NCBI GenBank assembly: GCA_018241725.1 | Contig: JAFEDI010000024.1 | Coordinates: 1 to 53,358, forward strand | Reading direction: 5' to 3' | Source of the DNA: Pseudomonadota bacterium | GTDB lineage: Bacteria; Pseudomonadota; Gammaproteobacteria; Burkholderiales; Rhodocyclaceae | DNA: 53,358 nt | Shown: positions 1 to 53,358 of the stretch, in pieces | Layout of the letters: each line of letters starts with the position of its first letter | How positions within the stretch are numbered: position 1 is the stretch's first letter | The notes under the pieces: model-generated | The model's input: only the letters and a program-made list of their open reading frames with translations | Database searches by the model: none | Told to the model about the DNA's origin: nothing | Translations under genes and position numbers: made by a program

Positions 1-85
1 GGGACTGGTCACCCATCACCGTGGTGACTCTCAATCCCGAGCGAGACGTAGTCCTTGCCATGGGGAATAAACAGCAAAGAGCTGC

Positions 86-691
86 ATGAATCAGGCGACA
101 ACTAGCTTGACGCGCGCCGAGGTCGAGAAGGCGCATCCGGATGTCCTCGAGCTTTTCTTTCAGGTTTTCGACAAGGGGGTGCTGGAGGACGGGGAGGGAC
201 GCGAGATCGATTTCCGCAACACGCTGATCATCCTCACCAGCAATATTGGCTCCGCCCAGATCATGCAGGCCTGCCTGAACCGGGAGCCCGAGGCGCTCCC
301 GTCGGCCGATGAGCTCGCTGATGCCCTTCGGCCGGTACTGTGCAAGAGCTTCAAGCCGGCCTTTCTCGGACGTGTGAAGGTCGTGCCCTATTTCCCCATC
401 CCGGACGATGTGTTGCTACAGATCATCCAGCTGAAGCTCGAGCGCATACGTGATCGTGTGGCGGCGAATCACCAGGCCGCCCTGGTCTGGGACGAGTCCG
501 TCATCGACGCCATTCTCGAACGCTGTACGGAGGTAGATTCCGGTGCCCGCAACGTGGACCACATTCTCGATGGGTCCCTGCTGCCTGGGGTCGCGGAGAT
601 CGTTCTGACGCGCATGGCGGAAGGCGAGGGCGTGGCGAACATCCAAATCAAGGTGAGCGAGCAGGGGCATTTCGAATACGCGATGGCATAG
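86..691 (+). pseudogene. clpV: 3' fragment of type VI secretion ATPase ClpV/TssH
   Basis: ClpV is the hexameric AAA+ ATPase that disassembles contracted type VI secretion sheaths in the cytoplasm. Only the end of its second ATPase module is here. Similarity starts abruptly at residue 12 with EVEKAHPDVLELFFQVFDKG, just after the point where the Walker B aspartate would lie. Sensor 1 (LTSNIGS, about 50-56), the arginine-finger region (AFLGR, to residue 96), the sensor 2 segment GARNVD (about 153-158) and the ClpV-like C-terminus follow. The N-domain, first AAA+ module and Walker A are missing, and bases 1-116 show nothing ClpV-like. With about 200 of roughly 880 residues it cannot be a working unfoldase. 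The cause may be deletion, recombination or an assembly junction. No other T6SS gene is in the window. Confidence 0.8.
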
Positions 692-772
692 GGCGCGTAT
701 TGCTCCTGGATCTGGTGGTGTTCCCGGGGACAGCATCCCGCATGCTTTCTCCGTTTTCTGGAGTATGACGAC

Positions 773-2413
773 ATGACGTATATCGGGTGGCTGGTGCGCG
801 GTGTAGTGCTGGCCGTTGGGCTTGGCGGGGTGAATGCGCGTGCCGCCGAGGCGGTGCAGGGGATTCGTGGGGCGCTGGAGTCGGGGAATCTGGGGCTTGT
901 CTCTGCCACCAGCTTCCGTCTGGCCAATGGGGGCTGTACCGCGTGTCCGACGATTCCGCAGGCGCTGTGGTATTTCCGGGATGACTGGATCGCGGTTCCC
1001 AAGGTCGATCCGGCCGGTTTCAGCCGGGGGCTTCCGGCGCTGCGCGATGTTGCGGAGTGGGCGGCGACAGCCAAGGGCGTGCCATCGGGTGCCCTGCCGC
1101 CCCTGGCCTGGGTTGGGGCGCCTCTGCTCGCCGAAGCCTGGCGGCTGGCGGCGGATGGCTCGACGATCACGGGTCCGGCCGGTACGAGCCTGCCGTTTGC
1201 GGTGGAGCCCCGTCTCGCCAGCAACCAGTCCTATTACGATGTGCAAAGCGCGCGCTATTTCACCGGGCGCGCGTTGTCCATGCGTGGGCACATGGACAAC
1301 GGACGTTTCATTGCGCGCAGCTTGTGGCCGGACGATTTCCGGCTTGATGCGGCGTCAGTGCCGTTCAAGCCCTTGGCCGCGGATGAGACGCTCGACTCGC
1401 TGGTGCGATCGGAGGATGGCGGTGCCCGTCAGCCTCTTGCCGCACGTGTCCTGTGGCAGCGCGCGGCACCCGGTCCGCAGGGGTGGAGCGGCAAGCCGGT
1501 GCTGGCGGTGATGCTCAATGGTGCCCAGGGCGACGACGACGAAGCGCACGGTGGCCATTTCGCGATTGCGACGGGGCGTTTCGGGGACAAGGGGGAGTGG
1601 CGCGACTGGTTGGTGAACAATTTCTACAACCTGGATTCGGTCAGCGAGAAGGGCATCATCGCGTCATCACTGCCGATGGATGCCTACATGGGCGATCTCA
1701 ACAGCGGTCAGGCTTGGTACCGGCCGTCCTACATGCTGGTGGCGGTGTTGAAGCAGGACAGGGCGGCGGCCTTCTACCAGGGGGCGATCTCGCGGGTGTT
1801 CAACCACTTCTATCGCCACGATTTCGTCTATCGCCACGCCACGGCCAACTGTGCGGGGATCAGCATCGATACCCTGCGCGCGCTGGGCTGGCAGGTTCCG
1901 AAGCAGGGGCCGACGAGCATGCTGAAAGCGATTGCGGGTCTGCCGTACATGGCACTGAAGGACGGTAGCCTCGACAGCGGCCGCAAGGCCTTCGACTACA
2001 TGTCCGCCGAGCGGACGGCCCTTTACCCCTTTGTGGCTTTCGAGGCCATTGGCCGCGACATTCTTGAGCGGCTCGTGGCCGGCAAGCAGTCCGCTTCCGG
2101 GCTGGAGGCGATGCTGGCGGAGGATATCGAGGCGCTGGTGTATGTGCGGATTCCCCAGTTCCCGTCGTCCCGCGCCTTCGGACAGGCACCGGTCGCGTCC
2201 ATCGACGAGTACATGCAGCGTGCTCCGGCAGACCGGAAGGACTGGAAGATCATTCCCGTTCCGCCCCGGCCGTTCCCCGCCGAATTGAAGGACGGCGATG
2301 GCGGTGATGCGCCGCTGGAGGCGTCCAGTATTGCCTTGGCGGCCTACGGTGGCTTCTTCGGCGTGACTGCCGTTGGTTTGTGGCACAGGCGCAGCAAACG
2401 GCGGCGTGTCTGA
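773..2413 (+). CDS. Exported, C-terminally membrane-anchored protein of unknown function
   Basis: I do not recognise this 546-residue protein. It begins with a signal peptide-like segment (hydrophobic core about 6-20, then ARAAEA). It ends with a hydrophobic stretch (about 517-537) followed by the basic tail RRSKRRRV, so the bulk should be periplasmic and anchored at the C-terminus. A Cys pair (GGCTACP) lies near residue 50. The motif HGGHFAIATG (His259, His262) precedes HATANCAGISIDTLRALGW (Cys360). His before Cys in such motifs is what circularly permuted NlpC/P60 or papain-like hydrolases show, so a thiol hydrolase is a reasonable guess but not established. The start is supported by CTGGAG nine bases upstream. 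A bidirectional terminator follows at 2425-2460. Confidence 0.6.
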   Translation: MTYIGWLVRGVVLAVGLGGVNARAAEAVQGIRGALESGNLGLVSATSFRLANGGCTACPTIPQALWYFRDDWIAVPKVDPAGFSRGLPALRDVAEWAATAKGVPSGALPPLAWVGAPLLAEAWRLAADGSTITGPAGTSLPFAVEPRLASNQSYYDVQSARYFTGRALSMRGHMDNGRFIARSLWPDDFRLDAASVPFKPLAADETLDSLVRSEDGGARQPLAARVLWQRAAPGPQGWSGKPVLAVMLNGAQGDDDEAHGGHFAIATGRFGDKGEWRDWLVNNFYNLDSVSEKGIIASSLPMDAYMGDLNSGQAWYRPSYMLVAVLKQDRAAAFYQGAISRVFNHFYRHDFVYRHATANCAGISIDTLRALGWQVPKQGPTSMLKAIAGLPYMALKDGSLDSGRKAFDYMSAERTALYPFVAFEAIGRDILERLVAGKQSASGLEAMLAEDIEALVYVRIPQFPSSRAFGQAPVASIDEYMQRAPADRKDWKIIPVPPRPFPAELKDGDGGDAPLEASSIALAAYGGFFGVTAVGLWHRRSKRRRV

Positions 2414-2424
2414 TCCAGATGCAT

Positions 2425-2460
2425 AAACAAGAAACCCCGCGCTGGCGGGGCTTCTTGTTT
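2425..2460. terminator. Bidirectional rho-independent terminator
   Basis: A near-perfect hairpin with stem CCCCGC/GCGGGG, extended by AAACAAG/CTTGTTT and AA/TT, has a GCTG loop. It lies between the convergent ends of the exported-protein gene (2413) and ychF (2479) and carries A-rich and T-rich flanks for both directions. Confidence 0.85.
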
Positions 2461-2478
2461 GATCAGGTGGGCAGGGCG

Positions 2479-3570
2479 TTAGACGTTGAACAGGAAGTTC
2501 AGTACGTCGCCATCCTTCACCACGTATTCCTTGCCTTCGGAGCGCATCTTGCCGGCCTCCTTGGCGCCCTGCTCGCCCTTGAAGGTGATGAAGTCTTCAT
2601 AGGAGATGGTCTGAGCGCGGATGAAGCCGCGTTCGAAGTCGGTGTGGATGACGCCGGCGGCCTGAGGGGCGGTGTCGCCAACGTGGATGGTCCAGGCACG
2701 TACTTCCTTCACCCCGGCGGTGAAGTAGGTCTGCAGGCCGAGCAGGCTGTAGCCGGCGCGGATCAGACGGTTGAGGCCGGGTTCCTCGAGGCCCAGGTCG
2801 GCGAGGAAGGCCATCTTGTCGTCATCTTCCAGGTCGGCCAGTTCGGCTTCGATCTTGGCGCACAGGGCGACGACCGGGGCGCCTTCCTTGGCGGCGTGCT
2901 CGCGCAGGCGGTCGAGGTAGGGGTTGTTCTCGAAACCGTCTTCCATCACGTTGCCTACGTACATGGCGGGCTTGAGAGTCATGAGGCACAGAGGTTTGAG
3001 GAGCAGCTTCTCGTCGTCGCTGAGCTGCATGGTGCGTGCCGGCAGGCCTTCGTTGAGGTGGGGCAGCAGCTTCTCGAGCAAGGCGACGAGCTTCTGGGCA
3101 TCCTTGTCACCAGCGCGGGCCTTCTTGTTTTCCCGGTGGATGGCCTTCTCGACGGCGGCCATGTCGGCCAGCGCCAGTTCGGTGACGATTGTTTCGATGT
3201 CAGCGATCGGGTCCACCTTGCCGTTCACATGGACGACGTTTTCATCGTCGAAGCAGCGCACGACATTGACGATGGCATCAGTCTCGCGGATGTTGGCGAG
3301 AAACTGGTTGCCGAGGCCTTCGCCCTTGGAGGCGCCGGCAACCAGGCCGGCGATGTCCACGAATTCAACAATGGCGGGCTGTACCTTCTGCGGCTTGACG
3401 ATCTCCGACAGGGCGTCGAGGCGCGGATCCGGCACTTCAACGATGCCCACGTTGGGCTCGATGGTACAGAAGGGATAGTTCTCGGCGGCGATGCCGGCCT
3501 TGGTGAGGGCGTTGAAGAGGGTCGATTTGCCGACGTTGGGCAGGCCGACGATGCCGCATTGCAGAGCCAT
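2479..3570 (-). CDS. ychF: Redox-responsive/ribosome-associated ATPase YchF
   Basis: YchF is a universally conserved Obg-family P-loop NTPase that prefers ATP and binds ribosomes in the cytoplasm. At 363 residues it has the family's usual length. Visible are G1 GLPNVGKST (9-17), the [10 protein letters not shown] segment (about 33-42), [16 protein letters not shown] covering the DxxG region, and a C-terminal TGS domain ending [15 protein letters not shown]. The ATG is preceded by AAAGGAACTCC. pth, the common neighbour of ychF, is absent here; the upstream gene is a TPR/glycosyltransferase. A 24-bp palindrome at 3625-3648 lies about 55 bases upstream of the start and may be regulatory. Confidence 0.96.
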
Positions 3571-3624
3571 GGAGTTCCTTTGTTAACAGTGCACTACGAG
3601 CCAATGTCGGCTTCGTTGAAGTGC

Positions 3625-3648
3625 CCGGTCTGCGTATACGCAGACCGG
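3625..3648. promoter_or_regulatory. 24-bp perfect palindrome upstream of ychF
   Basis: The half-site CCGGTCTGCGTA is followed directly by its exact reverse complement. It lies in the 107-bp gap between the end of the TPR/glycosyltransferase gene and the start of ychF, both leftward. Without a loop or T-run it is not a standard terminator. A dimeric regulator operator or a cruciform are alternatives. Confidence 0.5.
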
Positions 3649-3677
3649 CGTGGTCGTGAGATGGGGAAAGGGCTGCG

Positions 3678-4868
3678 TCACCGGAGCGTGGGCTCAACGA
3701 TTTTGTAGCGGCTTTGTCCTCGAAAGACGCGCATTGTAACCTTTGATCCAAGGGCTTGGCGTGTGTGACGACGGTGTTCCGTGCGAGCGGGGGCGAGCAA
3801 GTCATATGGGTTGAGCCAAGCCAAAAGGCCTTGGCATACCGAATCGATTACGCCAGTCCAGTCGCCCGGTTGGCGTTGCCGAAATATCCTGATGGAGGGA
3901 TACCAGGGGCTTGTTTCCTGTTCCAGCTGCCAGCGCCATTCTCCTGAGTGACGCAAGAGCAAGCAGCATGGTTTGCCAAGGGCGCCGGCCAAATGGGCAA
4001 CGGCGGTGTCCACGCTGAGGACAATATTCAGGTTTTCAATCAACGCTGCCGTTTCTGCCATGTTCGACAACGCTGACGAATAGTCAGTGAAGTTGGGCCA
4101 TTGATTGAGAATGGCCAGATCTTCAGGTCGAATATGGTCGTGAAGTGCGAAAAGCTGGGCTCCCAACCGGGTAAGAGGGGCAAGCTCCTCCACTGGAAGA
4201 TCTCGCGTACGATTGATCGTGCCTTTCTGATTGCCGCGCCAGACGAGCCCGATCCTCGGCTCACGACTTCCACTCAGTTTGTCCTCCCAGTGGCGCACCC
4301 GACTTGGGGGCGCATTCAGATAAGCCATTCCGGCATCTAGCTCATCGGTATTGATCTGCAGGGCCAGGGGCAGGCTCATGAGGGGGCAGTGCAGATCGTG
4401 TTCCGGCAAGGGGTGGGTATCCCGATCCATCGCGATAATGCTGGGGGGCAGATCGACCAGCAGGGTTCGGAGTGTGGTCGGGACAAGCAGGATCAATTTC
4501 CGGGCAAGGGAGGCGACCCTGGGGACAAAGCGTACGAACTGCAAGGTATCGCCCAGTCCTTGTTCCGACCAGAGCAGCAATGTCTTTCCATCAAGAGGCT
4601 GTTGGCCAAGCCAGCGCGGCCGCGTGCTTTGCAGAAGAAGAGACTGGAACTGCGTTGTTTGCCATCGCCATTCATAAAGGAGCCAACCTTGGGAGAAATC
4701 TCCTTGGGCGAGACAGCAATGGGCCTGTTCAATGTATGCCTCGGCGAAATTGGAGTGGAGATCGGCTGCTTTGGCCAAGGCTTCCTTGGCCTCGTCGAGG
4801 CGATGCATCTGTTGTAGCAGTATCCCGCTGTTGAACCATCCCAAAGGATGAGCAGGAAACGCTTCCAA
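3678..4868 (-). CDS. C-terminal part of a frameshifted TPR/family 9-like glycosyltransferase
   Basis: This segment holds the last TPR motifs (GWFNSGILLQQMHRLDEAKE; NFAEAYIEQAHCCLAQGDF) and a GT-B domain like the heptosyltransferase/GT9 group: LLLWSEQGLGDTLQFVRF, RIGLVWRGNQ, and VLSVDTAVAHLAGALGKP, the last near the usual nucleotide-sugar site. Such TPR-GT proteins are thought to glycosylate proteins or envelope glycans; substrate unknown. The only start here is a TTG with no ribosome site. Reading the same frame upstream gives more TPR sequence (YAYVLAELGRPSEALIAYAQ) that continues the gene at 4886-5404. The two therefore look like one gene split by loss of a single C (G on + strand) at 4939-4941. 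Base composition is visibly more AT-rich than the neighbours. Confidence 0.75.
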   Translation of the reverse strand: MEAFPAHPLGWFNSGILLQQMHRLDEAKEALAKAADLHSNFAEAYIEQAHCCLAQGDFSQGWLLYEWRWQTTQFQSLLLQSTRPRWLGQQPLDGKTLLLWSEQGLGDTLQFVRFVPRVASLARKLILLVPTTLRTLLVDLPPSIIAMDRDTHPLPEHDLHCPLMSLPLALQINTDELDAGMAYLNAPPSRVRHWEDKLSGSREPRIGLVWRGNQKGTINRTRDLPVEELAPLTRLGAQLFALHDHIRPEDLAILNQWPNFTDYSSALSNMAETAALIENLNIVLSVDTAVAHLAGALGKPCCLLLRHSGEWRWQLEQETSPWYPSIRIFRQRQPGDWTGVIDSVCQGLLAWLNPYDLLAPARTEHRRHTRQALGSKVTMRVFRGQSRYKIVEPTLR

Positions 4869-4885
4869 TAATTGCGCGTAAGCGA

Positions 4886-5404
4886 TCAGCGCTTCACTCG
4901 GCCTCCCCAGTTCTGCAAGGACATAGGCGTACCTGAAAGGGACTGCTCATCGTCGGGGGAACGTGCCAGCAGCCGAGCGCAGGTCGCCTCGGCAGCCTGG
5001 AAGTCCTTGGTGGCCAGCAGAAAGGCCGCCTTGTCACGTAGTGCAGGAACATCGTCGGGCTCTCTGGTAAGCCGGACGCTGAAGTCCGCCGCGGCGGCCT
5101 CGCGAATAAGAGTTCGGAGCGCTTGGGTATCGCCTGCTCTCCCCGTGGCCTGTTCATAGCTTTCGACCCCATGCCAGGCGGCCTCGTATTCTCCCTGGGC
5201 GAGCAGCGTTTCTGCGCGGGTGAGATTCAAAGCATGTAGTTCGGGGTTTTCGTTCAGGACTTTATTCAAACAGGCGAGAGACGCTTCGAGTCGGTTTGCC
5301 TGACGATGGATGATGGCTTGGCGTATCAGATCCAGGATACGCTCGAATCTGGCGGTTTCAGATTCAGGCTCTTCAACCATTGGGGAGGAGTATCTCGATG
5401 TCAT
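4886..5404 (-). CDS. N-terminal TPR part of the frameshifted TPR/glycosyltransferase gene
   Basis: This segment carries tetratricopeptide-like helices: ILDLIRQAIIHRQANRLEAS, ALNLTRAETLLAQGEYEAAW and ALRDKAAFLLATKDFQAAEA. After RSPDDEQS the reading frame turns into SGTPMSLQNWGGRVKR and stops. Adding one C to the CCC run at 4939-4941 (read on the minus strand) restores SPFRYAYVLAELGRPSEAL and joins the glycosyltransferase segment at 3678-4868. The whole gene would encode about 575 residues. It may be a real frameshift that kills the gene, a phase-variable tract (unlikely with only three or four C) or a sequencing error. The ATG at 5404 has no clear ribosome site; ATG at 5380 is an alternative. 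Confidence 0.65.
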   Translation of the reverse strand: MTSRYSSPMVEEPESETARFERILDLIRQAIIHRQANRLEASLACLNKVLNENPELHALNLTRAETLLAQGEYEAAWHGVESYEQATGRAGDTQALRTLIREAAAADFSVRLTREPDDVPALRDKAAFLLATKDFQAAEATCARLLARSPDDEQSLSGTPMSLQNWGGRVKR

Positions 5405-5723
5405 CGAGAGGCCGAGGCAGGTGCCGGTGTTTATTTGCGTAGCAGGAGATGTTCGAAGCGTGCAGCTATCGTAGATAGGAGATTAATGAATAATCCGTCT
5501 CTGGAATGTGTGCTTTACCCAATTTTACCGGGGTAGCCTTTCGGCCTTATTCCATCGGAAGAGTCCGCCTGACGCGTAGAGGAAGCGTTCAAGCGCGCTC
5601 GTCCTTGGTCGTGGGGATATTGGTGCTTAGGGCGGAGAGGGGGAGGACGTTCATGAGAACGTTCTGCGCGGAAGGAGCCGGACGGCCTCTCTGGGAAACC
5701 GTCCGGTAATGCAGCGTGCGCTG
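5405..5723. other. Non-coding gap between TPR/glycosyltransferase and aminotransferase genes
   Basis: About 320 bp with no convincing gene; short frames here lack ribosome sites and recognisable products. It should hold the leftward promoter of the TPR gene, but I could not pick one out. There is a small inverted repeat ACGTTC-N4-GAACGT at 5647-5662 and a hairpin at 5678-5706. Confidence 0.5.
5678..5706 (-). terminator. Possible terminator of the aminotransferase gene
   Basis: Inverted repeat CCGGACGG/CCGTCCGG with a 13-base loop lies 17 bp beyond the stop codon of the leftward aminotransferase gene. The T-run after it is poor, so termination is only likely. Confidence 0.45.
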
Positions 5724-6917
5724 TCAGGCTTTGCGGGTGGCGTGCAGCAGAGTGTCGAGCAGGCCGATCATCTCGTCGATTTCGGTGCCACTGACAGTCA
5801 GCGAGGGCATGAAGCGCAGCAGGTTGGGGCGCGGCGAGTTGAGCAGCAGGCCCTTGGGCGAATGCTCGAGAGCGCTCTTCACCAGCGCCGGGCCGCGGTC
5901 GTCGTCGAGGATCAGTGCGCGCAGCAGACCCTGGCCCCGTTCGCCGACGAGGCCGTGGCGGGCCACCAGATCGTTGAGGGCTGCAGCCAGATAACGGCCG
6001 GTTTCCTCGACCTTGTCCAGGAAGCCTGGGCTGGTCAGACGGCGCATTACTGCTGCGCCGACCGCTGCCATCAGCGGGTTGCCGTTGTAGGTGCCGCCCT
6101 GGTCGCCGGGTTCGAAGCAGCACACTGCTTCACGGGCCAGCAGGGCCGACAGGGGCACGCCGCCGCCGATGCCTTTGCCGAGGGTCATGATGTCCGGCTC
6201 GATGCCGGCATGCTCATAGGCGAACAGGCGGCCGGTGCGGCCCATGCCCGTCTGCACTTCGTCGACGATCAACAGCAGGCCGTGCTCACGGGTGAGTTCG
6301 CGCAGGGCCTGCAGAAAATCCGGCTCGGCGGGGATCACGCCGCCTTCGCCCTGCACGGGTTCGAGCATCACCGCGACGGTTTTCGGGCCGATCAGGGCCT
6401 TCACCGAGTCGAGGTCGTTGAGCTTGGCCTTCGGGAAGCCCGGTACCTGCGGTGCGAAGAGGGTGTCCCAGCCTGGCTTGCCGGAGGCCGACATGGTGGC
6501 CAGCGTGCGGCCGTGGAAGGCGTGTTCGAAGGTGATGATCTCGTAGGCGCCGTTGCGGTTGAGGCGGCCCCACTTGCGCGCCAGCTTGATGGCACCTTCA
6601 TTGGCCTCGGCGCCAGTGTTGGCGAAGAACACCCGGTCGAAGACGGAATTGCGGGTCAGCAGGCCGGCCAGTTCGATGGCCGGGCCGTTGTAGAAGGCCG
6701 GACTCGGGTTGATCAGCTGGGCGCCTTGGGTCGCGAGGGCTTCGCTGATTTCCGGCGGGCAGTGGCCCAGGCAGTTCACCGCCCAGCCCTGCACAAAGTC
6801 GAGATAGGCTTTGCCCTGTTCGTCGTACAGCCAGGAACCGCTGCCTCGGACGAAGACGAGCTCGGGCCGGTTTGTGATGTACATCAACGAATTGGCATCG
6901 AATTCGCCGTATTGCAT
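5724..6917 (-). CDS. argD: Acetylornithine/succinyldiaminopimelate-type aminotransferase
   Basis: This is a class III PLP-dependent aminotransferase of 397 residues, the usual ArgD length. ArgD exchanges an amino group between N-acetylornithine and 2-oxoglutarate in arginine synthesis, and often also serves lysine synthesis. Seen are the PLP-phosphate region [30 protein letters not shown], the cofactor-ring aspartate in [16 protein letters not shown], and the Schiff-base lysine in TLGKGIGGG (about residue 250). The N-terminus [20 protein letters not shown] fits ArgD better than GABA or ornithine aminotransferases. argB lies 7 kb away and is not in one operon with it. Close class III paralogues mean substrate assignment rests on similarity alone. 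Confidence 0.85.
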
Positions 6918-7008
6918 GGCGCTATCTCCTTGCGTAAAGCGATAAATGTTAGCGCGAGGAGCGTCGTGATGCGACCTTTCACGGAAAATTCATGGGCGCG
7001 CCGGGCTG

Positions 7009-8715
7009 TCAGCGTACCAGCAGCAGGTAGACCAGCAAGACGTTGAGCACCAGCGACGTGGCCGCCAGCAGCTTGAGGCCGAGTTGCGGGTCCCGTTCCA
7101 TCAGCGGGGACTTGCGTGGCACCACCAGCGGGCGGCGGGCGCCCCGTTCGAGCGCCAGCAGGAATTCCTCGGCGGTCTCGAAGCGCGCCTTGGGTTCGCG
7201 GGCGACGGCCTTCAGCAGCACCGCTTCGAGCCAGTCGGGAATGTCCGGCCGATAGCGGGTCGGCGGCACCGGGTCGCCGAACTTGGGGTTCTGGAAGGGC
7301 TCGATCTCGCCGTAGGGATACTTGCGGGTCAGCAGCTGGTAGAGCGTCACGCCGACAGCGTAGAGGTCGGTCTGCTCGCTGGCGGCCACGTTCTTGCCAC
7401 CGTAGAGCTCAGGCGCCATGTAGCTGGGCGTGCCGGGATTGTTGATCTCCTCGAACTTCTGCCCCTGCTGGGTGGCGTCGGAAGCGGCAACGCCCAGGTC
7501 GAGGATGCGCAGACGGCCCTCGGCGTCCAGGTGCAGGTTGTCCGGCTTGATGTCCCGGTGCACGATGGACAGCCGGTGCAGGCTGGCCACGCCCTTCAGG
7601 ATGCGCTCGCCGAGGTCCGCCACCTCGCCGGTGCCGAAGCGGTGGCCGCTGTCCAGCCGTGCCTTGAGGGTAGCGCCCTCGTGCCAGCTCATCAGGTAGT
7701 ACAGATGGCTGCGCTGCGGGTAGGGGATGACCTGCGGGAACCAGCTGTCGTTGATCCGCCGGGCCAGCCATTCCTCGTGGGCGAGGGCGGCGGCGGCCTC
7801 CGGGTCGTCGTGTTCGGGGCGCAGGGTCTTCAGTACGCGGTGCTGGCCCTGGTCGTCGCTGACCCGGTACAGCAGCGTGGCGATGGATTCGTGCAGCAGG
7901 GCGTCGACGGTCAGGCCGTCCAGTGTCTGGCCGATCTTCAGGCGCGGCGGTAGCGGCAGGTTCTGCAGGCGGGCGATGTTGTCGCGCAGCTTGTCGGCCG
8001 GTAGTGCTTCCACGCGCAATACCAGTGCCGTGCAGTTGTCCTGGCTACCGCCGTCTTCGGCGCTCATCGCGAGACGCGCGGCAGCTTCCTGAGGGTCTTC
8101 TTCTGCGCGCAGGATGTCGCCGATCTTGCGGTCGCCGAGTTGGCCCCATACGCCGTCGCTCATCAGCGCGAAGACATCGTCGGCCTCCAGTTCGCCGTCG
8201 GCGTAATCCACCGACAGGTGGGCGTCGAGGCCGACCGCGCGGGACAGCACGTTCTTGAGTTCCGGGTGCTCCCACACGTGGTCGGTGGACAACTGCTCCA
8301 GCTTGCCGGCGCGCAGCCGGTAGATCCGCGAATCGCCCACGTGGGCCAGGTAATAGCGGCGCCCGCGCAGCACCACGGCCGACAGCGTGGTGGCCATGCC
8401 GGCCGCCTCCCGGGTACGTGCGGCGTGGGAGATCAGCCAGCGGTTGAGGGAGGTCAGCACCGTGTCGAGGGACTTGTTGACGGCCCAGGTATCCGGTGTT
8501 GCGTAGTAGTCGGAGAGCAGGCCGCGGACGGTGTATTCGGAAGCTTCGCGGCCGTTGGCGTGGCCGCCTACGCCGTCTGCAACCACTGCCAGGATGCCCT
8601 TGGCGTCAAGCTCGGCGCCTTCCGGCGTGACGGCGCCGCAGAAGTCCTCATTGCGCGGCCGCGGACCGGTGAGGGATGAATAACCGAGGATGGCGTGGAG
8701 TCGGGGCGCGGTCAT
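7009..8715 (-). CDS. Bifunctional PP2C-type phosphatase/serine-threonine protein kinase
   Basis: 568 residues from the ATG at 8715; a longer reading from a TTG at 8775 would begin inside a terminator hairpin. The N-terminal half is a PP2C phosphatase: RPRNEDFCG, VVADGVGGHANG, YLAHVGDSRIYRL, ALMSDGVWGQL and SQDNCTALVL supply the metal-binding aspartates. The second half is a Hanks-type kinase: VLKTL (ATP lysine), HRDIKPDN (catalytic loop), LDLGVA in place of DFG, then APELYGG. The glycine loop is degenerate. One transmembrane helix closes the protein (last 22 residues), leaving both domains cytoplasmic. It follows nirB-nirD-transporter, an order I recall from Pseudomonas aeruginosa PA1780-PA1783. 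It may regulate nitrate assimilation; targets unknown. Confidence 0.9.
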   Translation of the reverse strand: MTAPRLHAILGYSSLTGPRPRNEDFCGAVTPEGAELDAKGILAVVADGVGGHANGREASEYTVRGLLSDYYATPDTWAVNKSLDTVLTSLNRWLISHAARTREAAGMATTLSAVVLRGRRYYLAHVGDSRIYRLRAGKLEQLSTDHVWEHPELKNVLSRAVGLDAHLSVDYADGELEADDVFALMSDGVWGQLGDRKIGDILRAEEDPQEAAARLAMSAEDGGSQDNCTALVLRVEALPADKLRDNIARLQNLPLPPRLKIGQTLDGLTVDALLHESIATLLYRVSDDQGQHRVLKTLRPEHDDPEAAAALAHEEWLARRINDSWFPQVIPYPQRSHLYYLMSWHEGATLKARLDSGHRFGTGEVADLGERILKGVASLHRLSIVHRDIKPDNLHLDAEGRLRILDLGVAASDATQQGQKFEEINNPGTPSYMAPELYGGKNVAASEQTDLYAVGVTLYQLLTRKYPYGEIEPFQNPKFGDPVPPTRYRPDIPDWLEAVLLKAVAREPKARFETAEEFLLALERGARRPLVVPRKSPLMERDPQLGLKLLAATSLVLNVLLVYLLLVR

Positions 8716-8732
8716 GGGCGTCAGAAACGGCA

Positions 8733-8770
8733 CGGATCGGAAGCGGGGAGTATGCCCCGGTTCCGATCCG
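8733..8770 (-). terminator. Terminator or attenuator after the nitrate transporter gene
   Basis: The stem CGGATCGGAA-CGGGG / CCCCG-TTCCGATCCG has single mismatched bases and a 6-base loop. It lies between the transporter stop (8795) and the kinase start (8715). The T-run after it is short (TGCCGTTTCT), so partial read-through to the kinase is plausible. Confidence 0.7.
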
Positions 8771-8794
8771 TTCAAGAGTGTGTCGGGTGGTGGT

Positions 8795-10009
8795 TTAGAT
8801 CTTGGCCGTGGTCAGGTGCGGGGCGCCCCAGGTGGTGCGCCAGCGGCTCTTGACGGCGGTGAGGCCGCCCAGTGCGACGAGGGCCAATGCTGCGAAGATC
8901 AGGAAACCCGTTTGGTAGCTGCCGGTGACTTCCTTGCTGTAGCCGAGGCTGGAGGCGAGGTAGAAGCCACCGACACCGCCGGCCATGCCAACCAGGCCGG
9001 TCATCACGCCGATTTCCTTGCGGAAACGCTGGGGCACCAGCTGGAACACCGCGCCGTTGCCCATGCCAAGGGCCAACATTGCACAGACGAAGGCCGCCAG
9101 GGCCATCCAGGCGGACGGCAGCCCGAGGCCGACGATGGCCAGGAAGATGGCGGACAGTGCATACATGATGGTGAGCATCTTGATGCCGCCGATACGGTCG
9201 GCCACGTTGCCACCGATGGGGCGCACCATGCTGCCGGCAAACACGCAGGCGGCGGTGAAGAAGCCCGCCGTCTTGGCGTCGAGCCCGTACTGGGTGTTGA
9301 AGTAGATGGTCAGCGACGAGGCCAGGCCGACAAAGCCGCCGAAGGTCACCGAGTAGAAGAACATGAACCACCAGGCGTCCTTGTCCTTGAGCACCTTCAG
9401 GTATTCGGAGAGGGACTTGGCCGGCGGGCATTCGGGGGCGTCCTTCGCCAGCACCAAATAGAGCACGAAGACGATGGACAGCGGGATCAGCGCCAGGCCG
9501 AACACATTGGTCCAGCCGTAGGCGGCGGCCAGGCCGGGCCCGAACAGGGCGGCCATGGCGGTGCCCGAGTTGCCGGCGCCGGCAATGCCCAGTGCAGTGC
9601 CCTGATGCTCCGGCGGATACCAGCGGGAGGCCAGCGGCAGCGCGACGGCGAAGGAGGCTCCGGCGACGCCGAGGAAGAGACCCAGCACCAGGGTCTCTTC
9701 ATAGCTGTGGATGCCGAAGTGCCAGGCGAAGGCCAGCGCGCAGAGCACGACGACCTGGCCAATGGCGCCAGCCATCTTTGGCTTCAGGTGATCCACCAGC
9801 ACGCCCATCACCAGGCGCAGCAGGGCGCCGGCGAGAACCGGCGTGGCAACCATCAGGCCTTTCTGGGCGTGGGTCAGGCCCAGGTCTTTGGCGATCTGCA
9901 CGCCCAGCGGGCCGAGCAGCACCCACACCATGAAGGCGAGATCGAAGTAAAGGAAAGCGGCCAGCAGGGTGGGGGTGTGGCCGGCTTTCAGGAAGGATTT
10001 GCGGTCCAT
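8795..10009 (-). CDS. nasA: Nitrate/nitrite MFS transporter (NarK/NasA type)
   Basis: A 404-residue inner-membrane major facilitator protein with about twelve hydrophobic segments. The NNP (nitrate/nitrite porter) signatures are visible: GIAGAGNSGTAMAALFGPG in the first half and LGMGNGAVFQLVPQRFRKEI in the second, plus the arginine in the LLRLVMG segment expected to bind anion. It lies downstream of nirB and nirD in the same direction, with the PP2C-kinase after it. This fits import of nitrate or nitrite for assimilation. No nitrate reductase gene is in the window, so one must lie elsewhere. A 153-bp gap with a long hairpin separates it from nirD, so it may be expressed at a different level. 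Confidence 0.92.
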   Translation of the reverse strand: MDRKSFLKAGHTPTLLAAFLYFDLAFMVWVLLGPLGVQIAKDLGLTHAQKGLMVATPVLAGALLRLVMGVLVDHLKPKMAGAIGQVVVLCALAFAWHFGIHSYEETLVLGLFLGVAGASFAVALPLASRWYPPEHQGTALGIAGAGNSGTAMAALFGPGLAAAYGWTNVFGLALIPLSIVFVLYLVLAKDAPECPPAKSLSEYLKVLKDKDAWWFMFFYSVTFGGFVGLASSLTIYFNTQYGLDAKTAGFFTAACVFAGSMVRPIGGNVADRIGGIKMLTIMYALSAIFLAIVGLGLPSAWMALAAFVCAMLALGMGNGAVFQLVPQRFRKEIGVMTGLVGMAGGVGGFYLASSLGYSKEVTGSYQTGFLIFAALALVALGGLTAVKSRWRTTWGAPHLTTAKI

Positions 10010-10100
10010 ATCAGACTCCTGGGTACGAGTTGGGCCTGGCGACGCCTTGCGGGGCGCTGCCGTGGGCAGTTTTGAATAGTGAGAAAAGGCTAAAAGGGCT

Positions 10101-10156
10101 CACGCGACGGGGGCGGTGGGGGAGACTGCTTGCGCAGGACACCGCCCCCGCGCGTG
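10101..10156 (-). terminator. Long intercistronic hairpin between nirD and the transporter gene
   Basis: CACGCG-AC-GGGGGCGGTG pairs with CACCGCCCCC-G-CGCGTG around a 21-base loop, giving 16 base pairs. In the leftward direction it is followed by AGCCCTTTTAGCC. It could act as a weak terminator, or as an mRNA-stabilising or processing element setting the ratio of nirBD to transporter. Confidence 0.6.
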
Positions 10157-10162
10157 AAACTC

Positions 10163-10474
10163 TTACAGGGAGAGGAAGACCTCGCCGTTTTCGACCTTGA
10201 CCGGGAAGGGCTTCACGCAGCCCACGTCCGGTGGTACGACCTGGCCGTCGTCGAGCTGGATCTTCCAGCTGTGCAAGGGGCAGGTAACCGTGGTGCCGTG
10301 CACCAATCCCTGGGACAGGGGGCCGCCCTTGTGGGGGCAGCGGTCGCGTACCGCGAAGACCTGGTCGGCCGAGTTGCGGAACAGTGCGATGCGGCCTTCG
10401 TCCTCGCTATGCACCACGCGGGAGCCCAGTACCGGTACGTCGCTGATGGCGCAGATTCGTTTCCATTCGCTCAT
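10163..10474 (-). CDS. nirD: Assimilatory nitrite reductase small subunit NirD
   Basis: 103 residues, the usual size. NirD is a Rieske-like cytoplasmic subunit that pairs with NirB for NADH-dependent reduction of nitrite to ammonium. The fold is recognisable from RDRCPHKGGPLSQGLV and TCPLHSWKIQLDDG. Here the two Cys-X-His pairs of a Rieske [2Fe-2S] site are partly kept (CPH, CPLH), unlike Escherichia coli NirD where the ligands are lost, so cluster binding is possible. The start codon lies 11 bp after the nirB stop, indicating one transcript. Confidence 0.93.
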   Translation of the reverse strand: MSEWKRICAISDVPVLGSRVVHSEDEGRIALFRNSADQVFAVRDRCPHKGGPLSQGLVHGTTVTCPLHSWKIQLDDGQVVPPDVGCVKPFPVKVENGEVFLSL

Positions 10475-10485
10475 TTGCGGGCTCC

Positions 10486-12948
10486 TCAAACCTTGATGAT
10501 CTCGAATTGACGTCGATGGATGCCGCCGCTCTTGTCTTCGAAGATCTCGGCCCACGGGTCTTTGTAGTTCTGCAATGCGAAGAGGAGTTTTTCGTAGAGC
10601 GCCTTGCGGTTGGCCTCGTCTTCGAGGACCCGTTTCTTGATGTGCTCCATGCCGACCCGCTCCAGGTAATGGCAGGTGCGTTCCAGGTAGAAGCCTTCTT
10701 CCCGGTAGAGCTGGATGAAGGCGCCGCCGTATTCCATGACCTCGGCGTCGTCCTTCACTTTGCAGAAGAACTGCGCCACTTCGGTCTTGATGCCTCCATT
10801 GCCGCCAATGTAGAGCTCGTAGCCGGAATCGACGCCGATCACGCCCACGTCCTTGATGCCCGACTCGGCGCAGTTGCGCGGGCAACCGGACACCGCCAGC
10901 TTGACCTTGTGGGGGCTCCACATGCCGAACAGCATCTTCTCCAGCTTGACTCCGAGGTCCATCGAGCGCTGGGTGCCGAAGCGGCAGTGCTCGGCACCGA
11001 CGCAGGTCTTCACGGTGCGCAGGCTCTTGCCGTAGGCGTGGCCGGAGCACATGCCGGCCTTGGCGAAGTCCTCCCACATGGCGGGCAGGTCTTCCTTCTT
11101 CACGCCGAGCAGGTCGATGCGCTGGCCACCGGTCACCTTGACGGTCGGCACCTTGTACTTCTCGGCGGCGTCGGCAATGGCGCGCAGCTCGTCGGGGGTG
11201 GTCAGGCCGCCCCACATGCGCGGCACCACCGAGTAGGTGCCGTCCTTCTGGATGTTGGCGTGGGCCCGCTCGTTGATGAAGCGGCTCTGCGGGTCGTCGA
11301 TGGCCTCGTGGGGCCAGGTGGACAGGCAGTAGTAGTTGAGGGCCGGGCGGCAGGTCGCGCAGCCGTTGGGCGTCTTCCAGGCCAGGAATTTCTGCGTGTC
11401 GGCTACCGACAGCAGCTTGTTGTCCCGGATGGCCTTGCGCACTTCGCCGTGGGAATGGTCGGTACAGCCGCATACCGCCTTGTTGTTGGAGTCGGCCGGC
11501 TGGTAGGCGCCGCCGATCGTCGAGGCCAGGATCTGCTCGACCAGCCCGGTACAGGAGCCGCAGGAGCTGGACGCCTTGGTGTGCTTGCGCACGTCTTCCA
11601 GCGTGAAGAGGCCTTGCTCCTTGATGGCCTTGACGATGGTGCCCTTGCACACGCCGTTGCAGCCGCACACCTCGGCGGTGTCGGGCATGCTGGCGGCCAG
11701 GCTGTTGCCTTTGTGGCCGACGTCGCCCAGGTGGGAATTGCCGAACACCAGGTTGTCGCGGATGTCGTGGATGTCCTGCTCGTCCTTCAGCAGCTGGAAG
11801 TACCAGGCCCCGTCCTTGGTGTCGCCGTACAGCACGGCGCCGACCAGCTTGTCGTCCTTCAGCACCAGGCGCTTGTAGATGCCCATGCCCGGGTCATGCA
11901 GCACGATGTCCTCGGTGCCTTCGGCGCCCGAGAAGTCGCCGGCGGAGAACACGTCGATGCCGGTGACCTTGAGCTTGGTGCTGGTCACCGAGCCCTGGTA
12001 GCGGCCGATGCCGTACATGGCGAGGTGATTGGCGGCAACCTTGGCCTGCTCGAACAGCGGTGCCACCAGACCGTAGGCGGTGCCCCGGTGGTTGGCGCAT
12101 TCGCCGACGGCGTAGATGCGCGGGTCGTAGGTCTGCAGCGTGTCATTGACGACGATGCCGCGGTTGCAGTGGATGCCGGCTTTCTCGGCCAGCTCGACGT
12201 TGGGGCGGATGCCGGCTGCGATGCAGACGAGGTCGGCGGGGAGGCTGCTGCCGTCCTTGAACTTGATCGCGCAGACGCGGCCGGATTCGCCCTGTACCAG
12301 CTCGGCGGTCTGGGCGTTGAGCTTGAACTTCATGCCCTTGGCTTCGAGGGCGGCCTGCAGCATCTTGCCAGCGGTGCGGTCGAGCTGGCGCTCCATGATC
12401 CAGTCTGAGAGATGTACCACGGTCACGTCCATGCCACGCAGGGCCAGACCGTTGGCGGCCTCCAGGCCCAGCAGGCCGGCGCCGACGACCACCGCGTGCT
12501 GGTACTTGGCCGCCGCGTCGATCATCTCGTCGGTGTCCTTGATGTCCCGGTAGGAGATCACGCCGGGCAGGTCCTTGCCCGGAATCGGCGGCATGAAGGG
12601 GGTGGAGCCGGTGGCGAGCAGCAGGCGGTCGTAATCGACGGTGATCGGCTGGCCGTCCTTGCCGGTGGCGACGATGGAGCGGTTGCGGCGGTCGATCTCG
12701 GTGACGCGGGCCCCGAGGTGCAGGGTGATGTCGTTATCCGCGTACCACTGGAGGTCGTTGAGGATGATGTCCTGGATGGTCATCTCTCCGGCCAGCACCG
12801 GGGAGAGCAGGATACGGTTGTAGTTGGGATGGGGTTCGGCACCGAAGACCGTGATGTCGTACATGTCCGGGGCGATTTTCCGCAGCTCTTCCAGCGTGCG
12901 GACGCCTGCCATCCCATTGCCGACCATGACCAGTTTCTGTTTGCGCAT
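10486..12948 (-). CDS. nirB: Assimilatory nitrite reductase large subunit NirB
   Basis: 820 residues from ATG 12948; upstream in-frame codons lie in the leader. NirB transfers electrons from NADH through FAD and Fe-S centres to sirohaem and reduces nitrite to ammonium in the cytoplasm. In order: FAD/NAD-binding domains (VMVGNGMAGVRTLEEL; VVVGAGLLGLEAANGL), two BFD-like [2Fe-2S] regions (CGCNGVCKGT with CGSCTGL; CGCTDHSHGE with CATCRPALN), a ferredoxin-like half domain, and the sirohaem/[4Fe-4S] cysteines TCVGAEHCRFGT (about 635) and SGCPRNCAESG (about 675). Transcription should start near 13159 from a sigma-54 promoter, leaving a structured leader of about 210 bases that suggests nitrate-responsive antitermination. 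Confidence 0.96.
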   Translation of the reverse strand: MRKQKLVMVGNGMAGVRTLEELRKIAPDMYDITVFGAEPHPNYNRILLSPVLAGEMTIQDIILNDLQWYADNDITLHLGARVTEIDRRNRSIVATGKDGQPITVDYDRLLLATGSTPFMPPIPGKDLPGVISYRDIKDTDEMIDAAAKYQHAVVVGAGLLGLEAANGLALRGMDVTVVHLSDWIMERQLDRTAGKMLQAALEAKGMKFKLNAQTAELVQGESGRVCAIKFKDGSSLPADLVCIAAGIRPNVELAEKAGIHCNRGIVVNDTLQTYDPRIYAVGECANHRGTAYGLVAPLFEQAKVAANHLAMYGIGRYQGSVTSTKLKVTGIDVFSAGDFSGAEGTEDIVLHDPGMGIYKRLVLKDDKLVGAVLYGDTKDGAWYFQLLKDEQDIHDIRDNLVFGNSHLGDVGHKGNSLAASMPDTAEVCGCNGVCKGTIVKAIKEQGLFTLEDVRKHTKASSSCGSCTGLVEQILASTIGGAYQPADSNNKAVCGCTDHSHGEVRKAIRDNKLLSVADTQKFLAWKTPNGCATCRPALNYYCLSTWPHEAIDDPQSRFINERAHANIQKDGTYSVVPRMWGGLTTPDELRAIADAAEKYKVPTVKVTGGQRIDLLGVKKEDLPAMWEDFAKAGMCSGHAYGKSLRTVKTCVGAEHCRFGTQRSMDLGVKLEKMLFGMWSPHKVKLAVSGCPRNCAESGIKDVGVIGVDSGYELYIGGNGGIKTEVAQFFCKVKDDAEVMEYGGAFIQLYREEGFYLERTCHYLERVGMEHIKKRVLEDEANRKALYEKLLFALQNYKDPWAEIFEDKSGGIHRRQFEIIKV

Positions 12949-13024
12949 GATTCCTCCGACATTGATTCTCCCCGGACCGGACGCACAGGACCGATGCGGG
13001 CGGGTAAGCCTTGAGCAGGAGAGA

Positions 13025-13140
13025 GATCGTCGTTGATCGCGGCGGGGCCGTCGTTGGCCGGACCGCGTCGCCAGCCTCGGAGGGCGGCGCGCAAGCACCT
13101 GGATTCAGGTAGTGCGCAGTGCGGCAACGTCTTTATTGCC
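13025..13140 (-). promoter_or_regulatory. Structured nirB leader with ANTAR-type hexaloop hairpins
   Basis: Read on the minus strand, the first hairpin (13140-13123) is GGCAAU-[AAAGAC]-GUUGCC, six pairs closing a hexaloop. A middle hairpin (13117-13089) is UGCGC...ACCUG-AAUC-CAGGU...GCGCA on the minus strand. The next (13067-13038) is CGCGG-UCC-GGCC-[AACGAC]-GGCC-CCG-CCGCG. A third hexaloop, GAUC-[AACGAC]-GAUC, overlaps its end (13038-13025). All three loops have A at position 1 and G at position 4, the known signature of RNA bound by ANTAR proteins such as NasR and NasT. The location in a nitrite reductase leader fits. No good terminator T-run is visible, so the exact mechanism is open. Confidence 0.6.
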
Positions 13141-13168
13141 TCATGCGCACATTTGTCGGATGGCTATT

Positions 13169-13184
13169 AGCAATGGCCGTGCCA
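13169..13184 (-). promoter_or_regulatory. Sigma-54 promoter of nirBD
   Basis: The minus strand reads TGGCACGGCCATTGCT, matching the -24/-12 consensus TGGCACG-N4-TTGC(A/T) exactly. The start point is predicted near 13159. Sigma-54 dependence implies an NtrC-like activator responding to nitrogen limitation; its site was not located. Confidence 0.85.
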
Positions 13185-13290
13185 CCGCGCCCAGATCAGG
13201 TAAATACTGGGGAGAAACGGGGGCGGGACGTGCGGGAGGGGCGCGATGCGCACTTGGCTGGTGCGCATCGCCCTGCGCTGGGGCGCAGGA

Positions 13291-13791
13291 TCAGGCGATC
13301 GACTTGCGGTGCTGCAGTAGATGTACAGCGAGGCTGAGCAGGATGGTGGTGAAGGCCAGGAAGGACCAGTTGGCGATGGACAGGCCGAGGAAGGTCCAGT
13401 CCACGACCGAACAGTCGCCGGCGCCGCGGAAGATCATCGGCAGCGCGGAGGACAGCGGGAAGCTCTCCAGCATGTATTCCAGGCCAGGGCCGCATTCGGA
13501 GACCGTCGGCGGATACCACTGGATCCACGATTGGCGCGCCGCCACGCCAGCACCAGCCAGGGCTGCGACGGCGAGCAGAGCCGACCAAATATAGCGCCCT
13601 CTGGTGGCCGGGTTGTGCAGACCGGCACCCAGGCCAATCAGGCCGCAGGCCAGCAGCGCATAACGCTGCATGATGCACATCGGGCAGGGTTCGATGCCCT
13701 TTACGTGCTGGAGGTAAAGGCCGATGGCGAGCAGGCTGCTGCAGACGACAAAGAGGGCGAGGGCGAGGGGGCGGGTTTGGTGGGTGGGCAT
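13291..13791 (-). CDS. dsbB: Disulfide bond formation protein DsbB
   Basis: DsbB is the inner-membrane quinone reductase that reoxidises periplasmic DsbA. The 166-residue protein has four hydrophobic segments. The first periplasmic loop carries the CPMC pair (residues 36 and 39) and the second loop carries Cys100 and Cys127, the two disulfides needed for activity. ATG 13791 (MPTHQTR) is preferred to an upstream TTG at 13800. It is the last of a leftward run after argB, from which a hairpin at 13802-13856 separates it. dsbA is not in the window. Confidence 0.93.
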   Translation of the reverse strand: MPTHQTRPLALALFVVCSSLLAIGLYLQHVKGIEPCPMCIMQRYALLACGLIGLGAGLHNPATRGRYIWSALLAVAALAGAGVAARQSWIQWYPPTVSECGPGLEYMLESFPLSSALPMIFRGAGDCSVVDWTFLGLSIANWSFLAFTTILLSLAVHLLQHRKSIA

Positions 13792-13801
13792 GGATAGCAA
13801 A

Positions 13802-13856
13802 CGGAAAACCGGGGCCTGGGGCAGATGAAGAGTGCCCGCCGTGCCCCGGAGTTCCG
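13802..13856 (-). terminator. Hairpin between argB and dsbB
   Basis: CGGAA-AA-CCGGGGC pairs with GCCCCGG-AG-TTCCG around a 27-base loop that can itself fold (GGGGCA/TGCCC). Leftward, it ends TTTTCCGTTTGC. It probably terminates argB transcripts, although its T-run is interrupted. Confidence 0.5.
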
Positions 13857-13871
13857 CAAAGGTGGTGTGTT

Positions 13872-14915
<1,044 letters not shown>

Positions 14916-15332
14916 CTACTCGATGACGAGGCGCTTGCTTTGGGCCGGAGCCTTCTTCGGCAGTGTCAGTTCAAGGACTCCATCGCTGAATTTGGCCGAG
15001 GCCTTGGCCTCATCAACATCGGCGCCGAGCTGGAAGCTGCGCGACACTTCGCCGAAGTAGCGCTCGGTGCGCAGTACCCGTTCGCCTTCCTTCACTTCCT
15101 TTTCCTGCTTGCGTTCGGCACTGATCGAGACAACGGGGCCGTCGATGTGGATGTGGATGTCTTCCTTCTTGATGCCCGGCAGTTCGGCATGCACCTGATA
15201 GGCATCGTTGGCTTCCTTCACGTCCACGCGCATCTGCGGTGCCTCGACGGGGGCTCCGGCATATTCGACCGGGCGCACGAAAAAGCCGCGGAACAGATCG
15301 TCAAGAGGGTCACGGCGAGTGATGTTGCTCAT
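14916..15332 (-). CDS. Small heat shock protein, Hsp20/alpha-crystallin family
   Basis: A 138-residue ATP-independent chaperone that holds unfolding proteins in the cytoplasm. The alpha-crystallin domain runs from about 40 to 130: DVKEANDAYQVHAELPGIKK, VSISAERKQEKEV, RYFGEVSRSFQLGADVD, FSDGVLELTLPKKA. The last contains the A-x-x-x-G-V-L signature in the variant form SDGVLELTLPK. The C-terminal I-x-I/V motif used for oligomerisation is not obvious in the short tail SKRLVIE. It is monocistronic, with a sigma-32-type promoter at 15391-15419, an AAGGAG ribosome site and its own terminator, as expected for heat induction. Confidence 0.94.
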   Translation of the reverse strand: MSNITRRDPLDDLFRGFFVRPVEYAGAPVEAPQMRVDVKEANDAYQVHAELPGIKKEDIHIHIDGPVVSISAERKQEKEVKEGERVLRTERYFGEVSRSFQLGADVDEAKASAKFSDGVLELTLPKKAPAQSKRLVIE

Positions 15333-15390
15333 GTGTCGTCTCCTTGTTCTGGTTGGCTTACCCGAGGGCTGACGGCCCTCCCTGATTGTT

Positions 15391-15419
15391 ATATAGGGAG
15401 GGGCTTGGCCCGGTTCAAG
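15391..15419 (-). promoter_or_regulatory. Sigma-32 heat shock promoter of hsp20
   Basis: On the minus strand CTTGAAC, then 14 bases, then CCCTATAT closely match the sigma-32 consensus CTTGAAA-N(11-16)-CCCCATNT. The leader of about 50 bases includes hairpin GAGGGC-N5-GCCCTC (15364-15380). It does not cover the ribosome site, so a classical RNA thermometer is not indicated. Confidence 0.75.
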
Positions 15420-15473
15420 GCGTGGCGATGGTGATCCGCGCTAGACTTGAGATGGATCAAACGGAGCAAAACG

Positions 15474-15686
15474 ATGGAGCAGAACAAGAACGTACGGACC
15501 ACCAATGTGTGCCCGGCCTGCGGGGCGGCCTTCACCTGCGGGATGAATGCCGGCCTGCCGGAGTGCTGGTGTGCGGATTTTCCGCCGCTGCTGGATGTGC
15601 CAGCGATCCCGGCTGGTGATGTCGGCGCCTGCTATTGCCCGGACTGTCTCAAGCGCCGGATAGTGGAGGCTGAGGCACGCCATTGA
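15474..15686 (+). CDS. Small cysteine-rich CWC-family protein
   Basis: A 70-residue protein with the pattern CPACGAAFTCG, then PECWCADFPPLL, then CYCPDCL. This is the cysteine-rich CWC family, presumed to bind zinc or another metal; function unknown. ATG 15474 follows GGAG at a good distance; upstream in-frame starts lack a ribosome site. It lies divergent to hsp20. Its last 38 bp overlap the 3' end of the convergent nudB gene on the opposite strand, so transcripts of the two are complementary at their ends. Confidence 0.8.
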   Translation: MEQNKNVRTTNVCPACGAAFTCGMNAGLPECWCADFPPLLDVPAIPAGDVGACYCPDCLKRRIVEAEARH

Positions 15687-16122
15687 GACGGTGCGGCAGC
15701 AGCCGGATGGCGTCCCGGTTGGTCCATGAGAAAACCTTGGCGGCTGCGACCTGCCACGGCAACCACAGGGCGGCGGTATGTTCTTCGGCGGCGAGCTGCA
15801 CGGTGGCTGGCTCGGGCACGCACAGGCTGAAGACGTGCTCGGTGTTGTGGGTCACGCCCGGCGCATAGCGGCCGCGCCAGCGCGGCAGGATCACGAAGCG
15901 GTTGGACAGACGCCAGTCCACCAGCGCGTCGGGCGATGCCTGGATGCCGGTCTCCTCGGCGACTTCCCGCAGCGCAGTGACGGCCAGGTTCTCGTCGTCT
16001 TCGCGGCTGCCGGTTACCGATTGCCACAGGCCATTGCCGCCGGCCCGTTCCAGCAGCAAAACATCCAGACCTGGCGTGTGGATCAGGACCAGCACCGAGA
16101 CAGGCTGCTTGTATTCGCTCAT
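15649..16122 (-). CDS. nudB: Dihydroneopterin triphosphate diphosphatase (Nudix)
   Basis: NudB removes pyrophosphate from dihydroneopterin triphosphate in folate synthesis and can hydrolyse dATP. The 157-residue protein has a Nudix box GSREDDENLAVTALREVAEE plus TG, matching G-X5-E-X7-R-E-U-X-E-E-X-G. WSVTGS-like context (LWQSVTGSREDDE) and the VTHNTEHVFSLCVPE segment fit NudB. ATG 16122 overlaps the stop of the barstar gene (ATGA), indicating translational coupling. nudB lies downstream of aspS as in E. coli, but here three genes intervene. Its 3' end overlaps the CWC gene by 38 bp. Confidence 0.88.
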   Translation of the reverse strand: MSEYKQPVSVLVLIHTPGLDVLLLERAGGNGLWQSVTGSREDDENLAVTALREVAEETGIQASPDALVDWRLSNRFVILPRWRGRYAPGVTHNTEHVFSLCVPEPATVQLAAEEHTAALWLPWQVAAAKVFSWTNRDAIRLLPHRLNGVPQPPLSGA

Positions 16123-16562
16123 TCCAGGTTGCGCAACCAAGCGATGCCGTCGGCGGTGATGCCTACCAGGGTCCAGAAGGGCACGCCGTCCTCCCGCCAG
16201 GCATCGGAGGCCTCCTGCAGGATCGTCAGGGCTGTGCCGAAATCGGCCGGGTTGGCGGCGGCAAAGGCATCCGCATGGTCGAGGACCAGCACGTAGCCGT
16301 CCGCCTCCATCCAGGACATGTCGTTCAGGCAGTCTGCGAGCGCGTCCCAGTTGTGTCCGTACCAGTCGGGAAAGTCCAAGGCCTCGCCGATGGCTGTCAG
16401 GAAGCCTTTCTTGTCGGTGGTACGGGCGAGATCGAGCCGGAACAGCGCATAGCCCAGGCTTTCGGCGGCTTCCTCAAGGGCCAGATCGGTTGCGCGGGGC
16501 AGGTGATAGATGCCGGAACGTTCGGCCCGCGGCAGCAAGGTATGAAAGGCAGGGGCGTTCAT
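16119..16562 (-). CDS. Barstar-family ribonuclease inhibitor
   Basis: 147 residues. The barstar core is seen in FLTAIGEALDFPDWYGHNWD-ALADCLNDMSW, where barstar binds the RNase active site with acidic side chains, followed by a helix (PADFGTALTILQEASDAW). About 50 extra residues precede the core. It starts 2 bp after the stop of a secreted RNase Sa-like gene (ATG 16562; an overlapping TTG at 16568 is possible), so toxin and inhibitor are co-expressed. The inhibitor has no signal peptide and protects the cytoplasm from enzyme not yet exported. Confidence 0.9.
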   Translation of the reverse strand: MNAPAFHTLLPRAERSGIYHLPRATDLALEEAAESLGYALFRLDLARTTDKKGFLTAIGEALDFPDWYGHNWDALADCLNDMSWMEADGYVLVLDHADAFAAANPADFGTALTILQEASDAWREDGVPFWTLVGITADGIAWLRNLE

Positions 16563-16564
16563 GT

Positions 16565-16939
16565 TCAATCCTGGATCCGCCGGAAGCTGCGGTAGTGATC
16601 GTCGCTGTAGTAAAACACTGCCGGGGGGCGGCCACCGCTGATGATGCGCCGGGCGCCGCGGTCGCGGGAGCCCGGGGTGGTGACGGTGTATTCCCGGTAG
16701 AAACCGTTCGGGGCATCCGGGAGGCGGCCTTCTCGGTTCTGGAACGTGACGCCGTCACGCCGGTAGGGGTAGGGGCCGCCTTGGCGGATCAAGGCCAGGG
16801 TGTCGCGGGCTTCGGGTGGCAGCGAAGCGGCCGCAAGGGTGGCCGGCTCGCGGCGCAGCCAGTCGGGCAGGTCGCGGGCCTGGGTGGTGAAGCCGGCACA
16901 GAGAAGGACGACGACGAGCAGTCGGAAAAGTACGGACAT
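16565..16939 (-). CDS. Secreted guanyl-specific ribonuclease (RNase Sa/barnase type)
   Basis: 124 residues with signal peptide LFRLLVVVLLCAGFTTQA. The mature part closely follows Streptomyces RNase Sa: LPPEARDTLALI, GPYPYRRDGVTFQNRE, YREYTVTTPGSRDRGARRII, and DDHYRSFRRI. The catalytic Glu (in REYTV), Arg (in ARRII) and His (in DDHY) are all present, so it should be active. It would cleave RNA after G outside the cytoplasm, for nutrient scavenging or competition. The two cysteines that form the RNase Sa disulfide appear absent. It is followed at once by the barstar gene. The receiver-TPR gene lies 46 bp upstream. Confidence 0.9.
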   Translation of the reverse strand: MSVLFRLLVVVLLCAGFTTQARDLPDWLRREPATLAAASLPPEARDTLALIRQGGPYPYRRDGVTFQNREGRLPDAPNGFYREYTVTTPGSRDRGARRIISGGRPPAVFYYSDDHYRSFRRIQD

Positions 16940-16985
16940 GACGGGCCGGAAGCGCGGGTGACGCCGCCAGTGTAGCAGCGGCGCC

Positions 16986-18656
16986 TCAGGACGAGGGGCG
17001 GATGCCGTACTTCTTCAGCAGGTTGTAATAGTAGGTGGTGAGGGCGGGCAGGCGTGAGTTGCCTGGGTCGAGCTGGCGCGCACGCTCCATCAGTCCGCGG
17101 GCCTGTTCCGCGAAGCGTTCGTTCCAGCCACAGTTCTCCACGTATTTGAGCAGCGCCAGAGTGGCATTGAACAGTACATGGATGTTGGTCGGCATCTTGC
17201 GGACGGCGCTGAGCATGAACTGCACTGCGCCTTCGTAGTCGCCGCTCTGGGCCTTGCGGGCACCTTCGGCCACCAGATCCTTGACCTCGCCTTGCGTGCG
17301 CGACAGCAACTGTTCGCACAGTTCGCTCTTGCCTGCCTCGCGCAGGATGCGCTTGGTGCTTTCCAGTGCCCGGTCATCGGCGGCGTTGCGCATCAGGTCT
17401 AGGACGACTTCCGTGCCATGCTCCTCCATGTTGGAGGCAAAACACGCACGGGCGAGCTCCTTCTTGAGACCCAGCGACAGGCCGGCTCCGGCATTGCCCC
17501 CTTCACTGGCGAGAGCCTTGATCGCTTCCCCCGCTTTGGCGGTGTCACCTTTCTTCAAGTGCACAAGGGCGCTCGATAGGGATGAGCAGCTGCGGGTCTT
17601 GTCGAGCCCCAGCATGGAGCGTTCCAGATCCCGGATGGTGGCTTCCGCCTGGCTGGTGTCGCCCTTGCCGAGCTGCGCCTGGATCAGGCGGACGTGGTCT
17701 TCCGGATCGCGAAAGTCGGAGTACTTGCCTTTGCGTACGACTTCGGTGAGGACTTTCTCTGCGGTTTCGTGGTCTCCCGTCTCGATGGCCAGTTCGCCCA
17801 AGCGACGCAGGCGGCCGACCCGGTGGGGCGACAGGCTGGTCGCGGTGACCAGTACATTGCGGGCGCCCTGGAGTTCCCCGGCGGCTTCACGGGTACGCGC
17901 CAGCCAGTCATAGGCATCGAGAAACATGTCGTTCTCGGTAACCAGGCCCTGCAGGATCTCTTCCGCATCCCCGTAGTGGTGCTGTAGATAGAGCGCTTTG
18001 GCAAGGCCCAGTCTAGCCCAGGGGATGCTTCGATTGGAAAGAACTTTGTCATACAGCGCGAAGGCTTCGTCACCGTTGCCGCTGGCGATATGGAGTTCCG
18101 CCCGCAGGCGCATGAAATCGATGGCCCACTGGGGGTGACTCTCTTCCCCGGCGATGCAGGCGGCGATCGCATCGGGTGCGTTGCCCAGCTCGATCAGGCG
18201 GTAGACCGGCATGAAGGCCGAGCGCTTTTCCAGGGCGCGTTCGATGCGGTCGTGCAGGGTATCGGCGGCGAAGGGCTTGAGGATGTAGTCGTTGGGCGCC
18301 AGTTCGGCTGCGCTGATGACCCGCTCGTACTGGCGTTCGCCGGTGACCATCAGGAACAGGGTGGTCAGCGGGATGATATTGTGATGACGCAGGTCTTCCA
18401 GCAGATGCTGCCCGTCCTGGCCATCTCCAAGGTGGTATTCGCAAAGGATCAGGTCGAAGCGCGATTCCCGCAGCTTGCGGACGGCAACGCCAGCCGTGAC
18501 GGCGAACTGAACCTTGTTGATGCCGCTCATGTTGAGCATGTTGCGGAGCTGGGTCCGCATACTCGGATTGGCTTCAACGACGAGGGCGGAAATGCTGTTG
18601 AGGTCGATCACGGCGGCTCGGCGAATATCGGGTATGAAATTAAGCAACGGCCGCAT
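16986..18656 (-). CDS. Response regulator receiver protein with TPR repeats
   Basis: 556 residues from ATG 18656. An N-terminal receiver domain (about 20-140: ISALVVEANPSMRTQLRNML, FDLILCEYHLGDGQDG, TLFLMVTGER, NDYILKPF) is followed by about 400 residues of TPR-like helices. The receiver lacks the usual acidic pair at its start (VVEANP has one Glu), and the phospho-acceptor position is CEYHLGDGQ, with Glu where Asp is typical. Phosphorylation may therefore be absent or atypical. There is no DNA-binding domain, so output is probably protein-protein contact. It resembles receiver-TPR proteins of betaproteobacteria with unknown role. It lies downstream of aspS after a terminator, and the RNase-barstar pair follows. 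Confidence 0.85.
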   Translation of the reverse strand: MRPLLNFIPDIRRAAVIDLNSISALVVEANPSMRTQLRNMLNMSGINKVQFAVTAGVAVRKLRESRFDLILCEYHLGDGQDGQHLLEDLRHHNIIPLTTLFLMVTGERQYERVISAAELAPNDYILKPFAADTLHDRIERALEKRSAFMPVYRLIELGNAPDAIAACIAGEESHPQWAIDFMRLRAELHIASGNGDEAFALYDKVLSNRSIPWARLGLAKALYLQHHYGDAEEILQGLVTENDMFLDAYDWLARTREAAGELQGARNVLVTATSLSPHRVGRLRRLGELAIETGDHETAEKVLTEVVRKGKYSDFRDPEDHVRLIQAQLGKGDTSQAEATIRDLERSMLGLDKTRSCSSLSSALVHLKKGDTAKAGEAIKALASEGGNAGAGLSLGLKKELARACFASNMEEHGTEVVLDLMRNAADDRALESTKRILREAGKSELCEQLLSRTQGEVKDLVAEGARKAQSGDYEGAVQFMLSAVRKMPTNIHVLFNATLALLKYVENCGWNERFAEQARGLMERARQLDPGNSRLPALTTYYYNLLKKYGIRPSS

Positions 18657-18726
18657 TGCGCCATTCTTGAGCCCGGAGTGGGTACGAATGGCGTCGGACG
18701 GAACAGGGGGAGACTGCAGATGTAGA

Positions 18727-18761
18727 AAAAGGGCGAACAGCCGTAAGCCGCTCGCCCTTTT
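18727..18761 (-). terminator. Terminator of aspS
   Basis: Stem AAAAGGGCGA/TCGCCCTTTT with a 15-base loop is followed leftward by TTTTTC. It lies 20 bp after the aspS stop. Confidence 0.88.
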
Positions 18762-18780
18762 GCATGGACTATCCCGCCGC

Positions 18781-20571
18781 TCAGGCCGCCGGGGTTTCCG
18801 CAGCTTTGTTGCGCAGACGGATGTGAAGCTCACGCAGTTGCTTCTCGTCCACCGGCGACGGCGCGTTGGTGAGCAGGCACTGGGCGCGCTGGGTTTTCGG
18901 GAAGGCGATAACGTCGCGGATCGATTCGGCGCCGGTCATCATCGTGACGATGCGGTCGAGGCCGAAGGCCAGGCCGCCGTGCGGGGGCGCGCCGTACTTG
19001 AGGGCATCGAGCAGGAAGCCGAACTTGGCCTGCTGTTCTTCCGGCCCGATGTTGAGGGCGGAAAAGACCTGTTCCTGTACTTCCGCACGGTGGATACGCA
19101 CCGAGCCACCGCCGATTTCCCAGCCGTTGAGGGCCAGGTCGTAGGCCTTGGCCAGGCACTTGCCGGGATCGCTGGTCAGCAACTCCAGGTGCTCGTCCTT
19201 CGGGCTGGTGAAGGGGTGGTGGCAGGCGGTCCAGCGCTTGTCTTCGTCGTCATACTCGAACATCGGGAAGTCCACGACCCACAGGGGTTCCCAAGCCTTG
19301 CCGTTGACATAGCCTTTTTCGTGGCCGAGCTTGATGCGCAGTGCGCCGAGGGCGTCGTTGACGACCTTGGTCTTGTCGGCGCCGAAGAAGATCAGGTCGC
19401 CGGACTGGGCGCCGGTGCGCTCGAGGATGGTGCGTAGCGCGGTTTCGTTGAGGTTCTTGACGATCGGCGACTGCAGGCCGGCTTCGTTCGGCTGGGAGAC
19501 GTCGTTGACCTTGATGTAGGCCAGGCCCTTGGCGCCGTAGATGCCGACGAACTTGGTGTATTCGTCGATCTCGCCGCGGGACAGGCTGGCGCCGCCCGGT
19601 ACGCGGATTGCAGCGACGCGGCCACCGGAGTTGGCCGGACCGGAGAAGACCTTGAAGGCCACGTCCTTCACCGCGTCGGTGACGTCGGTCAGTTCGAGAG
19701 TCACGCGCAGGTCGGGTTTGTCGGAACCGAAGCGATCCATGGCTTCCGCGTAGGTCATGCGCGGGAAGGGGTTGGGCAGCTCGACGGACAGCACTTCCTT
19801 GAAGATCGTGCGGATCATCTCTTCCATCATGGCCGTGATCTCGGCTTCGGTCAGGAAGGAGGTCTCGATATCGACCTGGGTGAATTCAGGCTGACGGTCG
19901 GCACGCAGGTCTTCGTCACGGAAACACTTCACGATCTGGTAGTAACGGTCGTAACCGGCAACCATCAGCATCTGCTTGAAGAGCTGCGGGGACTGGGGCA
20001 GCGCGAAGAACTGGCCATCGTGCACGCGGGACGGCACCAGATAGTCGCGGGCACCTTCCGGGGTGCTCTTGGTGAGCATCGGCGTTTCGATGTCGATGAA
20101 GCCCTTGGCGTCGAGGAAGCGGCGGAAGGCCATGGCCGTGCGGTAGCGCAGCATCATGTTCTTCTGCATCTGCGGACGGCGCAGGTCGATGACGCGGTGG
20201 GTCAGGCGGGTCGTCTCGGAGAGGTTTTCCTCATCGAGCTGGAACGGGGGCGTGGCGGAGACGTTGAGGATCTCGATCTCATGGCACAGCACTTCGATCT
20301 CGCCCGAGACAAGACCGGTATTTTCGGTGCCAGCCGGACGGCGGCGGACCTTGCCGGTGATCTGCAGAACGAACTCGTTACGGACCGATTCGGCCACCTT
20401 GAACGTCTCGGCACGGTCCGGATCGCAGACGACCTGCACGAGACCTTCACGGTCGCGCAGGTCGATGAAGATCACGCCACCATGGTCGCGGCGACGATGG
20501 ACCCAGCCACTGAGGGTAACGATTTGGTCGAGGTAGGCGGCGGAAACGAGGCCGCAGTATTGAGTTCGCAT
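18781..20571 (-). CDS. aspS: Aspartyl-tRNA synthetase
   Basis: A class IIb cytoplasmic aminoacyl-tRNA synthetase of 596 residues, the bacterial length. It has an N-terminal OB-fold ([20 protein letters not shown]), motif 1/2 regions ([39 protein letters not shown]), the bacterial GAD insertion (about 290-420), and motif 3 ([14 protein letters not shown]). Residues that separate Asp-only from Asp/Asn enzymes cannot be judged with certainty here; many betaproteobacterial enzymes are non-discriminating. A hairpin at 20601-20625 lies between it and the DUF502 gene upstream. Confidence 0.97.
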
Positions 20572-20600
20572 GGTGGGATCAGTATTCCTGGAAAAAGCGG

Positions 20601-20625
20601 AACGCGGTTGGACGGCAACCGCGTT
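20601..20625 (-). terminator. Hairpin between the DUF502 gene and aspS
   Basis: AACGCGGTTG/CAACCGCGTT, a perfect 10-bp stem with a 5-base loop, begins at the DUF502 stop codon and is followed leftward by CCGCTTTTT. It is probably a terminator or attenuator controlling read-through to aspS. Confidence 0.65.
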
Positions 20626-21260
20626 TATTGATTCAGAAGGGCAGGCGCAGGTCGTGGAGCGTGTGTGCGGTGCGCGGGTGGCGCCACGACCCCCATCGAT
20701 ATGATGTACTTGAGAGCCTCGTCGACGCTCATGTCCAACTCAATGGCGTCCTTGCGGGGCAGCATCAGGAAGAAGCCGGAGGTCGGGTTCGGCGTCGTTG
20801 GCACATATACGCTGACGAAGTCTGGCCCCAGGTGATGGGCCGCATCGCCGCCCGGCGCGCCGGTCTGGAAGCCGATGGTCCACATCCCTTCACGCGGGTA
20901 CTGGATCAGTAGCGCCTTGCGGAAGGCCTGGCCGTTGCTGGAGAGCAGGGTGTCCGAAACCTGCTTGACGCTATAGTAGATCGACTTGACGACCGGGATG
21001 CGCGACAGGGCGCTTTCCCAGAAGCGCACCAGGCGCTGGCCGACGAAATTGGCGGCGGCCAGGCCGGTGACGAGGATCAGCAGCACCGATACGACGACGC
21101 CGATGCCGGGCAGGTGGAAACCGAGGAAGGCCTCGGGGCGCAACGCTTCGGGGACCAGCAGCAGGATCTGGTCGAGGGTGTTGACGATCCAGGCCAGCAC
21201 CACGAAGGTGATGACGACCGGAATCCAGATCAGCAGGCCGGTGACGAAGTATTTTTTCAT
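20625..21260 (-). CDS. DUF502 family membrane protein
   Basis: A 211-residue inner-membrane protein with two hydrophobic segments near the N-terminus ([37 protein letters not shown]). The family pattern follows: [39 protein letters not shown] and [18 protein letters not shown]. The function of DUF502 proteins is not established. The gene lies between fmdB and aspS in one direction, a neighbourhood common in betaproteobacteria. The last 15 residues ([15 protein letters not shown]) look like an unstructured tail. Confidence 0.9.
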
Positions 21261-21285
21261 TCAGTGCAGTTCGCGTGCAGCAAGA

Positions 21286-21552
21286 TCAGTGGCACGCGCA
21301 ACTGCCGCCGCAGGGCGTGGGCGCAGGGCTGTCAGATTTGGCCGCTTCGGTCTTCGGGCTGGAGCCGCTGCCGCCCTTGAAGTCGGTGGCATACCAGCCG
21401 CTGCCCTTGAGCTGGAAGCCGGCCGCCGACAATTGCTTGGCGTATGTTTCCGCGCCACAGGACGGACAGGTGGTGAGCGGTGCATCGCTCATTTTTTGAA
21501 GATGGTCTTTTTGGTGGCCGCAGCTGCTGCAGCGGTACTCGTAGATAGGCAT
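21286..21552 (-). CDS. FmdB-family zinc ribbon protein
   Basis: An 88-residue protein starting MPIYEYRCSSCGHQ with a second pair CPSCGAE, the four-cysteine zinc ribbon of the FmdB regulatory-protein family. The GSGWYATDFKGGS segment is typical. A Gly/Cys/His-ending tail (CGGSCACH) may bind extra metal. Its role is unknown; it was named after a gene near formamidase. It is 25 bp upstream of the DUF502 gene and likely cotranscribed. Confidence 0.88.
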   Translation of the reverse strand: MPIYEYRCSSCGHQKDHLQKMSDAPLTTCPSCGAETYAKQLSAAGFQLKGSGWYATDFKGGSGSSPKTEAAKSDSPAPTPCGGSCACH

Positions 21553-21614
21553 GACGAGCTCCGGAAAGTCAATGGGGCGAAGTTTAGCGCATCGCAACAT
21601 CGGGCGAAACAGAC

Positions 21615-21641
21615 CCGCAGTCCACCACGTGGGGGCTGCGG
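21615..21641 (-). terminator. Possible terminator after pilD
   Basis: CCGCAG-T-CCAC pairs with GTGG-GGG-CTGCGG, 22 bp past the pilD stop. The following leftward sequence GTCTGTTTCG is only weakly T-rich. Confidence 0.45.
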
Positions 21642-21663
21642 AGCCGGTTTCAAGGTTCCGAGG

Positions 21664-22515
21664 CTAGAGCATGTCCAGATAGGCCTGGGTCAGCGGGCGT
21701 CCCCAGTACAGGGCCAGCAGTCCGGCGGCTGCCAGATAGGGGCCGAAAGGAATCGGGATTTCCCGACCGTGGCGGCGCAGGACGATCAACGCCACGCCGA
21801 CGACGGCGCCTACCAGCGACGACAGCAGGATCGTCAGCGGCAGGATCTGCCAGCCCATCCAGGCGCCGAGTGCCGCCAGCAGCTTGAAATCGCCGTAGCC
21901 CATGCCTTCCTTGCCAGTGGCAAGCTTGAATAGCCAGTACACCGACCACAGTGCGAGGTAACCGGCGGAGGCTCCGACCACCGCGCTGGAAATATCCGTG
22001 TAGGTGCCAGAAAGGTTCAGTAGCAGGCCCAGCCACAACAGTGGCAGCGTGATGCTGTCGGGTAGTAGCTGGGTGTCGAAATCGATGAAGCAAAGGGCGA
22101 TCAGGGCCCACACGAAGACCAGTGCCCCCCAGCCCGCCATGCCGAGTCCGAAGTGGTGGGCGGTGAAGCCTGACAGGGCAGCGCATAACACTTCGATGAG
22201 CGGGTAGCGGACGCTTATCGGGCCGTCGCAATGACGACAGCGACCGCGCAGCAGCAGGTAGCTGACGACCGGGATATTTTCGAGTGCACCGATCAGGTGG
22301 CCGCAGTGGGGGCAGCGCGAGCGTGGTGTCGCCAAGTTGAAGCGAGGCTGGGGGGCATCGGGCTCTTCCCCGCGCAGCGCGGCTGCTTCGGCCTGCCATT
22401 CCCGCTCCATCATCAGGGGCAGGCGGTGGATCACCACATTGAGAAAACTGCCCACGAAAAGGCCGAGCAGCGCGCACAGCGCAGTGAAGACGAGCTTGTC
22501 CTGCAGGATATCCAT
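21664..22515 (-). CDS. pilD: Type IV prepilin peptidase/N-methyltransferase PilD
   Basis: 283-residue inner-membrane aspartic protease that cleaves and N-methylates prepilins and pseudopilins. The GSFLNVVIHRLP motif, the zinc-binding CPHCG...CRHC pairs, and the two catalytic aspartates (FIDFDTQLLPD and GMGYGDFKLL) are present, with about eight membrane segments. ATG 22515 (MDILQDK) sits 19 bp after the pilC stop. It is the last of pilB-pilC-pilD. The partner gene coaE, often next, is absent; fmdB follows instead. Confidence 0.95.
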   Translation of the reverse strand: MDILQDKLVFTALCALLGLFVGSFLNVVIHRLPLMMEREWQAEAAALRGEEPDAPQPRFNLATPRSRCPHCGHLIGALENIPVVSYLLLRGRCRHCDGPISVRYPLIEVLCAALSGFTAHHFGLGMAGWGALVFVWALIALCFIDFDTQLLPDSITLPLLWLGLLLNLSGTYTDISSAVVGASAGYLALWSVYWLFKLATGKEGMGYGDFKLLAALGAWMGWQILPLTILLSSLVGAVVGVALIVLRRHGREIPIPFGPYLAAAGLLALYWGRPLTQAYLDML

Positions 22516-22534
22516 GTTGCGAGAAGTTACCGGC

Positions 22535-23773
22535 TCAGCCGACGACGGCGCCGAGCTTGAAGATGGGGAGATACATGGCCACAACGAGACCGCCGATCAC
22601 CACCCCGAGGAAAACCATGATCAGGGGTTCCAGCAGCTGACTGAGGCCTGCAACGTCATCGTCCACTTCCCGCTCGAAGAAGTCCGCCACCTTGCTGAGC
22701 ATGGAGTCGAGCTGGCCGGATTCTTCACCGATGGACACCATCTGCACCACCATGGTCGGAAACACGAGGGAGTTCTGCATGGCGACGGTCAGGCTGGTGC
22801 CGGTACTGACCTCGGACTGGATCTGCTTGGTCGCATTTTTGTAGACCACGTTGCCGGAGGCGCCGCCGACCGAGTCGAGGGCCTCGACGAGGGGCACGCC
22901 GGCGGCAAACATGGTGGACAGCGTCCGCGTCCAGCGGGCGATGGTAGCCTTGCGGACCACGTCACCGATCACTGGGATCTGCAGCATGGCCTTGTCCACG
23001 GCAACCTGCATAGGCACCGAGCGCTTGTAAGTGTATCCGATGCCTGCGACTGTTCCGATGATCAGCGTGAAGCCGATATACCAGTATTGGACGAAGAAGT
23101 CGGAAATCGCGATGACCAACATGGTGGGGGCGGGAAGATCGGCACCAAAGCTGGCGAACACCTTCTTGAACTCCGGGACCACGAACAACATCATCACCGC
23201 GACGACCAGGGTGGCGACCACCACCACGGCAATCGGGTAGAACATTGCGGACTTGATCTTGCTCTTGATCGCAAGAATCTTTTCCTTGTAGGTCGCCAGG
23301 CGATCCAGCAGGGAGTCCAGGATACCGGCCTGTTCGCCGGCTTCTACGAGGTTGCAGAACAGCGCGTCGAAATGCTCGGGGTGGCGCCGGAAGGCCTGGG
23401 AGAGGTTGCTGCCGGTTTCCACGTTGGCGCGTACGTCGTTGAGCAGGCGGCTCAGCGAGGGATTGCCGCAGCCCTTGATGGCGATGTCGAAGGACTGGAG
23501 CAGTGGTACGCCCGAACGCATCATCGTGGACAACTGGCGGGTGAACAGCGCGATGTCCTTGTCGGTGATCTTGCGGCCGCGGGCAAAGGATTGCTTGCGA
23601 ACTTTGTGGGCCAGTACGCCCTGGCGGCGCAGGATGGTCTGGACCACCGTTTCCGTGGCTGCACGCATCTCGCCACGGATGATCTTGCCGTTCTTGTCCT
23701 TGCCTTCCCAGATGAAAAGGTGTTCGCGGGCTGCGCCTCGAGGGGCGGGTTTCTTGGTCGTTGTCGTGGCCAT
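22535..23773 (-). CDS. pilC: Type IV pilus inner-membrane platform protein PilC
   Basis: 412 residues. PilC is the polytopic GspF-type platform on which PilB acts. It shows two repeated GspF domains (LFTRQLSTMMRSGVPLLQSF; WTRTLSTMFAAGVPLVEALD) and hydrophobic segments near 180, 230 and the C-terminus (IMVFLGVVIGGLVVAMYLP). The N-terminal EHLFIWEGKDKNGKIIRGEM is characteristic of PilC. Spacing to pilB is 20 bp, indicating an operon. Confidence 0.96.
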   Translation of the reverse strand: MATTTTKKPAPRGAAREHLFIWEGKDKNGKIIRGEMRAATETVVQTILRRQGVLAHKVRKQSFARGRKITDKDIALFTRQLSTMMRSGVPLLQSFDIAIKGCGNPSLSRLLNDVRANVETGSNLSQAFRRHPEHFDALFCNLVEAGEQAGILDSLLDRLATYKEKILAIKSKIKSAMFYPIAVVVVATLVVAVMMLFVVPEFKKVFASFGADLPAPTMLVIAISDFFVQYWYIGFTLIIGTVAGIGYTYKRSVPMQVAVDKAMLQIPVIGDVVRKATIARWTRTLSTMFAAGVPLVEALDSVGGASGNVVYKNATKQIQSEVSTGTSLTVAMQNSLVFPTMVVQMVSIGEESGQLDSMLSKVADFFEREVDDDVAGLSQLLEPLIMVFLGVVIGGLVVAMYLPIFKLGAVVG

Positions 23774-23793
23774 CGGTACTTTCCGCTAGGCGG

Positions 23794-25515
23794 TCACTCG
23801 TTCGTGCAGGCAAGAACTTCGGACAGGGATGTGACGCCCTGCTTGACCTTCAGCAGGCCGGATTGACGCAGATCCCGGACACCCTCGATCTGGGCCTGGG
23901 CGGCGATGTCCATCGAGTTGCCGTTTGTCATTATTATACGTGCGATCTCTTCGGAAATCGGCATCACCTGGTAAATACCCAGACGCCCCTTGTAGCCGCT
24001 GCCCTTGCAACGCTCACAGCCCTTGGGGCCATAGGGGTGCCAGCTGCCGTCCAGATCGGTTTCGGAAAAACCGGCCGAGATGAGCGCCTCGATCGGTATG
24101 TCCACCGGTTGCTTGCAGCTGCACAAGCGCCGGGCCAGGCGCTGGGCCGTGATCATGATTACCGACGAGGCAATGTTGAACGGTGCGACACCCATGTTCC
24201 TCAGGCGCTCCAGGGTGGATGGCGCGTCGTTGGTGTGCAGTGTGGACAGCACCAAGTGGCCGGTCTGGGCAGCCTTTACGGAGATTTCGGCGGTTTCCAG
24301 GTCACGGATTTCACCCACCATGATCACGTCCGGATCCTGGCGCAGGAAGGCGCGCAGGGCTGAAGCGAAAGTGAGGCCGGCCTTTTCGTTGACGTTGACC
24401 TGGTTGACCCCTGGCAGGTTGATTTCCGCCGGATCCTCGGCGGTGCTGATGTTCACGCCGGGTTTGTTGAGGATGTTCAGGCAGGTGTATAGCGAGACCG
24501 TCTTGCCGCTGCCGGTCGGGCCGGTGACCAGGATCATTCCGTAAGGGCGCTCGATCGCCGCCATCAGGGCATCCCGCTGGTCGGGTTCGTAACCGAGCGC
24601 CTCGATGCCCAGCATCGCGGAGGTTGGATCGAGGATCCGCATCACGATCTTCTCGCCGTACAGCGTCGGAAGCGTGGAAACCCGGAAGTCGATGGCCTTG
24701 TTCTTGGACAGCACGAGCTTCATCCGGCCATCCTGGGGGATGCGTTTTTCCGAAATATCGAGACGGGAAATGACCTTGATGCGGGCGGCGATCTTTTCCT
24801 TGAGAACCAGCGGTGGCTGGGCGATCTCGCGGAGGATGCCGTCGGTGCGGAAACGGATCCGGTAGTACTTTTCGTAAGGCTCGAAGTGAATGTCCGACGC
24901 GCCTTCGTTGATGGCGTCGATCAGCAGCTTCTGGATGAAGCGCACGACCGGAGCATCGTCCACTTCGGACTGGGCTTCGTCCTGCTGTTGCTGCTGGGTC
25001 TCGGCGGCGCCCTCCTGGCCGAGGAGGTCCATGTCGAACTCTTCGCCGGTGAGATCCTTGATGGCGTCGGATGCCGATTCCGACAGTCTTTCCACCAGCG
25101 CGATGAGCTTGGGCGCTTCGACCACCACAGGGTCCACAGCCAATCCGCTCTGGAAGCGGATTTCGTCCAGAACGCGCAGGTTGGACGGATCGGACAGTGC
25201 GAGGGCAAGCCGATTGCCGCGCCGCCCGAGGGCAACCACCTGATGCTTGTTCATCAGCTTGCGGTCGATGGCCTCGGCGGCGACGAAGGATTCGTCGAAC
25301 GCGGAGAGATCAAGGAGCGGCGAACCGAAGGTCTCTGCTGCGAAGCGGGCGATATCCATCGCACTCATCAGCCCGCGGCGGATAACCTCGATGATGAAGT
25401 CATTGGGGTTGCCGGATGGGGAAGAACAGGCGACCGCTTCTGCTTCGAGCAGGCGACCATGCTGGATGAGGGCGCGGGCGAGGCCGCTCAGCGCGACCTG
25501 GGGGTTAGCAGACAT
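23794..25515 (-). CDS. pilB: Type IV pilus assembly ATPase PilB
   Basis: 573-residue cytoplasmic hexameric ATPase powering pilus extension. It has an N-terminal MshEN/GspE-N domain (about 1-160), Walker A GPTGSGKTVSLYT, the Asp box and Walker B region (RQDPDVIMVGEIRDLETAEI), a His box (GHLVLSTLHTNDAPSTLERL) and a tetracysteine zinc site (CSCKQPV...CERCKGSGYKGR). Retraction ATPases PilT/PilU lack this zinc site, so this is the extension motor. It is first of pilB-pilC-pilD. Confidence 0.97.
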   Translation of the reverse strand: MSANPQVALSGLARALIQHGRLLEAEAVACSSPSGNPNDFIIEVIRRGLMSAMDIARFAAETFGSPLLDLSAFDESFVAAEAIDRKLMNKHQVVALGRRGNRLALALSDPSNLRVLDEIRFQSGLAVDPVVVEAPKLIALVERLSESASDAIKDLTGEEFDMDLLGQEGAAETQQQQQDEAQSEVDDAPVVRFIQKLLIDAINEGASDIHFEPYEKYYRIRFRTDGILREIAQPPLVLKEKIAARIKVISRLDISEKRIPQDGRMKLVLSKNKAIDFRVSTLPTLYGEKIVMRILDPTSAMLGIEALGYEPDQRDALMAAIERPYGMILVTGPTGSGKTVSLYTCLNILNKPGVNISTAEDPAEINLPGVNQVNVNEKAGLTFASALRAFLRQDPDVIMVGEIRDLETAEISVKAAQTGHLVLSTLHTNDAPSTLERLRNMGVAPFNIASSVIMITAQRLARRLCSCKQPVDIPIEALISAGFSETDLDGSWHPYGPKGCERCKGSGYKGRLGIYQVMPISEEIARIIMTNGNSMDIAAQAQIEGVRDLRQSGLLKVKQGVTSLSEVLACTNE

Positions 25516-25608
25516 GCCGAAGCGTCGAGAAGGTTAAGCCGCCTGAAGTGTGCGGCGATCATGCCGCTGTGGACAACGCTTGTAAAGCTCGCGTGCCCGG
25601 TGCGGTCA

Positions 25609-26880
25609 TCAGCGTTTATGGGGGCGAAAGATGCGTGCGGTCTTGATCCGGCGGTCTTCTGCCTGAACCACTTCGATCGGAACGTTTGCGATCTTCACGG
25701 AAACTCCTGATTCGGGAATGTCCTGGAGACATTCGAGGATCAGTCCGTTGAGGGTTTTCGGGCCATCCAGGGGGAGCGACAGGCCAAGCTTGCGGTTCAG
25801 GTCCCGCAGGTGTTGGCTACCGTCCGTCAGCACGCTGCCGTCCGCGCCCCAGCTCAGTTTTTCCGCTGCATCGGGGGTTGTCGTGGTGAACTTGCCGATC
25901 AGTTCCTCGATGATGTCCTCGAGGGTCACGAGGCCCAGCAGTTCACCGTATTCGTCCACGACGAGGCCGAGGCGCTCGCGGTTTTCCTGGAAGAACTGGA
26001 GCTGCGAGTAGATCGCCGTACTGGCCGGGATGAAGTAGGGCTTGGACAGCATGGTGCGGAGGTCTGCGACTTCCAGAGTGTGGTCCAGCGTCTGTCCCAG
26101 CACGCGGCGCACGTGTAGTACGCCGATGACGGCATTCATCTCGCCGTCGAACACGGGCAGGCGGGTGTGGTAGCAGGTCGCCAGGTGGCGTTGGATGACG
26201 TCGAGTGGTTCGGCGATGTTGACCGCCTCGATCTGGTTGCGCGGGGTCATCACGTCTTCGACGGTGATGTCTTCCAGCTCGAACAGGTTGAGGAGGATGC
26301 TGCGGTGTTTGGGCGGGATGAAGGCTCCAGACTCCAGCACCAAGGTGCGTAACTCCTCGGTGGACAGGGAGTGGACATCGTGGGCGCTACCGCCGTCGAG
26401 GCGTAACAGCTTGAGCAGTCCGGTCACGAACAGGTTGATGAACCAGATGACGAAATACAGGCCCTTGAGGAGCGCAGCCAGTGGGTAGCTGACGAAGCAG
26501 GCCAGGCGGTTGGCATGATTGGCGCCGACGACCTTGGGGGTGATTTCGGAGAAGACGAGGATCAGGAAGGTTACCAGCAGCGTACTGATGCCCAGCACCC
26601 ACTCCTCGGTGCCGAAAAGCTGCACAGTGATGACGCTGACCAATGTGGCGGCGGCGGCATTAACCAGGCTGTTGAAGAGCAGGATGATGCCGAGCAGCTT
26701 GTCTGTCTGGTCGAGCAGTTCGAGAGCCAGCCGGGCACCATGGGAACCAAGCTGGGCTGCCGAGCGCAGGCGATAGCGGTTGGCAGCCATCATGGCCGTC
26801 TCGGCCATCGAGAAGAAGCCGGACAGGGCCAGTAGTGTGGCCAGGATGGCGGACTGGGCGGAAAGGGGGATGCTATCCAC
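25609..26880 (-). CDS. CNNM/CorC-type membrane protein with CBS domains
   Basis: 423 residues with an N-terminal DUF21/CNNM membrane domain (LLALSGFFSMAETAMMAANR, then LLVTFLILVFSEITPKVVGA), two CBS domains (about 200-320: DVMTPRNQIEAVNI; GLVVDEYGELLGLVTLEDII) and a C-terminal CorC/HlyC domain. The family is tied to magnesium or cobalt transport and was once called haemolysin. In E. coli the related yfjD lies by ypjD and ffh, as here, so this is probably the YfjD orthologue. Confidence 0.92.
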   Translation of the reverse strand: MDSIPLSAQSAILATLLALSGFFSMAETAMMAANRYRLRSAAQLGSHGARLALELLDQTDKLLGIILLFNSLVNAAAATLVSVITVQLFGTEEWVLGISTLLVTFLILVFSEITPKVVGANHANRLACFVSYPLAALLKGLYFVIWFINLFVTGLLKLLRLDGGSAHDVHSLSTEELRTLVLESGAFIPPKHRSILLNLFELEDITVEDVMTPRNQIEAVNIAEPLDVIQRHLATCYHTRLPVFDGEMNAVIGVLHVRRVLGQTLDHTLEVADLRTMLSKPYFIPASTAIYSQLQFFQENRERLGLVVDEYGELLGLVTLEDIIEELIGKFTTTTPDAAEKLSWGADGSVLTDGSQHLRDLNRKLGLSLPLDGPKTLNGLILECLQDIPESGVSVKIANVPIEVVQAEDRRIKTARIFRPHKR

Positions 26881-26933
26881 GAGCTGTGGGGAAAATGACG
26901 TCCGGGCGAGTATTCAGTCCGGGTGAGGGCTTG

Positions 26934-27761
26934 TCAAGCCGGCCGGCCGATCAGCACGTCGGCGACAAAGCGGCTGCCCACATAGGCCAGCATCAGTGCT
27001 ACGAAGCCGGCCAGGGTCCAGTGCAGGGCCTTTCTGCCACGCCAGCCCCAGGCCTGCCGGCCTACCAGCAGGCTGCCGAAGATTCCCCATGAAATGATCG
27101 CGAAGACGGTTTTGTGATCGAAGCGGAAGGCCTTGCCGAACAGGGCTTCGGAGAACAGGATGCCGGAACCCAACGTAAGGGTCAGCAGTACGAAGGCGAT
27201 GCTGATCAGACGGAACAGCAGGGTTTCCATCGTCAGTAGCGGTGGTAGGGATGCGAAAGCGCGGGTCAGGCGGGCGCCGTGCAGGCGGCGTTCGGCGATG
27301 GCCATCAGCATGGCGTGCAGCGCCGCGAGCGTGAACAGACTGTAGGCCAGCATGGCCACCACGAAGTGGGCGCGAAACAGCGGTGACGCGGTGTTCTCCA
27401 GCAGGTGCGGAGCCGGCAGGATGGCCGGCAACGCCGCGCATATTGCGGCAACCGGCATGCCCAGGGTCTGCAGGCCTTCAAGGCGGGCGTAGAGGCTTTC
27501 GATCCAGTAGAACAGCATGGCCAGCCACAACATCAGGGACAGCGCGAGGCTGAAGCCGAAATGCAGGCCCTCCGGCGAGAAGAAGGCACCATGCAGGGAT
27601 ACGCCGTGGGCGGCCAGCGCCACCAGCATTGCGATCCGTTCCCGCAAGCTCAGTCCGTGGCGGGGAGGCTGGGTAGGGGCATGCCAACGGCTATGCCAGA
27701 AGTGCAGGCCGAGCAGCGCATACAGGGAGGCGGGGAGCAGATGAAGTAGAATCGCGGGCAT
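26934..27761 (-). CDS. YpjD-like cytochrome c assembly family membrane protein
   Basis: 275 residues with about eight hydrophobic segments. It belongs to the CcsA/CcmC haem-handling superfamily: the C-terminal part has FRFDHKTVFAIISWGIFGSL and GRQAWGWRGRKALHW, a reduced form of the WWD-type loop, with conserved histidines. The E. coli orthologue YpjD is adjacent to ffh and its exact role is uncertain. Here it is divergent from ffh with only 38 bp between starts, so the promoters must overlap the genes or each other. Confidence 0.88.
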   Translation of the reverse strand: MPAILLHLLPASLYALLGLHFWHSRWHAPTQPPRHGLSLRERIAMLVALAAHGVSLHGAFFSPEGLHFGFSLALSLMLWLAMLFYWIESLYARLEGLQTLGMPVAAICAALPAILPAPHLLENTASPLFRAHFVVAMLAYSLFTLAALHAMLMAIAERRLHGARLTRAFASLPPLLTMETLLFRLISIAFVLLTLTLGSGILFSEALFGKAFRFDHKTVFAIISWGIFGSLLVGRQAWGWRGRKALHWTLAGFVALMLAYVGSRFVADVLIGRPA

Positions 27762-27799
27762 TGTTCAAGTTTACTCCAAGGCCTCGGTTCCAAACCATC

Positions 27800-29161
<1,362 letters not shown>

Positions 29162-29179
29162 AGGTGGCGCGACTCGCAG

Positions 29180-29234
29180 GGGCGAGTGCATTCGCCCGGG
29201 AAGGTGTCGATGTTGGGCCGGCGGGGCCCGCCGG
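29180..29234 (+). terminator. Two hairpins after ffh
   Basis: GGGCGA-GTGCAT-TCGCCC (29180-29197) is followed by a GC-only inverted repeat CCGGCGGG-G-CCCGCCGG (29218-29234). Neither has a strong T-run. They probably end ffh transcripts or shape the leader of the histidine kinase gene. Confidence 0.4.
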
Positions 29235-29314
29235 GCTTGCATTCCTGCATCCGCCCGTCTTTATTCGGACTGAGGGCGCCCCGTCGGGGGCGTGATGCCG
29301 GCAGGGGGCTGCAG

Positions 29315-30847
29315 GTGGAACGCGAACGCGGAGAGAGCACCGTTTCGGCGAACCTGGGCGAGGATGAGGAACGCTGGCGTCTGGCCCTCGAGGTGGCTGG
29401 CGAGGGCGTTTGGGACTGGGATCTCCACAGCGGACAGATGTACCGGAGCCCGCTGTGGAGCGAGATACTGGGGTATGCGCCGGAGGAGACTGCCACCCTC
29501 AAGTGGGGAGCCTTGCTGCATCCGGACGACCGGGAGGAAGCCCAGCGCAAGCTTTCCGCCTGCCTGTCCGGCGAGTCACCCGATTTCGTCGCCGAGTTCC
29601 GGCTATGCTGCAAAAATGGCGAGTATCGCTGGATGGCATCCCGTGCGCGGGTGGTCGCCCGCGATGAGTCGGGGCGACCCGGCCGCATGATCGGCGTTTA
29701 CCAGGATATCCATGAAGCGCGCAGCCTGTCGGATGCGCTGCAGGCTTCCGAGCGGCTATGGCAGTTCGCTTTAGAGGGGCATGGCGACGCCCTGTGGGAC
29801 TGGACGCTGAAAAGCGGCGAGATCAACGTCAGCCAGACCTTCCGGGCGATCATTGGCTTGCCGGCGGACCGGCTGCTGCGCGGCAACGACATCTGGCCGT
29901 CCCGTTTGCACCCGGATGACGTGCGTACGACCGTGGCGGCTTTCTCCGCGCATCTGGCGGGCGTGCGGCCGATCACCGAGGTCGAGTTCCGGCTGCGCAC
30001 CGAGGACGGGGCATATCGCTGGGTCGCCCTGCGCGGCAAGATCATGGAGCGGGACCGCAACGGTAAGCCCTTGCGCATGATCGGCACCGTCCGCGACGTA
30101 CACGACCATTACCTCAGCGCCGAACGGGAGATGCGCCAGCAGCAGGAACTGGCCCGGGCCGCCCGTCTGATCCATGTGGGTGAAATGGCCTCGGCGCTGG
30201 CCCACGAGCTCAATCAGCCCCTCACCGCCCTGCGCAATTTCAGCGCCGTGGCGCTGCGGCGCCTGGACGAACTGGGGGCCGTGGGTGAGTGCATCCGGGG
30301 GCCGCTGCAGCTGATTGCCGAGCAGGCGCTGCGGGCGGGCGAGATCGTGCATCGGGTTCGCGGCTTTGTTCGCAGGGATGGGCTACTGACCGCGCCGATT
30401 GCCATCAATGGTGTCGTGACCGATATCGTCCGTTTCATGGAATTCGAGGCGCGTGCCCATGCGGTGCAGTGGCAACTGGCGCTGGCCGAGCCACCCCTGT
30501 GGGTACAGGGGGATCAGGTGCAACTGGAGCAGGTGCTCAGCAACCTGGCCAAGAACGCCATCGACGCGATGAGCGAGGTCGAGGGTGAGCGACTGCTGCG
30601 CATCGAAACCCGCGACGGCGCCGATGGGATGGTGGAAGTGGTGGTCAGCGACAGCGGCGGCGGTCTGGCCGAGACAGTGCGGGAGGATCCTTTCGCACCC
30701 TTCGTCACCACCAAGCCCGATGGGGTCGGGCTCGGCCTGGCCATTTGCCGCACCATCATCGAGAACCATGGCGGTCGCATGTGGGTCGAAAGAAGTACGC
30801 GGCTGGGCACCACGTTCTGCCTGTCCCTGCCGCCGCCCGCCGGGTAG
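29315..30847 (+). CDS. PAS-domain sensor histidine kinase (FixL-like)
   Basis: 510 residues from GTG 29315, chosen because AGGGGG lies 8 bases upstream; ATG 29186 would place 43 poorly conserved residues inside the ffh terminator region. It carries two PAS-PAC units (about 15-140: GEGVWDWDLHSGQMYRSPLW; about 150-270: GDALWDWTLKSGEINVS), then HisKA (GEMASALAHELNQPLTALRN, with the phospho-histidine) and HATPase (NLAKNAIDAM, VVSDSGGGL, GVGLGLAICRTIIENHGG). No transmembrane segment is visible, so it senses in the cytoplasm. FixL haem-binding residues cannot be confirmed. It pairs with the LuxR-type regulator 79 bp downstream. Confidence 0.88.
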   Translation: MERERGESTVSANLGEDEERWRLALEVAGEGVWDWDLHSGQMYRSPLWSEILGYAPEETATLKWGALLHPDDREEAQRKLSACLSGESPDFVAEFRLCCKNGEYRWMASRARVVARDESGRPGRMIGVYQDIHEARSLSDALQASERLWQFALEGHGDALWDWTLKSGEINVSQTFRAIIGLPADRLLRGNDIWPSRLHPDDVRTTVAAFSAHLAGVRPITEVEFRLRTEDGAYRWVALRGKIMERDRNGKPLRMIGTVRDVHDHYLSAEREMRQQQELARAARLIHVGEMASALAHELNQPLTALRNFSAVALRRLDELGAVGECIRGPLQLIAEQALRAGEIVHRVRGFVRRDGLLTAPIAINGVVTDIVRFMEFEARAHAVQWQLALAEPPLWVQGDQVQLEQVLSNLAKNAIDAMSEVEGERLLRIETRDGADGMVEVVVSDSGGGLAETVREDPFAPFVTTKPDGVGLGLAICRTIIENHGGRMWVERSTRLGTTFCLSLPPPAG

Positions 30848-30926
30848 CGGGCGTATGTACAAGGATGAGGGTACTACCCTGTTGGGATAACGATAACAAG
30901 TAGTTACTGCCGACCGGGAGAAGAAT

Positions 30927-31544
30927 ATGAACAGACCACTTGTCTGCGTGGTCGATGACGACGATGCTGTTCGTCTGTCGATCGGTTTGCTGATCGAAAC
31001 CCTTGGTTTTCCGGTGCGCTGTTACGCCGGTGCGATGGAGCTTCTGGACGACGATGACGCGCTGGAGCGTGCCCATTGCCTGGTGCTCGACGTGCGCATG
31101 CCGGGCCTGAGCGGCGTCGGCTTGCAGGGCCGCCTCGAACGAATCGGTCAGCGTGTGCCGATCATCTTCGTGTCCGCCTATGGCGACGTACCGATGGTGG
31201 CGCGGGTCATGCGTGCGGGTGCCTTCGATTTCCTGCAAAAACCCTTCAACGAACAGGTGCTACTCGACCGCGTCAATGAAGCCGTGCAGGTGTCTACCCA
31301 GCGCCGGCGGGAAGGAGCCAGGTGGAATGCGGTCCAGGGGCGTCTGGACGGCCTGACGACTCGCGAGCGGGATGTCATGGACGGAATGGTGGCGGGGCGC
31401 CTCAACAAGCAGATCGCCGAAGATCTGGGCATCAGTATCAAGACCGTCGAACAGCACCGGGCGCGGGTCATGGAAAAGCTGCAGGTCGAATCCCTGGCCG
31501 AACTGGTCAGGTTGGTGATCGAGGTCCGCTATCACACGGATTGA
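30927..31544 (+). CDS. FixJ/LuxR-family response regulator
   Basis: 205 residues. The receiver domain (1-120) has the acidic pocket VVDDDDAV, phospho-acceptor in VLDVRMPGLSG, and lysine in LQKPF. An HTH LuxR domain follows (LTTRERDVMDGMVAGRLNKQ-IAEDLGISIKTVEQHRARV). The design is that of FixJ/StyR/TodT-type activators. GGGAGAA precedes ATG 30927. It is the cognate partner of the adjacent PAS kinase. A phasin gene follows 205 bp downstream in the same direction and is a possible target. Confidence 0.92.
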   Translation: MNRPLVCVVDDDDAVRLSIGLLIETLGFPVRCYAGAMELLDDDDALERAHCLVLDVRMPGLSGVGLQGRLERIGQRVPIIFVSAYGDVPMVARVMRAGAFDFLQKPFNEQVLLDRVNEAVQVSTQRRREGARWNAVQGRLDGLTTRERDVMDGMVAGRLNKQIAEDLGISIKTVEQHRARVMEKLQVESLAELVRLVIEVRYHTD

Positions 31545-31638
31545 GCTTCGATGTGATCAGGGTTTTCCCTGTACTGACGCGGGGAAAATGCCGTCTTCAT
31601 GACTGCTGCCGACGATGACATACTCCGCCCAACTTCTC

Positions 31639-31660
31639 CGCTGCACCTCGATGTGCAGCG
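31639..31660. promoter_or_regulatory. Inverted repeat upstream of the phasin gene, candidate PhaR operator
   Basis: CGCTGCAC-N6-GTGCAGCG is a perfect 8-bp inverted repeat, 90 bp upstream of the phasin ATG. Known PhaR sites are TGC/GCA-rich dyads (CTGC-N3/4-GCAG) and phasin genes are the classic PhaR target. The spacer here is longer, so the assignment is tentative. Confidence 0.4.
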
Positions 31661-31749
31661 CGGGCAAAAGATTGCGTGCCGTTCAGGGCAGGATCTAGAA
31701 GGGTGGGGGAGAGACCCATGGAAAGCAGTCAACTCGATAGGAGATTGGA

Positions 31750-32295
31750 ATGACCGTGGTCAGCATTACACGTTTCGCGCCGCTGCAGGGCGCCGAGCTC
31801 GACAAATTCATCGAACTGGCCCAGGGGCTGGCGGACCAGGCGGAGAAACTCCTTCGCCTGCAACTCGAAAGCAACCTCGAGTTTGCCCGCGACGCCTTGG
31901 CTGGTTCCGCCGGCTTCCTTGAGGTCCGTGACGTAGCCGGTCTGGCCGACTGGCAGGCCCGTTTCTTCCAGCCGCAATTGCAGCGTTCCTCCGAAACGGC
32001 CCGTCAGCAGTACGAAGTGATGCTCGAGGCTGGCCAGCTTTTCGCCGAGGCTTTCCGGAATACCGCCGCGACGGCCTCCGGTCAGGTCCGGCACAACATT
32101 GATCGTCTGGCGGAAGGGGCGCCGACCGGTTTCGATACATGGTTTGATGTCCTGCGTGGCGGCTTCGAGGCCCAGATGGCGGCCTTCGAGAACTTCGGCA
32201 AGATTGGTGAGCAGATCAAGGATGTGGCGCTTGCCGCACAGGTCGCCAAGCCGGCGCCCAGCTCTCGCCGGGAGGCTGCCCGCAAGACTGCGTGA
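31750..32295 (+). CDS. phaP: Phasin family protein
   Basis: 181-residue amphipathic helical protein that coats polyhydroxyalkanoate granules. The phasin pattern is seen in FIELAQGLADQAEKLLRLQL, VRDVAGLADWQARFFQPQLQ and FGKIGEQIKDVALAAQVAKP, with a basic Ala-rich tail (SSRREAARKTA). There is no signal peptide or membrane segment. The PHA synthesis genes lie 11 kb away, including phaR, which should repress this gene. An inverted repeat at 31639-31660 and a terminator at 32334-32366 bound the transcription unit. Confidence 0.9.
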   Translation: MTVVSITRFAPLQGAELDKFIELAQGLADQAEKLLRLQLESNLEFARDALAGSAGFLEVRDVAGLADWQARFFQPQLQRSSETARQQYEVMLEAGQLFAEAFRNTAATASGQVRHNIDRLAEGAPTGFDTWFDVLRGGFEAQMAAFENFGKIGEQIKDVALAAQVAKPAPSSRREAARKTA

Positions 32296-32333
32296 TTGAG
32301 GGGGGAGAAAGAGGCGCGTCATCGCGCCCGCGG

Positions 32334-32366
32334 AAGGCCGTCCATGTAGGCGGCCTTTCGTTTTTT
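32334..32366 (+). terminator. Terminator of the phasin gene
   Basis: AAGGCCG-N10-CGGCCTT followed by TCGTTTTTT lies 40 bp after the phasin stop. Confidence 0.9.
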
Positions 32367-32385
32367 GGTGGTGTACCATCGTGCC

Positions 32386-33222
32386 ATGCCGGAAACCCCT
32401 GAAGATATGCATGCCCAGGCCTACGCGGCCCTGATGTGTCCCGATCCCGCCGAAAAGTCCAGACTGGTGGCGCAGCTGTGCCGGGACTGGGAACAGGGCT
32501 TGCTGCCGATCCCCGCCGATGGTGGTGCCTGCCCGGTGCTGCCTGTGATCGATGCCGGTCGGCCGGATCGGCCTGAGCTGATCACCTATACTTCCGTGCC
32601 GCAGCGCAAACCCTCTTCCACCGAGGGGCTGGCCGCGCTGCTGCACGCGATTGCCCACATCGAATTCAACGCCATCAATCTGGCACTGGATTGCGTCTAT
32701 CGTTTTCGTGGCTTGCCGGCGGACTTCTACGCCGGCTGGTTGCAGGTGGCGGAGGAGGAGGCCTACCACTTCGGCCTGGTGACGGAGCGGCTCGCGGCGG
32801 CGGGCTTTGCCTATGGTGACTTTCCAGCCCATCGTGGTTTGTGGGACATGGCCGTCAAGACCGCCGACGATCCGCTGGTGCGCATGGCTCTGGTGCCGCG
32901 GGTGCTCGAAGCGCGGGGGCTGGACGCCACACCGCCGATCATCGCAAAACTGCGCAAGGTCGGCGACGAGGCGACGATCGCGGTGCTCGACATCATCCTG
33001 CGCGACGAGATCGGCCATGTGGCCTTGGGCGACCGCTGGTTCCGCCATTTCTGTGCCGAGCGCGGGCGGGAGCCGGAGGCGACCTATCTCACCCTGATGA
33101 CCGAGTTCGACGCTCCCTGGCCACCCAAGCCGCTGAATGTAGAAGCCCGCCGGAGGGCGGGCTTCAGTGCCGGCGAGATCGCGCGGCTGGAGGGAGGGCG
33201 GCCCCGCAAGAGCGAGGCCTAG
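32386..33222 (+). CDS. DUF455 ferritin-like protein
   Basis: 278 residues. The DUF455 family is predicted to have a ferritin-like four-helix bundle with a di-iron site, related to MiaE. Candidate iron ligands are in AIAHIEFNAINLAL, WLQVAEEEAYHFGLV and ILRDEIGHVALGDRW, i.e. E/H-x-x-H patterns spaced over the bundle. The substrate is unknown. The ATG at 32386 follows the phasin terminator closely with no good ribosome site, so start choice is uncertain (a TTG at 32365 is in frame). It converges on ccsB with 7 bp between stops. Confidence 0.88.
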   Translation: MPETPEDMHAQAYAALMCPDPAEKSRLVAQLCRDWEQGLLPIPADGGACPVLPVIDAGRPDRPELITYTSVPQRKPSSTEGLAALLHAIAHIEFNAINLALDCVYRFRGLPADFYAGWLQVAEEEAYHFGLVTERLAAAGFAYGDFPAHRGLWDMAVKTADDPLVRMALVPRVLEARGLDATPPIIAKLRKVGDEATIAVLDIILRDEIGHVALGDRWFRHFCAERGREPEATYLTLMTEFDAPWPPKPLNVEARRRAGFSAGEIARLEGGRPRKSEA

Positions 33223-33229
33223 GCAGCGC

Positions 33230-34369
33230 TCACAGCGAGCCGTAGGAATGCAGGCCTGACAGGAACATATTGACGCCGACGAAGGCGAAGGCCGTCACCA
33301 CCAGGCCGATCACCGCCCACCAGGCCAGCATCGGGCCGCGCAGGCCCTTGGTCAGGCGGATGTGCAGCCAGGCCGCATAGTTCAGCCACACGATGAAGGC
33401 CCAGGTCTCCTTCGGATCCCACTGCCAGTAGGTGCCCCAGGCCTCGGCGGCCCACAGGGCGCCGAGGATGGTGGCGATGGTGAAGAAGGCGAAGCCGATC
33501 GCGATCGCCTTGTACATCACGTCGTCCAGCACCTCCGCAGGCGGCAGGCGGCTGGCCAGGATGCCCTTGCGCACCAGCAGGTCGGCCACGCCGATCATCG
33601 CCGCCAGTGCGAAGGCGCCGTAGCCGATGAAGTTGGCGGGCACGTGCACCTTCATCCAGTAGCTCTGCAGCGCCGGGATCAGCGGCTGGATCTCCTGGGC
33701 TTCGCGGGAGAAGGTGTACCACAGCAGGAAGGCCACTGCCGCCGAGATCACCAGCAGCACGAAGGCGCCCATCCGGCGCGTTGCGTAATGGCCTTCGTAG
33801 TACAGATAGAGCAGACCGGTGATCAGCGAGAACAGTACGAAGACCTCATACAGATTGCTGATGGGGATGTGGCCTACGTCGGTGCCGATCAGATAGCTCT
33901 CGTACCAGCGCACCAGCAGGCCGGTAGTGCCCATCGTCACGGCGCTCCAGGTCAGGGCGGAGCCGGTCTTCTCGGCGAAGTCCGAACGGGCGATGAGGCC
34001 GATCCAGTAGGCGCCGGTTGCGATGAAGAACAGCGCGCTCATCCACATGATCGCCGTCTGGCTGGAGATCAGGTACTTCAGGAAGAAGGCCTGTTCGGCA
34101 CGGGCCAGATCGCCACCGTACAGGCTGATGCTCAACAGGGCCAGCGCTGCTGCTGCGACGAGAAAACCCCGGAAGGGTTTCCAAGCCCAGCCGATGGCGG
34201 CCAGGGACGGAACGACGGCGGCGAGGATGGCTTTGTCGTAGATGTCCATGAAGGCGCCGTACTGGCTCAAGGCAAAGCCGGCTGCGCAGACCAGAGCCAG
34301 CGCAAACAGGCCATCACCAAGGCCGATGCGGCGTAGCGGGGACGGGGTTCCGGAGTGGGCGATGTCCAT
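33230..34369 (-). CDS. ccsB: Cytochrome c biogenesis protein CcsB/ResC
   Basis: 379-residue inner-membrane component of the System II haem delivery and ligation complex, with about eight hydrophobic segments. The haem-handling WWD motif appears in WGTYWQWDPKETWAFIVWLN, with conserved histidines before and after (LHIRLTKG). It partners with ResB encoded 15 bp upstream. Together they attach haem to periplasmic CXXCH proteins such as the adjacent cytochrome c4. Confidence 0.95.
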   Translation of the reverse strand: MDIAHSGTPSPLRRIGLGDGLFALALVCAAGFALSQYGAFMDIYDKAILAAVVPSLAAIGWAWKPFRGFLVAAAALALLSISLYGGDLARAEQAFFLKYLISSQTAIMWMSALFFIATGAYWIGLIARSDFAEKTGSALTWSAVTMGTTGLLVRWYESYLIGTDVGHIPISNLYEVFVLFSLITGLLYLYYEGHYATRRMGAFVLLVISAAVAFLLWYTFSREAQEIQPLIPALQSYWMKVHVPANFIGYGAFALAAMIGVADLLVRKGILASRLPPAEVLDDVMYKAIAIGFAFFTIATILGALWAAEAWGTYWQWDPKETWAFIVWLNYAAWLHIRLTKGLRGPMLAWWAVIGLVVTAFAFVGVNMFLSGLHSYGSL

Positions 34370-34384
34370 GGGTATGACCTCGGA

Positions 34385-36436
34385 TCAGGATTGGGCGGGC
34401 GGCGTGGTGGCCGGGTCGAGCAGGGCCGCGATAGCCTTGCGGTGGCGCTGGAAGGTTTCTTCCACGTCCATCGATTTGCGGTTGGCGCTGAGGGCCACCA
34501 GTGCGTCGCCGTTGTGTTTGATCAAAACAAAGAGCCGGCGTTCGCGGATGTAGAGCATCGCGAAGACACCCAGCACCAACAGCAGGGAGCCGAAATACAC
34601 CACCGGCTTGCCCGGGGAGCGGGTTACCTGCAGCACCGTGGCGCGCACTTCCTCGAAGCTGGCGAGCTGGAGATACACCGGGGCACCGTAATGCAGGCTG
34701 TCGCTGGTGGCGTTCAGGGAGTCGCGCAGCAGACGGCCGAGCTTCTGGTCCAGTTCCAGCGGAGGTTGGCCGGCGGCGCTGCGTGCCAGTTTCCAGGCTT
34801 CCCAGGTCGAACCTTCGAGGATTTTCACGAACACGTCTGCGGCTTTGTCGCGCTCGGCGGCAGGCACGGTACTCTCGATGAACTTGCCGAGGCTTTCGAA
34901 ACCGCCGATGGCGAACAGTTCCAGCGTCTTCCGGGTAGTTTCGCGCAGGCGCTCGCGCACTGTTTCACCAGCATCCGGTCCCAGCGCAGTCGCGACGAAG
35001 CGGTTGGCGATTTCCGCGTGGCGGCTCTTGTCGAGCAACTGGCTGTGGATCATGAACCAGCTGTCCGGCTTGCCGTCCTGGTCCATCGGAATGCGCATGA
35101 AGCGGAACGGCGCCGCCGGCGTGTCGCGCATGCCGGCCAGCATGTACCAGGCGCCATCCTGCTCGATCGGCAACATGTAGTTCTGGTACTCGCGGGCCTG
35201 GCCGGCAGAGTCGCGCAACTTGTATTCGAAGCTCGGGCCGACGTTGCGCAGGTCCTTCTTCGATACGGAACGGGCGCCGCTGCCGAGGTGCTTCTCGAGC
35301 GTGGCCATCTTGCTGGTCTCCGCCGCCGGCTCATCGTTGGCCATGTTCTCGATGTTGAAGGGGCGGAAGCTGCCCAGTTCCAGCGTGTAGTCGAGCCCGT
35401 CCTGCTTGAGTTTGATGGCTTCGCCAACGGTGGCGTCGGTCTGGAAGGGCGTCTTGCCGCCGGTGCGCAGGTCGTGGCCGAGCAGGTGCAGGCGCGAGCC
35501 GCCGTCCTCGAAGCTGGCCTGGTACATCATGATGCCGTCGAACTCGAAGGGCTTGTTAACCTCGATGGTCTTCTCGACGGACTTGCCAGTGGCCTTGTCG
35601 GTGATCAGGATGTCGCTGGCGAAGCGCTTAGGCATTCCAGTGGAGTAGTGCTCCAGGTGGAATTTGCGTAGGGAAACCGTGAAGGGCAGGTCCTGCAACA
35701 GGATGCCGTCCTTCACGTTGAGGATCGCCACGTTGGAACTCTTGCCTTCCGGGATGAACACGTTGCCGCGGAAGCTCCAGTTGTCCAGGCCCAGGCGGCT
35801 TTCCGGCTTGATGTCGGAGATCAGCTGGTTGCCCGAGGTGGTTGTCTTGCCGCCGAGGGCCATCTGCATCTTGAGGGGCAGGTTGCCATCCAGCAGGCCG
35901 CCGATGCAGATCAGTACGATGGCGGAGTGGGCCAGGAAGTAGCCGACGCGCGTCCAGCTGCCCTGCTTGGCGGCCAGCAGCACGCCGTCCTCGCGGGCAC
36001 CAGCCCGGCTCTGAAAGCCGTTGGCGGCCAGATAAGCCTGAATTTTCTGGGCTGCGTTGTCGGTGGGGAGGGCCGTGTGAAGCCGCTCGTGGTGCAGGAA
36101 GGCGGCCAGCGAGGCTTCTTTCGCATGTTCGCGGAAGCTGCGCATGTCCTTCAGCATCGGCTGCGTCTGGCGCACGATGCAGGCTGTGGTGGAGAGCACC
36201 AGGAAGGCCAGGATGACCAGAAACCAGGCCGAGTTATAGACCGCGTAGAGGCCCAGCTCCTCAAAGAGCGGGAACCAGTAGGGGCCGAACTGGTTGAGGT
36301 AATTGTTGTAAGGCTCGTTCTGCTTGAGCACCGTCCCGATGATGGAGGCGATCCCGAGGATGGTCAGCAGGCTGATCGCAAAGCGCATTGAGCTGATCAG
36401 CTCGTAGAAGGCGCGGGAAGTGCTGCGCTGTCGCAT
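34385..36436 (-). CDS. resB: Cytochrome c biogenesis protein ResB
   Basis: 683-residue partner of CcsB in System II cytochrome c maturation. The N-terminus has FYELISSMRFAISLLTILGI and further membrane segments (WFLVILAFLVLSTTACIV; VGYFLAHSAIVLICIGG), then a large periplasmic domain and a last helix (VVYFGSLLLVLGVFAMLYIR) before a cytoplasmic tail. System II (ResBC) rather than System I (Ccm) is typical of betaproteobacteria. Operon order is cytochrome c4, resB, ccsB, but a terminator at 36472-36497 separates the cytochrome gene. Confidence 0.95.
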   Translation of the reverse strand: MRQRSTSRAFYELISSMRFAISLLTILGIASIIGTVLKQNEPYNNYLNQFGPYWFPLFEELGLYAVYNSAWFLVILAFLVLSTTACIVRQTQPMLKDMRSFREHAKEASLAAFLHHERLHTALPTDNAAQKIQAYLAANGFQSRAGAREDGVLLAAKQGSWTRVGYFLAHSAIVLICIGGLLDGNLPLKMQMALGGKTTTSGNQLISDIKPESRLGLDNWSFRGNVFIPEGKSSNVAILNVKDGILLQDLPFTVSLRKFHLEHYSTGMPKRFASDILITDKATGKSVEKTIEVNKPFEFDGIMMYQASFEDGGSRLHLLGHDLRTGGKTPFQTDATVGEAIKLKQDGLDYTLELGSFRPFNIENMANDEPAAETSKMATLEKHLGSGARSVSKKDLRNVGPSFEYKLRDSAGQAREYQNYMLPIEQDGAWYMLAGMRDTPAAPFRFMRIPMDQDGKPDSWFMIHSQLLDKSRHAEIANRFVATALGPDAGETVRERLRETTRKTLELFAIGGFESLGKFIESTVPAAERDKAADVFVKILEGSTWEAWKLARSAAGQPPLELDQKLGRLLRDSLNATSDSLHYGAPVYLQLASFEEVRATVLQVTRSPGKPVVYFGSLLLVLGVFAMLYIRERRLFVLIKHNGDALVALSANRKSMDVEETFQRHRKAIAALLDPATTPPAQS

Positions 36437-36471
36437 GAATGGCGTCGAGATAAGCAGGGGCGGAAATGGAA

Positions 36472-36497
36472 AAAGGGGTGGCCGAGACCACCCCTTT
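36472..36497 (-). terminator. Terminator of the cytochrome c4 gene
   Basis: Perfect 10-bp stem AAAGGGGTGG/CCACCCCTTT with a 6-base loop and T-run on the leftward side, 36 bp past the stop and 36 bp before the resB start. Confidence 0.9.
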
Positions 36498-36532
36498 CTT
36501 TATAGTCGGACAGCGCGAAAAGGCGCCTTGAC

Positions 36533-37168
36533 TCAGCGCAAGCCGGCAGCGAAGTCGGCGACGGCCTTGATTTCCGGATCGGTCATCTTGAGGGCGATGG
36601 TGCGCATCATCTTGTTCGGATCGTTGGCACGCTCGCCAGCACGGAAGGCCTTCAGCTGGGCTTCGGTGTAGTCGGCGAACTGGCCGGACAGACGCGGGAA
36701 CTGGGCAGGAAGGCCGGCGCCGGCGGGGCCGTGACAGGCGGCACAGGCGGGGATGCCGCGCTTCAGATCACCGGCACGCCACAGTTTCTGGCCGAGTTCG
36801 ATGCTGGCCTTGTTCTTGGCAGCTTCTGGCTTCTGCTGCTGGCCGGCAAAGTAGGCGGCCAGGCCCTTGATATCGTCGTCGGACAGCGGAGCGGCCATGC
36901 CGCCCATCACCGGGTTGGCGCGCTCGGCGGGCTTGCCGTCCTGGCTCTTGAAGTTCCGCAGCTGCTTGGCGAGGTATTCCTGATGCTGGCCCGCGAGCTT
37001 CGGGTTGGTCGGGATCTGGCTGTTGCCGTCTGCACCGTGGCACGCAACGCAGACCGTTTCTGCAGTCTGCTTGGCCTTGGCCAGATCGGGTTGGGCGGAA
37101 GCCTTCTCTTCAGCCTGAACTGCACCGGTGGCCAGAAGCAACGAAAGCAGCAGGGAACGCTTGATCAT
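36533..37168 (-). CDS. Dihaem cytochrome c4
   Basis: 211-residue periplasmic electron carrier with signal peptide MIKRSLLLSLLLATGAVQA and two class I cytochrome domains. Haem sites are CVACHGADGN and CAACHGPAGAG, with axial methionines probably in VMGGMAAPLSD and KMMRTIALKMTD. Cytochrome c4 usually feeds terminal oxidases. ATG 37168 is preceded by GAGGACATC, a plausible ribosome site. It is divergent from engB, the arrangement seen in Neisseria and other betaproteobacteria. Confidence 0.94.
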   Translation of the reverse strand: MIKRSLLLSLLLATGAVQAEEKASAQPDLAKAKQTAETVCVACHGADGNSQIPTNPKLAGQHQEYLAKQLRNFKSQDGKPAERANPVMGGMAAPLSDDDIKGLAAYFAGQQQKPEAAKNKASIELGQKLWRAGDLKRGIPACAACHGPAGAGLPAQFPRLSGQFADYTEAQLKAFRAGERANDPNKMMRTIALKMTDPEIKAVADFAAGLR

Positions 37169-37280
37169 GATGTCCTCGGAAGCCAAGAATGTGGAAGTCT
37201 CAAACCTGCTATTCTATAGCAATTCCAGTCATTTGCGCGATGCAATAAAGCTCTAGCGCGCAAGCTTCACGCCATTCCCC

Positions 37281-37898
37281 ATGCCCCTCTTCCGTAACGC
37301 CCAGTTCGAAATTTCCATTGCCAAGGCCAGCGGCCTGCCGGCGCCCCGTGGTCCCGAAATCGCCTTTGCCGGGCGTTCCAATGCCGGCAAGTCGAGCGCC
37401 ATCAATACCCTTGCCAACCATACCCGGCTGGCTTTCGTGTCCAAGACGCCGGGGCGCACCCAGCTGATCAACTTCTTCCGTTTGCAGAACGGCGCCGTGC
37501 TGGTGGACCTCCCCGGCTACGGCTATGCCGAAGTGCCCGAAGCCGTACGCCGCCAGTGGCAGCATCTGCTCGAGGATTACCTGACGCGGCGCCCCAATCT
37601 GGTCGGCTTGGTCCTGATCATGGATTCCCGTCACCCCCTCAAGGAGCTCGACCGGACGATGATCGGCTGGTTTGCGCCGAGCGGGCGGCCGATCCATGTG
37701 CTGCTCACCAAGAGCGACAAGCTCACCCGCAGCGAAGCTGCTGCTACCCTTGCCGCGGTTCGAAAGGAGCTCGCACCGCTGGGTGAGCACGTGACGGTGC
37801 AACTCTTCTCCAGCCTCAAGAAAACCGGTGTCGAGGATGTCGAAAAGGTGGTCGGTGGCTGGCTTGCCGGCATGGAGGAGGACCTGCCCAATATGTGA
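37281..37898 (+). CDS. engB: Ribosome biogenesis GTPase EngB/YsxC
   Basis: 205-residue essential GTPase for assembly of the 50S subunit. It has G1 [15 protein letters not shown]2/G3 [13 protein letters not shown] and [13 protein letters not shown]4 LLTKSDKL, and the G5 region LFSSLKKTG. The start [12 protein letters not shown] is family-typical although no strong ribosome site is seen. It is divergent from the cytochrome c4 gene. Confidence 0.96.
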
Positions 37899-37991
37899 GT
37901 GATGAATGACGGGGGAGTTTTGTTGGCAACTTTGTGTTAAAACATATGGCATTGTGCAGCGCTTCAATTTTGTGAAACTCCTTATCTAGCC

Positions 37992-39431
37992 ATGGAACTT
38001 CAACCCGTCATCCTCTCCGGGGGCTCCGGCACCCGCCTGTGGCCCCTGTCTCGCGAGCAGTACCCCAAGCAGTTGCTGGCGCTGGTTGGCAACGAAACCA
38101 TGCTGCAGGCCACGGCCGGGCGGCTGGACGGTTTCCGCGGACGCCTGCCGGTGGCCGCCGAGCCGGTGGTCGTCTGCAACGAGGAATACCGTTTCGTCAC
38201 TGCCGAGCAGCTGCGCGCGAGCGGCAAGAGCAGCAGCAACATCGTTCTCGAACCTTTCGGCCGCAATACCGCGCCAGCACTTACTCTGGCGGCTCTGGCC
38301 GTACAGGAGGTCGACCCGGTGCTGCTGGTGATGCCGGCTGATCATGTGATCCGTGATCTGGAAGGTTTCCAGGGCGCGATCGATGCGGGTATCCCGGCTG
38401 CGCTGGATAACGCCATCGTGACCTTCGGCATCATTCCCGACCATGCGGAAACCGGCTACGGCTACATCCGTTTCGGCGCAGATCGTCCGGATGGCAGCAA
38501 GTCCATCGCTGCCTTCGTTGAGAAGCCCGACGCGGTCACGGCCCAGCGTTACCTGGACAGCGGCGAATACCTCTGGAACAGCGGTTTGTTCATGGTCCGG
38601 GCCAGCGTCTGGTTGAAGGCCATGGCGCAGTTGCAGCCTGCAATGCACGCCGCCTGTGTGGCAGCCTGGAATGCCGGCTCCCGTGACGCCGATTTCGTGC
38701 GTGTCGGCAAGGAGGCCTTCAAGGCCTGCCCGTCCGATTCCATTGACTACGCGGTGATGGAAAAGCTGGCCGGGGCGGCCGATCTCGGTGTTTCAGGCAG
38801 CGTCGTGCCCATGTCTTCCGGTTGGTCGGATGTTGGTGCCTGGGATGCCCTGTGGCAGATCGCCGACAAGGATGACGCTGGCAACGTGGCCCGTGGCGAC
38901 GTGCTGTTCGAGGACAGCCGCAACACGCTGGTCTACGCTCAGGATCGCATGGTCGCCTGCGTCGGCCTGGATGACGCGGTCGTCGTCGAGACGCCCGATG
39001 CGGTGCTGGTCGCGCGCAAGGACAAGACCCAGCACGTCAAGCAGATCGTCGCCACCCTCAAGGCGGGTCAGCGCAGCCAGGCTTCGGCTCATCGCAAGAT
39101 CCATCGCCCGTGGGGCTGGTACGACTCCATCGACGCCGGTCCGCGTTTCCAGGTCAAGCGTATCGTCGTCAATCCCGGCGCACGCCTGAGCCTGCAGATG
39201 CACCACCACCGGGCAGAGCACTGGATCGTCGTGAAGGGCACCGCCGAAGTCACCAACGGCGACAAGGTCTTCCTGCTCGGCGAGAACGAGTCTACCTACA
39301 TCCCTCTGGGGCATGTGCATCGTCTGGCCAACCCGGGCAAGCTGCCCCTGGAAATCATCGAGGTCCAGTCCGGTGCCTATCTGGGTGAAGACGACATCGT
39401 CCGTTTCGAAGACAAATACGGCCGCGGCTGA
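37992..39431 (+). CDS. manC: Mannose-1-phosphate guanylyltransferase/mannose-6-phosphate isomerase
   Basis: 479-residue bifunctional enzyme making GDP-mannose for exopolysaccharide or lipopolysaccharide. The N-terminal nucleotidyltransferase has LSGGSGTRLWPLSREQYPKQ, VLEPFGRNTAPA and FVEKPD. The C-terminal type II isomerase cupin has HRPWGWYDSID, LSLQMHHHRAEHWIVVKGTA and NESTYIPLGHVHRL with metal-binding His and Glu. Other polysaccharide genes are not in the window. The upstream gap is AT-rich (around 37920-37975) and probably holds the promoter. Confidence 0.95.
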   Translation: MELQPVILSGGSGTRLWPLSREQYPKQLLALVGNETMLQATAGRLDGFRGRLPVAAEPVVVCNEEYRFVTAEQLRASGKSSSNIVLEPFGRNTAPALTLAALAVQEVDPVLLVMPADHVIRDLEGFQGAIDAGIPAALDNAIVTFGIIPDHAETGYGYIRFGADRPDGSKSIAAFVEKPDAVTAQRYLDSGEYLWNSGLFMVRASVWLKAMAQLQPAMHAACVAAWNAGSRDADFVRVGKEAFKACPSDSIDYAVMEKLAGAADLGVSGSVVPMSSGWSDVGAWDALWQIADKDDAGNVARGDVLFEDSRNTLVYAQDRMVACVGLDDAVVVETPDAVLVARKDKTQHVKQIVATLKAGQRSQASAHRKIHRPWGWYDSIDAGPRFQVKRIVVNPGARLSLQMHHHRAEHWIVVKGTAEVTNGDKVFLLGENESTYIPLGHVHRLANPGKLPLEIIEVQSGAYLGEDDIVRFEDKYGRG

Positions 39432-39487
39432 GCGGCAGGAAAGGGGCCGACTGCGTGCCGGCCAATAGCGAAGGACAGCCGGCCGAC

Positions 39488-40006
39488 TCAGGCCGGTTTG
39501 TCTATGAAGCCGAAACGTGCTGGAACGTCGGCCTGCCGGATGCGCCCGACGGACAGATGCTGTCCGCCCCAGTCCAGCGTGATGGCGCTGTCGTCCGCCT
39601 CCAGATCGCCGTCGAGGTGGTCCAGCATCGCCGCCAGATCACGGTCGTCGAGCAGCGCAATGCCGTGCTCGCTGCCCAGCAGCAGATTGCCGTGCTCGTC
39701 CAGCCAGGCGCTGTCGAGCGCCGTCACCGGCAGGCCGGTATGGGTTTCCAGCCGGTCGGGGGCGGCAAGGCGCAGGACCGTCGGCGTGTAGTCGAGATCC
39801 ACGAAGACCTGCTGCGGACCATTCTGGAAATACCAGCGGCCGTCCGGCGTCGATAGATAGTTGCGGCCGATGAAGCCGCACAGCCCGGCATGGCGGATCG
39901 GCCCTTCGGGCACCCGCCATTCCCCGCGCCGGCTCAGGCGCAGCCAGCCCGTGCACGAGGGCACGTTCGGCCATTTTGCCAGCGCGAGGCGGACCGCTTC
40001 ATCCAT
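39488..40006 (-). CDS. Conserved hypothetical protein (DUF2946-like size and context uncertain)
   Basis: 172 residues, no signal peptide or membrane segment. It is rich in Trp/Asp/Leu, with KWPNVPSCTGWLRLSRRGEW, IGRNYLSTPDGRWYFQNGPQ-QVFVDLDYTP, and ALLDDRDLAAMLDHLDGD. I recall similar proteins in other betaproteobacteria but cannot name the family reliably and assign no function. It sits 21 bp downstream of bamD on the same strand, so it is probably cotranscribed, and converges with manC. Confidence 0.75.
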   Translation of the reverse strand: MDEAVRLALAKWPNVPSCTGWLRLSRRGEWRVPEGPIRHAGLCGFIGRNYLSTPDGRWYFQNGPQQVFVDLDYTPTVLRLAAPDRLETHTGLPVTALDSAWLDEHGNLLLGSEHGIALLDDRDLAAMLDHLDGDLEADDSAITLDWGGQHLSVGRIRQADVPARFGFIDKPA

Positions 40007-40027
40007 GGGTTTTCGCCGTTTCGACTT

Positions 40028-40831
40028 TCACCACATCTTCCACCACGGAGTGTCTTTGGTAATCGTGCCGTTGGCGGTGAGGTAGCGGCTCTTCGGGAAG
40101 TTCTTGCGCAGCACACGATCGGCGTCGTCGCGCAGGTCGTTCATTTGCAGCGCGTCGTAGCTCTTGACCATCAGGAACAAGGCTTCTTCCATGGCTGGCG
40201 ACTGGGGGAAGTTCTTGAGTACACCCTGGGCCCGGCTGGCCGCTGCCACATAGGCGCCGCGGTTGTAGTAATAGCGGGACACGTGCACTTCATAGGACGC
40301 CAGCGCATTCACCAGGTAACGCATGCGCAGCATGGCATCCGGCGTGTACTTGCTGTCCGGGAAGCGCTGGGCCAGTTCCTTGAACGTGTCGAAGGACTCG
40401 CGGGTCGCCTTCGGATCGCGCTCTGACAAATCCTGGTTGGCCAGCGAGCCGAGCAGCCCCAGGTCTTCGTTGAAGTTCGCCAACCCCTTCAGGTAGTAAG
40501 CGTAATCCACGTTCGGGTGGTTGGGGTGCAGCTTGATGAAGCGGTCGCAGGCGGCAATGGCCGAGGCGGGCTCGTTCGACTTGTAGTAGGCGTAGGCCAC
40601 TTCGAGTTGAGCCTGTTGCGCGTAACGGCCGTAGGGATAGCGCGACTCCAGCTTCTCGAACATTTTGATGGCGCGGTCCCAGGCGCCGTCCGACATGGAT
40701 TCCTTCGCTTCTGAATACAGCTTCTGGGCGTTCCAGCCGACGGTTTCGTCCACCTGGTCGGGGAGGCTGCTGCAGCCGGCAAGCAGCAGGAAGCCGGTAA
40801 GCGTTAAACTACGCAGGGTGAAATGCGCCAT
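40028..40831 (-). CDS. bamD: Outer membrane assembly lipoprotein BamD
   Basis: 267-residue essential lipoprotein of the BAM complex that inserts beta-barrel proteins. The signal peptide ends in the lipobox LLLAGCSS, with the lipidated cysteine near residue 20. TPR helices follow (SEAKESMSDGAWDRAIKMFE; YGRYAQQAQLEVAYAYYKSN; PNVDYAYYLKGLANFNED). It is divergent from rluD, as in E. coli, and the two 5' ends overlap or nearly overlap. Confidence 0.95.
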   Translation of the reverse strand: MAHFTLRSLTLTGFLLLAGCSSLPDQVDETVGWNAQKLYSEAKESMSDGAWDRAIKMFEKLESRYPYGRYAQQAQLEVAYAYYKSNEPASAIAACDRFIKLHPNHPNVDYAYYLKGLANFNEDLGLLGSLANQDLSERDPKATRESFDTFKELAQRFPDSKYTPDAMLRMRYLVNALASYEVHVSRYYYNRGAYVAAASRAQGVLKNFPQSPAMEEALFLMVKSYDALQMNDLRDDADRVLRKNFPKSRYLTANGTITKDTPWWKMW

Positions 40832-41807
40832 TGAAAACTCATTGGAAGAAGACTGGCTCGATTATAGCCCAGCCTCTTCTTCCCCTTCGCCGCGACGCGA
40901 GTCGATTCCTGATGATTGTGCCGGTCTGCGTGTCGACCAGGCGCTCGCTCGCCTTTTTCCTGAACATTCCCGCAGTCGCCTGCAGTCCTGGCTGAAGTCC
41001 GGGCGGATTCTCGTAAACGGCGCTTCGCCGGACGCCAAGTCCAAGGTGTGGGGCGGCGAGACACTCGTCGTCAGTCCAGAGCCCTCCGAGGCGATGCTCG
41101 CCGAGCAGGCCGAGGACATCCCGCTCGATGTGGTCTTCGAAGATGACACCATCGCCGTGATCAACAAGCCGGTCGGCCTCGTCGTCCATCCGGGCAGCGG
41201 CAACTGGTCGGGCACCTTGCTCAACGCGCTGTTGTTCCACAGCCCGGTTTTCCGCGAACTGCCGCGGGCCGGCATCGTGCATCGCCTGGACAAGGACACC
41301 AGCGGCCTGCTGGTCGTCGCCAAGACCCTCGAAGCCCAGACCGATCTGGTGCGCCAGTTGCAGGCGCGCTCCGTCAAGCGCCACTACTACGCGCTGGTGC
41401 ATGGCGAGCCGTCGCCGAGTGGCGTGGTGAATGCCCCCATCGGACGCCACCCGGTCCAGCGCACCAAGATGGCTGTCGTGCCCGGCGGCCGCGAGGCGGT
41501 GACCCACTATCGCGTCGTCGAGCGTTTCGCCCGCGCCAGTCTCGTCGAGTGCCAGCTGGAAACCGGTCGCACCCACCAGATCCGCGTACACATGGCGCAC
41601 ATCGGCCACCCGCTGGTCGGCGACACCACCTACGGCAAGGCCCGCAGCGCCGATCCACGGCTTGACGCCTTTCCGCGCCAGGCACTGCATGCCTGGCAAC
41701 TCGGCCTCATCCATCCGCGCAGCGGCGAGGCCGGTCGCTGGAGCGTGCCGCTGGCGGCCGACATCGACAGCCTGCTGGCCATTCTGCGCGAGAGCCCCAA
41801 ACCATGA
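40818..41807 (+). CDS. rluD: 23S rRNA pseudouridine synthase RluD
   Basis: RluD converts uridines 1911, 1915 and 1917 of 23S rRNA (helix 69) to pseudouridine. It shows an S4 domain (LRVDQALARLFPEHSRSRLQ; SGRILVNG) and the catalytic core with GIVHRLDKDTSGLLVVAKT containing the active aspartate, then ETGRTHQIRVHMAHIGHPLVGD. The start is unclear: GTG 40818 would overlap the divergent bamD start by 14 bp, TTG 40842 is an alternative, and neither has a good ribosome site. The residues EEDWLDYS before the S4 domain look conserved and should be included. Its stop overlaps pgeF (ATGA). Confidence 0.92.
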   Translation: MKCAIENSLEEDWLDYSPASSSPSPRRESIPDDCAGLRVDQALARLFPEHSRSRLQSWLKSGRILVNGASPDAKSKVWGGETLVVSPEPSEAMLAEQAEDIPLDVVFEDDTIAVINKPVGLVVHPGSGNWSGTLLNALLFHSPVFRELPRAGIVHRLDKDTSGLLVVAKTLEAQTDLVRQLQARSVKRHYYALVHGEPSPSGVVNAPIGRHPVQRTKMAVVPGGREAVTHYRVVERFARASLVECQLETGRTHQIRVHMAHIGHPLVGDTTYGKARSADPRLDAFPRQALHAWQLGLIHPRSGEAGRWSVPLAADIDSLLAILRESPKP

Positions 41808-42541
41808 GCACCGCGTCCTGGATCCATCCCGACTGGCCGGCGCCGGCCAACGTGCGAACCTTGTCCACCACGCGTCTCGGCGGCAATAGCCCGGCGCCTT
41901 ACGACTCTCTAAATCTGGGCGCCCACGTCGGTGACGAGCCGGCCCTGGTGGCCGCCAACCGGGCGGTGCTGCGAGCCGAACTGCCGGACGAACCCTGCTG
42001 GCTCAATCAGGTGCATGGTATCCACGTCGTCGATGCGGCCGAGCGACACGCGGGCGTGCCCGAGGCGGATGCCGCGGTGAGTCGTGTGGCGGGGAAGGTC
42101 TGTGCGGTGATGACCGCCGATTGTCTGCCGGTGCTGCTGTGTGACCGCGCCGGCACCGTCGTCGGTGCGGCTCATGCCGGCTGGCGGGGCTTGGTCGACG
42201 GTGTCATCGAAGCGACCGTGGACAAGATGGCCGTGCCGCCGTCCGAGGTGCTGGTCTGGCTCGGCCCGGCCATCGGCCCGCAAACCTTCGAAGTCGGCGA
42301 CGAGGTTCGCGCTGCCTTCCTGGCGGTAGATCCCGCTGCCAATGAGGCCTTCCGCCCCGGCGTGCAACCGGGAAAATGGTTTGCCGACATCTATCTGCTG
42401 GCCCGCCAGCGCCTGGCCCGACTGGGCATCCACGCCGTTCATGGCGGCGACACCTGCACCGTCACCGAAAAAGAACGCTTCTTCTCCTACCGGCGCGATC
42501 GCCGGACAGGGCGCATGGCCAGCCTGATCTGGCTGGCCTAA
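41804..42541 (+). CDS. pgeF: Laccase-domain purine nucleoside phosphorylase PgeF/YfiH
   Basis: 245 residues. The family was called polyphenol oxidase. It is now known for zinc-dependent purine nucleoside phosphorylase/adenosine deaminase activity and for editing peptidoglycan precursors. Metal and catalytic residues are in NQVHGIHV, MTADCLPVLLC, GAAHAGWRGLVDGVI and GGDTCTVTEKERFFSYRRD. Its ATG overlaps the rluD stop by 4 bp. The order bamD/rluD/pgeF is the same as in E. coli. Confidence 0.93.
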   Translation: MSTASWIHPDWPAPANVRTLSTTRLGGNSPAPYDSLNLGAHVGDEPALVAANRAVLRAELPDEPCWLNQVHGIHVVDAAERHAGVPEADAAVSRVAGKVCAVMTADCLPVLLCDRAGTVVGAAHAGWRGLVDGVIEATVDKMAVPPSEVLVWLGPAIGPQTFEVGDEVRAAFLAVDPAANEAFRPGVQPGKWFADIYLLARQRLARLGIHAVHGGDTCTVTEKERFFSYRRDRRTGRMASLIWLA

Positions 42542-42603
42542 GTCCTGGCAGTCGAGACGAAGACTAAAGCTATACTGCCCGGCCCCCTGAAAGCTGTAGA
42601 GCC

Positions 42604-43392
42604 ATGACTCCCCTTGCCTGGATCATCTTCATGAGTTTCGCCGGCGGCCTGCTCAGCGTGCTGGTCGCCTCCGGGTTCGCCTTCGCGGCGCGCCCCAGCT
42701 GGGTCCCCATCCTGATCAGCTACGCCATTGGCGCCTTGCTCGGCGCCTCCTTCCTGGAGGTGCTGCCCCACGCCATCGAAGCAGCGGAAACCCCCGAGCG
42801 CGCTGCGATGAACGTGCTCGCCGGCATCCTGATCTTCTTCGTGCTCGAAAAACTGGTGCTGTGGCGCCACTGCCACGACGAAGGCTGCGACGGCCACGAA
42901 CACCATCACCATAGCGGTGGCGGTCACGACCACGGGCGCAGCGGTCTGTTGATTCTCGTCGGCGATACCTTCCACAACTTTGTGGACGGCATCCTCATCG
43001 CGGCGGCCTTCGTCGAGAGCACGCCCCTCGGCATCGTCACCGGCCTGGCCATCATCGCCCACGAAATCCCGCAGGAAGTCGGCGATTTCCTGATCCTGCT
43101 GCACTCCGGCTATAGCCGCGCCAAGGCCCTGGCCTTCAACCTGCTCTCCAGTGTTGCAACCCTGGTCGGCGGCCTGCTGGCCTATTTTGCGCTGTCCCGA
43201 GTACAGGCGCTGGTACCTATGTTCCTAGCCCTGGCGGCCGCGAGTATGATTTACGTGGCTGTGGCGGATCTCATTCCGGGTTTGCACAAGCGTACGGAAT
43301 TGCGCGCCACCATCCAGCAGGTATTATTGATTGCCGCCGGCATTGCCTCCATCGTCTTTGCCCACCCCCTCGCCGAGCGGGCGCTGGGCTAA
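42604..43392 (+). CDS. ZIP-family divalent metal transporter
   Basis: 262-residue inner-membrane protein with about eight hydrophobic segments. A His-rich cytoplasmic loop (HEHHHHSGGGHDHG, about residues 99-112) comes before the metal-path motifs GDTFHNFVDGILIAAAF and IIAHEIPQEVGDFLILLHSG. These are the ZIP helix 4 and 5 signatures. Zinc or iron import is likely; the metal is not determined. The 3' end overlaps a small antisense membrane protein gene by 69 bp. Confidence 0.92.
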   Translation: MTPLAWIIFMSFAGGLLSVLVASGFAFAARPSWVPILISYAIGALLGASFLEVLPHAIEAAETPERAAMNVLAGILIFFVLEKLVLWRHCHDEGCDGHEHHHHSGGGHDHGRSGLLILVGDTFHNFVDGILIAAAFVESTPLGIVTGLAIIAHEIPQEVGDFLILLHSGYSRAKALAFNLLSSVATLVGGLLAYFALSRVQALVPMFLALAAASMIYVAVADLIPGLHKRTELRATIQQVLLIAAGIASIVFAHPLAERALG

Positions 43393-43548
43393 ACGACGGC
43401 GGCGGGCCGATGTGCCAAAAATCCACACAAACAGGGAGAGCGGCGCAAGCCCGTAGAACAAGAACGTAAGAACGGCGCCGACAACCGTGGTTTCGGTCAC
43501 GGTAGCCATCAAGGCGACGAAAATCCAAGCGATAGCGACAATATACAT
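43324..43548 (-). CDS. Small membrane protein, antisense-overlapping the ZIP gene
   Basis: 74 residues. Two hydrophobic helices (YIVAIAWIFVALMATVTE; VGAVLTFLFYGLAPLSLFVW) are followed by a basic stretch (TSARRRRLAQ) and a Gly-rich tail. The compact, membrane-like composition is not that of an antisense shadow, and I recall similar short proteins in related bacteria. Function unknown. The last 23 codons lie within the end of the convergent ZIP gene. Confidence 0.65.
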   Translation of the reverse strand: MYIVAIAWIFVALMATVTETTVVGAVLTFLFYGLAPLSLFVWIFGTSARRRRLAQRPLGEGVGKDDGGNAGGNQ

Positions 43549-43675
43549 ACCCGGATTCTACAGGCCGTCGTATGGGCCCGGGGTCGAGAAGCGTGCCGCC
43601 CGGCATTGCGTCTGCCCACTCCGGTAACAACCGCGCTGTGATTTTCCTGGTCGGATACAAGCAAAGGAGAGGTGG

Positions 43676-45415
43676 ATGTCTGTAACACCGGAGCAGTCTG
43701 CAGAAGCCCTGCAGGGCATGTTCAAGTTCGGCCAGTCCCTGGCCGAAGGTTTCTTCGATTTCCTCGGCAAGCAGAACGCCGCCATCCAGCAGGTGGCGCC
43801 GGCCGCTGCCCAGCAGGTTCCGCCGCCCGAAGCCGCGGAACTCGCCGCGCTGCAGAAGTCCTTGGCCGAAGCCCATGCCCGCCTGTGGGCGAGCATCGCC
43901 CAGACCAAGCCGGGCGAGCCCGTCGAGCCGATGGTGCAGCCGCAACCGGGCGATCGCCGCTTCAATGCGCCGGAGTGGTCCTCCAGCCCGGTCTACGACT
44001 ACATCCGTCAGGCCTACCTGCTCAATTCCGACTACCTCGGCAAGCTCGCCGATGCGCTGCCCATCGCCGATGGCCGCGCAAAGGCACGCATGCAGTTCCT
44101 CACCCGCCAGTACGTCGAGGCCATGTCCCCGTCCAACTTCGCGGCGACCAACCCCGAATTCATCAAGACTGCGCTCGAAACCAAGGGCGAGAGCATCACT
44201 CAGGGCATCAAGAACCTGATCGGCGACATGGAGAAGGGCCGCATCTCCATGACCGATGACTCGGCCTTCGAGATCGGCCGCAATCTGGCCACCACGCCGG
44301 GCTCCGTCATCTACGAAAACGAGCTGATCCAGCTCATCCAGTACGCGCCGCTGACCGACAAGGTCCACAAGACGCCGCTGCTGATCGTCCCGCCGTGCAT
44401 CAACAAGTTCTACATCATGGACTTGCAGCCGGCCAACTCCCTGGTGCGCTTCATCGTCGAGCAGGGCTTCACGGTCTTCCTCGTGTCGTGGAAGAACGCC
44501 AAGGCCGAAGAAGCCCACTTCGGCTGGGACGACTACCTGGAGAAAGGCCCGATCACTGCGCTGCAGGTCGTCCGTGAGGTCACCAAGGTGCAAAAGCCCC
44601 ACGTGCTCGGCTTCTGCGTCGGCGGCACCATCCTGTCGTCCGCGCTCGCCGTGCTGCGTGCCAAGGGTGAAGACCCGGCCGAAAGCCTCACGCTGATGAC
44701 CACCTTGCTCGACTTCAGTGACGCCGGCGAGATCGGCTGCCTGGTGGACGAAGCCTCGGTGGCCGCCCGCGAGGCCGCCATCGGCAAGGGCGGGCTGCTG
44801 CGCGGCCAGGAACTGGCCCAGGTCTTTTCCAGCCTGCGCGCCAACGATCTCATCTGGCAGTACGTCGTCGGCAACTACCTCAAGGGCAAGACCCCCGAAG
44901 CCTTCGACCTGCTGTACTGGAACTCCGATAGCACCAATCTGGCCGGCCCCTTCCTCGCCTGGTACCTGCGCAACATGTACCTCGAGAACAACCTGCGCGT
45001 GCCCGGCAAGCTCGAAATGCTCGGCGTCAAGGTGGACCTCGGCAAGGTCGACCTGCCGGCCTACCTGCTCGCCACCCGCGAAGACCACATCGTGCCGTGG
45101 GCCAGCGCCTACCTGGTGCGTCAGCTCCTCGGTGGCGAAACCACCTTCGTGCTCGGCGCCAGCGGCCACATCGCCGGTGCCATCAATCCGGCTTCAAAGA
45201 ACCGCCGCAGCTACTGGACCAGCGATTCCGCTGCGTCGGTTCCCGAAGAATGGTTGCAATCTGCCACAGAACAAAAGGGCAGCTGGTGGCTGCACTGGAT
45301 AGAATGGCTCAAACCGCGCAGTGGCAGTCTGGTGGCTGCGCGAAACAAGCCGGGCAATGCAAAATACAAGGTGATTGAGGCTGCGCCTGGACGTTATGTA
45401 AAAGAAAAAGCCTGA
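43676..45415 (+). CDS. phaC: Class I poly(3-hydroxyalkanoate) synthase
   Basis: 579-residue enzyme that polymerises (R)-3-hydroxybutyryl-CoA on granules. The N-terminal PhaC domain (WSSSPVYDYIRQAYLLNSDY) precedes an alpha/beta hydrolase core. The lipase-like box GFCVGGT carries catalytic Cys314, with the aspartate in TREDHIVPW and the histidine in GASGHIAGAINP. The size and absence of PhaE/PhaR subunits fit class I (short chain length). AAGGAG lies 7 bases before ATG. It is first of phaC-phaB1-phaB2-phaR; phaA is not in the window. Confidence 0.97.
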   Translation: MSVTPEQSAEALQGMFKFGQSLAEGFFDFLGKQNAAIQQVAPAAAQQVPPPEAAELAALQKSLAEAHARLWASIAQTKPGEPVEPMVQPQPGDRRFNAPEWSSSPVYDYIRQAYLLNSDYLGKLADALPIADGRAKARMQFLTRQYVEAMSPSNFAATNPEFIKTALETKGESITQGIKNLIGDMEKGRISMTDDSAFEIGRNLATTPGSVIYENELIQLIQYAPLTDKVHKTPLLIVPPCINKFYIMDLQPANSLVRFIVEQGFTVFLVSWKNAKAEEAHFGWDDYLEKGPITALQVVREVTKVQKPHVLGFCVGGTILSSALAVLRAKGEDPAESLTLMTTLLDFSDAGEIGCLVDEASVAAREAAIGKGGLLRGQELAQVFSSLRANDLIWQYVVGNYLKGKTPEAFDLLYWNSDSTNLAGPFLAWYLRNMYLENNLRVPGKLEMLGVKVDLGKVDLPAYLLATREDHIVPWASAYLVRQLLGGETTFVLGASGHIAGAINPASKNRRSYWTSDSAASVPEEWLQSATEQKGSWWLHWIEWLKPRSGSLVAARNKPGNAKYKVIEAAPGRYVKEKA

Positions 45416-45452
45416 GCTGCCACACCAAAGACCGACAAAACAAATAAAGAAC

Positions 45453-45491
45453 ACGTCGGCAGTGAGCGGGTTCCGGGGGCACTGCCGACGT
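45453..45491 (+). promoter_or_regulatory. Strong hairpin between phaC and phaB1
   Basis: A perfect 12-bp inverted repeat ACGTCGGCAGTG/CACTGCCGACGT has a 15-base loop, 37 bp past the phaC stop and 43 bp before phaB1. It has no T-run, so it is not a plain terminator. An mRNA-processing or stability element that sets different PhaC and PhaB levels is likely. Confidence 0.6.
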
Positions 45492-45534
45492 CAGCGCGAC
45501 CCCCGCATACATCAAGACAAGGAGGGAGAAAAAC

Positions 45535-46275
45535 ATGGCACGAGTAGCACTGGTGACCGGTGGTATGGGCGGCCTGGGGGAATCGATCAGCATCAAGCTG
45601 GCTGCCCTTGGCTACAAGGTGGTCGTAACCTACTCGCCGGGCAACGAAAAGGCCGGCGAGTGGCTGCAGACCATGAACAACATGGGCTACGGCTTCAAGG
45701 CCTATCCCTGCGACGTGGCCGACTTCGACTCCTGCAAGCAGTGTGTCGAAAAGGTGACCACCGACATCGGCCCCGTGGACGTGCTGGTCAATAATGCCGG
45801 CATCACCCGCGACATGACCTTCAAGCGCATGACCAAGGCCGACTGGGACGCCGTCATGGGCACCAACCTCGACAGCGTCTTCAACATGACCAAGCAGGTC
45901 ATGGACGGCATGGTCGAGCGCAAATGGGGGCGTGTCATCAACGTGTCGTCCGTCAACGGTATCAAAGGGGCCTTCGGGCAAACCAACTACTCCGCGGCCA
46001 AGGCCGGGATGCACGGCTTCACCAAGGCGCTCGCGCTGGAGGTGGCCAAGGCAGGGGTGACGGTCAATACCATCTCACCGGGCTACATCGGCACCAAGAT
46101 GGTCACCGCCATTCCGCAAGAGGTCCTCGAAACCAAGATCCTGCCGCAGATTCCGATGAGCCGCCTCGGAAAGCCGGAGGAGATCGCCGGTCTGATTGCC
46201 TATCTGGCATCGGACGAGGCGGCCTTCGTCACCGGGGCCAACATCTCTATCAACGGCGGTCAGCATATGTTCTAA
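45535..46275 (+). CDS. phaB: Acetoacetyl-CoA reductase, first copy
   Basis: 246-residue short-chain dehydrogenase reducing acetoacetyl-CoA to (R)-3-hydroxybutyryl-CoA with NADPH. It shows the cofactor glycine motif TGGMGGLGES, NNAGITRD, the catalytic serine in INVSSVNGIKG, and YSAAK (Tyr-x3-Lys). The family-typical C-terminus TGANISINGGQHMF is present. AAGGAGG precedes ATG. It is closer to the classical PhaB than the second copy 39 bp downstream and is probably the main enzyme. Confidence 0.95.
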   Translation: MARVALVTGGMGGLGESISIKLAALGYKVVVTYSPGNEKAGEWLQTMNNMGYGFKAYPCDVADFDSCKQCVEKVTTDIGPVDVLVNNAGITRDMTFKRMTKADWDAVMGTNLDSVFNMTKQVMDGMVERKWGRVINVSSVNGIKGAFGQTNYSAAKAGMHGFTKALALEVAKAGVTVNTISPGYIGTKMVTAIPQEVLETKILPQIPMSRLGKPEEIAGLIAYLASDEAAFVTGANISINGGQHMF

Positions 46276-46314
46276 TCGGTGTTCATCTGGCACCGCAACA
46301 AAAAGGAAAGTGAA

Positions 46315-47055
46315 ATGACTCAACGCATCGCTCTCGTTACTGGCGCAGTCGGTGGTCTCGGCACTGCAATCGTCAAATCCCTGGCTGCCGCTGGTGTCCG
46401 CGTGGTTGGCAACTTCTTCCCGGGCGATCCCGCCAAGGATGCGTGGGTTGAAGCCCGCAAGGCCGAAGGCCTGGACGTTCCGGTGTACGGCTTCGACGTC
46501 TCCGACTACGAGCAATGCAAGGCCGCGATTGAGCAGATCACCGCTGAAGTCGGCCCGATCGACATCCTGGTGAACAACGCCGGCATCACCCGCGACAAGT
46601 TCTTCCCGAAGATGGAAAAGGGTCAGTGGGATGCCGTCATCGCCACCAACCTGACCAGCCTGTTCAACGTCACCCACACCATCTCCCCGAAGATGGCCGA
46701 ACGTGGCTGGGGCCGCATCATCAATATCTCCTCCGTGAATGGCGTCAAGGGCCAGGCCGGCCAGACCAACTACTCCGCCGCCAAGGCTGGCGTGATTGGC
46801 TTCACCAAGGCCCTGGCTGCCGAGCTGGCCACCAAGGGTGTCACGGCTAACGCCATCGCCCCGGGCTACATCGGCACCGACATGGTCATGGCCATCAAGG
46901 AAGAAGTCCGCAACGCCATCATCGACACCGTGCCCGTCAAGCGTCTGGGCAAGCCGGAAGAGATCGGTGCGGCGGTTGTTTACCTCTCCTCCGAACTGGC
47001 TGGCTACGTCACTGGCGCCACTCTCAACGTGAATGGCGGCCTGTACTACCAGTAA
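46315..47055 (+). CDS. phaB: Acetoacetyl-CoA reductase, second copy
   Basis: 246-residue paralogue of the preceding gene; by eye roughly half of the positions agree. It has TGAVGGLGTA, NNAGITRD, INISSVNGVKG, YSAAK and a C-terminus ATLNVNGGLYYQ, so it should be active. ATG 46315 follows AAAGGAAAG. Divergence implies an old duplication and perhaps different cofactor or substrate preference (NADH versus NADPH, or chain length). A terminator follows at 47079. Confidence 0.93.
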   Translation: MTQRIALVTGAVGGLGTAIVKSLAAAGVRVVGNFFPGDPAKDAWVEARKAEGLDVPVYGFDVSDYEQCKAAIEQITAEVGPIDILVNNAGITRDKFFPKMEKGQWDAVIATNLTSLFNVTHTISPKMAERGWGRIINISSVNGVKGQAGQTNYSAAKAGVIGFTKALAAELATKGVTANAIAPGYIGTDMVMAIKEEVRNAIIDTVPVKRLGKPEEIGAAVVYLSSELAGYVTGATLNVNGGLYYQ

Positions 47056-47078
47056 GCCGTTGCAAAATGGCTCACGGA

Positions 47079-47105
47079 AGCCCCGCCCCGCGCGGGGCTT
47101 TTTCT
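47079..47105 (+). terminator. Terminator after phaB2
   Basis: AGCCCCGC-N5-GCGGGGCT followed by TTTTC, 23 bp past the phaB2 stop. Confidence 0.92.
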
Positions 47106-47123
47106 TGCGCAGCGCAGTATAAT
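47106..47123 (+). promoter_or_regulatory. phaR promoter with overlapping TGC/GCA dyad
   Basis: A TATAAT -10 box (47118-47123) lies just after the dyad TGCGC-A-GCGCA (47106-47116). The -35 region is poor. The dyad position over the core promoter and its TGC/GCA make-up suggest PhaR autoregulation; not proven. Confidence 0.45.
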
Positions 47124-47160
47124 CATCCGCGGCGACCCTCTCGCCAAGGAGAAGACACAG

Positions 47161-47766
47161 ATGGCCGATCAAATTCGCCTGATAAAAAAGTACCCGAACC
47201 GCCGCCTTTACGATACCCAGACCAGCTCCTACATCACGCTATCTGACGTCAAGGAACTCGTCCTCGAAAACGCCAATTTCCAGGTTGTCGACGCCAAGAC
47301 TGGGGAGGATCTGACCCGCAACATCCTGCTGCAGATCATTCTCGAAGAGGAGGCCGGTGGTGCGCCCATGTTCACCAGCGACCTGCTGTCCCAGATGATC
47401 CGCTTCTATGGCAATGCCATGCAGGGGATGATGGGCAAATATCTCGAAAACAACATCAAGGCCTTCACCGACATGCAGGCCAAGATGCAGGAGCAGGTCC
47501 GTTCGGTATACGGTGACAATGCCACCGTCAGCCAGGATCTGTGGGCCCAGTTCCTGAATTTCCAGGGGCCCGCCATGCAGAGCATGATGGGTGCCTACAT
47601 GGAACAGAGCAAGAAGATGTACACCCAGATGCAGGAACAGCTCGACAGCCAGACCCGCAACCTGTTCTCCGGCTTCCAGTTCCCCAATTTCGCAGGTGGA
47701 TTCCCGGCAGACAAAAAAGACCAGCAGACGCCCCCCAGCGAACCGCCTGGCACACCAGACAAGTAA
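47161..47766 (+). CDS. phaR: Polyhydroxyalkanoate synthesis repressor PhaR
   Basis: 201-residue DNA-binding protein that also binds PHA and releases phasin promoters when polymer forms. The N-terminal domain [31 protein letters not shown] is the PHB_acc_N signature. A middle region ([21 protein letters not shown]) and a Gln/Met-rich amphipathic part ([27 protein letters not shown]) follow, then a Pro-rich tail. AAGGAG precedes ATG. It is transcribed from its own promoter after the phaB2 terminator. Confidence 0.95.
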
Positions 47767-47774
47767 TCCAAACG

Positions 47775-47797
47775 GGGCCGCGCTGTTATCGCGGCCC
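47775..47797 (+). terminator. Terminator of phaR
   Basis: GGGCCGCG-CTGTTAT-CGCGGCCC followed by TTATGCTTTTCC, 8 bp past the phaR stop. Confidence 0.8.
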
Positions 47798-47827
47798 TTA
47801 TGCTTTTCCCCTTCAGGTTTTCAGCGC

Positions 47828-49156
47828 ATGACCCAAGCCAAGCACCCGGCCGCTCCCAAAGTCGGCTTCGTTAGCCTCGGATGTCCGAAGGCCCTCGTCG
47901 ATTCCGAGCACATCCTCACCCGCCTGCGGGCCGAGGGCTACGAGATTTCCCCGTCCTACGAGGGCTCCGATCTCGTCGTCATCAACACCTGCGGCTTCAT
48001 CGATGCCGCGGTGGAAGAATCCCTCGACGCCATCGGCGAAGCCCTGGCCGAGAACGGCAAGGTCATCGTCACCGGCTGTCTGGGCGCCAAGGACGACGTG
48101 GTGATGGCGGCCCACCCGCAAGTGCTGGCCGTCACCGGCCCGCACGCCACGGAAGAGGTCATGCACGAGGTGCACAAGCACCTGCCCAAGCCCCACGATC
48201 CCTTCATCGATCTGGTGCCGCCGCAGGGGATCAAGCTCACGCCCAACCACTACGCCTACCTCAAGATTTCCGAAGGCTGCAACCATCGCTGCACCTTCTG
48301 CATCATCCCGTCCATGCGCGGCGACCTCGTCAGCCGCCCGATCGGCGACGTGATGCGTGAGGCCGAAAACCTCGTCAATGCCGGCGTCAAGGAACTGCTG
48401 GTGGTTTCGCAAGACACCAGCGCCTACGGCGTCGACACCAAGTACCGCACCGGCTTCTGGGGCGGCAAGCCCGTCCGCACCAAGATCTACGACCTCTGCA
48501 ACGCCCTCGGCGACCTGGGCGTGTGGGTGCGCCTGCACTACGTGTACCCGTACCCCAGCGTGGACGAACTGATCCCGCTGATGGCCGAAGGCAAGATCCT
48601 GCCCTACCTCGACGTGCCCTTCCAGCACGCCAGCCCGCGCATCCTCAAGGCCATGAAGCGTCCGGCCAGCACCGAGAACAACCTCGAGCGCATCCGCCGC
48701 TGGCGCGAGATCTGTCCCGATCTCACCATCCGTTCCACCTTCATCACCGGCTTCCCCGGCGAAACCGATGCCGATTTCGAAGAACTCCTGCAGTTCCTCG
48801 AAGAAGCCAAGCTCGACCGCGTCGGCGCCTTCGCCTACTCGCCGGTCGAAGGCGCAGCGGCCAACGATCTGCCCGGCGCCGTGCCCGAAGAAATCCGCGA
48901 AGAGCGCCGCATCCAGCTGATGGAGTTCCAGGAAGACATCTCCACCGAGCGCCTGGAGCGCTTCATCGGCCGCGAGATGACCGTCCTGGTCGACGAAATC
49001 GACGAGGAGGGCGCTCTGGCCCGTTCGCCTGGCGATGCACCGGAAATCGACGGCCTCGTCATCATCCCCGCCGGCGAAAATCTGGAGCCCGGTGAATTCG
49101 CCCGCGTGCGCATCACCGACTGTGACGTGCACGACCTCTACGCCGAGCCGATCTAA
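47828..49156 (+). CDS. rimO: Ribosomal protein S12 methylthiotransferase RimO
   Basis: 442-residue radical SAM enzyme that adds a methylthio group to Asp88 of ribosomal protein S12. The N-terminal UPF0004 domain has [23 protein letters not shown] and [10 protein letters not shown] with three cluster cysteines. The radical [11 protein letters not shown] motif binds the second [4Fe-4S], and a C-terminal TRAM domain follows. Sequence [10 protein letters not shown] and INTCGF separate RimO from MiaB. The ATG at 47828 has a weak ribosome site. Confidence 0.96.
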
Positions 49157-49164
49157 GTCATCCC

Positions 49165-50106
49165 ATGAAGCGCGCACCCCGCATCGGCATCGCACTCGGT
49201 AGCGGTTCCGCGCGGGGATGGGCGCATATCGGCGTGTTGCGGGCGCTGGCCCGCGAAGGCATCGAGCCGACCATCATCAGCGGCTGTTCCATCGGCGCCT
49301 TCGTTGGTGCCGTGGCCGCCGCTGGCGACGTCGAAAAGCTCGCGGTCTGGGTCGAAAGCCTGGGCTGGCAGCGCGTCGTCGGCCTGATGGACATGGGCCT
49401 GCGGGGCGGGCTCATCAAGGGGGATCGGCTGATCGCCTTCTTCGAGCGCCAGTTTGTCGACCGGGATTTCACCGCGCTGCCGCACCAGTTCGGCTGCGTC
49501 GCCACCGATCTGCACAGCGGCCACGAAATCTGGCTGCGGGAGGGTAGCGTCTCCGCCGCCGTGCGCGCGTCCATTGCGCTACCCGGGCTCATCGCCCCGG
49601 TCTGGCAGGACGGCCGCCTGCTCGTGGACGGTGCCCTCGTCAATCCGGTACCGGTATCCCTCGCCCGCGCCATGGGCGCTGACCTGGTCATCGCCGTCGA
49701 GCTCAACTCCGACGTGGTTGGCTGGGCCTGGCGCAACCGGCCGCCGGCAGGGAAGGGAGGGAGTAGCGGCAATGGCAACGGCAACGGTGTGCCCCACTGG
49801 TCCCGCAAGCTTCTCGCGCGCTTTGGGCGCAACGGCAACGGCGATAACGATGACGGTCAAGCGCCGGCAATCGATGGCGAAGAACTCCCCTCCATGCTCA
49901 GCGTGATGCAGGACAGCATCTCCATCATGTCCGTCCGCATTGCCCGCAGTCGCATGGCCGGTGAACCCGCCGACGTGCTGATCTCCCCGCGCCTTGCCCA
50001 GCTCGGGCTGATGGACTATCACAGAGGCGCAGAAGCCATCGCCGAAGGCGAGGCTGCCGTCGAAGTGGCCCTGCCGGCCATCCGGCGAGCCCTGGAGCAA
50101 CGCTGA
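49165..50106 (+). CDS. Patatin-like phospholipase family protein (RssA-like)
   Basis: 313 residues. The oxyanion motif GSGSARGWAHIGVLRAL, the nucleophile box GCSIGA (G-x-S-x-G) and the catalytic aspartate in LLVDGALVNPVPV are present, so a serine hydrolase acting on lipids is likely. It resembles E. coli RssA. An unusual Gly/Asn-rich insertion (KGGSSGNGNGNG and NGNGDNDDG, about residues 195-235) interrupts the C-terminal part. It starts 8 bp after rimO and is probably cotranscribed. Confidence 0.9.
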   Translation: MKRAPRIGIALGSGSARGWAHIGVLRALAREGIEPTIISGCSIGAFVGAVAAAGDVEKLAVWVESLGWQRVVGLMDMGLRGGLIKGDRLIAFFERQFVDRDFTALPHQFGCVATDLHSGHEIWLREGSVSAAVRASIALPGLIAPVWQDGRLLVDGALVNPVPVSLARAMGADLVIAVELNSDVVGWAWRNRPPAGKGGSSGNGNGNGVPHWSRKLLARFGRNGNGDNDDGQAPAIDGEELPSMLSVMQDSISIMSVRIARSRMAGEPADVLISPRLAQLGLMDYHRGAEAIAEGEAAVEVALPAIRRALEQR

Positions 50107-50172
50107 TACAGCCTGTTTTCCGGCAAACCGGCGGGGCCATGTTTTCTCCTTCTGCCTAGCGAGTTCCACCTC

Positions 50173-51579
50173 ATGTCTGCACTGATAGACTCCCTGCGCG
50201 AAATCGTCGGCCCGTCCCACTGCCTGTCTGTCCACCATGACATGGCGCCTTTCCTCACAGACTGGCGCGGCCGCTACACCGGCGCAGCGCAGGCCGTCGT
50301 CTTCCCCGCAGATACTGCAGAAGTGTCCGCGGTCGTACGAACCTGCGTGGACCGTGGTGTGCCCATCGTGCCCCAGGGCGGCAACACCGGCCTGTGTGGC
50401 GGCGCCACACCGCTGGCCGACGGGCTGGCGGTCGTGGTCAACCTGTCCAGACTGCGGCGCATCCGCCGGGTCGACCCGGCCAACAACGCGATTACCGTGG
50501 AAGCTGGCACGCCGCTGGCCATCGTCCAGGCCGCGGCGCTGGAGGCCGACCGCTTCTTTCCCCTGTCCCTTGCCAGCGAAGGCACCTGCGAAGTGGGCGG
50601 CGTCATCTCCACCAACGCTGGCGGCGTGCAGGTGCTGCGCTATGGCAACACCCGCGAACTGGTGCTCGGGCTGGAGGTCGTCCTGCCCGACGGCCAGGTC
50701 TGGAACGGCCTGCGCAGCCTGCGCAAGGACAACACCGGCTATGACCTCAAGCACCTCTTCATCGGCGCCGAAGGCACCCTCGGTATCGTCACCGCCGCCA
50801 CCCTCAAGCTGTTCGCCCGTCCGCGCAGCAGCGTCACCGCCTGGCTGGCAGTTGCCAGTCCCGCCGCAGCGGTCGCGCTGCTGTCGCGTCTGCGCGGCAT
50901 GGCCGGCGACCGGGTCACCGCCTTCGAACTGGTCAGCCGGACCTCCCTCGAACTCGTGCTGCAGCATATCCCCGGTACCCGTGATCCCCTGCAGGAGGCG
51001 CACCCGTGGTACGTGTTGGTCGAACTGACCGACACCCTCCTGGATGCCGGCCTGGCCGAACTCCTCGAGGCAGAGGTCGCGACGGCGATTGCCGATTCCG
51101 CGGTTCATGATGGCGTGGTTGCCAGCTCCGAGAGTCAGGTTGCCGCACTCTGGTCCCTGCGGGAGAACATCTCGGAAGCGCAGAAGCGGGAAGGCTTCAG
51201 TATCAAGCACGACATCTCCGTGCCGATCAGCGCCATTCCCGAGTTCCTCGAACGGGCAGGGGAGGCCCTCCGGTCCGCCCATCCGGGCGTCCGCATCGTC
51301 GCCTTTGGCCACCTGGGCGACGGCAATCTCCACTACAACCTGTCGCGCCCCTTGCGCGAAGAGAATGAAGCCTTTATCGGCGGCACGGCTGCAGTGGGTC
51401 GTATTGTCCATGACCTGGTGACCGCCCTGGATGGATCGATCTCTGCTGAGCACGGGATCGGCCAGCTGAAGCGAAATATCCTGCCGGCTTACAAGTCAGG
51501 GATCGAGCTGGAATTGATGCGCAGCATCAAAAAATCGCTGGATCCGGCAGGGTTGATGAACCCCGGTAAAGTCTTATGA
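50173..51579 (+). CDS. FAD-linked 2-hydroxyacid oxidase/dehydrogenase (GlcD/D2HGDH type)
   Basis: 468-residue flavoprotein of the vanillyl-alcohol oxidase family. The PP-loop FAD domain shows VPIVPQGGNTGLCGGATPLA and CEVGGVISTNAGGVQVLRYG. The cap/C-terminal FAD-oxidase domain has FGHLGDGNLHYNLSRP and SAEHGIGQLKRN, in which histidines bind metal and substrate. Candidates are D-2-hydroxyglutarate, D-lactate or glycolate; the sequence alone does not decide. glcE and glcF are absent, favouring a stand-alone D-2-hydroxyglutarate-type enzyme. Confidence 0.9.
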   Translation: MSALIDSLREIVGPSHCLSVHHDMAPFLTDWRGRYTGAAQAVVFPADTAEVSAVVRTCVDRGVPIVPQGGNTGLCGGATPLADGLAVVVNLSRLRRIRRVDPANNAITVEAGTPLAIVQAAALEADRFFPLSLASEGTCEVGGVISTNAGGVQVLRYGNTRELVLGLEVVLPDGQVWNGLRSLRKDNTGYDLKHLFIGAEGTLGIVTAATLKLFARPRSSVTAWLAVASPAAAVALLSRLRGMAGDRVTAFELVSRTSLELVLQHIPGTRDPLQEAHPWYVLVELTDTLLDAGLAELLEAEVATAIADSAVHDGVVASSESQVAALWSLRENISEAQKREGFSIKHDISVPISAIPEFLERAGEALRSAHPGVRIVAFGHLGDGNLHYNLSRPLREENEAFIGGTAAVGRIVHDLVTALDGSISAEHGIGQLKRNILPAYKSGIELELMRSIKKSLDPAGLMNPGKVL

Positions 51580-51693
51580 CGTCAGGGAAAACGGGGTTGT
51601 GCTGAAGGCTTTGTGTCAGGATTTTTTACACATGCCACTTGGGCGTGAAACCCAGCATGAGTTTCTTTAGTGATTCCGCGGAGTTAATGGAAG

Positions 51694-51709
51694 TGGCACA
51701 TCACTTGCA
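51694..51709 (+). promoter_or_regulatory. Sigma-54 promoter of the PEP-CTERM gene
   Basis: TGGCACATCACTTGCA matches TGGCAC-N5-TTGCA exactly; transcription should start near 51720. About 80 bp upstream lie dyads TGTGT-N11-ACACA (around 51610-51630) and TTGGG-N7-CCCAG that may bind an enhancer protein. In PEP-CTERM bacteria the PrsK/PrsR two-component system with RpoN controls such genes. Confidence 0.85.
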
Positions 51710-51809
51710 TTTGTTTCTTCCGTGATAGGTTTCATCAGCCCGCAAGTCGTATGGGATGGTGAGCAGTCCTCGAAATCAACCCTGTGAATCCAGCGGAAAG
51801 GGCTTAAGC

Positions 51810-52550
51810 ATGATCAAGAAGCAACTCGCAGTCGCCATCGGCGCAGCACTCACCTTTGGTGCGGCCAACGTCGCCAACGCCGGCGTTTTCACCTCCACCG
51901 CCAATCTCAGCGGCAACTTCAACATCAGCGGTTTCGCCGATGCCAACCCGAACACCTACCAGATTCAACTGACCGGCCTCACCGGTCTGGTCGATCTCTA
52001 CGTGCCGAGCACCGGTCTCGTCAGTGCCGAGCGTCAAGGTACGGTCACCGTCGATTACGGCGGTGCTGTTCCGCTGGTCTCCTCCACTCCGAGCTGGATT
52101 TCTCTCGGTACGGGTGCCATTACCACCAGCGGCCTGACCGGCACGCACTTCGTGTATGACTTCACCAGCAACACCTTCACGTCCGACGGCTCGGCCGTGA
52201 GCGGTGGCAGCTTCACCGGCAGTGCCAGCGCCCTCAACCTGCTGCTCGGCAACATGTTTGGGCCGCTTGGCGCGACCATCGGTACCGGTAGCGTGTCCGT
52301 GGTTCACTCCCTGGGCGGTGGCAACTGGACCATCGACGTCACTGAAACCGATGTCGGCGGCACCGGCTTCAGCGGTATCTTCGCTGCGCTGGATGCGGCT
52401 CCCGGCAGCCTGACCGATGGCAAGATCGACGGTACTTTCTCGATCGTCAACGGTGGTGTCCGTGTAACCGTTCCTGAGCCTGCCTCCATGGCCCTGGTTG
52501 GTCTTGGCTTGGCTGGCATGGCTGCTCTGCGCCGTCGCAAGGCTGCCTGA
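51810..52550 (+). CDS. PEP-CTERM sorting domain protein
   Basis: 246 residues. A signal peptide (KKQLAVAIGAALTFGAANVANA) leads a Gly/Ser/Thr-rich secreted region of no known enzyme fold. The C-terminus is VPEPASMALVGLGLAGMAAL then RRRKAA, the PEP-CTERM signal cut by exosortase and linked to export of surface or floc-matrix proteins. ATG 51810 follows AAAGGG. The gene is monocistronic with a sigma-54 promoter and terminator. Exosortase genes are not in the window. The Zoogloea floc protein PepA is regulated in a similar way, but whether this is it I cannot say. Confidence 0.92.
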   Translation: MIKKQLAVAIGAALTFGAANVANAGVFTSTANLSGNFNISGFADANPNTYQIQLTGLTGLVDLYVPSTGLVSAERQGTVTVDYGGAVPLVSSTPSWISLGTGAITTSGLTGTHFVYDFTSNTFTSDGSAVSGGSFTGSASALNLLLGNMFGPLGATIGTGSVSVVHSLGGGNWTIDVTETDVGGTGFSGIFAALDAAPGSLTDGKIDGTFSIVNGGVRVTVPEPASMALVGLGLAGMAALRRRKAA

Positions 52551-52577
52551 TCGGCTTCCTTTCCCCGGAAAGGTCTC

Positions 52578-52604
52578 AAAACCCCGCCTCGCGCGGGGTT
52601 TTTT
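52578..52604 (+). terminator. Terminator of the PEP-CTERM gene
   Basis: AACCCCGC-N5-GCGGGGTT followed by TTTT, 29 bp past the stop. Confidence 0.93.
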
Positions 52605-52657
52605 GCATCCAGGTGGGGCAAAGTGTGGTTCAGAGGTGCGCTGGATGCAAAAAGGGG

Positions 52658-52686
52658 TTTACAAACCGCAAATAAGTAACTAAAAT
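52658..52686 (+). promoter_or_regulatory. Sigma-70 promoter of the tRNA array
   Basis: TTTACA and TAAAAT separated by exactly 17 bp lie just upstream of the first tRNA. A GC-containing discriminator (GCGCAC) follows, as expected for a stringently controlled stable-RNA promoter. Confidence 0.8.
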
Positions 52687-52701
52687 GCGCACTTCTTCGA
52701 C

Positions 52702-52777
<76 letters not shown>

Positions 52778-52795
52778 AGAAGACGGCAATATCGG

Positions 52796-52871
52796 GTCCC
52801 CATCGTCTAGAGGCCTAGGACACCGCCCTTTCACGGCGATAACCGGGGTTCGAATCCCCGTGGGGACGCCA
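52796..52871 (+). tRNA. tRNA-Glu (TTC)
   Basis: 76 bases; acceptor GTCCCCA/TGGGGAC, anticodon TTC in a CTTTCAC loop, encoded GCCA end. Identical to the copy at 53030-53105. Confidence 0.97.
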
Positions 52872-52880
52872 AGGATTCAA

Positions 52881-52941
52881 GTCCTGCAGCAGCAAGCGGG
52901 CAGTTTCAGCCCAGACAGGCTGGAGCAGAAGGTTGCAGTGT
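52881..52941 (+). repeat. Spacer repeat before tRNA-Asp, first copy
   Basis: 61 bases matching 53211-53271 at 58 positions. It begins GTCCTGCAGCAGCAAGC and ends GGTTGCAGTGT directly at tRNA-Asp. It marks a tandem duplication of 330-bp period. Confidence 0.85.
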
Positions 52942-53018
52942 GGAGTGGTAGTTCAGTTGGTTAGAATACCGGCCTGTCACGCCGGGGGTCGCGGGTTCGA
53001 GTCCCGTCCACTCCGCCA
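52942..53018 (+). tRNA. tRNA-Asp (GTC)
   Basis: 77 bases; acceptor GGAGTGG/CCACTCC, anticodon stem CCGGC/GCCGG with GTC in the loop, encoded GCCA end. Confidence 0.97.
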
Positions 53019-53029
53019 ACAGTTTGTAG

Positions 53030-53105
53030 GTCCCCATCGTCTAGAGGCCTAGGACACCGCCCTTTCACGGCGATAACCGGGGTTCGAATCCCCGTGGGGA
53101 CGCCA
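53030..53105 (+). tRNA. tRNA-Glu (TTC), second copy
   Basis: Identical in all 76 bases to 52796-52871. It follows tRNA-Asp after 11 bases (AACAGTTTGTA). Confidence 0.97.
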
Positions 53106-53124
53106 GTAGCACCAGCAGTATCGT

Positions 53125-53200
<76 letters not shown>

Positions 53201-53210
53201 CAGAATAAAA

Positions 53211-53271
53211 GCCCTGCAGCAGCAAGCAGGCAGTTTCAGCTCAGACAGGCTGGAGCAGAAGGTTGCAGTGT
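53211..53271 (+). repeat. Spacer repeat before tRNA-Asp, second copy
   Basis: Begins GCCCTGCAGCAGCAAGC and matches 52881-52941 except at three positions. The match continues through tRNA-Asp to the window edge. Confidence 0.85.
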
Positions 53272-53348
53272 GGAGTGGTAGTTCAGTTGGTTAGAATACC
53301 GGCCTGTCACGCCGGGGGTCGCGGGTTCGAGTCCCGTCCACTCCGCCA
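53272..53348 (+). tRNA. tRNA-Asp (GTC), second copy
   Basis: Same 77-base sequence as 52942-53018. The ten bases after it, up to the window edge, repeat the spacer that led to tRNA-Glu in the first unit, so the array probably continues. Confidence 0.96.
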
Positions 53349-53358
53349 ACAGTTTGTA

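Follow-up and report, generated by a model that had tools for sequence, protein, structure and literature searches.

The window, that is, the whole stretch of 53,358 nucleotides that was analysed, comes from a Zoogloea-like bacterium and carries four genes of interest on one strand (minus), in the order nirB (nitrite reductase large subunit, 10486..12948, TIGR02374), nirD (10163..10492, TIGR02378), a gene for a NarK-type nitrate/nitrite MFS transporter (8795..10009; TIGR00886, 291.8 bits, just under the cut-off of 311.7) and a gene for a PP2C phosphatase fused to a Ser/Thr kinase domain (7009..8775). The last two perhaps belong to the same operon as nirB. The ATG of nirB, at 12948, is preceded by a leader of about 210 nt on the minus strand, with the Shine-Dalgarno (SD) sequence GGAGG at 12953..12957. 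A preliminary description of this DNA had announced a perfect sigma-54 site, and a -24/-12 promoter (TGGCAC-N5-TTGCT, TGGCACGGCCATTGCT) was indeed found with no mismatch at 13184-13169 on the minus strand. By the usual sigma-54 spacing, we take the +1 of nirB to be near 13158. Two perfect sites were observed in the window against 0.11 expected; the second sigma-54-like site, TGGCACATCACTTGCA, lies at 51694-51709 on the plus strand. A similar site is located 229-240 nt ahead of the ATG in 16 leaders of the Zoogloea clade. Upstream of the promoter, a dyad on the minus strand (GATGCGCAC-N7-GTGCGCATC, 13245..13269) forms a nine-base inverted repeat with the core GCAC-N7-GTGC. It presumably fits the NtrC consensus and is a candidate NtrC site.

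Three hairpins with loops of the form A-x-x-G-x-x had been proposed for this leader, and all three were recovered on the minus strand: H1 (GGCAAT-AAAGAC-GTTGCC, 13140-13123, its loop closed by a U-G wobble), H3 (GGCC-AACGAC-GGCC, 13059-13046) and H4 (GATC-AACGAC-GATC, 13038-13025). The loop of H3 occupies 13055-13050 and an outer stem, CGCGG/CCGCG (13067-13063 with 13042-13038), extends the whole hairpin to 13038..13067; one base is common to the end of this outer stem and the start of H4. The cores of H3 and H4, the first and second hairpins of the ANTAR pair, are 7 nt apart, each with a six-base loop carrying A1 and G4. A further hairpin between H1 and H3 (ACCUG-AAUC-CAGGU) has no A1/G4 hexaloop. 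When the leader was folded up to the ATG with RNAfold, H1, H3 and H4 all formed (z -3.2; 0/200 shuffles folded equally well). Hairpins with a hexaloop, A1, G4 and at least four pairs numbered 3 in the leader (212 nt) and 0.21 on average in shuffles; among 5000 dinucleotide shuffles, at least two were present in 1.7% and at least three in 0.12%. A chance origin of the three hairpins is thus unlikely. A terminator scan of 12900-13320 gave no terminator-like site, in line with the missing U-tract of the preliminary description, and the leader has no intrinsic terminator mutually exclusive with the second hairpin, the arrangement of ANTAR antiterminator leaders. The narK RNA family RF03032 matched the nirB leader with 20.1 bits (gathering score 43.2) at 13183-13124, where its sigma-54-like start and its AAAGACGU end are found. 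This match covers the promoter and part of H1, unlike the conserved H3/H4 pair, which lies outside it.

The genome to which the window belongs (5.93 Mb, completeness given as 100) encodes exactly one ANTAR protein (72 bits, above the cut-off), in answer to the check for such a protein suggested at the outset. This protein has 191 residues, with an N-terminal receiver-like domain (slightly under cut-off) followed by an ANTAR domain (over cut-off), and its gene directly precedes nrtA. Judged from this domain layout and this neighbour, it is NasT-like. The nrtA leader contains a sigma-54 site, two hexaloops (AACGGC, AAAGGC) and a long hairpin after which come UC and a run of eight U; its RF03032 score, 35.7 bits, is also under the gathering score of 43.2. 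Since this fold and U-tract fit an antiterminator, classical NasT regulation seems to be present in the same genome. NasS was not identified there among the paralogues inspected: the nearest NrtA paralogue is 27% identical and has a Tat-like start. The genome has six further PF13379 matches. At L010 (8656-9231), nasT adjoins nrtABC and nasS is not evident. ANTAR proteins were present in 44 of the 49 genomes tested, so that their co-occurrence with the leader discriminates little; in two MAGs (L019, L030) the leader is present and the ANTAR protein search gave none.

Leaders of nirB were gathered by protein similarity, not by RNA, from 80 loci of named genomes, 144 loci of other genomes of the family (many of the same species) and 30 of genus g62. 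Seven of the 80 loci (L050, L081, L082, L084, L089, L091, L092) were dropped, either because the match did not start at residue 1 or because the upstream DNA was too short. Merging of leaders more than 97% identical over 220 nt reduced 218 leaders to 163 non-redundant ones. An automatic rule detected a dual hexaloop in 43 of these 163 and none in the other 120, some of which carry a sigma-54 site roughly 55 nt ahead of the ATG. The 43 comprise 7 leaders of terminator type, 29 leaders in which H4 can pair with the SD region (the SD set) and 7 unclassified ones (L038, L147, L156, L165, L186, L194, L201). Addition of 5 leaders by hand (L021, L029, L031, L034, L036) and of 18 from genus g62 brought the SD set to 52. 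With g62 the leader set amounts to 184; three of the 30 g62 loci (L254, L259, L267) were not extracted, because no start pattern was found. Three alignments were used: 25 of 27 Dechloromonas-like leaders (alignment A1; L247 and L250 omitted as near repeats), 13 of 16 Zoogloea-clade leaders (alignment A5; an insertion led to the omission of the window, L013 and L014) and 32 of the 42 H3/H4 cores found among the 52 leaders (alignment A7; 10 near repeats omitted).

H3 and H4 were present in 16/16 non-redundant Zoogloea-clade leaders, with A1 and G4 throughout and a single mismatched pair in the H3 of L021. In genus g62, the hexaloop pair was found in 26 of the 27 extracted leaders, three of which are near copies of named Dechloromonas leaders; the exception, L263, lacks the SD-side stretch as well. 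G1 replaces A1 in the H4 loops of L029, L031 and L034 and in the H3 loop of L036. Over the 32 core sequences all 256 cells were paired and 52 cells showed double changes, against 15.9 in shuffles; the rows had been chosen for having stems, so that full pairing is built in, while the double changes are not. The covariation score was 0.664 versus 0.221 in shuffles, and 6 of the 8 pairs change on both sides. Within groups, double changes also occur in H3, while H4 shows one-sided changes only. H3/H4 is thus a conserved ANTAR pair with strong covariation.

The third hexaloop behaved differently. The A1 and G4 letters of H1 are present in 13/16 Zoogloea-clade leaders, but in only 4/16 does a standard pair close its loop (alignment, by eye), and H1 was seen only in this clade, the Dechloromonas-like leaders being too short for it. 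We therefore rejected H1 as a conserved ANTAR site: the conservation of hexaloops and stems expected in related leaders holds for H3/H4, with compensatory changes, and fails for H1, well formed in 4/16. Nor is the presence of three loops unusual in itself, as had been thought, since two nrtA-like leaders also have three (by eye). These two, L317 and L319, come from outside the family and combine three A1/G4 hexaloops with a T-tract terminator (by eye). The unusual feature of the nirB leader is the absent terminator, which the preliminary description mentioned but left unexplained, not the number of loops.

A model, R1, was built from the 32-row core, the window being among its rows. In the window's own genome it found the nirB leader with 47.2 bits (E 8e-7), and the next match, with 24.3 bits (E 0.1), lies inside an ORF. 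Across 297 genomes of the family, R1 gave matches at E up to 0.01 in 53, the weakest being candidates only. Of the RF03032 and R1 matches outside nirB and nrtA, three were inspected as other targets in the genome and rejected: L004 and L271 are inside ORFs, and L003 has a sigma-54-like site upstream of a gene with no recognised link to nitrogen.

The dual-hexaloop nirB leaders fall into two kinds, those with a T-rich tract after the hexaloops and those with pairing to the stretch before the ATG. In the seven terminator-type leaders, of which the named ones belong to Aromatoleum toluvorans (L056) and a Thauera (L066), a T-rich tract comes after the second hairpin, at a distance of about 30 nt from the ATG, or about 100 nt in the case of L056. 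At least six T in the eight bases after H4 were counted in 7/7 terminator-type leaders and in 2 of the 52 SD-set leaders (L023, L110), and exactly five T in 15 further SD-set leaders; none of the 16 Zoogloea-clade leaders had five or more. L023 and L110, with their T-rich tract before the ATG, may be of the terminator type. An order-wide search gave a match in 16 of 399 genomes, and ten loci were read. L313-L319 and L321 (the last from the family itself) lie ahead of an nrtA-like or NarK-type gene, as judged by reading, and a T-tract follows a hairpin in all eight (by eye); L320 and L322 look like coding sequence. Judging from these eight T-tracts, the terminator seems to be the usual platform and the SD platform a variant found in some Rhodocyclaceae.

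In the SD set, a helix can form between the sequence preceding the ATG and the H4 loop, its 3' arm and a few bases beyond. Duplexes were computed for 34 of the 52 leaders, the other 18 being the same Dechloromonas-like sequences. The Zoogloea-clade duplex pairs CGACGAUCUCUCC with GGGGAG..AUCGUCG or a variant of that partner, and the Dechloromonas-like duplex pairs GGC-CGACGU-UGCGC with GCGCG-ACGUUG-GCC around UUGGAG. In six leaders (L023, L110, L025, L026, L029, L034) it is the SD AGGGA itself that pairs with the UCCC of the H4 3' arm. In L024, L031 and L036 the best duplexes end further upstream than the SD. Since these helices use bases of H4, the fold with H4 and the fold with the SD helix are mutually exclusive. 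In the 25 aligned Dechloromonas-like leaders 96.4% of the cells of the SD helix pair, against at most 52.9% in slid versions; 9 of its 14 main pairs are invariant and none changes on both sides. In the 13 aligned Zoogloea-clade leaders 95.8% of the cells pair (slid versions, at most 59.3%), and shuffles do equally well on all five measures. Within the groups, the SD helix is conserved complementarity, with no covariation. We also exchanged H4 and SD regions between groups and obtained a mean of -19.9 kcal/mol for matched regions and -15.0 kcal/mol for different groups; this comparison was given no weight because several mismatched group pairs bind as strongly. When the H4 flank was tested against the SD region with shuffles, 13 of the 16 Zoogloea-clade leaders gave z values between -1.5 and -3.95, and the remaining three (the window and its two nearest relatives, L013 and L014) values between -0.2 and -0.4; in 16 other leaders (without L032 and L035) z was -1.5 or weaker, down to none.

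We then computed for the 52 leaders the cost of opening the ribosome site (-15 to -6), unconstrained or with H4 enforced, and compared the gain with that of a null of 60 randomised H4 hairpins of the same composition. The 25 Dechloromonas-like leaders had a mean gain of 5.7 kcal/mol against 0.5 for the null; 24 of them were above the null mean, and for 23 of the 25 the null reached their value in at most 5 of 60 cases. The 16 Zoogloea-clade leaders had a mean gain of 3.8 against 1.2 kcal/mol; 14 were above the null mean, one of these, in the window's clade, by rounding only, and for 11 of the 16 the null reached the value in at most 4 of 60 cases. Outside these groups, L035 gained 6.3 (null 0.6). 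The gain was weak or absent in three Uliginosibacterium-like leaders (1.6, null 0.8), in six Azoarcus-like leaders (0.6, null 0.1) and in L032 (-0.8, null -0.6). Inclusion of 45 nt before H4 gave 5.0 against 0.2 in Dechloromonas-like and 2.6 against 0.5 in Zoogloea-clade leaders (20 nulls), and whole transcripts, where the start could be placed, gave 5.2 against 0.3 and 3.1 against 0.5 (20 nulls). The choice of segment alters single leaders: L016 gained 3.7 on one segment and 0.7 (7.1 to 6.4) on another. The same form precedes a separate gene, the NarK-type gene of Uliginosibacterium aquaticum (L310), with a gain of 6.1 against 0.6 that none of 60 nulls reached. The NarK-type leaders L307, L308 and L309, from Dechloromonas-like genomes, showed no clear terminator and no H4-SD switch. 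At about 300-510 nt on the gene's strand they have a sigma-54-like site together with a dual hexaloop that hardly differs from the one of nirB; enforcing H3 cuts the opening cost of the ribosome site in L307 and L308 (2.8 to 0.8) and not in L309.

In the window itself, the segment CGACGAUCUCUCUCC (13018..13032, minus strand), made of the H4 loop, its 3' arm and flank, can pair with the SD region as an alternative to H4. The SD-side partner, GGGGAGA-AUC-aau..GUCG (12957..12973, minus strand), ends on the first G of the SD. When 18 or 43 nt from the ATG on were included, RNAfold replaced H4 with an SD-region helix of 14 pairs, CGAC pairing with GUCG, GAU with AUC and UCUCUCC with GGGGAGA; the SD bases GAGG are outside it. 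In the window and its two nearest relatives, enforcing H4 lowered the opening cost by 1.9-2.1, just as the null did (1.9-2.1; for the window alone 1.9 in both), which equalled the gain in 28-33 of 60 cases, and on longer segments of the window H4 gave no gain (7.8 to 7.7, 4.8 to 4.9, 8.0 to 7.9). In the clade of the window, 2 nt are inserted beside H4 and 1 nt is missing before the SD, which shifts the register of the H4/SD pairing. Since its opening cost does not go beyond the null, the switch function of the window is drawn mainly from its relatives. Elsewhere in the leader, CCUCCGA (13083-13077) is fully complementary to UCGGAGG at the SD (12953-12959), a match that may be due to chance because the two nearest relatives carry mismatches. 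The distance from the end of H4 to the ATG is 76 nt in the window and about 51 nt in Dechloromonas-like leaders, so that the ribosome binding site is not covered by H4.

From these data we lean, at slightly better than even chances, towards the view that the nirB leader is a NasT-responsive ANTAR leader whose output is the translation of nirB. Under nitrogen control, sigma-54 RNA polymerase would start near 13158, and H3 and H4 would fold first. Without free NasT, the weak four-pair H4 would yield, and its loop and 3' arm would pair up to the SD, keeping ribosomes away. Nitrate or nitrite would free NasT, which would then hold the H3-H4 pair; H4 thus held would no longer be available to the SD region, and translation of nirB, and perhaps of nirD and narK, would follow. 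The binding of NasT to H3-H4, the order of folding and the effect on translation are inferred here. Such a switch is unproven; computation supports it well in the Dechloromonas-like and most Zoogloea-clade relatives and weakly in the window copy. The ANTAR-type leader of the preliminary description thus stands as regards the sigma-54 promoter, the hexaloops, the ANTAR protein and the conserved H3/H4, while an antitermination like that of NasR is doubtful at nirB, the leader having no terminator-like site.

Antitermination by NasT at a Rho-dependent or otherwise non-canonical site, with no intrinsic terminator, is an unlikely explanation. If translation were blocked, the mRNA would become accessible to Rho for that reason alone. 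Terminators are present at nrtA of the same genome and at the seven Thauera/Aromatoleum-type nirB leaders, and the NasT/NasR leaders met in the literature consulted, among them Pseudomonas nirBD (in a review), Paracoccus nasA and Bradyrhizobium nosR, are described as acting on termination. Against this, the window leader contains no terminator-like site, a T-tract after H4 occurs in 0/16 Zoogloea-clade leaders (five or more T in eight bases) against 7/7 terminator-type leaders (six or more), and the conserved partner of H4 extends as far as the SD, a feature that termination would not need. For the Dechloromonas-like and most Zoogloea-clade relatives, release of the ribosome site is a better fit than antitermination.

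It is also conceivable, if improbable, that the hexaloops bind NasT and that the H4/SD complementarity is a mere by-product of a purine-rich SD and pyrimidine-rich arms, NasT either acting on mRNA stability or having no action in this clade. The window leader is within its null and the SD helix does not covary inside groups, as expected from a by-product; however, the mean of a null that keeps composition was exceeded by 24/25 Dechloromonas-like and 14/16 Zoogloea-clade leaders, which argues against a by-product. As to the direction of control, nitrite assimilation is expected to be nitrate-induced. A repressing switch, in which NasT bound near the ribosome site would block translation, as reported for actinobacterial ANTAR RNAs lying over the ribosome binding site (PMC8164766), and as might be suspected from Bradyrhizobium narK-bjgb-flp, which has predicted NasT hairpins and reportedly rises in a nasT mutant (PMC6759348), is very improbable here, since H4 does not cover the ribosome binding site and enforcing H4 exposes the ribosome binding site in the Dechloromonas-like and most Zoogloea-clade leaders.

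We come back to NasT-dependent release of the ribosome site, and to its precedents. ANTAR proteins are mostly described as transcription antiterminators. NmPAL, presumably, also carries an ANTAR domain. Translational ANTAR control has already been proposed, and an engineered, light-driven version exists. The two neighbouring six-base-loop hairpins of the window, with A1 and G4, resemble those of dual-hexaloop ANTAR target RNAs, for which an A1/G4 rule is reported (PMC8934654). The nirBD leader NalA of Pseudomonas is described in a review (PMC12830290) as having a sigma-54/NtrC promoter and as escaping transcription termination through NasT. It is thus like the window in gene, in promoter type and in the action of NasT on leader RNA that is proposed here; NalA is described as acting on termination, whereas the window leader has no terminator-like site and its alternative pairing ends at the SD. 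In Ramesh et al. 2012 (PMC3369931), it was suggested that ANTAR hits without terminators might act on translation, and one is shown that overlaps a ribosome binding site. The nirB form differs from that case in that it recurs across a clade and that H4, situated well upstream, is in competition with an SD-region helix; binding of NasT should therefore activate. In actinobacterial ANTAR RNAs, the ribosome binding site or start codon is inside the structure in about 37% and binding is reported to repress (PMC8164766); translational control would be common to both, but the nirB leader would be activated. The logic proposed here is also that of the riboptoregulator with NmPAL, in which protein binding to a hairpin motif reportedly relieves SD sequestration (PMC11381354), but which is engineered and light-driven. 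A literature search, in which few subscription papers were covered, revealed no natural SD release by NasT and no report of these Rhodocyclaceae leaders.

Whether one genome uses one NasT for two outputs, a terminator at nrtA and a ribosome-site switch at nirB, is in our opinion evenly balanced. The platform would then have been swapped during Rhodocyclaceae evolution, in a riboswitch-like manner, and the nirB leader would be a natural ANTAR translational activator. Natural leaders in which the same motif stands ahead of a terminator in some cases and of an SD-sequestering helix in others would demonstrate that the output of ANTAR regulation is exchangeable, and the SD platform would account for ANTAR hits without terminators. 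The nirB leader would also give a testable natural counterpart of engineered protein-driven riboregulators, and it bears on how nitrite assimilation is switched on in Zoogloea- and Dechloromonas-like bacteria.
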